This document shows, one piece after another, positions 1-36,883 of a stretch of DNA of 36,883 nucleotides. The position numbers and the translations under genes are program-made. Origin of the DNA: Actinomycetes bacterium (lineage in GTDB: Bacteria; Actinomycetota; Actinomycetes; Nanopelagicales; Nanopelagicaceae). The notes beneath the pieces were generated by a model that made no database searches, was not told the DNA's origin, and worked only from the letters and a program-made list of their open reading frames with translations. How positions within the stretch are numbered: the stretch's first letter is position 1; every line of letters begins with the position of its first letter. The stretch is taken from NCBI GenBank assembly GCA_919902125.1, contig CAKKQM010000020.1:1-36883 (forward strand), in the 5' to 3' direction.

Positions 1-931
1 GCCTATTGGAAAGAACTTGGTTTCTCAAATCTACGATTTTCGCTAGAAGTCCTTCGCAATCTTTTCTGTCGTCCTTATTTTTTACCACTCCGCAAATGCC
101 GCTTGAAGAAACCGCGCTACTCGCCGCTTTGGCAGTGAGACCATCAAGATGTTTCTTGTATCTTTCGGCAATCTTTTTTATTGCCGCGGAGCCGGCCTTG
201 TTTACAATCGCATCAGCAAGTTCTTCCGAGACATTGATTCCTATCCCGGGGTACTTAAGTGTGAAAAAATGAACGATGGCAACTTTCTTTATCGCTTTCT
301 CGGTAGCCACAATATCTGCCGATGCTACTGGTGCTTTCTTGGCATTCGTCTCAAGCGCGTAAACCTTGGCAAATTTCCCCATCCATACATCAAAATCTCC
401 CAAGTCCCTTAGTTTAGCTTTGCTATAATAACCCCACCAACCATTCATAAAGGCGGGGTCGCCTCCGCTTTCTTTATATAACCGATAGCCAACTTGCACT
501 GCCTCGTTGAATCGCGACTCAAGTGCCTTGTTGCCGAGCCAAATGCCCGAATCTTTAAGCGCGGTAAAAACACCCAGCAACCGTTGCGCTCCAGCCGATA
601 GAAGTTTCTTGGTACCCAGATCGGTTAATTTATCTACCGCCTGACCCCACTGAAATTTTGCAAAGTCCGCCGCAACGCCCCAGTAATCTCCTAGATAAAA
701 CCTGGTGGCAAACTCGCCATATTTCACGCCGAGTTGAAATTCTTTAACCAAGTCTGAATCGGCGCCGGCAAGTTCCGTCGCGGAAGCGATCATGCCACCA
801 TCACTACTTAGACCTTCGGATATGCTCGTTATTTCTGCGCTCGTCACAGCAAACGCGGGACTTGCCGTTGACAACGTACCGACGATAAGAAGACCAATGA
901 GAAAAAATGAAAGTGTTTTTACAGATTTCAC
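1..931 (-). CDS. Secreted protein of unknown function, C-terminus cut by window edge
   Basis: An open frame runs on the minus strand from a GTG at 931 to the window edge without a stop (310 codons visible). The N-terminus is a clear Sec signal peptide: MKSVK, a hydrophobic core of about 16 residues (LSFFLIGLLIVGTLST), then the cleavage motif ASPAFA at about residues 23-28. The mature part is rich in Ala, Lys and aromatic residues, includes a Trp/Tyr-rich stretch (NGWWGYYSK) and has two cysteines near the visible end. I recognise no family. The start follows from the signal peptide; no Shine-Dalgarno sequence precedes it, and a promoter-like sequence sits directly upstream, so the mRNA may be leaderless. 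It is transcribed away from cydA. Confidence 0.75.
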   Translation of the reverse strand, partial: MKSVKTLSFFLIGLLIVGTLSTASPAFAVTSAEITSISEGLSSDGGMIASATELAGADSDLVKEFQLGVKYGEFATRFYLGDYWGVAADFAKFQWGQAVDKLTDLGTKKLLSAGAQRLLGVFTALKDSGIWLGNKALESRFNEAVQVGYRLYKESGGDPAFMNGWWGYYSKAKLRDLGDFDVWMGKFAKVYALETNAKKAPVASADIVATEKAIKKVAIVHFFTLKYPGIGINVSEELADAIVNKAGSAAIKKIAERYKKHLDGLTAKAASSAVSSSGICGVVKNKDDRKDCEGLLAKIVDLRNQVLSNR

Positions 932-937
932 ATATTA

Positions 938-966
938 GGCATAGTGGAAATCCCATATTTCGTCAA
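938..966 (-). promoter_or_regulatory. Candidate leaderless promoter of the secreted-protein gene
   Basis: Read on the minus strand, TTGACG (966-961) and TATGCC (943-938) are separated by 17 bases. The GTG start begins 6 bases after the -10 hexamer, so transcription would begin at or next to the start codon. The -10 is imperfect, and a second AT-rich hexamer, TAATAT, lies immediately downstream. Confidence 0.4.
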
Positions 967-1250
967 TACCCCGGACAAGGCTCACGCAATGTGCTGGCGA
1001 AAACCCTCTCTTGCCTGTGGGTTCTGCACTCTGCTTGATCAATGGATCAGTCATTATGCTGGCTCCGACCCCACAAAACGCTTCAGTCCATTGACATGAT
1101 TCCTCAGGGCCTCCTTCTGCGAAAAAAGGGGTACCGCTCATTAGATTTATGCGTGAAATTGCCAGCGTGAGGGTTGCCACAGCCAAATTGGCAGAGTTAC
1201 CATCAAGGTTCACGGAGAATTATCAGCAAGTTGGCAGCTAAGGTCGCTTA
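967..1250. other. Intergenic region upstream of cydA without a supported gene
   Basis: About 330 bases separate the divergent secreted-protein gene and cydA. A minus-strand frame is open here but has no start signal or recognisable protein, so I do not call it. I see an 11-base palindrome GCCAAATTGGC at 1182-1192 and the heptamer TTGGCAG twice (1188-1194 and 1231-1237). These could be regulator contacts for the oxidase operon, but they match no motif I can name. No convincing -35/-10 pair for cydA was found. Confidence 0.3.
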
Positions 1251-1263
1251 TAGAGGAGAAATG

Positions 1264-2667
1264 ATGGATGCTCTAGAACTTGCTCGTTGGCAATTCGCAA
1301 TTACCACGGTTTACCACTTCCTTTTCGTGCCGATCACCATCGGCATGGTTTTCTTGGTCGCCGGTCTTCAGACCGCCTGGTACCGCACTGATAATTTGAA
1401 GTACCTACGGGCTACTAAGTTTTTCGGAAAACTTTTTTTAATTAATTTTGCCATTGGCGTTGTCACGGGAATCGTGCAGGAATTTCAGTTCGGCATGAAC
1501 TGGTCGTCTTACAGCCGATTTGTCGGAGATATCTTTGGCGCACCACTTGCTATGGAAGGCCTACTTGCATTCTTCCTCGAGAGCACATTCCTAGGGCTAT
1601 GGATATTCGGCTGGGATAGATTGCCGAAGAAACTTCACTTGGCATCTATCTGGACAGTAGCAGCAGGTACTTTGTTTTCAGCGTATTTCATCCTTGCCGC
1701 AAATGCGTGGATGCAGCATCCGGTTGGTTATATTTTGAATGCAGATAAAGGCCGGGCAGAATTGACGGACATCTTTGCGGTGCTGACGCAGAAGACCGCA
1801 CTAGTAACTTTCTTCCATACCATCCCTTCGGCCGCCTTTACCGGCGCTGCATTTATCGCGGGCGTATCTGCTTGGTTGATCATTAAGAAGAAAGATCTTG
1901 AGATGTCCCGCAGTACTCTCAAGCTGGGTCTGGTCACAATGTTGATCAGCTTTGTTCTGGTAGGAGTCTCTGGTGACATCACTTCGCGAGTCATGACGGA
2001 GCAACAGCCAATGAAGATGGCAGCAGCTGAAGCGCTCTACACCACCACAGAGTCTGCGCCATTCTCGCTTCTGACGATCGGCACTCTTGATGGTTCGCGC
2101 TCGGTCTTTCAGGTCGATATTCCTTCACTCCTTTCCTTCCTCTCCACTGGTGATTTCAAAGGCGTAGTTGAAGGAGTCGACGACCTACAGGCTAAGTACG
2201 AAACCCAATTCGGCCCTGGTGACTACAAGCCAAATATTCCCCTGGCGTACTGGTCATTCCGACTGATGATGGGCTTTGGCTTTATCGGCGCTTTCTTTGC
2301 CTTGCTGGCACTTTGGCAGATGCGTAAAGGCGGTACGCCACACGGTAAGTGGTTTGTCCCAGCAATGATCTCGTTGCCTTTCTTGCCATTACTTGCAAAC
2401 TCATTCGGTTGGATCTTTACCGAAACTGCACGCCAACCATGGGCGGTTTTCGGTCTGATTAAAACTGCCGACGGAGTCAGCACTGTCGTATCAAGTGGAG
2501 CAGTTCTCTTCACTATGATCGCATTTACCTTGCTCTACGGGGTGCTTGCATTTATTGAAGTTGGCTTAATTCTTAAAACTATTCACATCGGTCCACGACC
2601 AGAGGTTGATTATGAAGTCTTGGCCGTGGGTGGTTCCGATGACCGTCCACTCGTGATGTCCTACTAG
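1264..2667 (+). CDS. cydA: Cytochrome bd quinol oxidase subunit I
   Basis: This is the catalytic membrane subunit of cytochrome bd, which oxidises quinol and reduces O2 without pumping protons. It has 467 residues. Key positions fit the E. coli family: H18 and H185 (haem ligands, equivalent to H19 and H186), E98 and E106 (E99 and E107), the quinol-site segment QQPMKMAAAE with K251 and E256, and R333/M335 in SFRLMMG (R391 and M393). The Q-loop is of the short type usual in Actinobacteria and Firmicutes. The start is set by AGAGGAG at 1252-1258; ATG 1264 is 5 bases away, and ATG 1261 just before it is the alternative. The frame is open further upstream but lacks homology there. It is the first gene of cydABDC. 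Confidence 0.96.
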   Translation: MDALELARWQFAITTVYHFLFVPITIGMVFLVAGLQTAWYRTDNLKYLRATKFFGKLFLINFAIGVVTGIVQEFQFGMNWSSYSRFVGDIFGAPLAMEGLLAFFLESTFLGLWIFGWDRLPKKLHLASIWTVAAGTLFSAYFILAANAWMQHPVGYILNADKGRAELTDIFAVLTQKTALVTFFHTIPSAAFTGAAFIAGVSAWLIIKKKDLEMSRSTLKLGLVTMLISFVLVGVSGDITSRVMTEQQPMKMAAAEALYTTTESAPFSLLTIGTLDGSRSVFQVDIPSLLSFLSTGDFKGVVEGVDDLQAKYETQFGPGDYKPNIPLAYWSFRLMMGFGFIGAFFALLALWQMRKGGTPHGKWFVPAMISLPFLPLLANSFGWIFTETARQPWAVFGLIKTADGVSTVVSSGAVLFTMIAFTLLYGVLAFIEVGLILKTIHIGPRPEVDYEVLAVGGSDDRPLVMSY

Positions 2668-2684
2668 AGGAAAGGAGAAATATC

Positions 2685-3731
2685 ATGTCATTTCCGACAG
2701 TCTGGTTTCTTTTAATCGCTGTTCTCTGGGTTGGCTACTTCATTCTTGAAGGTTTCGACTTTGGTGTCGGAATGCTCCTTCCCTTTGTATCTCGCAATGA
2801 AGCCGATCGCCGCGCAGTTCTGACCACACTTGGTCCAGTTTGGGACGGCAACGAGGTCTGGTTACTTGTTGCTGGTGGCGCAACCTTTGCTGCATTCCCC
2901 GAGTGGTATGCCACGCTCTTTAGTGGTTTCTACTTGCCGCTCTTCCTCATCCTCGTCGCGTTGATTGTGCGGGGTGTCTCCTTTGAGTACCGCAGCAAGT
3001 ATGGCAAGGCGCAATGGCGCCAACGGTGGGATCTCGCAATCGTCATCAGTAGCACACTTCCCGCGTTGCTCTGGGGTGTTGCATTTGCCAATATCGTCCG
3101 CGGTGTTCCATTAGAGAAGGCAAGTAACGGGTCTATTGAGTATGTCGGCGGCTTCTTTAACTTACTCAATCCCTATGCGCTCCTTGGCGGCATCGTTACC
3201 TTGAGCGTCTTCTTGACTCACGGTGCACATTTCCTCGCACTCAAGACTACTGGCGATATCCGCGTACGTGCTCATGCGCTTGCAATCAGGTTAGGCCTTA
3301 TAGCAGCAGTTGCAGCTGTGGCCTTCTTGCTCTGGAGCAATCTGATGCTGCCATCCATCAACGCCAAGTTCCTCACGCTCTCAGTAGCCACAGCGCTTTT
3401 TTGGGTGGCTGGTCTGGTTGCAAATCTACGTGGGCGCGAGGGTTGGGCATTTATCGCCTCATCCGTTGCGATCACAACTTTTGTGACTGGTCTATTTGTA
3501 GCGCTCTATCCACGCGTGATGCCAAGTTCGTTGGGATCGCAATTTGATCTCACTATCACCAATGCATCAAGTACCGATTACACCCTCAAGGTTATGACCG
3601 TTGTTGCGGTCATCATGACCCCATTGGTGTTGATTTATCAGGGTTGGACCTACTGGGTATTTAGAAAGCGCGTGGGCGCTTCCCAGATCCAGCACCCTGA
3701 ACGAGGCGTACTCGATACATTGCATCTGTGA
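2685..3731 (+). CDS. cydB: Cytochrome bd quinol oxidase subunit II
   Basis: This is the partner subunit of CydA, needed for assembly of the haem-containing oxidase in the cytoplasmic membrane. It has 348 residues and about eight to nine hydrophobic helices. Near the N-terminus is the family motif YFILEGFDFGVGMLLPF, followed by GPVWDGNEVWLL, both diagnostic of CydB. AAAGGAG lies 8 bases before the ATG. It starts 17 bases after cydA and its TGA overlaps the GTG of cydD by 4 bases (GTGA), so the two are likely translationally coupled. Confidence 0.96.
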   Translation: MSFPTVWFLLIAVLWVGYFILEGFDFGVGMLLPFVSRNEADRRAVLTTLGPVWDGNEVWLLVAGGATFAAFPEWYATLFSGFYLPLFLILVALIVRGVSFEYRSKYGKAQWRQRWDLAIVISSTLPALLWGVAFANIVRGVPLEKASNGSIEYVGGFFNLLNPYALLGGIVTLSVFLTHGAHFLALKTTGDIRVRAHALAIRLGLIAAVAAVAFLLWSNLMLPSINAKFLTLSVATALFWVAGLVANLRGREGWAFIASSVAITTFVTGLFVALYPRVMPSSLGSQFDLTITNASSTDYTLKVMTVVAVIMTPLVLIYQGWTYWVFRKRVGASQIQHPERGVLDTLHL

Positions 3732-5362
3732 AATCAGGTGACCTGCGGCTACTGCTCTCCACGGGCGGTAGCCGCAGATTATTTTTCACCGCTCTTTTTG
3801 CAGCAACTCTCTGGTCGGCAATCATCATCTCCAACGCGCTCTTGATTGCTGAAGTAATTATTCGGATCATCAAGCATCAACCTAGTATCTCGAAGTACAT
3901 CCTTGCTTTAGGGCTGCTCTGGCTTATTCGCGCAGTATTCCAAGCGCGCTTTGAGTATTGGTGTACATCGCAGGCAATCCGCATTAAACGCGACCTGCGC
4001 ACTGAAACAACATCTCGCGTTGGCAGTTATTCAACGGTCTCACCTGCAGAGCTCAGCAATGTTCTTACCAAGGGCCTCAATGCACTAGATATCTATCTGG
4101 GTCGTTTCATCCCGCAACTGCTCTTCGCCGTTATTACGCCATTGACTGTGATTGCTGCCATCTTCTTCCTCGACCCGCTCTCAGCGTTGATTGCTATCTG
4201 CACTCTGCCGTTGATTCCATTTTTTGGCGCACTGATTGGTCAATACTCCGCTGATTCGGTAGCGCGCAAATGGCAATCACTCGGCACTCTTTCCCGATAT
4301 TTTGAAGACTCACTCCGTGGATTTGTCACGCTCAAGATCTTTGGCCGCAATGAGAGTCAATCCCAACGCATTGGTCAGATGGGGGAGAGGTACACCGATG
4401 AGACGATGAAAGTTTTACGGATCTCATTCCTCTCTGCCTTTGCCCTTGAATTAGTGGCGACTCTCTCTGTTGCCGTTGTTGCAGTTTCGGTAGGACTTCG
4501 CCTCGTCTCTGGATCTATGGACTTTAAGTCAGCGTTGATCGTATTGGTCTTGGCGCCCGAGGTGTATTTCCCGGTACGCAATGCCGCATCGCTCTTTCAT
4601 GCCTCTGAAGATGGCACGCAAGCACTCCGTGAGTTGGCACGCGTCAAGAGTGAGCCATCCGAAGTATCTGTTGAAAATCAGATCACGATCGACCCAGAGA
4701 GCATTCACGCACTTTCGTGGAGCGAGTGGAGTTTTCATCGCAACGAGGTTGAAACCATTGTGATCCCGAAGGCTCGTGTGAATCGTGGGGAGTTGCTCTT
4801 TTTGGTGGGCGAATCAGGAATTGGCAAGACAACTTTTGTACGCAATCTTCTTGGTATCACTTTTGGTGCCGCGGTTGAACTGCAAACCGATGATGGTGCA
4901 CTTTCGCTTGATCGCGCTCTGCGCACTCAGTGGCAGAAGTTACTGGGATGGATTCCGCAGAATCCACAATTAGCTACAGGCAGCGTGCGCGATCAATTTC
5001 TCCTACTTTCATCAACGCTGACCGACCCAGAGATTGAAAGCGCACTCTTACGTGCCGGATTAGTTCTTGCTGATTTGCCGATGGGCCTAGATACCAAGAT
5101 CGGTAAGAGCGGTGAGCAGGGAAATGCGGCATCAGGTGGGCAGATCCGCCGAATCGCAGTTGCCCGTGCACTAATCCGCAATCCACTAATTGTGATCGCT
5201 GATGAACCAACTGCCGATCTTGATCACCAGAGTGGAACGAAAGTTATGCATGCGCTGCGCGAGGCGCAGCGCAATGGAGCAATTGTCATCTGCATCACTC
5301 ATGACCGAAGTCTGTTGCAACCAACAGATTCAGTTATCACCGTTGGGCGAGGTGAACGATGA
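3728..5362 (+). CDS. cydD: ABC transporter for cytochrome bd assembly, CydD subunit
   Basis: This is half of the heterodimeric CydDC exporter, needed for cytochrome bd maturation; in E. coli it was linked to export of glutathione and cysteine and more recently to haem. An N-terminal six-helix membrane domain spans about residues 15-300. The ATPase domain follows, with Walker A GESGIGKT near residue 360, signature ASGGQIRR (divergent from LSGGQ) and Walker B VIADEPTADLD. At 544 residues it is somewhat shorter than E. coli CydD (588). GTG start at 3728 overlaps the cydB stop. The divergent signature may reflect one degenerate ATP site in the heterodimer, but that is inference. Confidence 0.93.
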   Translation: MKSGDLRLLLSTGGSRRLFFTALFAATLWSAIIISNALLIAEVIIRIIKHQPSISKYILALGLLWLIRAVFQARFEYWCTSQAIRIKRDLRTETTSRVGSYSTVSPAELSNVLTKGLNALDIYLGRFIPQLLFAVITPLTVIAAIFFLDPLSALIAICTLPLIPFFGALIGQYSADSVARKWQSLGTLSRYFEDSLRGFVTLKIFGRNESQSQRIGQMGERYTDETMKVLRISFLSAFALELVATLSVAVVAVSVGLRLVSGSMDFKSALIVLVLAPEVYFPVRNAASLFHASEDGTQALRELARVKSEPSEVSVENQITIDPESIHALSWSEWSFHRNEVETIVIPKARVNRGELLFLVGESGIGKTTFVRNLLGITFGAAVELQTDDGALSLDRALRTQWQKLLGWIPQNPQLATGSVRDQFLLLSSTLTDPEIESALLRAGLVLADLPMGLDTKIGKSGEQGNAASGGQIRRIAVARALIRNPLIVIADEPTADLDHQSGTKVMHALREAQRNGAIVICITHDRSLLQPTDSVITVGRGER

Positions 5363-6924
5363 AACGCACCTACCCGTACATTCTGGGCAGTAGCGCATAT
5401 ATCGCTGGCATGGGGCTAACGATTGCTAGCGCGTGGTTGATCACCACGGCTTCATTCCAGCCACCAATCTTGACCTTGAGCGTTGCCATTGTGATGGTCC
5501 GTTTCTTTGGCATCTCTCGCTCCGTTGCTCGTTACTTCGAGCGAATCACAAGCCATAAGGCGGTCTTTGATCGATTGACGCAATTGCGCGTGCGCCTGTT
5601 TGAAAAAATCACAGCAAATCCCATTTCATTGGTACGCGATCTTGGTTCTGGTGCATTGGTAAAACGAGTCGTCGATGATGTGGAGAGGGCGCAGGAGTAC
5701 CAACTACGTATCACCTTGCCCCATGTGGCAGCAGTTATATCTGTTTTAACTGGTGCTGCGCTGGGTTGGTGGATCCGTCCAGAATCCCTTTTCATCACTC
5801 TGAGCGCCAGCTTCATTCTCTTAGTTCTGGTTCCGCAATATGTGAAGAAGCGGTGCGAAATCGTAGCGCGCGGAGTTGAAAGTTCTGAGAGTGATTATGC
5901 AGCCCTTATTGAACAAGCAGCGCATGGGGTAGTAGAAGCAGAACTCTATGGGTATCTTGCCGAGCGCCTTTCGCGCACTGCGCAGATTGAGCAGGAAATT
6001 TGGCGTAAAGAGCAATCTCTTCTTACTTCTACCCGCAGATTCCAATTTCTTTTTGTTGCAACCCTTGGTCTGACTTTGGTGGCACTTGCCGAATTGGCGA
6101 ACTATTTCAGCGCAACATCAACCATTCCAGCAGTCCAAGTGACAATGTTGATTTTCTTGCCGCTTGTCATGTTTGAGGGCATAACCGCCTGGTACCCCAA
6201 CCTTTTTAACGCCGGCAAACTACTTCTTGCTCGTCGCGAGATAGCAACTCTAGAAGAGATGGATGTAGATCAACCTCGATCAACAGCGCCGTTGCTTTCG
6301 GTGGCCAAGGAGATAACTGCCAAAAATGTTCAAGTGAGGTGGCACGACCGTGAACATTTTATGGAGCCGGTTTCATTCCATGTGGAGGCGGGAGAATCTC
6401 TCGTTATTCGCGGTCGTAGCGGAAGTGGAAAATCCACACTTGCCATGGCGCTACTGGGGCTTTTGGATTTCGCAGGCGAAATCACTCTTAATCGCACCCC
6501 ACTGCGAAATATTTCTCAATTGTCGACACATGTAAGTGGGGCAATTCAAAGTAGTCATATCTTCAACACATCTATCCGTGAAAATCTTAAAATCGCAGCA
6601 CCACTGGCCACAGATGCAGAATTAATGAAAGTTCTAGCGCTTGTCGAACTCGATTCGCTTATTGAAGAACTTCCCGCTGGCCTTGATACCGTGATTGGTC
6701 AGATGGGGCGTGCTCTTTCTGGCGGAGAAGCAAAGCGACTCAATCTTGCTCGTGCGCTTTTATCGCCGGCGGAAATACTCGTTCTGGATGAACCGACGGC
6801 ACATTTGGATGAAGAACTTGCGGCACGGATTGAAGATCGCGTGATGGCTCTGGGCCGGATCCTTATCGTGATTACTCATTCAGGATGGCGTAAAGGCACG
6901 CGGACCATTCAACTTCAGCGTTAA
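5359..6924 (+). CDS. cydC: ABC transporter for cytochrome bd assembly, CydC subunit
   Basis: This is the second half of the CydDC exporter. The membrane domain contains the CydC-like segment SRSVARYFERITSHKAVFD (about residues 53-71). The ATPase domain has Walker A GRSGSGKST, a canonical signature LSGGEAKR, Walker B LVLDEPTAHLD and a final H-loop ITHSG. It has 521 residues. ATG at 5359 overlaps the cydD stop as ATGA. It ends the cydABDC group; recG starts 35 bases later and no terminator is visible between them, so some read-through is possible. Confidence 0.92.
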   Translation: MKRTYPYILGSSAYIAGMGLTIASAWLITTASFQPPILTLSVAIVMVRFFGISRSVARYFERITSHKAVFDRLTQLRVRLFEKITANPISLVRDLGSGALVKRVVDDVERAQEYQLRITLPHVAAVISVLTGAALGWWIRPESLFITLSASFILLVLVPQYVKKRCEIVARGVESSESDYAALIEQAAHGVVEAELYGYLAERLSRTAQIEQEIWRKEQSLLTSTRRFQFLFVATLGLTLVALAELANYFSATSTIPAVQVTMLIFLPLVMFEGITAWYPNLFNAGKLLLARREIATLEEMDVDQPRSTAPLLSVAKEITAKNVQVRWHDREHFMEPVSFHVEAGESLVIRGRSGSGKSTLAMALLGLLDFAGEITLNRTPLRNISQLSTHVSGAIQSSHIFNTSIRENLKIAAPLATDAELMKVLALVELDSLIEELPAGLDTVIGQMGRALSGGEAKRLNLARALLSPAEILVLDEPTAHLDEELAARIEDRVMALGRILIVITHSGWRKGTRTIQLQR

Positions 6925-6959
6925 CTGCAATCTGCGCGCTTTGGGGCCAGAATGAGTCC

Positions 6960-9131
6960 ATGGCCACCCTTGATACCAAACTGATTGACGTTATTGGGGA
7001 TCGCACAGCGAAAGTTCTGGAAACGGGGATTGGTGCACGATCTGTGGGTGATCTTCTGCGCCACTACCCGCGACGGTATGTGGTGCGTGGGGAACTCAGC
7101 GATATTTCGAAATTGCAACCCGATGATGAAGTAACCATTTTGGCGCAAGTTTTTAGCGTAAACACCCGAACCCTGCAGGGGCGTAAAGGAACAATTCTCG
7201 AAGTTGTTGTTACTGACGGCACTTCAAAACTCTCTTTAACATTCTTCAATCAAGCTTGGCGTGAGCGTGAACTACGGGTCGGCCGCCAAGGTCTCTTTGC
7301 GGGCAAAGTCAGTGTATTTAAAGGTAAGCGGCAATTGTCTCATCCAGATTATGAACTCATTGCCGATGGCAGCGATGTCGATAGCGCTATCGATGAGTTC
7401 GCTGGCAAGTATTTGCCGGTTTACCCGGCTACCGGGAAGTTGCCCTCATGGAAAGTCGCTCAATGCATGACGTTAGCCATTGATGCGCTAGATGAGGTTC
7501 CAGATTTCTTGCCCGATGAAATTCGCTTCAAACATGGGTACCCGACTTTAAAAGATGCCTTGGTTGGACTGCATCAACCCAGAGATATCGCAGAAGCAGA
7601 TCATGCACGTGCGCGACTCACATTTGATGAGGCCTTTCTTTTGCAATTACTGCTCGTTGTTCGACGTGAGGAGTTGCATCAACTTAAATCAACTGCGCGA
7701 CCAGTGCGGGCGGGAGGCTTGCTGGAAGCATTTGATGAGTCACTGCCTTTTGAGTTAACTAGTGGGCAAAGAGATGTTATGGCGGAGATTGAAGTAGATC
7801 TAGCTGCATCGCATCCGATGCACCGTTTGTTGCAAGGTGAGGTTGGTTCTGGGAAGACCGTTCTGGCAATTCGTGCAATGTTGGCTGTTGTAGATAGCGG
7901 GGGACAGGCAGCGCTACTTGCTCCAACTGAAGTGCTAGCCCAGCAACATCTACGCACCTTGGAAACATTACTCGGCTCCCTCGCGCAAGGCGGAATGTTG
8001 GGCGGGGCAGAGCACGCGACGCAAGTAACCCTAATTACAGGATCACAGAATGCGCCAGCGCGCAAAGAAGCGTTAGCGCTTGCCGCATCAGGTAGTGCTG
8101 GCATTGTTATTGGCACACATGCCCTTTTAGGGCAGAGCGTTGTTTTTGCTGATTTAGGTCTCATCGTTATCGATGAACAACACCGCTTTGGTGTTGAACA
8201 GCGAGACGTACTCAAAGCTAAAGCTGAATTTCCACCACATCTTTTAGTCATGACCGCAACACCAATTCCGCGCACAGTTGCAATGACAGTCTTTGGAGAC
8301 TTAGACATATCAACTCTGCGTGAGTTGCCACTGGGGCGCCAACCGATTACGACGCACGTTCTGCCTGCGCAAGAGAAACCCACTTTTCTGGATCGCGCAT
8401 GGTCGCGTATTCGAGAAGAAGTCGCTCAAGGGCATCAAGGCTATGTTGTTGCACCGCGCATTAGCGCGAGTGCGCCAGAGGATGCTGATATGGATTTCCT
8501 CTTCGGAACTACGTCCGCAGAATTAACCAGCGTTGAGGAGTTAGCCCCAATGTTGCATGCGGGGCCACTTGCCGGACTTCGCGTAGCGATGTTGCATGGG
8601 CAGTTGGCCACTGACGTGAAAAATGCAACGATGCTTGCATTTAGCGCAGGTGAGATTGACGTCCTTGTCTCCACTACGGTGATTGAAGTGGGAGTGGATG
8701 TTCCTAATGCCACCATTATGGTGATCATGGACGCTGATCGTTTCGGCATCTCACAATTGCATCAATTACGCGGTCGAATTGGGCGAGGTACTTGCCCAGG
8801 TTTATGTTTATTGGTAACGAATGCACCTGCAGAAACGCCAGCCCGAGTACGTCTTGATGCGGTAGCCGCGAGTGTAGATGGTTTCGAACTCTCTCGTATA
8901 GATCTTGAACAACGGCGCGAAGGTGATGTATTGGGCGTGAATCAATCTGGAACTCGATCACACTTACGGCTGTTGCGCGTCTTGCGCGATGAGAGCCTTA
9001 TCGATCTAGCTCGATCTGATGCTCAGGAATTGATTGCATCTGATGCCACACTTTCGAAATTCCCTGAACTGGCCCGCGAATTGAAAATCCTGCAGACTGA
9101 TGAGGCCGCTGATTACATCGACATGGGATAG
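6960..9131 (+). CDS. recG: ATP-dependent DNA helicase RecG
   Basis: RecG is a superfamily 2 translocase that remodels stalled forks and Holliday junctions. It has 723 residues, normal for Actinobacteria. An N-terminal wedge/OB-fold region (about residues 1-250) precedes helicase motifs: I GEVGSGKT near residue 293, II IDEQHRFG near 403, III MTATPIPRT, and VI HQLRGRIGRG. The start ATG 6960 gives the usual beginning with LIDVIGDRTAKVLETGIG. No strong Shine-Dalgarno precedes it. The next gene, rsmD, follows 30 bases downstream, as in other actinobacterial genomes. Confidence 0.96.
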   Translation: MATLDTKLIDVIGDRTAKVLETGIGARSVGDLLRHYPRRYVVRGELSDISKLQPDDEVTILAQVFSVNTRTLQGRKGTILEVVVTDGTSKLSLTFFNQAWRERELRVGRQGLFAGKVSVFKGKRQLSHPDYELIADGSDVDSAIDEFAGKYLPVYPATGKLPSWKVAQCMTLAIDALDEVPDFLPDEIRFKHGYPTLKDALVGLHQPRDIAEADHARARLTFDEAFLLQLLLVVRREELHQLKSTARPVRAGGLLEAFDESLPFELTSGQRDVMAEIEVDLAASHPMHRLLQGEVGSGKTVLAIRAMLAVVDSGGQAALLAPTEVLAQQHLRTLETLLGSLAQGGMLGGAEHATQVTLITGSQNAPARKEALALAASGSAGIVIGTHALLGQSVVFADLGLIVIDEQHRFGVEQRDVLKAKAEFPPHLLVMTATPIPRTVAMTVFGDLDISTLRELPLGRQPITTHVLPAQEKPTFLDRAWSRIREEVAQGHQGYVVAPRISASAPEDADMDFLFGTTSAELTSVEELAPMLHAGPLAGLRVAMLHGQLATDVKNATMLAFSAGEIDVLVSTTVIEVGVDVPNATIMVIMDADRFGISQLHQLRGRIGRGTCPGLCLLVTNAPAETPARVRLDAVAASVDGFELSRIDLEQRREGDVLGVNQSGTRSHLRLLRVLRDESLIDLARSDAQELIASDATLSKFPELARELKILQTDEAADYIDMG

Positions 9132-9149
9132 ATCAACAATGGCGGGAAG

Positions 9150-9155
9150 TATTAT
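9150..9155 (+). promoter_or_regulatory. -10 hexamer of a candidate leaderless rsmD promoter
   Basis: TATTAT ends exactly 6 bases before the rsmD ATG, and no Shine-Dalgarno sequence is present between recG and rsmD. The spacing puts the transcription start at the start codon. No good -35 is visible. Confidence 0.4.
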
Positions 9156-9161
9156 TTTCTT

Positions 9162-9737
9162 ATGAGGATTATTGCTGGCGTTGCCAAAGGACGAACTCTT
9201 TCATCGGTAGCCGGAGCGACCCGTCCAACTTCTGATCGTGCACGCGAAGGGCTCTTCTCTTCTTTACTCTCTGAGTTTGGAGATTTCCTAGGGCTGCACT
9301 TTCTTGATCTCTTCGCTGGCTCTGGCGCAATCGGGCTGGAAGCTCTTTCGCGCGGTGCTTCGATAGTCCACGCAGTGGAGAAAGATGCCAGCGCGGCCAG
9401 AACAATCAAAATCAATTCTGATTTAGTAGAGAAGAGCAATACTCCGGGAGATTTTCATCTTTACGCAATGTCAGTACAGAAATTCTTAGAGATTCCAGCG
9501 CCAACGAGTTATCACATTATTTATGTGGATCCACCTTACGATTTTCCAGACGCCGAACTTTATAAGTGCCTTCTTCAATTACGAGCTGGTGGCTTCGTGC
9601 GTGATGATGCAGTGATCGCAGTTGAGCGTGCCAGTAAATCTGCAGTGATGAAATGGCCCAGCGGATATGAGGCGCTGAGAGAGCGAAACTACGGGCAGGC
9701 GGTCATTTATTACGGAACTCTTGCGGAGAATGGATAA
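9162..9737 (+). CDS. rsmD: 16S rRNA (guanine966-N2)-methyltransferase RsmD
   Basis: RsmD transfers a methyl group from S-adenosylmethionine to N2 of G966 in 16S rRNA during 30S assembly. It has 191 residues. It begins MRIIAGVAKGRTL, typical of the family, followed by the TRPTSDRAREGLFS segment, the SAM-binding motif LDLFAGSGAIGLEALSRG (about residues 48-65) and the catalytic motif DPPY (about residues 126-129). ATG 9162 is chosen because homology starts there. coaD follows 29 bases later, the common pairing in bacteria. Confidence 0.95.
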   Translation: MRIIAGVAKGRTLSSVAGATRPTSDRAREGLFSSLLSEFGDFLGLHFLDLFAGSGAIGLEALSRGASIVHAVEKDASAARTIKINSDLVEKSNTPGDFHLYAMSVQKFLEIPAPTSYHIIYVDPPYDFPDAELYKCLLQLRAGGFVRDDAVIAVERASKSAVMKWPSGYEALRERNYGQAVIYYGTLAENG

Positions 9738-9766
9738 GAAGCGTAACTCTTGCTAGCGTTTGGTAT

Positions 9767-10246
9767 GTGAAGAGCGCTGTATGTCCTGGGTCCTTCGACC
9801 CGATCACTTTTGGTCATCTGGATATCATCGAACGCGCTAGTAGACATTTTGATCAGGTTATCGTCGCGGTGCTGGAGAATCGCACCAAAGCAAGTCTGTT
9901 TAGCGTTGAAGAGCGGATGGAAATGATCCGCGAGAACACCAAGAAGTTCCCCAATGTGGTCGTTGATTCCTGGCACGGTTTATTGGTGGAGTATTGCCGC
10001 ACCAATGGTGTCGATACGATCGTAAAGGGCTTGCGGGCTGTCACTGACTTTGATTATGAATTACAGATGGCTCAGGTCAATCTGCAAGCCGCCCAAGTGG
10101 AGACCATGTTTATGGCTACTGCACCTACTCATTCATTTTTATCTTCATCGCTGGTCAAAGAATTGGCACATTATGGTGGAGATGTATCCTCCATGGTTCC
10201 AGTCAATGTCAATGAAGCGCTACGTGCCCGTCTAGCAGGGAAGTGA
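9767..10246 (+). CDS. coaD: Phosphopantetheine adenylyltransferase
   Basis: CoaD converts 4'-phosphopantetheine and ATP to dephospho-CoA, the penultimate step of coenzyme A synthesis. It has 159 residues. The N-terminal nucleotidyltransferase motif is PGSFDPITFGH, with the T/HxGH signature, and the C-terminal part has the SFLSSSLVKELAHYGGDV segment that replaces the ISSSxxR region. GTG 9767 is used; TAGCGT ends 7 bases before it and there is no Shine-Dalgarno, so this start could also be leaderless. A DivIVA-like gene begins 4 bases after the stop, suggesting co-transcription. Confidence 0.95.
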   Translation: MKSAVCPGSFDPITFGHLDIIERASRHFDQVIVAVLENRTKASLFSVEERMEMIRENTKKFPNVVVDSWHGLLVEYCRTNGVDTIVKGLRAVTDFDYELQMAQVNLQAAQVETMFMATAPTHSFLSSSLVKELAHYGGDVSSMVPVNVNEALRARLAGK

Positions 10247-10249
10247 CCC

Positions 10250-10732
10250 ATGGATTCAATTGAAAAACTTATCTCAGCGATCACAATGGTTGAGGAGGCA
10301 CGCGGTGTCCCTCTATCAGCATCCTGCGTTCTTCACCGAGGTGAACTTTTAGAACTTCTTGATGAAGTCCGCAACAAACTTCCGCATGACTTCTCAACTG
10401 CGCAAAATCTCATAGCCACCCGTGATGCAATTGTGGAAGAGGGGCATAATAGCGCGGAACAACTCGTTGCCATGGCACGCGAAGAAGTGGCTCGCATGGT
10501 GGAGCAAACATCCATTGTGCAATCTGCTCGGGATGAGGCTGCGCGCATTCTTGTTGAAGTTCGCGCTACTGCTGATCGCGAGCGCGAAGAGGTGGAAAGT
10601 TACATCGATTCTCGTTTAGCCACTTTAGAAGTTATCTTGAATAAGACCATGGATGCAGTTGCTCGTGGACGCGAACGTCTTGCCGGTGCCGGTGACAATG
10701 ACGTCCTGGCACAACTTGCAAAAGATAAATAA
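10250..10732 (+). CDS. DivIVA-domain-like coiled-coil protein, probable SepIVA homologue
   Basis: This 160-residue protein is mostly helical. Residues about 55-140 form a long coiled coil rich in Ala, Glu and Arg (for example AREEVARMVEQ and ARDEAARILVEVRATADRER). The N-terminal part (IEKLISAITMVEEARGVPLS) and the position next to the DUF177 gene match mycobacterial Rv2927c/SepIVA, a DivIVA-type protein at the septum and subpolar envelope. That assignment rests on remembered family features and synteny, not a search. It probably acts in the cytoplasm at the membrane, organising envelope growth. It lies between coaD and DUF177 with gaps of 3 and 11 bases. Confidence 0.75.
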   Translation: MDSIEKLISAITMVEEARGVPLSASCVLHRGELLELLDEVRNKLPHDFSTAQNLIATRDAIVEEGHNSAEQLVAMAREEVARMVEQTSIVQSARDEAARILVEVRATADREREEVESYIDSRLATLEVILNKTMDAVARGRERLAGAGDNDVLAQLAKDK

Positions 10733-10743
10733 CTTCAGTTTCC

Positions 10744-11328
10744 ATGGTCCGTGCCTCTGAGGTTTACCTCTTCAATTCTTACGAATTGCCGCGTCGCGCA
10801 GGAGAGATGAAGGAATACTCTCTCGACATCACAATTCCTGAACGCATTGGTATTGATGTCATCGCAGTTCCTGCCGGCGCAGAAATTCATCTTGAAATGC
10901 GTTTAGAGTCGGTCACCGAAGGGGTGTTGGTCAGCGCAGAATTATCTGCTGTTGCCGATGGCGAATGCATGCGCTGTCTTGATCCGATCCAATTGCAGAT
11001 TGATCGCAGAATTCAAGAACTCTATCGATATGCACCCGAAAAGCCACATACTAAGACCGAACGCAAGCGTGCGCGCCAAGTGGCTGATGACCTTGATGAC
11101 GACGACGATCTGATGATGGATGGTGATTTCATAAATCTAGAAGTTCCCATCCGTGATGCACTCGTGCTTGATCTGCCGATTAATCCTCTCTGTGCCCAAG
11201 ATTGTGCGGGGCTCTGCCCAGGGTGCGGAGTGAAATGGGCCTCGTTGGATGCGGCCCATACTCACGAGGTCATTGACGCCCGGTGGGCTGGTCTATCTGG
11301 ATTGGCGGGGCTTAACGAACCCGAGTAG
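10744..11328 (+). CDS. DUF177 (YceD-like) protein
   Basis: This is a 194-residue member of the YceD/DUF177 family, encoded next to rpmF in most bacteria and linked in E. coli and plants to 23S rRNA accumulation. Four cysteines near the C-terminus (CAQDCAGLCPGCG, about residues 155-167) and an earlier CMRC (about residues 76-79) suggest metal binding. An acidic linker DDLDDDDDLMMDGD separates the two halves. The ATG lies 11 bases after the preceding gene. The function in Actinobacteria is not established. Conservation and context make it a confident family call. Confidence 0.88.
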   Translation: MVRASEVYLFNSYELPRRAGEMKEYSLDITIPERIGIDVIAVPAGAEIHLEMRLESVTEGVLVSAELSAVADGECMRCLDPIQLQIDRRIQELYRYAPEKPHTKTERKRARQVADDLDDDDDLMMDGDFINLEVPIRDALVLDLPINPLCAQDCAGLCPGCGVKWASLDAAHTHEVIDARWAGLSGLAGLNEPE

Positions 11329-11425
11329 CAGTCTCGATTTCTAGAATTGGGCGGTTTAGGGGATACTTACCCAGGGCCGAAGGTCATCATAAGTTGGACG
11401 TAATCGTAAGAAAGAGGAACGAAAA

Positions 11426-11599
11426 GTGCCAGTACCAAAGCGAAAAATGTCTCGCTCCAAGACCCGTTCTCGTCGTGCCCAGTGGAAAACCACAGCGGCT
11501 TCACTATCTGCCTGCCCACAGTGTCAGCAACCAAAGTTGCAACACACTGCTTGCCCAACCTGCGGTACCTATAACCGTCGTCAGGTAATCGAGGTCTGA
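11426..11599 (+). CDS. rpmF: 50S ribosomal protein L32
   Basis: A 57-residue protein starting at GTG 11426 begins VPVPKRKMSRSKTRSRRAQW, the diagnostic L32 N-terminus. It ends with a zinc-binding pattern of two CxxC pairs (CPQC at about residues 30-33 and CPTC at 43-46), so it is the zinc-containing form. AGAGGA at 11413-11418 is a plausible ribosome binding site. Upstream 97 bases hold no gene; TAGAAT near 11343 could be a -10. The position between DUF177 and rnc is conserved. Its last codons contain GAGG, which may serve as ribosome binding site for rnc. Confidence 0.96.
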   Translation: MPVPKRKMSRSKTRSRRAQWKTTAASLSACPQCQQPKLQHTACPTCGTYNRRQVIEV

Positions 11600-11600
11600 T

Positions 11601-12284
11601 CTGTACTCATCGCTAGCAAAGCGGTTGGGAGTTGATCTCAATCCGCAACTGCTGGAGTTGGCGTTGACGCACCGTTCGCATGCTTACGAATCAGGTGCAC
11701 AAGATACAAACGAACGTCTTGAATTTTTAGGCGACTCTGTCTTAGGTCTCATCGTCACTGAAGAGTTGTATCGTCGTTATCCCGATCTTGATGAAAGTCG
11801 TCTTTCACCGTTGCGCTCAGGTATTGTCAATATGCGTGCACTGGCCGATATTGCGCGCACTCTTAATTTAGGTGAATTTATTCGCTTGGGTAAAGGCGAA
11901 GAAGTCACAGGTGGCCGCGATAAGAACTCGCTTCTTGCTGATGCCCTTGAAGCCCTTATCGGGGCTATTTATTTAGAGACTGGTTACGCCAAGACATTGC
12001 AAATTGTCAGCGCCCTTATAGACCAGACGCTGCAGAGCGCAATAGCCAAGGGTGCAGGACTTGATGGAAAGACAGCGCTGCAAGAACTTGTCGCATCAAT
12101 AGGCAAAGGCGTACCTGAATATCTCGTCACCGAAACTGGCCCCGATCACGATAAGAGTTTTGCCGCTGTCGCCATGGTTGCTGGCGTTGCCGTGGCGCAG
12201 GGCGAGGGTAAGAGCAAACGCGAGGCAGAACAACTTGCCGCCCGTGGCGCCTACGAAATATTGAGTGCGATTTCACCAAGCTAA
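11601..12284 (+). CDS. rnc: Ribonuclease III
   Basis: RNase III cleaves double-stranded RNA in rRNA maturation and mRNA decay. The catalytic domain holds the signature NERLEFLGDS and the later acidic site DALEALIGAIYLETG. A double-stranded-RNA-binding domain follows (about residues 155-225, DGKTALQELVASIG to the C-terminus). The start is uncertain. A TTG at 11625 would begin inside the first helix (LGVDLNPQ). CTG at 11601, used here, restores the helix YSSLAKRLG that aligns with INRLQRKLG of E. coli and has GAGG 6 bases upstream inside rpmF. The protein is 227 residues from CTG or 219 from TTG. Confidence 0.93.
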   Translation: MYSSLAKRLGVDLNPQLLELALTHRSHAYESGAQDTNERLEFLGDSVLGLIVTEELYRRYPDLDESRLSPLRSGIVNMRALADIARTLNLGEFIRLGKGEEVTGGRDKNSLLADALEALIGAIYLETGYAKTLQIVSALIDQTLQSAIAKGAGLDGKTALQELVASIGKGVPEYLVTETGPDHDKSFAAVAMVAGVAVAQGEGKSKREAEQLAARGAYEILSAISPS

Positions 12285-12293
12285 GGGCTAGGG

Positions 12294-12299
12294 TAGGTT
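12294..12299 (+). promoter_or_regulatory. -10 hexamer of a candidate leaderless smc promoter
   Basis: TAGGTT ends 6 bases before the GTG start of smc. An overlapping TAGGGT lies at 12289-12294. There is no Shine-Dalgarno sequence in the 21-base gap after rnc, which fits a leaderless message. Confidence 0.35.
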
Positions 12300-12305
12300 T
12301 GCCCC

Positions 12306-15300
12306 GTGTATCTCAAGAGCATCACACTCAAGGGCTTTAAGTCCTTCGCTTCTGCCACCACTTTGCGCCTTGAACAAGGCATCACCTGCGTGGTTGGACC
12401 CAACGGTTCTGGCAAGAGCAACGTTGTTGATGCCCTCTCTTGGGTTATGGGCGAGCAGGGCCCCAAGTCGTTACGTGGCGGCAAGATGGAAGATGTCATC
12501 TTTGCTGGCACTAGTGGTCGCGCTCCCTTAGGACGCGCCGAAGTTTCGGTCACCATCGATAATACCGATGGTGCGCTCCCTATTGATTACACCGAAGTCA
12601 CGATTTCGCGCATTCTCTTCCGCAATGGCACCAGCGAATACCAAATCAATGGCGATGCTTCACGTTTGCTCGACATCCAAGAGTTGCTCAGCGATAGCGG
12701 TATTGGGCGCGAAATGCACGTCATTGTTGGCCAGGGGCAACTCGATGCCATCTTGATGGCCAATCCGCAAGAACGACGTGGGTTAATCGAAGAAGCAGCT
12801 GGCGTTCTTAAGCACCGCAAACGTAAAGAAAAAGCGCTCCGTAAACTCGATTCAATGCAAGCTAACTTGGCGCGCGTTCAAGACCTCACTGTTGAACTTC
12901 GTCGCCAACTTCGCCCGTTGGGAAAGCAAGCAGAAGTAGCAAAGAAGGCCGCAACAATTCAAGCCGATCTACGTGATGCAAAGCTGCGTTTACTTGCCGA
13001 TGATTTGATTTCGCTCACCAAGACTTGGAATGCGGAAGTTGCTGATGAAACCGCACTACGCGAACGTCGCGCTATCGTCGAATCCGAACTTGATCGCACA
13101 CGTGCTCGTGAGTCCGAACTTGATGCCGAAACGGCCATTGGTAACCCGCTCTTAGTGCAGGCACAAGAGACATATTACCGACTCAACGCGTTGCGTGAAA
13201 AATTTCGCGGAACTGCCAGTTTGGCGCAAGAGCGCTCGCGCTTTTTGGCACAGGAAGCAGAAGAAGCGCGCACAGCGGGTCGTGATCCTGAAAGCCTTGA
13301 TCACGAAGCGCTCGTCTTGCGCCAAGAAGAAACTGATCTTCGCCAAGGTGTTGAGAATTTATGGGCGCAGTTGCAAGTTGCAACTGCGGCATTGGCAACT
13401 GCCGAAACTGAATTAAAGGCAGAAGAAGATCGCGTTGCTGCGGCCTTGCGTGCACTTGCCGATCAACGCGAAGGCACTGCTCGTCAAGAAGGTCACATTA
13501 AATCACTCGCTGCACGTCTGAATGCAATTGCCGAAGAAATCACTCGCTTAACTAAGGCGCGCGATGAAGCTCAGACTCGTGCAGATTCTGCACAGCGCGA
13601 ATATTCCACTTACGAACTCGATATCGCTAGTGCAGATTCTGGTGAACTTGGATTGGACTCGCAATTTGAAAACGCGCAGCGCGCACTTGATGCAAGCAAG
13701 GCAAAACTTGCAGCACTCGTCGATGACGAACGTGCTGCAGATCGCGAACGCAACTCACTTGAATCCAAGTTAGAGGCGATGCGCATTACTTCCCAAGCGC
13801 GCGATGGCGCAGCAGCCCTGCTTCACGACCCCCGTGGACTGCAGATTCTTGGCTCGGTCGCTTCGTTGGTTGATATTGATGCTGGATGGGAGAGCGCGGC
13901 GGCGGCAGCTTTAGGTTCGTTGGCTGACGCAGTTGTTGTGCGAGATCTCTCTACGGCGGTAATGGCGTTGACCACACTGCGCAGTGAAAACTTAGGGCAG
14001 GCCGATTTCCTCGTACTTCAATCTGGCGATAATCGCAACATCGGTTCAATTCCATCCGATCTGATCCCTTTGATCTCACATATGCGTTCGTCGCAGATTG
14101 ATGGACTCTTACGCCAATTGTTGGCAACCACAGTTGTTGCTGATGATGCTCGCCAAGCCGAATCCATTATTCGCGCTCATTCACATCTGAGTGTCGTCAC
14201 CCGTGATGGCGATGCATTTACTCAATCGCGCGCCCGCGGTGGTTCAAAATCGACTGCTTCGCTGATTGAAATCAAGGCGCTGATTGACGATCTCACTGGG
14301 AAAATTTCCACTGTCACACATACCTGCGAACGGCTGCGTTTTGAAATCTCCACCGCCGAGTCTGAACTTGCTGCTCGCCAAGGTGAGTTTGATGTAGCTC
14401 TTGCCAAACTCAATGAATCTGATGCTCGCATTGCTGCATTAACAGAGCAACTTGCAGTTGCAGGACAGCACGCAAAATCGGCAAGAGCGGAAGTAGAGCG
14501 CCTCAATGGTGCTATTGCTGAAGCCAGCGCTGCTAGATCACGCGATGAAAATGAATTAGCAATTGCCCAAGATCAATTGCAACACCATGGCGATGTTGCA
14601 GAGCCCAGTCATTCGCGCGCCGAGGTTATCCGCGCCGAGGTATCTACTGCTCGCAGCGTTGAAGTCGAAGCCCGCTTGATGGTCCGTACCAGTGAAGAGC
14701 GCGTTGATTCGCTAGCAGCACGCGCGAAAGCCTTGGAGGACGCGGCAGCCGCTGAACGGGAAGCATCTCAACGTGCACTCCTGCGGCGCGGCGTACGTGC
14801 CCGTGGTGCAGTTGTCTCGCAAGCAATTGCCGAATCCGCTTACGAAACTTTGATTCATATCGAACGCTCGATTGCAAAGGCCGCCGCCGAACGCGGTCGG
14901 TTGGAAGAATTACGGGCTGGGCGCGAAGGTGAAACTCTCACTATTCGCGCGCGTGCGCGCGAACTTGTGGCGGAAATGGAGCAACTCACCTCCAGTGTTC
15001 ATCAAGACGAAATTGCTCGTGCTGAACAGCGCATGCGTATTGAGCAACTCGAAGCCAAGGCTGTTGAAGAACTTGGTATTGATGTACAAACATTGGTCTC
15101 TGAATATGGTCCAGAAAATGATGTGCCTACCTTTATCGAAACCGATGACGGTCAAATTGTTGCCACTGAATTAATTCCATATCGTCGCGACCAACAAGAA
15201 AAGCGCCTTGCCGCAACTGAGCGTTCGTTGGCGTTGCTGGGCAAAATCAACCCGCTTGCCCTCGAGGAGTACAGCGCACTCGAAGAGCGCTTGCGATTCT

Positions 15301-15845
15301 TGGCGGAACAACTCGAAGACTTGAAGCGGACCAAGAAAGATCTGCTCGACATCATCAAGGAAGTGGATGATCGCGTACAGCAGATTTTCATGGAAGCCTA
15401 TGAAGATACTGCTCGCCATTTTGAGGAGATTTTTGCCCGCCTCTTTCCAGGGGGAGACGGACGATTAATCCTCACTGAGCCAGATGATCTGTTGAACACA
15501 GGTGTAGATGTCGAAGCTCGTCCACCCGGTAAGCGAATCAAACGCCTATCCCTCCTTTCGGGCGGTGAAAAATCTCTTACTGCAGTGGCGCTTCTGGTAG
15601 CAATCTTTAAAGCGCGACCCAGCCCGTTCTATGTTCTTGATGAAGTTGAGGCCGCACTTGATGATGTCAACCTTGGCCGCCTCTTGGGGGTTTTTGAAGA
15701 ACTTCGCGAAACTTCGCAGTTGATCATCATTACCCACCAGAAGCGCACAATGGAGATTGCTGATGCGCTTTACGGTGTCACGATGCGCGGGGATGGCGTC
15801 ACCGAACTTATTTCACAGCGTCTACGCGATGCTGAAACTGCTTAA
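12306..15845 (+). CDS. smc: Chromosome segregation protein SMC
   Basis: SMC is the ATPase core of bacterial condensin, which loads at parS sites and extrudes DNA loops with ScpA and ScpB. The 1179-residue protein has all parts in order. The N-terminal ATPase half carries Walker A GPNGSGKSN near residue 32. Coiled coil follows to about 500, then a hinge from about 505 to 650 starting at LHDPRGLQILGSVASLVD. The returning coiled coil leads to the C-terminal half with signature LSGGEKSLTA near 1084 and Walker B FYVLDEVEAALDD near 1107. GTG 12306 gives the conserved start YLKSITLKGFKSFA. In Mycobacterium mutM lies between rnc and smc; it is absent here. Confidence 0.97.
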   Translation: MYLKSITLKGFKSFASATTLRLEQGITCVVGPNGSGKSNVVDALSWVMGEQGPKSLRGGKMEDVIFAGTSGRAPLGRAEVSVTIDNTDGALPIDYTEVTISRILFRNGTSEYQINGDASRLLDIQELLSDSGIGREMHVIVGQGQLDAILMANPQERRGLIEEAAGVLKHRKRKEKALRKLDSMQANLARVQDLTVELRRQLRPLGKQAEVAKKAATIQADLRDAKLRLLADDLISLTKTWNAEVADETALRERRAIVESELDRTRARESELDAETAIGNPLLVQAQETYYRLNALREKFRGTASLAQERSRFLAQEAEEARTAGRDPESLDHEALVLRQEETDLRQGVENLWAQLQVATAALATAETELKAEEDRVAAALRALADQREGTARQEGHIKSLAARLNAIAEEITRLTKARDEAQTRADSAQREYSTYELDIASADSGELGLDSQFENAQRALDASKAKLAALVDDERAADRERNSLESKLEAMRITSQARDGAAALLHDPRGLQILGSVASLVDIDAGWESAAAAALGSLADAVVVRDLSTAVMALTTLRSENLGQADFLVLQSGDNRNIGSIPSDLIPLISHMRSSQIDGLLRQLLATTVVADDARQAESIIRAHSHLSVVTRDGDAFTQSRARGGSKSTASLIEIKALIDDLTGKISTVTHTCERLRFEISTAESELAARQGEFDVALAKLNESDARIAALTEQLAVAGQHAKSARAEVERLNGAIAEASAARSRDENELAIAQDQLQHHGDVAEPSHSRAEVIRAEVSTARSVEVEARLMVRTSEERVDSLAARAKALEDAAAAEREASQRALLRRGVRARGAVVSQAIAESAYETLIHIERSIAKAAAERGRLEELRAGREGETLTIRARARELVAEMEQLTSSVHQDEIARAEQRMRIEQLEAKAVEELGIDVQTLVSEYGPENDVPTFIETDDGQIVATELIPYRRDQQEKRLAATERSLALLGKINPLALEEYSALEERLRFLAEQLEDLKRTKKDLLDIIKEVDDRVQQIFMEAYEDTARHFEEIFARLFPGGDGRLILTEPDDLLNTGVDVEARPPGKRIKRLSLLSGGEKSLTAVALLVAIFKARPSPFYVLDEVEAALDDVNLGRLLGVFEELRETSQLIIITHQKRTMEIADALYGVTMRGDGVTELISQRLRDAETA

Positions 15846-15876
15846 ATCTGTAGCGGATTAAGACAAGATTAAGAAA

Positions 15877-16713
15877 ATGGGGCTTTTTGGCAAGATCATC
15901 GCCAAGATCACCGGATCGGCAGATGCATCTGCGGCAGACTGGGATGAGTTAAAAACTGCGCTCCTTGCTGCAGATCTTGGCCCTGAACTCTCCAACGAAG
16001 TTGTTGCTGCTGCACGTTCGGTACGAGCGGGCAGTGCCACCGAAGCCATCACTAAGGCATTGACATCCTCTCTCTGTAACGAGAGTCGTGAAATTTCTCG
16101 CTCTATCTCTGGTCCAACTGTCCTTTTAATTGTGGGAGTCAACGGCACTGGCAAAACTACATCGGCAGCAAAATTGGCTGCAGCATTAGCGTCTGATGAT
16201 TCAACCGTTCTCTTAGCTGCTGCCGACACTTTTCGCGCCGCCGCAGTTGACCAATTGCGCACATGGGGCGAACGGTTAGATATTGACGTAGTGCATGGTG
16301 CGGATAACGCTGACCCTGCATCGGTGGCTTTTGATGCGGCGCAACAAGTGATTGCCCGCAACATGGATTACCTCATTATTGATACTGCTGGTCGTCTGCA
16401 TACCAAGAATGATTTGATGGCAGAACTTGGCAAAGTCAAACGAGTTGTCGAGAAAATTTTACCTGTGCAAGAAGTTTTACTTGTCATCGATGCGACAACG
16501 GGACAGAATGGCTTGACTCAAGCGAAAATCTTTACAGAGAGCGTAGATGTAACTGGAATTATCGTGACAAAACTCGATGGCAGCGCTCGGGGTGGAATCG
16601 CATTGGCTATCGAACGATCTCTGGGAATCCCGATTAAATGGGTAGGGACAGGGGAGAGCGTCAACGATTTCGCGCGTTTTGACCCCGCTGCCTACATTCA
16701 GGCGCTTCTGTAA
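15877..16713 (+). CDS. ftsY: Signal recognition particle receptor FtsY
   Basis: FtsY is the membrane-associated GTPase that receives SRP-ribosome complexes. At 278 residues it is essentially only the NG domain; the long acidic A domain of E. coli or Streptomyces FtsY is missing, leaving a short N-terminus MGLFGKIIAKI that could be the membrane-contacting helix. GTPase motifs are G1 GVNGTGKTT near residue 87, DTFRAAA near 112, G3 DTAGR near 169 and G4 TKLDG near 231. It follows smc by 31 bases, the usual order in Actinobacteria. Confidence 0.96.
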   Translation: MGLFGKIIAKITGSADASAADWDELKTALLAADLGPELSNEVVAAARSVRAGSATEAITKALTSSLCNESREISRSISGPTVLLIVGVNGTGKTTSAAKLAAALASDDSTVLLAAADTFRAAAVDQLRTWGERLDIDVVHGADNADPASVAFDAAQQVIARNMDYLIIDTAGRLHTKNDLMAELGKVKRVVEKILPVQEVLLVIDATTGQNGLTQAKIFTESVDVTGIIVTKLDGSARGGIALAIERSLGIPIKWVGTGESVNDFARFDPAAYIQALL

Positions 16714-16756
16714 CCATCTTGTAACAAAGTTGGGTCATTTGTGACGTGAATGAAAC
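16710..16756 (+). promoter_or_regulatory. GlnR-type operator upstream of amt-glnB-glnD
   Basis: GTGAC at 16741-16745, six bases, then GAAAC at 16752-16756 is an exact match to the actinobacterial GlnR half-site GTnAC-n6-GAAAC. Upstream, GTAAC occurs at 16710-16714 (overlapping the ftsY stop) and at 16721-16725, 11 bases apart, with a degenerate GGGTC at 16732-16736. The second unit is offset by 4 rather than the usual 6 bases. The nitrogen-uptake genes downstream are classic GlnR targets, so nitrogen-limitation activation is likely. The regulator gene itself is not in the window. Confidence 0.6.
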
Positions 16757-16839
16757 CCATTGAGCAGGTGCATGTAACCCAGGTCGGGGATATTTCGCTT
16801 TCATCTCAACGGCGAGTAGATCTAATGAAAGTGTGAATT

Positions 16840-20781
<3,942 letters not shown>

Positions 20782-20792
20782 ACTCTGCCTCT

Positions 20793-22244
20793 ATGTTTGA
20801 TTCATTAACGCAGAGGTTAAACGGAGTTCTCAGTTCTCTCCGCTCTCGCGGCAAGATTTCCAATGCCGATATTGAGAACACTTGCCAGGAAATCCATCGT
20901 GCGCTGCTTGAGGCAGATGTTGCCCTTCTGGTCGTTAATGATTTTATTGAGATCATCCGTGAACGTTCCTTGGAAGTGCTGCCGACTCTCCAATCGGGCA
21001 CCAATCAAGCCCAAGCAATCTTTGAGATTATTAATGCAGCTCTGGTAGAAATTCTTGGCGCGCAGGCGCGCCGGGTGCGTTTTGCTAAAGCGCCTCCCAC
21101 CGTCATTATGTTGGCTGGTCTGCAAGGCGCAGGTAAAACAACCTTGGCAGGAAAGTTAGCCAAGTTCTTTGCCGATCAAGGCAACACTCCAATTTTAGTT
21201 GCATCAGATTTACAACGTCCTAATGCGGTGACGCAGTTGCAAGTAGTGGGGGAGAGTATTGGTGTCCCCGTCTTTGCCCCCGAACCCGGCAATGGCATTG
21301 GTAGTGCGGTTAAAGTTGCGCGCGATGGTGTTGCTTATGCCAAAGCCAGACAGCACAACATGGTCATCGTTGATACCGCAGGTCGACTTGGTGTTGATGA
21401 GGCGTTGATGAATGAGGCAATCGCAATCCGCGATGTGATTAACCCTGCTGAAATTTTCTTTGTTGTAGATGCCATGATCGGTCAAGATGCGGTGCGCACC
21501 GCAAGAGCGTTCCTTGATGGTGTGGGCTTTGACGGAGTTGTCTTAACCAAGATGGATGGCGATGCGCGCGGCGGCGCTGCACTATCGATTGCGCATCTAA
21601 CCAAACGTCCCATCATGTTTGTATCCACTGGCGAGAAGCTCACGGACTTCGATATTTTCTATCCCGACCGCATGGCATCGCGCATCCTAGGTATGGGCGA
21701 TGTCGCCACTCTGGCAGAGCAAGCCAAAAAGGCGTTTAATTCTGATGCTGCCGCCAAGTTAGAGACCAAGTTTACTAGCGGGGAAGATTTCACTCTGGAA
21801 GATTTCCTTGAGCAATTGCAGGCAATGTCGAAGATGGGATCCATCTCCAAGATGTTAGGCATGTTGCCAGGGGCCGGGCAGATGAAAAAGCAGATTGATA
21901 ATTTTGATGATGCCGAGATCATCCGCGCTCAGGCAATCGTGCAATCCATGACACCATTAGAGCGCCGCGACCTGAAGGTTCTCAATGGCTCACGTCGCGC
22001 CCGCATTGCACGTGGCGCAGGTCGAGCCGTATCGGAAGTAAATTCACTCATTGAGCGATTTACTCAAGCCCAGAAGATGATGCGCCAGATGCGCGGTGGA
22101 ACGCCGCAAGGACTACCTCCGGCGATGGCGGGTATGGGCCCAATGGCAGGTGGCATGCCGCGGATTCAAAGCCCCAAAGCGGCGCCGAAGAAGAAATCTA
22201 AGTCGGGCAACCCTGCCAAGCGGGCGCTGGAAGAGCGCGGTTAG
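20793..22244 (+). CDS. ffh: Signal recognition particle protein Ffh
   Basis: Ffh binds signal sequences and 4.5S RNA and pairs with FtsY to target membrane proteins. It has 483 residues. The NG domain has G1 GLQGAGKTT near residue 109, DLQRPNAV near 138, G3 DTAGR near 192 and G4 TKMDGD near 251. The M domain (from about 330) contains KMGSISKMLGMLPG and the helix with SRRARIARGAG that contacts RNA. The tail is rich in Gly, Met and Pro. TAGACT 8 bases before the ATG may be a -10; its TAG is also the glnD stop. Confidence 0.97.
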   Translation: MFDSLTQRLNGVLSSLRSRGKISNADIENTCQEIHRALLEADVALLVVNDFIEIIRERSLEVLPTLQSGTNQAQAIFEIINAALVEILGAQARRVRFAKAPPTVIMLAGLQGAGKTTLAGKLAKFFADQGNTPILVASDLQRPNAVTQLQVVGESIGVPVFAPEPGNGIGSAVKVARDGVAYAKARQHNMVIVDTAGRLGVDEALMNEAIAIRDVINPAEIFFVVDAMIGQDAVRTARAFLDGVGFDGVVLTKMDGDARGGAALSIAHLTKRPIMFVSTGEKLTDFDIFYPDRMASRILGMGDVATLAEQAKKAFNSDAAAKLETKFTSGEDFTLEDFLEQLQAMSKMGSISKMLGMLPGAGQMKKQIDNFDDAEIIRAQAIVQSMTPLERRDLKVLNGSRRARIARGAGRAVSEVNSLIERFTQAQKMMRQMRGGTPQGLPPAMAGMGPMAGGMPRIQSPKAAPKKKSKSGNPAKRALEERG

Positions 22245-22404
22245 AAAGGTCCAATTTCACCTTTAGGTGCCCGAGATGGCAAGATAAGCAACCTGTTCGG
22301 GGCCCTCTACCCCCAAACACCCGTATTCGAAAGTTGGACTTGTTGGACGCGCACCCCGCTGCGATCAACCTGAACGGCAACAACACTTACAGGAGCAGAA
22401 GCAC

Positions 22405-22932
22405 TTGGCTACAAAAATTAGATTAATGCGTATGGGTAAAATCCGCACCCCTTATTTCCGTATTGTCGTTACTGATTCGCGCAAGGCGCGTAATGGTCTC
22501 TCCATTGAAGAGATCGGCCGTTACTCGCCAGGACAAGAGCCTTCATTGATTGAGGTTAACTCTGAACGTGCGCTGTACTGGCTCGGCGTTGGTGCGCTTC
22601 CTACCGCAGCCGTAGAGGTACTTTTGAAGATCACTGGTGATTGGCAGAAGCACAAGGGCTTGCCAGGTACTGAAGGCACTTTGCGCGTAGCCGCGCCGCG
22701 CCCACACAAGCGCGTTGCATATGAAGCCGCCGTGAAACAGGTAATGGATGAGCCTAAGGAAGGCGCGACCACGCTGAAGAAGAAGGCGCAAGAAAAACTT
22801 GCTGCTAAATCTGCTCCAGTTGTAGAGGCAGCCGTTGTAGAGGCAGTTGTTGAAACTCCTGCTGAAGTTGTTGTTGAAACTCCTGCTGAAGTTGTTGTTG
22901 AAACTCCTGCCGAAGAAGCGGCTGCTGAGTAA
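22405..22932 (+). CDS. rpsP: 30S ribosomal protein S16 with long acidic C-terminal repeat tail
   Basis: S16 is a primary-assembly protein of the 30S subunit. The first ~85 residues are canonical ([20 protein letters not shown], then SRKARNG and IEEIGRYSP). Start is TTG 22405, with AGGAG at 22391-22395. At 175 residues it is longer than typical actinobacterial S16. The extension after about residue 110 is Lys/Ala-rich and then becomes an acidic, Val-rich tail with three tandem copies of VVETPAE followed by EEAAAE. The 160 bases upstream hold no gene; I note only the repeat GTTGGAC-tt-GTTGGAC near 22333. The KH-domain gene starts 2 bases after the stop. Confidence 0.95.
22846..22914 (+). repeat. 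Three tandem 21-24 bp repeats inside rpsP
   Basis: A 24-base unit coding VVVETPAE is present at 22867-22890 and 22891-22914, with one base difference, preceded by a 21-base copy at 22846-22866. The near identity at DNA level suggests recent expansion by slippage. Confidence 0.85.
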
Positions 22933-22934
22933 CA

Positions 22935-23174
22935 ATGATCGAAGAAGCCCTCGAACATTTAGTTAAGGGGATCGTCGATCATCCCGAAGATGTCATCATC
23001 AAGGAGAAGACTCATCGTCGTGGCACCACGCTCGAGGTACGAGTAAACCCAGAGGATATTGGCAAGGTTATTGGTCGCAATGGTCGCACTGCGAAAGCTC
23101 TGCGCACCGTTGTTAGTGCGCTCGCAGGTCGCAGCGTTCGCGTTGATCTCGTAGAGACGGACGAGGCGCGATAA
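22935..23174 (+). CDS. khpA: KH-domain RNA-binding protein (KhpA type)
   Basis: This 79-residue protein is a single KH domain with the RNA-binding GxxG loop in IGRNGRTAKALR (about residues 45-56). It belongs to the small KH proteins (older name YlqC) encoded between rpsP and rimM in Actinobacteria and Firmicutes. Partners elsewhere include KhpB/Jag in post-transcriptional control of envelope and division genes; no khpB is visible here. It starts 2 bases after rpsP and is probably co-translated with it. Confidence 0.93.
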   Translation: MIEEALEHLVKGIVDHPEDVIIKEKTHRRGTTLEVRVNPEDIGKVIGRNGRTAKALRTVVSALAGRSVRVDLVETDEAR

Positions 23175-23212
23175 GTCGGCGACGATTCGCGCCGAAAGAA
23201 TAATTGGCAACT

Positions 23213-23725
23213 ATGCGTCTGCTCGTGGGGCGAATCGGGCGCGCTCACGGAATTCATGGTGAGGCCACAATCGAAGTTCGTACCGACCAACCTGAAAATA
23301 GGTTTGCTATCGGCGCCAAAGTGGCGACCGATGCACTTGGTGAATTAACGATTACTTCGCACCGCGTCCATAATGGAGTTTTGTTGTTGGGATTTGAAAA
23401 CATCATCGACCGCAATGGCATTGAAAAGTTGCGCGACACCTTGATGTATTCCGATGTCGATATCGATGCACCAGGTTTTGATGATGATGACTACCACGTA
23501 TTGCAATTAATCGGCTGCACTGCTTTTCTTGAATCTGGAGAAAAGTTCGGCGAAGTTTCTGATGTCATAAATCTGCCGGGTCAAGATTTGTTGGCGATTG
23601 CGAGCGCGGACGGCGAAGTTCTCATTCCCTTCGTTCGTCAATTGGTGCCGATCGTCGATATTAAGAACAGACGCATGACCGTGATCCCACCCCAGTTTGC
23701 CGATAAAAATGGGGAGGATCAATGA
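23213..23725 (+). CDS. rimM: Ribosome maturation factor RimM
   Basis: RimM binds S19 and assists maturation of the 30S head. It has 170 residues from ATG 23213: an N-terminal RimM domain starting [17 protein letters not shown], and a PRC-barrel domain from about residue 90 ([12 protein letters not shown] to [10 protein letters not shown]). A TTG three codons earlier (23204) is possible, but homology begins at the ATG. The last bases overlap the trmD start as ATGA, with GGGGAGG just upstream serving trmD. Confidence 0.94.
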
Positions 23726-24405
23726 GAATTGATGCGATCACAATTTTTCCTGAGTACTTCGCACCATTGCAATTATCACTTATCGGCAAGGCACAGGAGC
23801 GCGGAATTCTAGAGGTAAAGATTTACGACCTGCGCGATTTCACCAGCGATAACCACCACACCGTGGACGACACTCCATATGGTGGTGGTGCAGGAATGGT
23901 CATGAAACCTGAAGTCTGGGGAGATGCGTTAGATCAAGTGCTAACTCCTGATTCTGATCTGATCATCCTGACTCCTGCAGGCCGCCGCTTTGATCAACGG
24001 ATGGCAGAAGAATTCGCTGCATCCAAACACCTCATCTTTGCTTGCGGCCGTTATGAAGGTATCGATGCTCGTGTTGGCCAGTATTACTCGCAAGAACAAT
24101 TTCACAGCCAGTCAATTCGCGTACATGAAGTGAGCATTGGCGATTATGTTCTCGGTGGCGGGGAAGTTGCGTCCCTTGTCATGATTGAAGCAATCACACG
24201 GTTGCTTCCTGGTGTGTTAGGTAACCCTGATTCATTGGTTGAAGAATCACATGCCCACGAGGGGTTCCTTGAATACCCCAATTACACAAAGCCCCCTATC
24301 TGGCGCGACATCCCAGTACCTGAGGTCCTGCTCAGTGGCAATCACGCTGCCATTGCCAAGTGGCGTGCGGATGAGGCTGCCAGGCGCGCCAAAAATCAGC
24401 TCTGA
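23722..24405 (+). CDS. trmD: tRNA (guanine37-N1)-methyltransferase TrmD
   Basis: TrmD methylates N1 of G37 next to the anticodon, preventing +1 frameshifts. It has 227 residues. The start [13 protein letters not shown], the segment [13 protein letters not shown] (about residues 50-62) and the SAM-binding trefoil knot region with [11 protein letters not shown] and [11 protein letters not shown] are diagnostic. In many bacteria rplS follows trmD; here the next gene is a desaturase with its own promoter, so the ribosomal operon seems to end here. No intrinsic terminator is seen in the 37-base gap. Confidence 0.96.
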
Positions 24406-24414
24406 CTCGCTAGT

Positions 24415-24436
24415 AGTGCTAGCACTCACATAGAAT
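24415..24436 (+). promoter_or_regulatory. Leaderless promoter with 12-bp palindrome upstream of the desaturase
   Basis: AGTGCTAGCACT at 24415-24426 is a perfect 12-base palindrome. TAGAAT at 24431-24436 follows, ending 6 bases before the GTG start at 24443. The palindrome lies in the -35/-10 spacer, a position where a bound protein would block RNA polymerase, so a dedicated repressor is plausible. No clear -35 is seen. Confidence 0.5.
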
Positions 24437-24442
24437 CAACGG

Positions 24443-25408
24443 GTGGCTTCAATAGATCCAGCAATTCAGACGCGTTTAATTCGCGATCTTGAACCTGTAG
24501 TGGCGGTAGAACTAGATCGTCACCTGTCGGTACAGAAGAACTGGTATCCGCATGAATATGTCCCCTGGAGCGAAGGACGCACCTTTGCGGGCCCACTCAA
24601 TGGGGATGCGTGGGAGGCGAAAGACTCCAAGCTCTCTGGTATTGCCCAAGATTCGCTGGTATTGAATTTAATGACCGAAGATAACTTGCCGAGTTATCAC
24701 ACCGAGATTGCTATCTCCATGGGCCGCGATGGTGCATGGGGCAATTGGGTCGAACGTTGGACCGCCGAAGAAGCGCGCCACAGCATTGTTATCCGCGATT
24801 ACTTGATGGCCACCCGCGGTGTTGATCCTTACGAACTTGAAGATCTACGTATGGCGCACATGGCATTGGGTTACCAAACTCCATACGACAACGACATGTT
24901 GCATACTGTTGCTTATGTGTCTTTCCAAGAACTAGCCACCCGTATTTCACATCGCAATACTGGCAAGATATCCAATGACCCAATTGCTGAAGCCCTATTG
25001 CAACGGGTCTCCCTTGATGAAAACTTGCATATGATTTTCTATCGCAACCTGCTGGGCAAAGCAATTGACCTGGAGCCAAATGCAGCGATGCGTGCGATCA
25101 CTGACGTCGTCACCAACTTTGCAATGCCAGGTGTTGGCATGCCTGGCTTTGGGCGCAAAGCGGTACAGATTGCTCTTGCGGGGATTTATGACATGAAACA
25201 GCACCTAGATGACGTTGTTGCACCAGTCTTGCGTGCTTGGAACATTTTTGAACGTGAAGATCTCTCTGGCGATGGTGCTGCTGCACGCGAGGAACTCAAT
25301 GTATTCCTTGCCAAAGCCGGGGAGGATGCTTCACGGTTTATTGAGAAACGTGATGCTCACTTTGATAAGTTAGTCGCACGAGGTCAAGAACCCATACGAC
25401 TTAGGTAG
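24443..25408 (+). CDS. Acyl-ACP desaturase (soluble diiron, DesA-like)
   Basis: This 321-residue protein is a soluble diiron desaturase that introduces a double bond into acyl-ACP; it resembles the DesA1/DesA2 proteins of mycobacteria. The six expected iron ligands are visible: E79 in MTEDNLP, E110 and H113 in EEARH, E163 in FQELATR, and E193 and H196 in DENLH. The fold is all-helical without membrane segments, unlike membrane-bound desaturases. GTG 24443 is the start because the -10 sits 6 bases upstream. The likely role is membrane fluidity adjustment. The position of the double bond cannot be told from sequence. Confidence 0.9.
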   Translation: MASIDPAIQTRLIRDLEPVVAVELDRHLSVQKNWYPHEYVPWSEGRTFAGPLNGDAWEAKDSKLSGIAQDSLVLNLMTEDNLPSYHTEIAISMGRDGAWGNWVERWTAEEARHSIVIRDYLMATRGVDPYELEDLRMAHMALGYQTPYDNDMLHTVAYVSFQELATRISHRNTGKISNDPIAEALLQRVSLDENLHMIFYRNLLGKAIDLEPNAAMRAITDVVTNFAMPGVGMPGFGRKAVQIALAGIYDMKQHLDDVVAPVLRAWNIFEREDLSGDGAAAREELNVFLAKAGEDASRFIEKRDAHFDKLVARGQEPIRLR

Positions 25409-25436
25409 TATTTTCGCTTCTAGCGACAGGATCACC

Positions 25437-26231
25437 ATGGAAGAGCTTGCCAACAAAGTTGCAATAGTGACTGGCGCAAATCGAGGCATCGGTCGAGTCA
25501 TCAGCCTTCGCTTGGCTAAAGCGGGCGCACAACTGGTTCTGGCTGGAAGAGATCAAGCCGGTCTGGAAGAGACCGCTCGAATGATCCGCGAAGAAAATTC
25601 AAGTTCTACGAAGCCACCATTGATATGCCATATGGATTTATTGGATCCATCCTCTATCGATACTTCAGTTGCAGAAGCACTCAAAGCTTTCGGGCACATT
25701 GATATTTTGGTCAACAACAGCGGGATTACAGGGAAATCTGCCGCTTTATGGGACCTTAGCGAGGCGGAGTGGGACGAGACGATTGATACCAATCTCAAGG
25801 GACCATTTCTCGTTTCGAAAGCCGTGATTCCGACAATGCTTAAGCAAAAATCTGGTTCGATCATTTTCATCGGATCCGTCACGGGCAAGCGCCCGTTGAT
25901 GCACCGCAGCGTCTATGCGGCATCCAAACTCGGCTTGGTCGGCATGATGCGCACTCTTGCTTTAGAACTGGGAGCACATGGAGTTAGGGTCAATCTCATC
26001 TCACCTGGTTTTGTAGAAGTCCCACGGTTGGACGGAGTGATCAAGACGGTAGCTGCGATTGAGAAGATTCCTCCGGAAGAAGAGCATGAGAAGTGGCTCG
26101 AGATGATTCCGCTGCACCGATTTGTTAAGCCAGAGAATATTGCCGAAGGTGTCCTATTTCTTGCCAGTGATCGCTCGGCTGGAATTACAGGAGATGACCT
26201 CAATATTTCCGGTGGATTGGTCATGTACTGA
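25437..26231 (+). CDS. Short-chain dehydrogenase/reductase
   Basis: This classical SDR of 264 residues binds NAD(P) through TGANRGIG (residues 12-19). The active site is complete: S147, Y160 and K164 in YAASK. The family NNAG motif reads NNSG (93-96). R16 in the glycine motif and R38 after beta strand 2 would favour NADPH, but this is inference. AGGA lies 6 bases before ATG 25437; TAGTAT at 25406-25411, overlapping the desaturase stop, could be its -10. The stop is 2 bases before the next gene, so it is paired with the amidotransferase. Substrate unknown. Confidence 0.88.
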   Translation: MEELANKVAIVTGANRGIGRVISLRLAKAGAQLVLAGRDQAGLEETARMIREENSSSTKPPLICHMDLLDPSSIDTSVAEALKAFGHIDILVNNSGITGKSAALWDLSEAEWDETIDTNLKGPFLVSKAVIPTMLKQKSGSIIFIGSVTGKRPLMHRSVYAASKLGLVGMMRTLALELGAHGVRVNLISPGFVEVPRLDGVIKTVAAIEKIPPEEEHEKWLEMIPLHRFVKPENIAEGVLFLASDRSAGITGDDLNISGGLVMY

Positions 26232-26233
26232 GA

Positions 26234-26968
26234 GTGGACGCAAATAAGCGAGTCCTCTTTATTGAGCACGACCATGTGAGTGAAGGCGGTCCTATCTGGG
26301 CCCAGTTCTCCAAGCGCGGATATGACATCTCGCGTTTCAATATTGTCGCCGAGCCGCATTTCAATCAACCCAATGTCAGTGTCATCTGGCCTGATCTTCT
26401 CTCCTTCGACATCGTCGTTGTCATGGGATCGCCTTGGGGAGTCTGGGAGGACGAGCGGATTGGTAATTGGCTTCTTCCCGAATTGAAACTCGTGAAGGAA
26501 GTACACAACGCTGGGATTCCGATACTTGGAATATGTTTCGGCGGCCAACTCATGGCCCGAGTCCTTGGTGGCTCTGTTGCGCGTGGACCAAAAGCCGAAT
26601 TGGGTTGGTACCGAATTGAAAGCAACGATCCGACACTGATTCCCGCGGGCCCTTGGTTCCAGTACCACTGGGATCGCTGGGCGACACCACCAGGAGCGGT
26701 TGAAATAGCCAAGACCGAATTAGCCAATCAGGCCTTCACTTTTGGGCGAACCCTTGCCCTTCAGTTCCATCCAGAAATTGATAGTCATGTACTTGATCTC
26801 TGGTTGGAGATGGATGGCGGAAGTGAAGAAGTCGAAGGCGAGGGGATGAGTGTGGAAGCACTTCGCGAAGAGACCCGTCGCCAAGAAGAGTTCTCAAACA
26901 AACGCGCCTACGATCTTGTCGATCAATTTCTTGATCGGATCGCAGGCGCGCCGGTTCAGCGTTTCTAA
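26234..26968 (+). CDS. Class I glutamine amidotransferase-like protein
   Basis: This 244-residue protein has the GMP-synthase-type class I amidotransferase fold. The catalytic triad is present: C101 in GICFGGQ, and H179 and E181 in QFHPEID. No synthase domain is fused or adjacent, so it either acts with an unknown partner or hydrolyses a gamma-glutamyl compound. It starts at GTG 26234, two bases after the SDR stop. It is convergent with the minus-strand GlnA4-like cluster (13-base gap); in M. tuberculosis an amidotransferase (Rv2859c) sits inside the equivalent cluster. A role in removing glutamate from gamma-glutamyl intermediates is therefore plausible but unproven. Confidence 0.82.
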   Translation: MDANKRVLFIEHDHVSEGGPIWAQFSKRGYDISRFNIVAEPHFNQPNVSVIWPDLLSFDIVVVMGSPWGVWEDERIGNWLLPELKLVKEVHNAGIPILGICFGGQLMARVLGGSVARGPKAELGWYRIESNDPTLIPAGPWFQYHWDRWATPPGAVEIAKTELANQAFTFGRTLALQFHPEIDSHVLDLWLEMDGGSEEVEGEGMSVEALREETRRQEEFSNKRAYDLVDQFLDRIAGAPVQRF

Positions 26969-26981
26969 TATTTAGTTTTAA

Positions 26982-27758
26982 TTACTCGTTATCTAGCGGT
27001 GTTACATAAGCCCCTGAGATTCCACCATCCACCAAGAAGTTAGATGCTGTAATAAAAGAGGAATCATCACTTGCAAGGAATGCAACTGCTGCTGCGATCT
27101 CCGATGCATCTGCAAAGCGACCCATTGGAATGTGCACCAATCGGCGAGCTGCACGTGCTTGATCTTTAGCAAAAAGTTCCTGCAACAAAGGTGTGTTGAC
27201 TGGTCCAGGGGAGAGGGCATTCACGCGAATACCCTGACGTCCGAATTGCACGCCGAGCTCACGAGTCATAGAAAGGACGCCACCTTTTGAGGCGGTGTAT
27301 GCGATCTGCGAGGTGGCTGCACCCATGGTTGCAACGAATGATGCGGTGTTGATGATCGAACCTTTCCCTGCCTTCTGCATGTAAGGAATTACGTACTTGC
27401 AGCAGAGGAATACGCTGGTTAAGTTGACGCGATTGACGCGCTCCCATGCATCAAGGCCCGTTGTCAAAATCGAATCATCATCAGGTGGCGAGATACCCGC
27501 GTTGTTGAATGCAATATCAATGCGACCATAAGTATCAAAGGCCACTTTGTACATGTTCTCTACTTCGGCGGTGTTTGTGACATCAGCCTTGACGAAAATG
27601 CCACCAACTTCCTTAGCCGCGGCTTCACCAGATTCAACGTTCATATCTACGATGACCACCTTGGCGCCTTCGCTGGCAAATCGTTTTGCTGTAGCGAATC
27701 CAATACCGCTGCCGCCTCCAGTGATTGTGGCGACGCGACCTTCTAGACGTTGTGACAT
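26982..27758 (-). CDS. Short-chain dehydrogenase/reductase of the GlnA4-like cluster
   Basis: This 258-residue classical SDR has the cofactor motif TGGGSGIG (13-20), D38 after beta strand 2 (VIVDMN), which favours NAD, NNAG (85-88) and the catalytic set S140, Y154 and K158. It is the last gene of a minus-strand group, starting 13 bases after the aldehyde dehydrogenase stop. The same pairing occurs in M. tuberculosis (Rv2857c next to Rv2858c). It could oxidise a hydroxy intermediate of the amine pathway. Substrate is not predictable from sequence. Confidence 0.88.
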   Translation of the reverse strand: MSQRLEGRVATITGGGSGIGFATAKRFASEGAKVVIVDMNVESGEAAAKEVGGIFVKADVTNTAEVENMYKVAFDTYGRIDIAFNNAGISPPDDDSILTTGLDAWERVNRVNLTSVFLCCKYVIPYMQKAGKGSIINTASFVATMGAATSQIAYTASKGGVLSMTRELGVQFGRQGIRVNALSPGPVNTPLLQELFAKDQARAARRLVHIPMGRFADASEIAAAVAFLASDDSSFITASNFLVDGGISGAYVTPLDNE

Positions 27759-27771
27759 TTTCTTTGAGCTC

Positions 27772-29130
27772 CTAGTCGTTGGAAATGAAGACGTTCTTAA
27801 CTTCAGTGAATGAATCTAGTGCGTCCGGACCCAATTCGCGTCCAAGCCCAGATTGCTTAAAGCCGCCAAAAGGGGTCCAGAAACGGACGGAGGAATGCGA
27901 ATTCACCGACAAGTTTCCGCTTTCTACTGCGCGCGATACTCGTAGTGCTCGGCCGATGTCGCGGGTCCAAATCGAACCCGAAAGTCCATATTCGCTGTCA
28001 TTGGCCATAGCAATGCCTTCTGCTTCATCTTCGAAGGTCATCACTGAGACGACAGGGCCAAAGACTTCTTCGCGCCATGAACGAGCCTGGGTGTTCTTTG
28101 GAAGAAGCACTGTAGGCGCCATCCAATATCCACTGCCGGTTGGAGCGGTTCCGGTAAAAGCTACTGGTTCGTCTAGAAAAGTTTGCACAGAATCGAATTG
28201 TTTCCGGGAAATAAGCGGACCCATTTCGGCCGATGCAAGAGAAGGATCTTCGACGCGGAAATTCTTCACGGCAACTTCAAAGTGCTCCATAAATGAATCA
28301 AAAGCACTTTTTTGGATAAGGATTCGAGAACGAGCACAGCAATCTTGTCCTGCATTGTCCAGGAACGACCCAGGGGCCGCTGCTGCTGCTTTTGCTATAT
28401 CGGCATCTGCGAAAATGAGGTTGGAACTTTTGCCGCCAAGTTCTAAAGTTACACGCTTTACTTGATCGGCACAGCCAGCCATGATTGATTTGCCAACTTC
28501 GGTGGAGCCAGTGAAGACAATTTTGCGCACCTGTGGGTGGGTGACAAAGCGTGCGCCGATAATGCTCCCTTTGCCTGCTAAGACATTGAAGACACCCTCT
28601 GGAAGTCCGGCTTCAAGGGCATACTCACCCAACTTCATTGCAGTCAGTGGCGTGTATTCGGCAGGCTTTAAGACCACCGTATTGCCAGCCGCCAGTGCTG
28701 GAGCAAAACCCCATCCGGCAATCGGCATCGGGAAATTCCACGGCACGATAACGCCAACAACACCGAGTGGTTCTTTAAAGGTGACATCAATGCCACCTGC
28801 CACTGGTATCTGACGTCCAAAGAGTCGCTCAGGTGCTGCCGAGTAGTAGGTCAATACATTGACGACGTTATCTACTTCCCATAAAGCATTTCCACGGGTG
28901 TGGCCTGAGTTAGCAATCTCTAACTGTGCAAGTTCTTCTTTGTGTGAAGCAACTACTTCAGCAAATCGTCGGAGCATCTTGCCGCGATCACCTGGGGCCA
29001 CATGGCGCCAGGTTTCAAAAGCTTTCGCAGCTTTCGAAATAACAGCATCGGTGCCCGCCAGGTCAAGGTGCTCGATAGTTGTGACTAGTTTTTCAGTTGC
29101 AGGGTTTATAACGTCATACATTGCTGACAC
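27772..29130 (-). CDS. Aldehyde dehydrogenase, AldC/PuuC-like
   Basis: This NAD(P)-dependent aldehyde dehydrogenase has 452 residues. The cofactor site reads FTGSTEVGKS, the general base is E230 in LELGGKS, and the nucleophile is C264 in GQDCCARS. It strongly resembles mycobacterial Rv2858c, including GRQIPVAGG, NLSVNSHSSVR and a shared C-terminal SGLGRELGPDA. Start is GTG 29130, with AAAGG of the preceding reading frame 9 bases upstream; an ATG three codons in is the alternative. It lies 3 bases after the synthetase stop. The likely role is oxidising a gamma-glutamyl aminoaldehyde to the acid. Confidence 0.92.
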   Translation of the reverse strand: MSAMYDVINPATEKLVTTIEHLDLAGTDAVISKAAKAFETWRHVAPGDRGKMLRRFAEVVASHKEELAQLEIANSGHTRGNALWEVDNVVNVLTYYSAAPERLFGRQIPVAGGIDVTFKEPLGVVGVIVPWNFPMPIAGWGFAPALAAGNTVVLKPAEYTPLTAMKLGEYALEAGLPEGVFNVLAGKGSIIGARFVTHPQVRKIVFTGSTEVGKSIMAGCADQVKRVTLELGGKSSNLIFADADIAKAAAAAPGSFLDNAGQDCCARSRILIQKSAFDSFMEHFEVAVKNFRVEDPSLASAEMGPLISRKQFDSVQTFLDEPVAFTGTAPTGSGYWMAPTVLLPKNTQARSWREEVFGPVVSVMTFEDEAEGIAMANDSEYGLSGSIWTRDIGRALRVSRAVESGNLSVNSHSSVRFWTPFGGFKQSGLGRELGPDALDSFTEVKNVFISND

Positions 29131-29133
29131 GGA

Positions 29134-30492
29134 TTAAGACCTTTCAAAGTTACGGAAGAGTTCCCAATTGGTGACCGCTTTGCCATATGCGGCCATTTCA
29201 ACCTCAGCATAGTTCGTGTAGTGATCTTGGACGCCAGCACCAAATGTTTCCTTGACCCACGCGCTCTCTGACCAAAGTTTCTGTGCTTCGAGCATAGTGG
29301 AAGGGACACGGGCAGAATCAGATACATATGCGTTACCTTCAAAGATCGGCTCAAGAGTCATCTTGTTCTTGATGCCATCTAGGCCTGCAGCAATGATTCC
29401 CGCTACAGCAAGGTAAGGATTGACATCTCCACCAGGAACGCGGTTCTCCAAACGCAAGCCGGCGCCGTGGCCCACCAAGCGCAATGCGCAGGTGCGGTTA
29501 TCGCGTCCCCATCGGATTGCGGTAGGGGCGAATGATCCTGGGACATAGCGCTTATACGAGTTGATGTTTGGCGCAAACATCAGAGCGAGTTCGCGAAGGT
29601 GGGCGATCTGGCCAGCAATGAAATAGCGACCGATGTCGCTCAAATTGTTCTCTTTGTCGGATTCATCGGCCATGACGAGTTCATCGTTGAGGCCGCGGAA
29701 AGAGCAGTGGATATGCGATGAGTTGCCTTCTTTTTCATTGGGCTTGGCCATAAAGGTAAGGGCATAACCTGCGGCGGCAGCAATCTCTTTTGCACCGTTC
29801 TTGTAAATAACATGGTTATCGCAGTTGCTCAGAGCATCCGAGTATCTAAATGCGATTTCGTGCTGCCCGAAGTTACATTCGCCCTTTACCGACTCCACGA
29901 CCATTCCAGCTCCCGCCATATTCAAACGGATAGAGCGAAGAAGTGGCTCAACGCGTGCTCCACCCAAGAGGGAGTAGTCAACGTTGTACTGGTTTGATGG
30001 TGTCAGGCCCACGTAGTGCTTGTTCCATGCATCCTCGTAAGTGTTATTGAAGAGGACGAATTCAAGTTCTGTGCCAACCATCGGCTTCATTCCAGCATCG
30101 GCCAGAGCTTTGATCTGCTTGCGCAAGATCTGGCGAGGGGAGGCGACAACATCTTTTCCATCTAGCCACTTCACATCGGCCAGTACCATCGCTGCACCCT
30201 CTTGCCATGGAACACGGCGCAATGTGGACATATCTGGTTCCATAACAAAGTCGCTGTAGCCGCGATCCCACGAGGACATCTCGTAACCGCCGACTGTATT
30301 CATATCCATATCGACTGCTAATAAGTAGTTGCAACCTTCGGTGCCATGCTGGAGAACGTCGTCAAGGAAATATTGACCATGGATTCTTTTGCCAACCAAC
30401 CTTCCTTGCATATCGGTTATGGCAACAATCACTGTATCGATTTTGCCGGATGAAATTTCGCTGCGTAATGTTTCTATGCTTAATGATGACAT
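29134..30492 (-). CDS. Glutamine synthetase-like gamma-glutamyl amine ligase (GlnA4-like)
   Basis: This 452-residue protein belongs to the glutamine synthetase superfamily but is closer to GlnA4/PuuA-type ligases, which attach glutamate to amines such as polyamines or ethanolamine. Visible family segments include VAITDMQGRLVGKRI, GTELEFVLF, ECNFGQHEIAFR (metal and glutamate site), NSSHIHCSFRG, SYKRYVPGSFAPTA, NRTCALRLVGHG and NRVPGGDVNPYL. It closely matches remembered Rv2860c. ATG 30492 is chosen because the match begins with LSIETLRSEISSGKIDTVIVA; 21 more open codons upstream run into the terminator hairpin and look non-coding. The exact amine is unknown. Confidence 0.88.
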   Translation of the reverse strand: MSSLSIETLRSEISSGKIDTVIVAITDMQGRLVGKRIHGQYFLDDVLQHGTEGCNYLLAVDMDMNTVGGYEMSSWDRGYSDFVMEPDMSTLRRVPWQEGAAMVLADVKWLDGKDVVASPRQILRKQIKALADAGMKPMVGTELEFVLFNNTYEDAWNKHYVGLTPSNQYNVDYSLLGGARVEPLLRSIRLNMAGAGMVVESVKGECNFGQHEIAFRYSDALSNCDNHVIYKNGAKEIAAAAGYALTFMAKPNEKEGNSSHIHCSFRGLNDELVMADESDKENNLSDIGRYFIAGQIAHLRELALMFAPNINSYKRYVPGSFAPTAIRWGRDNRTCALRLVGHGAGLRLENRVPGGDVNPYLAVAGIIAAGLDGIKNKMTLEPIFEGNAYVSDSARVPSTMLEAQKLWSESAWVKETFGAGVQDHYTNYAEVEMAAYGKAVTNWELFRNFERS

Positions 30493-30540
30493 GGTCGCAA
30501 GTATTCCAGTTTCCTTTAAATTAGCAACCCCCTGAAAACA

Positions 30541-30571
30541 AAAAACCCGCCGCATATGCGACGGGTTTTTT
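30541..30571 (-). terminator. Intrinsic terminator after the permease gene
   Basis: A hairpin with arms CCCGCCGC and GCGACGGG around ATAT (one C/A mismatch) is flanked by six A on the left and six T on the right, so it could work in both directions. It lies 10 bases after the permease stop and about 50 bases before the synthetase start. The permease and the synthetase are therefore probably separate transcripts, or linked by attenuation. A possible synthetase promoter (TTGCTA, 18 bases, TACTTG) lies just after it. Confidence 0.8.
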
Positions 30572-30580
30572 GTTAGCTAC

Positions 30581-32131
30581 TTATGGTTGATCAATATTCC
30601 GAATTGGACCCTTGAACCAGTTCTTAACTGAGAGGTGCCACCAGATCCAGAGAATGATTAGGGCTCCAAAGGTAAGAATTGGCGCATAGTTCACTGCAGT
30701 CCAGTTGAAATCTTTATGCCACGGAATACCCGTTGGAGTAAATGGAAGAATGAAGTAAACCGAGATAATGGCTATCTCAATAACTGCAACAACGTTCATC
30801 CATTTGTATTTCGATCCCAATGTCCACTGGCCGGGTGTGAACTTATCGGCCATCTTCCAACGTAAGTAAATTGGAATCAGGAAGGCGAGATAGAGGCCAA
30901 TAACTGCAATCGAAACAACTGCGTAGAATGCGGTTGGTGCACCGCTTGAAGTTTTCCAGAGTGCTGGAAGAGTGATGATGACACCAATAAGTGAAGAAAC
31001 AAGTACAGCATTAAGAGGTACGCGGTGCTTGTTAACTTTCTTCCAAATGTTTCCTCCGGGCACTGCACCATCTCGTGAGAACGCATACATCATTCGTGAA
31101 CATGAAGTTAGGGATGCGTTCACACAAAAAATTTGCCCAGCTGTAGTAATAACCAGTATCAACTTGAAGAGCGCGCCATTACCAAGAGCGGTGAAGAGAA
31201 TAGCGATTGCAGAGCCTCCACCATAGGGATTTACCGCTGGATCAAAGGAGTTAATGACATCGGTGTTGGTTGCTGCGAAGAGGAGTGCCATCAGGAGAAA
31301 GTAACCACCAATGGCCGAGTAGAAGATCGACTGCCAAATTCCCCTTGCCGCAGCCATATGTGCACCATGAGTTTCCTCCGAGAGGTGCGCCGAGGCATCA
31401 AAGCCAGTGATTGTGTACTGAGTAAGCAAGAAACCCAGAGGCAGAACATAAACCCAGTAAGAACTTTGGCTGAACCCAGAGTTATTGATTTGCGTGGTGT
31501 ACACCCACTCCAAAGTCTGGTGATTTGATGGTGCAAATATCAAAATGCCGACGATGGCTGCTGCGCCAAATACATGCCACCAGACTGAGACGTTATTGAT
31601 AATCGCAAGTAGGTGTCCGCCGAATATGTTTATCACAGTTACTAAAACCATAATAAGAATGAAAAGGACGAATTGCTGATTCAAGTAGTTGCCACTCATG
31701 AAGGTAGTGGCGTAATTTTGCGAGATGCTACCGATGAGGGTGTTCAAGAAAACTGCGGCGAAGTAACCAATGGACGCGGTTACCGCTAGAAGTCCAATCA
31801 AGTTGAGCCAACCGGTATAGAAGCCAGCCTTTGCTCCACCTAACTTGGATGCCCACCAGTAAATGCCACCCGATGTTGGGTAGGCGGAAGCGAGCTCTGA
31901 CATACAGAACCCGATGATCAGAATAAAGACTGAGATCAGTGGCCATCCGATTGAGATAGCTATAGGACCGCCGTTATTCCATGCTTGCGCAAATGTTGTA
32001 AAACAACCAGCCAGAATTGAAATAATCGAAAAAGAAATCGCGAAGTTGGAAAAACCACTCCAACTTCGATTGAGTTCCTGTTTATATCCGAGTTCGGCTA
32101 ACCGTCGCTCGTCATCTGTTCTATTGGGCAA
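30581..32131 (-). CDS. APC-family amino acid/amine permease
   Basis: This is a 516-residue secondary transporter with about 12 membrane helices. The N-terminal segment ELNRSWSGFSNFAISFSIIS and ILAGCFTTFAQAWNNGGP, and later ITGFDASAHLSEET, are typical of the APC branch that includes GABA, choline and polyamine permeases. Start is TTG 32131; AGGAGG (32143-32138) lies exactly 6 bases upstream, which makes the choice firm. It lies upstream of the GlnA4-like gene in the same direction, so it probably brings in the amine that the ligase modifies. Substrate cannot be read from sequence. Confidence 0.88.
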   Translation of the reverse strand: MPNRTDDERRLAELGYKQELNRSWSGFSNFAISFSIISILAGCFTTFAQAWNNGGPIAISIGWPLISVFILIIGFCMSELASAYPTSGGIYWWASKLGGAKAGFYTGWLNLIGLLAVTASIGYFAAVFLNTLIGSISQNYATTFMSGNYLNQQFVLFILIMVLVTVINIFGGHLLAIINNVSVWWHVFGAAAIVGILIFAPSNHQTLEWVYTTQINNSGFSQSSYWVYVLPLGFLLTQYTITGFDASAHLSEETHGAHMAAARGIWQSIFYSAIGGYFLLMALLFAATNTDVINSFDPAVNPYGGGSAIAILFTALGNGALFKLILVITTAGQIFCVNASLTSCSRMMYAFSRDGAVPGGNIWKKVNKHRVPLNAVLVSSLIGVIITLPALWKTSSGAPTAFYAVVSIAVIGLYLAFLIPIYLRWKMADKFTPGQWTLGSKYKWMNVVAVIEIAIISVYFILPFTPTGIPWHKDFNWTAVNYAPILTFGALIILWIWWHLSVKNWFKGPIRNIDQP

Positions 32132-32163
32132 GATATTCCTCCTAGAGCCTTTTTGACTTGAGT

Positions 32164-32214
32164 CCAGTTAGACCCAAGCAACTGGTGGATCGGTGAGGGG
32201 CACCGAGGTAGTAT
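32164..32214 (+). promoter_or_regulatory. Divergent control region with inverted repeat and -10 hexamer
   Basis: Between the permease and the class II amidotransferase, CCAGTT (32164-32169) and AACTGG (32180-32185) form a perfect inverted repeat with a 10-base spacer. Downstream, TAGTAT (32209-32214) is a plausible -10 for the plus-strand gene and lies within a second small inverted repeat, GTAG-tattt-CTAC. The first repeat would sit just upstream of the -35 position, suitable for a regulator shared by the divergent genes. Confidence 0.35.
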
Positions 32215-32257
32215 TTCTACGGCAAAGTGTCCATCAATGGAAGAGGTTTTCTCGCAA

Positions 32258-32998
32258 ATGTGCCGCTTAATGGGTTACGTGTCGCAGGACAGAATCAGTT
32301 TCGATTCCATCGTCGGCAAAGACTTTTCCGAATTTATCTCGCTCTCATCGGTCCATTGCGATGGTTGGGGGATCGCCACAATCAATCACAATGAAGAGAC
32401 CGCCCATTTGGATCGTGCGCCTGAGACTGCTGCTACTAGCCAGTATTTTGATGAAGCCCTTGCAAAAGTACATGCTGATGGCGCGCTTTTGCATTTGCGC
32501 TGGGCGACCAAGGGGCTGCCCGTTAGCGAAGATAATACCCACCCATTTGTTTATAAGGATTTCACTTTTATCCATAACGGGGCGATCTTTCCTCCATCTG
32601 CCCTAGATCCCCATATCGATTCCAAATTCGCCGCCTTAATCCAAGGTGACACCGATAGTGAGCGATATTTCTATTTCCTCATGACCATGATTGGCAAGCA
32701 TGGCTTCGTTGAAGGCGTGCAAGAGTGCATAAAAACAATCAAATCAACGATGGATTACTCCAGTATCAATGCAATGATTATGAATGAAGATACTTATATC
32801 GTTATCTGCGAGCACCACCCAGAGCGCCATCCAGATTGGGCGCCAGCGGATTACTACGAGTTAAAATACCGCAAAGATGCGCATGGAGTTTTGGTGGCAT
32901 CAACGGGTTGGTCGCAAGATGGGTGGGTGGTACTGCCAAACCATCAAATGCTGGTTATAGATCGGGTAACTTTTGCAACTCGAGTGCTACCACTCTAA
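32258..32998 (+). CDS. Class II glutamine amidotransferase (EgtC/YafJ-like)
   Basis: This 246-residue protein begins MCRLMGYVS, so after Met removal Cys2 is the N-terminal nucleophile of an Ntn-type glutaminase. Other family features are CDGWGIATI, LLHLRWATKGLPVSEDNTHP and FIHNGAI. ATG 32258 is chosen because Cys must be residue 2; an upstream in-frame ATG at 32237 would bury it. GGAAGAGG at 32239-32246 is the likely ribosome binding site, at a rather long distance. Family members hydrolyse gamma-glutamyl amides (EgtC in ergothioneine synthesis), but no egt genes are present. Its divergence from the permease makes a link with gamma-glutamyl amine metabolism possible. Confidence 0.87.
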   Translation: MCRLMGYVSQDRISFDSIVGKDFSEFISLSSVHCDGWGIATINHNEETAHLDRAPETAATSQYFDEALAKVHADGALLHLRWATKGLPVSEDNTHPFVYKDFTFIHNGAIFPPSALDPHIDSKFAALIQGDTDSERYFYFLMTMIGKHGFVEGVQECIKTIKSTMDYSSINAMIMNEDTYIVICEHHPERHPDWAPADYYELKYRKDAHGVLVASTGWSQDGWVVLPNHQMLVIDRVTFATRVLPL

Positions 32999-33012
32999 AT
33001 CCGCCGCAGTAA

Positions 33013-33453
33013 TTACGTGGTGTGCTTAGAATCCAAGGCCCAACCATCAGAGGAGCTATCGCTTGATGGCAAGTTCTTTTTGTCATCGGTAACGATGTCG
33101 ATTCGGCTCAACACCCTCTTGCCTTTATCTCTAACCGGCTTGCTCAAAATAACTTTGACATCGGTGTATTTCCATTTTTCATCTACGCAGGGGAGATCGC
33201 ATGGATTGATTGAATATCTACCAACTCCTGTTGCACCCTGAGCGCCCCACGTCTCCCATTTAATGTTGGCAACGATGGCTCCTGCACCAGTACAGAACTT
33301 AGGCAGCGACGAAGGTTTGAAATAAAGGTTGCCGCAGCGGTAAGTGTAGACCTGCTCAGATATAGCGCGATATACGTACGTGTATGCACCCAGAGAAATA
33401 CCAATAATGGAAATGAGGGTCAAGACCGCAAGTAACCCGCGTGAGTTCTTCAT
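33013..33453 (-). CDS. Membrane-anchored or secreted hypothetical protein
   Basis: This 146-residue protein has an N-terminal hydrophobic segment (about residues 7-28, LLAVLTLISIIGISLGAYTYVY) after a short basic start MKNSRG. It is either an uncleaved anchor or a signal peptide. The outside part has four cysteines in two pairs (CGNLYF and FCTG, then NPCDLPC), consistent with disulfides, and ends in a Lys/Ser/Asp-rich tail. I recognise no family. GGGGCGG precedes ATG 33453. It is convergent with the class II amidotransferase (14-base gap, no terminator seen) and divergent from the CoA-transferase-like gene. Confidence 0.72.
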   Translation of the reverse strand: MKNSRGLLAVLTLISIIGISLGAYTYVYRAISEQVYTYRCGNLYFKPSSLPKFCTGAGAIVANIKWETWGAQGATGVGRYSINPCDLPCVDEKWKYTDVKVILSKPVRDKGKRVLSRIDIVTDDKKNLPSSDSSSDGWALDSKHTT

Positions 33454-33522
33454 TACCGCCCCATATCTTAAGTATCACGTTTAGCAACCAACTCTATTCG
33501 CAAGAGCCCAAAAATTGAGTGG

Positions 33523-33528
33523 TACCCT
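33523..33528 (+). promoter_or_regulatory. -10 hexamer of a candidate leaderless promoter
   Basis: TACCCT, extended by TGG, ends 6 bases before the ATG of the CoA-transferase-family gene, which has no Shine-Dalgarno sequence. No clear -35 is visible. Confidence 0.4.
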
Positions 33529-33534
33529 CGACAA

Positions 33535-34761
33535 ATGCGAGTGGTTACGATCGAGCAACTTAAATCGATCCTCGCCAGTCTCCCAGATAATCCACGTATC
33601 GTGGCATCAGGCAATTTCGCGACACCTAATACCCTTCTAAAACTTGCCAATGAGGTGATCCCCGAGTTCCGCCTGCATATGCTCAATGCGCAAGTAGGAA
33701 TCCCTGATCGCGAAGGCGTGACATACGAGACCGCATTTGTCGGTGAGGGAATGCGCAACCATCCACGCCTTAATTACATTCCATCGCGCCTAAGTCTCTT
33801 ACCTATCCTCTATCGCGATCACTACCGGCCAAATGTCGTGATGTTGCACGCCTCGCCGCCTCGTTTTGACACTGTAAGCCTGGGCACCGAAGTCAATATC
33901 TTGCCATCTGCTATAGAAGCCGCGCGGGCCCATGACGGCATTGTGATTGCGCAATCAAATGTGCGCATGCCTTATACCTATGGCGATGCGCAGATTTACG
34001 AAAATGAGATCGATTACCTGATTGAAGTTGATGAGCCACTCGTGGTCAAACCACCCACGCTTCTCAATGACACGGCAGAAGAAATCGGCACTCGTATTGC
34101 TGCGTTGATCGAGGATAACTCCACCCTGCAACTCGGTATCGGCGCCGTTCCCGACGCCGTTCTGGCGGGTCTTACCAATCGCAAGGGTCTACGTATCTGG
34201 ACGGAAATGTTTAGTGATGGAGTTCTGGATTTATATAAAGTTGGCGTTCTTGATGATGAAATCCTGCTCACAGCATCTTTTGTTTTCGGTTCACAAGAGC
34301 TTTATGACTGGCTCAACCTCAATCGCAAAGTGAGGATGATGCGCACCGAACGGACCAATGACCCAAGCCAAATTGCGCGTCAAGCAAAGATGACCAGTAT
34401 TAATGCGGCCCTTGAGGTAGATCTCTTCGACCAGGCTAATGCCAGTCATGTCCGTGGTGAGATTTACTCCGGCTTTGGCGGATCAACTGACTTCATTGTT
34501 GGATCGCTACATTCGCGCGGTGGTCAATCCTTCATGGCGCTTCCCTCGTGGCATCCCAAAGCCAATGTTTCGACAATAGTTCCGCGCTTAACCTCTAATG
34601 TTACAAGTTTCCAGCATAGTTATGTCGCCACAGAGTATGGAATCGCTCATTGTTTTGGCCATTCACAGAATGAGCAAGCCCGCAACATCATCGAAAAAGC
34701 TGCGCATCCCAGTGCGCGCGATGAACTCCGTGCAAAGGCCGCTGAGTTCCGCCTGATTTAG
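33535..34761 (+). CDS. Acetyl-CoA hydrolase/CoA-transferase family protein
   Basis: This 408-residue protein has the fold of acetyl-CoA hydrolase/4-hydroxybutyrate CoA-transferase enzymes, which move CoA through a glutamyl-CoA thioester. The substrate loop GIGAVPDAVLAGL (about residues 202-214) and the catalytic E224 in WTEMFSDGV are visible. The C-terminal domain has GEIYSGFGGSTDF, a conserved glycine-rich CoA-binding segment, and YVATEYGIAH. Start ATG 33535 is set by the putative leaderless promoter. Whether it hydrolyses acyl-CoA or transfers CoA to acetate, succinate or another acid cannot be told. It could feed acids made by the neighbouring aldehyde dehydrogenase into central metabolism, which is inference. 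Confidence 0.88.
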   Translation: MRVVTIEQLKSILASLPDNPRIVASGNFATPNTLLKLANEVIPEFRLHMLNAQVGIPDREGVTYETAFVGEGMRNHPRLNYIPSRLSLLPILYRDHYRPNVVMLHASPPRFDTVSLGTEVNILPSAIEAARAHDGIVIAQSNVRMPYTYGDAQIYENEIDYLIEVDEPLVVKPPTLLNDTAEEIGTRIAALIEDNSTLQLGIGAVPDAVLAGLTNRKGLRIWTEMFSDGVLDLYKVGVLDDEILLTASFVFGSQELYDWLNLNRKVRMMRTERTNDPSQIARQAKMTSINAALEVDLFDQANASHVRGEIYSGFGGSTDFIVGSLHSRGGQSFMALPSWHPKANVSTIVPRLTSNVTSFQHSYVATEYGIAHCFGHSQNEQARNIIEKAAHPSARDELRAKAAEFRLI

Positions 34762-34869
34762 GCTCGATACCCAGCACTGCATTTCTACACTCATGGGGGC
34801 TGGCACTTAGTGATAAAAAAGGCAGGTATTCACAGGTGAGAATCGTGTGGACAGGAGTACAGTTTTTTT

Positions 34870-34942
34870 AGGAGGGGGGAGATAACTTTCTTGGCACGAC
34901 GAAAAATCAACTGCCAAGCCCACAATCGATCTCTCCCCTCCT
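34870..34942 (+). promoter_or_regulatory. Large nested hairpin pairing an SD-like and an anti-SD-like sequence
   Basis: The arm at 34870-34883 (AGGAGGGGGGAGAT) pairs over 14 bases with 34929-34942 (ATCTCTCCCCTCCT), with a single G-U wobble. Inside, CTTGGCA (34890-34896) pairs with TGCCAAG (34912-34918). The left arm contains a perfect AGGAGG and the right arm mimics the 16S rRNA 3' tail (CCTCCTTT). It ends 24 bases before a 35-residue gene. There is no T-run after it in either direction, so it is not a simple terminator. Confidence 0.6.
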
Positions 34943-34966
34943 TTAAATAATTCAGGGATGACGCAA

Positions 34967-35074
34967 ATGTCAGGAAGATGTGAACATACTTTTGTAGCCG
35001 ATAAAGATGGCGAAGTGACGTGTAGCAAATGTGGCGATAAAGACGATGAGATGGAACAAGGCGATTCAGGATAG
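34967..35074 (+). CDS. 35-residue zinc-knuckle-like microprotein
   Basis: A short frame from ATG 34967 encodes 35 residues starting MSGRCEHTFVADKDGEVT. It carries C5-x-H7 and C19-x2-C22 (TCSKCGD), a pattern able to bind one zinc, and ends with a strongly acidic tail. AGGG at 34954-34957 is a possible ribosome binding site; an in-frame ATG at 34958 would add MTQ. A strong terminator follows 22 bases after the stop, and a structured leader precedes it, both supporting a real transcription unit. I do not recognise a named family; small CxH-CxxC ribbons often contact nucleic acid or proteins. Confidence 0.65.
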   Translation: MSGRCEHTFVADKDGEVTCSKCGDKDDEMEQGDSG

Positions 35075-35096
35075 ATAAGTCTGTTCATGGAAACAC

Positions 35097-35127
35097 AAAA
35101 ACCTCGAGATTATTTCTCGAGGTTTTT
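35097..35127 (+). terminator. Strong intrinsic terminator
   Basis: AAAAACCTCGAGA and TCTCGAGGTTTTT pair perfectly over 13 bases around a 5-base loop, TTATT. The T-run on the plus strand serves the microprotein gene; the A-run on the left would let it also stop minus-strand transcription. Confidence 0.9.
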
Positions 35128-35180
35128 GGTAGTAACTCAATTGATTGAGCACCGGTACGGCCTTAACGAAGTATCAAAAC

Positions 35181-35271
35181 TATAATACGGTCTTTGGTAG
35201 CTTCATTGAGTTTGTGGAGAATTGAATAATCACTTTAAGTAATCATTCACATGACCTTTTTTTCTCCACAA
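35181..35271. repeat. Nested inverted repeat with nearby TATAAT; possible small RNA
   Basis: TTGTGGAGA (35212-35220) and TCTCCACAA (35263-35271) form a perfect 9-base inverted repeat. Inside lie TGAAT/ATTCA (35223-35227 and 35245-35249) and ACTT-t-AAGT. A perfect -10, TATAAT, is at 35181-35186, and a seven-T run ends at 35263. A short RNA from about 35193 to 35263 is conceivable, but no -35 is seen. No gene is present from 35128 to 35331. Confidence 0.4.
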
Positions 35272-35318
35272 GGACTCTTTGTAAGAGATTTCCTCAAAAC
35301 TTTGTATGGCCAGATAAT

Positions 35319-35341
35319 GAGGGCTTATGATTCACTTCTTG
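35319..35341. repeat. 23-bp direct repeat, left copy
   Basis: This 23-base sequence recurs at 36215-36237 with two mismatches and begins GAGGGCTTAT. It covers the stop codon region of the gene at 35332-35490. The two copies bracket the pair of unknown genes at 35332-36115. Confidence 0.75.
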
Positions 35342-35490
35342 TTTTCCTTCAAGGTTTCAGGCATCACTGACACGATCCGTTCATAAAGTTCTGCTGCGAA
35401 GGTACCAATCTCCGCATCGGTCATTTTGTCGATCCCTTGAGGTAATTCAAAGTAGTGGCGATCAGGGGTTGGCCCTTCTGGTTTAACCAT
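35332..35490 (-). CDS. Small hypothetical protein, translationally coupled
   Basis: From ATG 35490 the frame encodes 52 residues starting MVKPEGPTPDRHYFELPQG and ending in a Lys-rich helix (ETLKENKK). The start overlaps the stop of the upstream Cys-rich gene by 8 bases, and GGAG lies 6 bases before it, so translation is probably coupled. A longer in-frame start at 35538 would overlap that gene by 56 bases and is less likely. No family recognised. The predicted structure is one amphipathic helix (about residues 23-44) after a Pro-rich N-terminus. Confidence 0.6.
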   Translation of the reverse strand: MVKPEGPTPDRHYFELPQGIDKMTDAEIGTFAAELYERIVSVMPETLKENKK

Positions 35491-36115
35491 TTTGCACTCC
35501 GGCCAATCTGCGATTCTCTTGCGCCGTTGCCGATTCAAATAGAGCCATGTTCGGCCATCCAGTGAATCGGAGAAATGCTTGCTCGGTATTTTCTTTACTT
35601 ATAGGAAACTTCTTCTCCCACGCTCTTACGCCGATATATTTGTCCTCTGCCCATTCGGGCACGGTCTCCCATAACTCTCGGGCAAGCAAGCGACCCCACT
35701 TGAAAATCGATTCCCATTCTGTGGTCCATCGATCTATGAATTTGTTCATCCGCTTCAGCTCAAACTCGCTTTTACTGAAATGTTTGGCCAAGGCGTAGTT
35801 TGTGTTTGACATCCGACTCATTTGAAATTGCCGATTTAGTCGCTCTTCCATCTGACCGTTGAACTCAAGGCAACAAGGGCACCCTTGCCACCAAAACGGC
35901 TGCCCCTCGCGCACGGCTCCTCGCGCGCAGAGAACGCACAAGAGAGCGACGGTGGGATCAAAAGCTAGTGGATCGTTCAATTCGATCGCAGGCTCACACG
36001 CGCATCGAGCCCAGCCCTGCACCAGCGCCGTGAGTTGAAAACATGCGGTACAGACGAACAACTTCTCGTTCGGAAAACGGTTCCTTGCGTGCTCTACTTC
36101 AGCGAAAGTAATCAT
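35483..36115 (-). CDS. Cysteine-rich hypothetical protein with two paired Cys motifs
   Basis: The protein has 210 residues from ATG 36115, which has a perfect GGAGGT 6 bases upstream; the frame is open further upstream but has no such signal. The first 85 residues hold nine cysteines arranged C22-x2-C25, C38-x-C40, C60-x2-C63 and C79-x-C81-C82. This spacing suggests two interleaved zinc sites, as in cross-brace or double zinc-ribbon folds. The rest is helical, Trp- and Lys-rich (WTTEWESIFKWGRLLARELWE). I recognise no family. Protein composition and codon use look unlike the core genes, consistent with acquired DNA. Confidence 0.7.
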   Translation of the reverse strand: MITFAEVEHARNRFPNEKLFVCTACFQLTALVQGWARCACEPAIELNDPLAFDPTVALLCVLCARGAVREGQPFWWQGCPCCLEFNGQMEERLNRQFQMSRMSNTNYALAKHFSKSEFELKRMNKFIDRWTTEWESIFKWGRLLARELWETVPEWAEDKYIGVRAWEKKFPISKENTEQAFLRFTGWPNMALFESATAQENRRLAGVQNG

Positions 36116-36214
36116 AAGTAAACCTCCGGCTCTTCCCGGGCACCGTGTATGCCCAAGCAGCTCTACCTCTGGGACCACCGGGTGCGAAGGACGCGGTTGG
36201 TAGCGAGTCAGCCA

Positions 36215-36237
36215 GAGGGCTTATCACTCACTTCTTG
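36215..36237. repeat. 23-bp direct repeat, right copy
   Basis: It matches 35319-35341 at 21 of 23 positions in the same orientation. Weaker similarity continues for about 60 bases to the right (shared TCAGG, CACTGACAC, GGTAC and ATCTC at similar spacing), so the copies may be ends of duplicated genes rather than a short target site. Confidence 0.7.
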
Positions 36238-36380
36238 AGCAATTGGAAAGATATCAGGGGCCACTGACACTCGACCACATTCAGATCATCGTTGTCATAG
36301 GTACTTGCTATCTCTTGAAAGGACCAGAATTCAAGATTTGCGGCACGTATCTGGTTAAGAGCATGCCACTGCTGTCTCAC
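36228..36380 (-). CDS. Possible 50-residue hypothetical protein
   Basis: A frame from GTG 36380 to TGA at 36228 encodes 50 residues, starting VRQQWHALNQIRAANLEFWS and ending FQLLKK. GGAG lies 6 bases before the GTG. Its last codons (AAG AAG TGA) fall in the 23-bp repeat, just as in the gene at 35332-35490, so it may be a diverged relative sharing the 3' end. The 5' end overlaps the plus-strand helicase remnant. Coding status is uncertain. Confidence 0.35.
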   Translation of the reverse strand: MRQQWHALNQIRAANLEFWSFQEIASTYDNDDLNVVECQWPLISFQLLKK

Positions 36381-36640
36381 TTCTATCTCCGGACTTCGAC
36401 ATTATTCTCGGCGCGTATATCGCAGATGAATGCGAGAAGCAGACTTTCTCCAGCTAACCGAGGCGCAGTTCTCAATCCTGGACATGGCTAGGACCATTCC
36501 AAAGTTTGCAATTCTCGGTGCCGCCGGCTGCGGCAAAGAGTTCGTTAAAAAACTGGTGAACGTAGGAGCGCATTCTTCTGAATGAAAGCGCGTTGAAAGA
36601 GCTCTTTCGCCGTGGGCTTGATATCGACGTCATGATTTAG
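36359..36640 (+). pseudogene. Frameshifted remnant of a UvrD/NERD-type helicase
   Basis: Three protein-like segments lie head to tail in different frames: 36359-36454 (SPDFDIILGAYIADECEK), 36430-36582 (ADFLQLTEAQFSILDMA and FAILGAAGCGKEFVKKL) and 36566-36637 (ERILLNESALKELFRRGLD). The middle one matches the start of the helicase core of nuclease-related-domain (NERD)/UvrD-like helicases, where LTxxQxxxLD precedes a Walker A loop. Here Walker A reads GAAGCGKE, with Glu in place of the Thr/Ser. With no full frame and the rest of the helicase missing, it is a decayed fragment. The family assignment rests on pattern memory. Confidence 0.5.
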
Positions 36641-36734
36641 TTTCAATTCACAACGCTTTATTTCTGCACTGTTTCAATCTGTTAGACGTTTGCGACCTAG
36701 ATTTCGCTGCAAAATCCGTCTATCAATAAAGGAA

Positions 36735-36771
36735 CCCCGGCAGCTTGACTTTCGTCAGGGGCCCACCGGGG
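36735..36771 (-). ncRNA. Structured 37-nt RNA hairpin, copy 1
   Basis: As RNA on the minus strand, CCCCGGTGG pairs with CTGCCGGGG (9 pairs, two G-U). An asymmetric loop of GCCCC follows, then TGAC-GAAA-GTCA with a GNRA tetraloop. It matches copy 2 at 34 of 37 positions. The 94 bases between the helicase remnant and this element hold nothing I recognise. Confidence 0.6.
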
Positions 36772-36801
36772 TAACTGGGTTGAATAGTAGCAAAAGTAAG
36801 G

Positions 36802-36838
36802 CCCCGGCAGCATAACTTGCGTCAGGGGCCCACCGGGG
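36802..36838 (-). ncRNA. Structured 37-nt RNA hairpin, copy 2
   Basis: The outer stem and GCCCC bulge are the same as in copy 1. The inner part is TGAC-GCAA-GTTA, again a GNRA tetraloop, with one G-C pair replaced by G-U. It begins about 5 bases after the predicted transcription start and is 30 bases from copy 1. Confidence 0.6.
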
Positions 36839-36850
36839 CGCGTGGTACAT

Positions 36851-36878
36851 ATTCTACGTGATTGGAGAACGTTGTCAA
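36851..36878 (-). promoter_or_regulatory. Sigma70-type promoter reading into the tandem hairpins
   Basis: On the minus strand a perfect -35 TTGACA (36878-36873) and a -10 TAGAAT (36856-36851) are separated by 16 bases. The transcript would start near 36843, directly before hairpin copy 2. This is the best promoter match in the window. Confidence 0.6.
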
Positions 36879-36883
36879 GACAA

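Follow-up and report, generated by a model that had tools for sequence, protein, structure and literature searches.

Two near-identical RNA hairpins stand directly behind a promoter at the very end of a contig, and the question is which RNA they belong to, on which strand it is made and which gene it serves. The locus lies in a window of 36,883 nt, by which we mean the whole stretch of DNA that was analysed; this stretch makes up contig C20 in an assembly of 1.63 Mb, and both end at position 36883. Two 37-nt direct copies occupy positions 36735–36771 and 36802–36838. They are 92% identical, have the three differences that the initial annotation had counted and are 67 nt apart from start to start. 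Both copies fold identically on the minus strand (−19.9 and −17.7 kcal/mol), where all three differences preserve the structure, as had been claimed: one exchanges a GAAA tetraloop for GCAA, one turns a G-C pair into a G-U pair and one falls on an unpaired position. In the direction of the predicted RNA, hairpin 1 (36802–36838, minus strand, GCAA tetraloop) is the first unit and hairpin 2 (36735–36771, minus strand, GAAA tetraloop) the second, and comparison of the repeats delimits a spacer of 30 nt between them (36772–36801, minus strand). The spacer includes a pyrimidine- and U-rich tail, CCUUACUUUUG, after hairpin 1 (36791–36801, minus strand), and another such tail, UUCCUUUAUUG, follows hairpin 2 and is the probable 3' end (36724–36734, minus strand). 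No hairpin copies besides these two were found in the window's own genome.

The promoter reported in the initial annotation is present on the minus strand. It consists of a −35 box TTGACA (36873–36878) and, 16 nt from it and 12 nt before hairpin 1, a −10 box TAGAAT (36851–36856), which places the predicted transcription start at approximately 36844 on the same strand. The promoter is strong and probably constitutive. Its −35 box overlaps the start-codon region (TTG TCA A) of a putative divergent gene, whose first codons, TTG TCA AGA CAA (36872–36883, plus strand), follow a GGAG ribosome-binding site at 36864–36867 on the plus strand. The contig stops 11 nt past the TTG at 36872, and the window holds only the first 12 nt of this frame.

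The frame was assigned as the putative start of an AbiF-type toxin gene by homology with a complete genome of the same genus (G003), which came from a DNA search of 151 genomes of the family. G003 carries three hairpin sites within 15 kb (C2 773506–773607 and 786837–786939 with two hairpins each, and 787729–787765 with one), and each immediately precedes the 5' end of a paralogous Abi_2/HEPN gene of about 216 codons that is read in the divergent direction. Promoter boxes of the TTGACA-16-TAnAnT kind stand at the equivalent place in all three sites, TTGACA or a close variant recurs there in many further relatives, and the tail after hairpin 2 of the window reappears in the copy at 786837–786939. 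The three proteins share the HEPN motif RNRIAHH; against Pfam Abi_2 (PF07751, cut-off 25.6 bits) two of them score 27.4 and 27.2 bits and the third, at 23.7, falls just under. The homologous G003 gene (C2:787051–787695) opens TTG TCA AGC CAA, two further G003 copies support this start, and GGAGGAG and GGGGG are found at the place equivalent to the ribosome-binding site. Since a search of the other contigs of the window's assembly did not find the toxin gene, we infer its presence in this genome from the conserved start. The initial annotation had looked to a shared class of downstream genes as support; the class is indeed shared (Abi_2), but its members do not lie downstream: they are divergent and start inside the RNA promoter.

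The window is colinear with G003 from 23.6 to 34.8 kb, and the gene order is scrambled from 34.8 kb on (34761–36883). G003 has a tRNA, hipA, a PemK/MazF-like gene and the three AbiF modules in the homologous region. Because the order is scrambled and G003 holds toxin and defence genes there, we place the 3' end of the window in a variable toxin/defence island. Several copies in such an island, together with hipA and mazF-like genes, would suit a palindromic repeat of the REP or MITE kind, mobile and near toxin genes by chance. However, all copies found in G003 sit at Abi_2 starts, no other copy exists in the window's own genome, and the matches track toxins from phylum to phylum with a fixed promoter spacing, rather than being scattered through random contexts as the initial annotation had allowed for. 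We therefore regard a mobile repeat as extremely unlikely.

Hairpins with CCCCGG...CCGGGG arms recur upstream of Abi_2 genes in the window's family and at 80 loci in many phyla. A covariance model, R1, was built from 20 hairpins of other genomes, with the window and its genus left out. The R1 consensus, read opposite the gene strand, is CCCCGG-NN-NCGC-CYCU-GCC-NNNN-GGC-AN-GCGN-CCGGGG, that is, from 5' to 3', an outer stem, a middle stem, an unpaired CYCU, an inner hairpin, two bases and the closing strands of the middle and outer stems; the CYCU and A positions are near invariant. In the window, R1 matches exactly the two hairpins and no other site, with moderate scores (22.6 bits, E 0.0096, for hairpin 1; 25.0 bits, E 0.0031, for hairpin 2). 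The pair is not a chance occurrence, since the module and its promoter recur in a genome of the same genus and a model made without the window matches both of its sites.

The covariation expected of a functional RNA is strong in the hairpins of other genomes. Among the 20 sequences, 95.3% of the cells form standard pairs and 9 of the 13 pairs have changed on both sides, a result reached by none of 500 shuffles, while slid-alignment controls were 32–49% paired. An alignment of 65 distinct rows gave 94.8% paired cells, 90 double-change cells and a covariation score of 0.330 against 0.149 for shuffles; the 20-sequence test is the fairer of the two because the 65-row alignment was fitted to the model. 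These changes also bear on whether the locus is a degenerate CRISPR array of two 37-nt repeats and a 30-nt spacer. The lengths are CRISPR-like, and a nearby Rfam CRISPR match is sub-threshold only. Many near-identical repeats with unique spacers were not encountered: most relatives have a single copy and the window has two. The stems covary between genomes, the partner is Abi_2, and the neighbouring proteins that we examined included no Cas products. Because relatives are mostly single-copy and their stems covary, we reject a CRISPR array, to which we assign a negligible probability.

In total, 74 hairpin copies were recovered with R1 at E values of 1 or less. The hairpins stand in numbers of one to three next to an Abi_2 HEPN gene, and R1 lies antisense beside the toxin start at 57 of the 80 relatives (Actinomycetota, Pseudomonadota, Acidobacteriota, a cyanobacterium and others). 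Named strains of Rhodococcus, Frankia and Micromonospora are among the relatives with R1. A scan that ignored the toxin, across 296 genomes of the phylum and without ASCERTAINMENT, returned eight matches in five genomes, six of which (in three genomes) adjoin an Abi_2 gene; the matches at L128 and L131 have no toxin within 1.5 kb. These two (L128:1501–1537 and L131:1501–1540) are well-scoring hairpins and may be orphan RNAs or decayed modules. Conversely, 11 of the 296 genomes carry a close toxin, and R1 lies antisense at its start in four of them (L176, L178, L179 and L181). Two others (L182 and L183) have an R1-like hairpin in sense, by eye at the same 11-nt distance from a promoter on that strand, and the rest of this small unbiased sample has another RNA or none that we recognized. 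Since the sense copies of L182 and L183 keep the promoter distance, the promoter-hairpin cassette seems to exist in both orientations. Additional R1 hairpins lie on the opposite strand at the 3' end of the toxin gene in L176 (2217–2252) and L179 (1369–1404 and 1451–1486), so that RNAs stand on either side of some toxins.

The strand of the RNA separates several readings. A TAnnnT box ending 10–14 nt before the hairpin, nearly always 11 or 12 nt, occurs in 56 of 74 copies on the RNA strand but in only 1 of 74 on the opposite one. Behind the hairpin, the next 11 nt are 57% T on the RNA strand versus 30% on the other (consensus TTTTGYYTTTY). At 12 well-paired positions read opposite the gene strand, G-U cells outnumber A.C cells by 38 to 10, a ratio that is not a formal probability because the rows are related. 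Among relatives, a toxin start ATG TCA A often reads, in reverse complement, as the −35 box TTGACAT, and a search for a sense-strand promoter before the hairpins showed no enrichment (score 6.6 vs 7.0 in shuffles). These results support the minus strand, opposite the toxin gene, as the RNA strand. They also agree with the earlier claim that the plus-strand reading breaks the structure.

We had initially planned to treat the hairpins as a plus-strand leader of the toxin, an idea that the promoter and G-U tests led us to abandon. In its general form, this reading takes them as a cis-regulatory leader (attenuator or riboregulator) of the toxin mRNA, much as the sense-encoded RCd22 of Clostridioides difficile partly is. 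The hairpins do lie just before the ribosome-binding site of the toxin, and RCd22 resides in the sense leader of abiF (PMC12373285). On the plus strand, however, pairs are lost, as the 38:10 ratio indicates, the two window copies fold differently from each other, and it is the minus strand that carries the promoter and U-tail. A cis-acting leader is therefore very unlikely.

Another reading is a type I antitoxin, in which an antisense RNA prevents translation of the toxin mRNA by pairing with its 5' leader while the hairpins only stabilize the RNA. The RNA is encoded opposite the toxin leader, a toxin mRNA starting upstream would be perfectly complementary to it, and the RNA promoter overlaps the toxin start. 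Yet antisense pairing needs neither a conserved fold nor a conserved core, whereas the stems covary and the CYCU and A positions hardly vary. The search described above showed no promoter for the toxin ahead of the hairpins, the equivalent promoter-hairpin cassette stands in sense in L182 and L183, and AbiF RNAs bind the protein (PMC12373285). We consider type I action improbable, although it deserves more weight than a leader.

The toxin family was characterized through its relatives. In 30 aligned relatives RNRIAHH is invariant, as are several aromatic positions, and the catalytic HEPN motif RxxxxH, in its RNxxxH form, is present in these 30 and in the three G003 copies. An AlphaFold2 model of one relative (L041) has a mean pLDDT of 94.3, and its best match in the PDB, the only one with a probability near 1, is 8vz6, the PbAbiF dimer bound to its ncRNA (probability 1.00, TM 0.67 on the query, 13% identity, E 0.055). 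The model thus supports the AbiF fold for the family. DARPin matches in a toxin-profile search of solved structures scored low and were judged spurious. In PADLOC, PD-T4-5 (PDLC04038) was the best profile for all tested relatives (26–68 bits), followed by AbiD. PD-T4-5 is an abortive anti-phage gene that was selected from an E. coli plasmid, acts against T4 and is described as a distant relative of AbiF/D (PMC9519451). Like the toxins studied here, it is of the Abi_2 type and is reported to be toxin-antitoxin-like, the membership of our toxin family resting on one profile; it differs in that the parts of its description consulted do not mention an RNA partner (PMC9519451). Set against PD-T4-5, loci with a gammaproteobacterial RNA type (L116 and L135–L138) have a divergent RNA and a separate terminator.

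The closest described RNAs are those of AbiF. The initial annotation could not match the hairpins to a known family, and as far as Rfam goes this stands: abiF (RF03085) gave no match in the window or at the R1 loci tested, at gathering and loose thresholds, and a scan of the window at the same thresholds returned only SAM-IV, a separate element. It stands no further, for the hairpins appear related to a described family, Rfam abiF. As R1 loci tested gave no match, we do not file R1 as a member of RF03085. By eye, the RF03085 consensus (CCCGCC-A-AGC-CUCU-CAACGAU-GCU-CAAAUC-GGCGGG) and R1 appear to have in common an outer stem, a middle stem and a GCCUCU...AUGC core, which reads GGCCCCU in the window. 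The AbiF ncRNAs (RF03085/RCd22/PbAbiFr) are likewise hairpins of about 37 nt beside an Abi_2 HEPN gene, with a 6-bp outer stem, a short 5' bulge and a short middle stem, and RCd22 also comprises two units, of 33 and 35 nt, 19 nt apart. The two groups differ in that an inner GCC/GGC hairpin of R1 replaces the CAACG loop of abiF and R1 lacks the 6-nt 3' bulge. They also differ in orientation. RCd22 is partly co-transcribed with C. difficile abiF and shares its promoter (PMC12373285), and an Rfam abiF match near an AbiF gene in the genome G466 is in sense as well; both stand upstream of abiF. In the window, in G003 and in 57 of the 80 relatives, in contrast, the RNA runs divergently, and the start codon of the toxin coincides with its −35 box. 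We found no divergent AbiF RNA in the open-access papers that we searched, although a mention in the structural AbiF/Cas13 paper (Zilberzwige-Tal et al. 2025) is possible. The divergent R1 RNAs, compared over many bacteria, suggest a conserved and so far unlisted version, which gives the AbiF RNA family a broader range of orientations, shapes and hosts.

The type III toxin-antitoxin systems ToxIN, CptIN and TenpIN resemble the module in their tandem short RNA repeats, which would neutralize an RNase toxin by binding it; here, however, the toxin is a HEPN protein and not of the ToxN fold, the RNA is on the opposite strand and there are only one to three units. In Cas13/type VI CRISPR, too, a HEPN RNase is held by a short repeat hairpin RNA, whereas the module here has no spacers or guide, no adaptation genes were seen, and there is one HEPN domain of about 215 aa. 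AbiF is a proposed ancestor of Cas13 (PMC12737573). Given that AbiF with its RNA is placed at this ancestry, the divergent group would show the RNA part rewired, duplicated and reshaped while the HEPN partner stays.

Taken together, covariation, strand signals and the Abi_2 partnership single out the antitoxin among the functional RNAs first proposed (a small RNA, a tandem riboregulator or an RNA antitoxin-like element). We conclude, with good though not full confidence, that this locus supplies the RNA component of a divergently arranged toxin-antitoxin or abortive-infection module of the AbiF type (type III-like). The anatomy of the RNA gene, its strand and structure, the gene partnership, the HEPN motif and the modelled AbiF fold of the family are established directly. 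On this antitoxin reading, the minus-strand promoter would drive a short two-hairpin RNA, both units having a conserved outer stem, middle stem and unpaired CYCU core, and the Abi_2 HEPN ribonuclease toxin would be encoded on the other strand with its start inside the RNA promoter. By analogy with AbiF and type III systems, the hairpins may bind the HEPN dimer and keep its RNase site closed. A drop in RNA supply, for example when transcription is taken over by a phage, would free the protein, which is expected to outlive the RNA, to cut RNA and stop growth. The layout further suggests that RNA polymerase at the RNA promoter covers the toxin start and may limit toxin expression.

More tentatively, and with rather less than even confidence, we propose that the AbiF/PD-T4-5 "single-gene" defences are widely two-part, and that a promoter-plus-hairpin cassette usable in either orientation has its −35 box placed on the toxin start, where bound polymerase would make the antidote and hinder toxin expression in one. 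If the two-part reading is true, a loss of host transcription on infection would at once release the toxin and permit its expression. An unannotated RNA component may accompany defence genes that are listed as lone proteins (PD-T4-5-like, Abi_2), and constructs with the gene alone, or with a leader of unrecognized content, would be misread. The R1 covariance model and the promoter rule make such RNAs findable across phyla.

Related toxins also have other RNA types. A distinct RNA motif, whose core is GCCUCC, takes the equivalent divergent position in Gammaproteobacteria, their plasmids and viral contigs, with a promoter and a separate intrinsic terminator (L116, L135–L138, L099, L105, L109, L110, L150 and L156). 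The viral contigs L143 and L147 have an antisense hairpin, e.g., CCCCGG GUA AGCCUCUUCACAAUGCUU CCGGGG followed by CUUUUUU, with a promoter and U-run and an abiF-like core that lacks the inner hairpin; we regard these as intermediates. The small E. coli plasmid pToe3-3 (L175:580–922), like about 35 others similar to it, retains the gammaproteobacterial module's RNA body and terminator but has lost most of the toxin gene. Within the window's own family, L018, L019, L020 and L021 have another hairpin type upstream of Abi_2, CCCCGG-AGCGGCA-stem-CUUCGU-CCGGGG on the gene strand, which R1 scores weakly or not at all, and L021 has three hairpins of two types.

A SAM-IV riboswitch (36124–36240, minus strand, 55.6 bits) lies near the hairpins, directly before an uncharacterized frame that runs from an ATG at 36115 to 35483. 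The hairpins were considered as a leader of this gene, an idea that was rejected as two of the three G003 copies have no adjoining SAM-IV. The homologous G003 island has two SAM-IV copies, one of which precedes the equivalent gene. In the window, two 23-nt stretches within 35319–35373 repeat parts of the SAM-IV region at 36215–36270 with 78–91% identity and resemble a decayed second copy.
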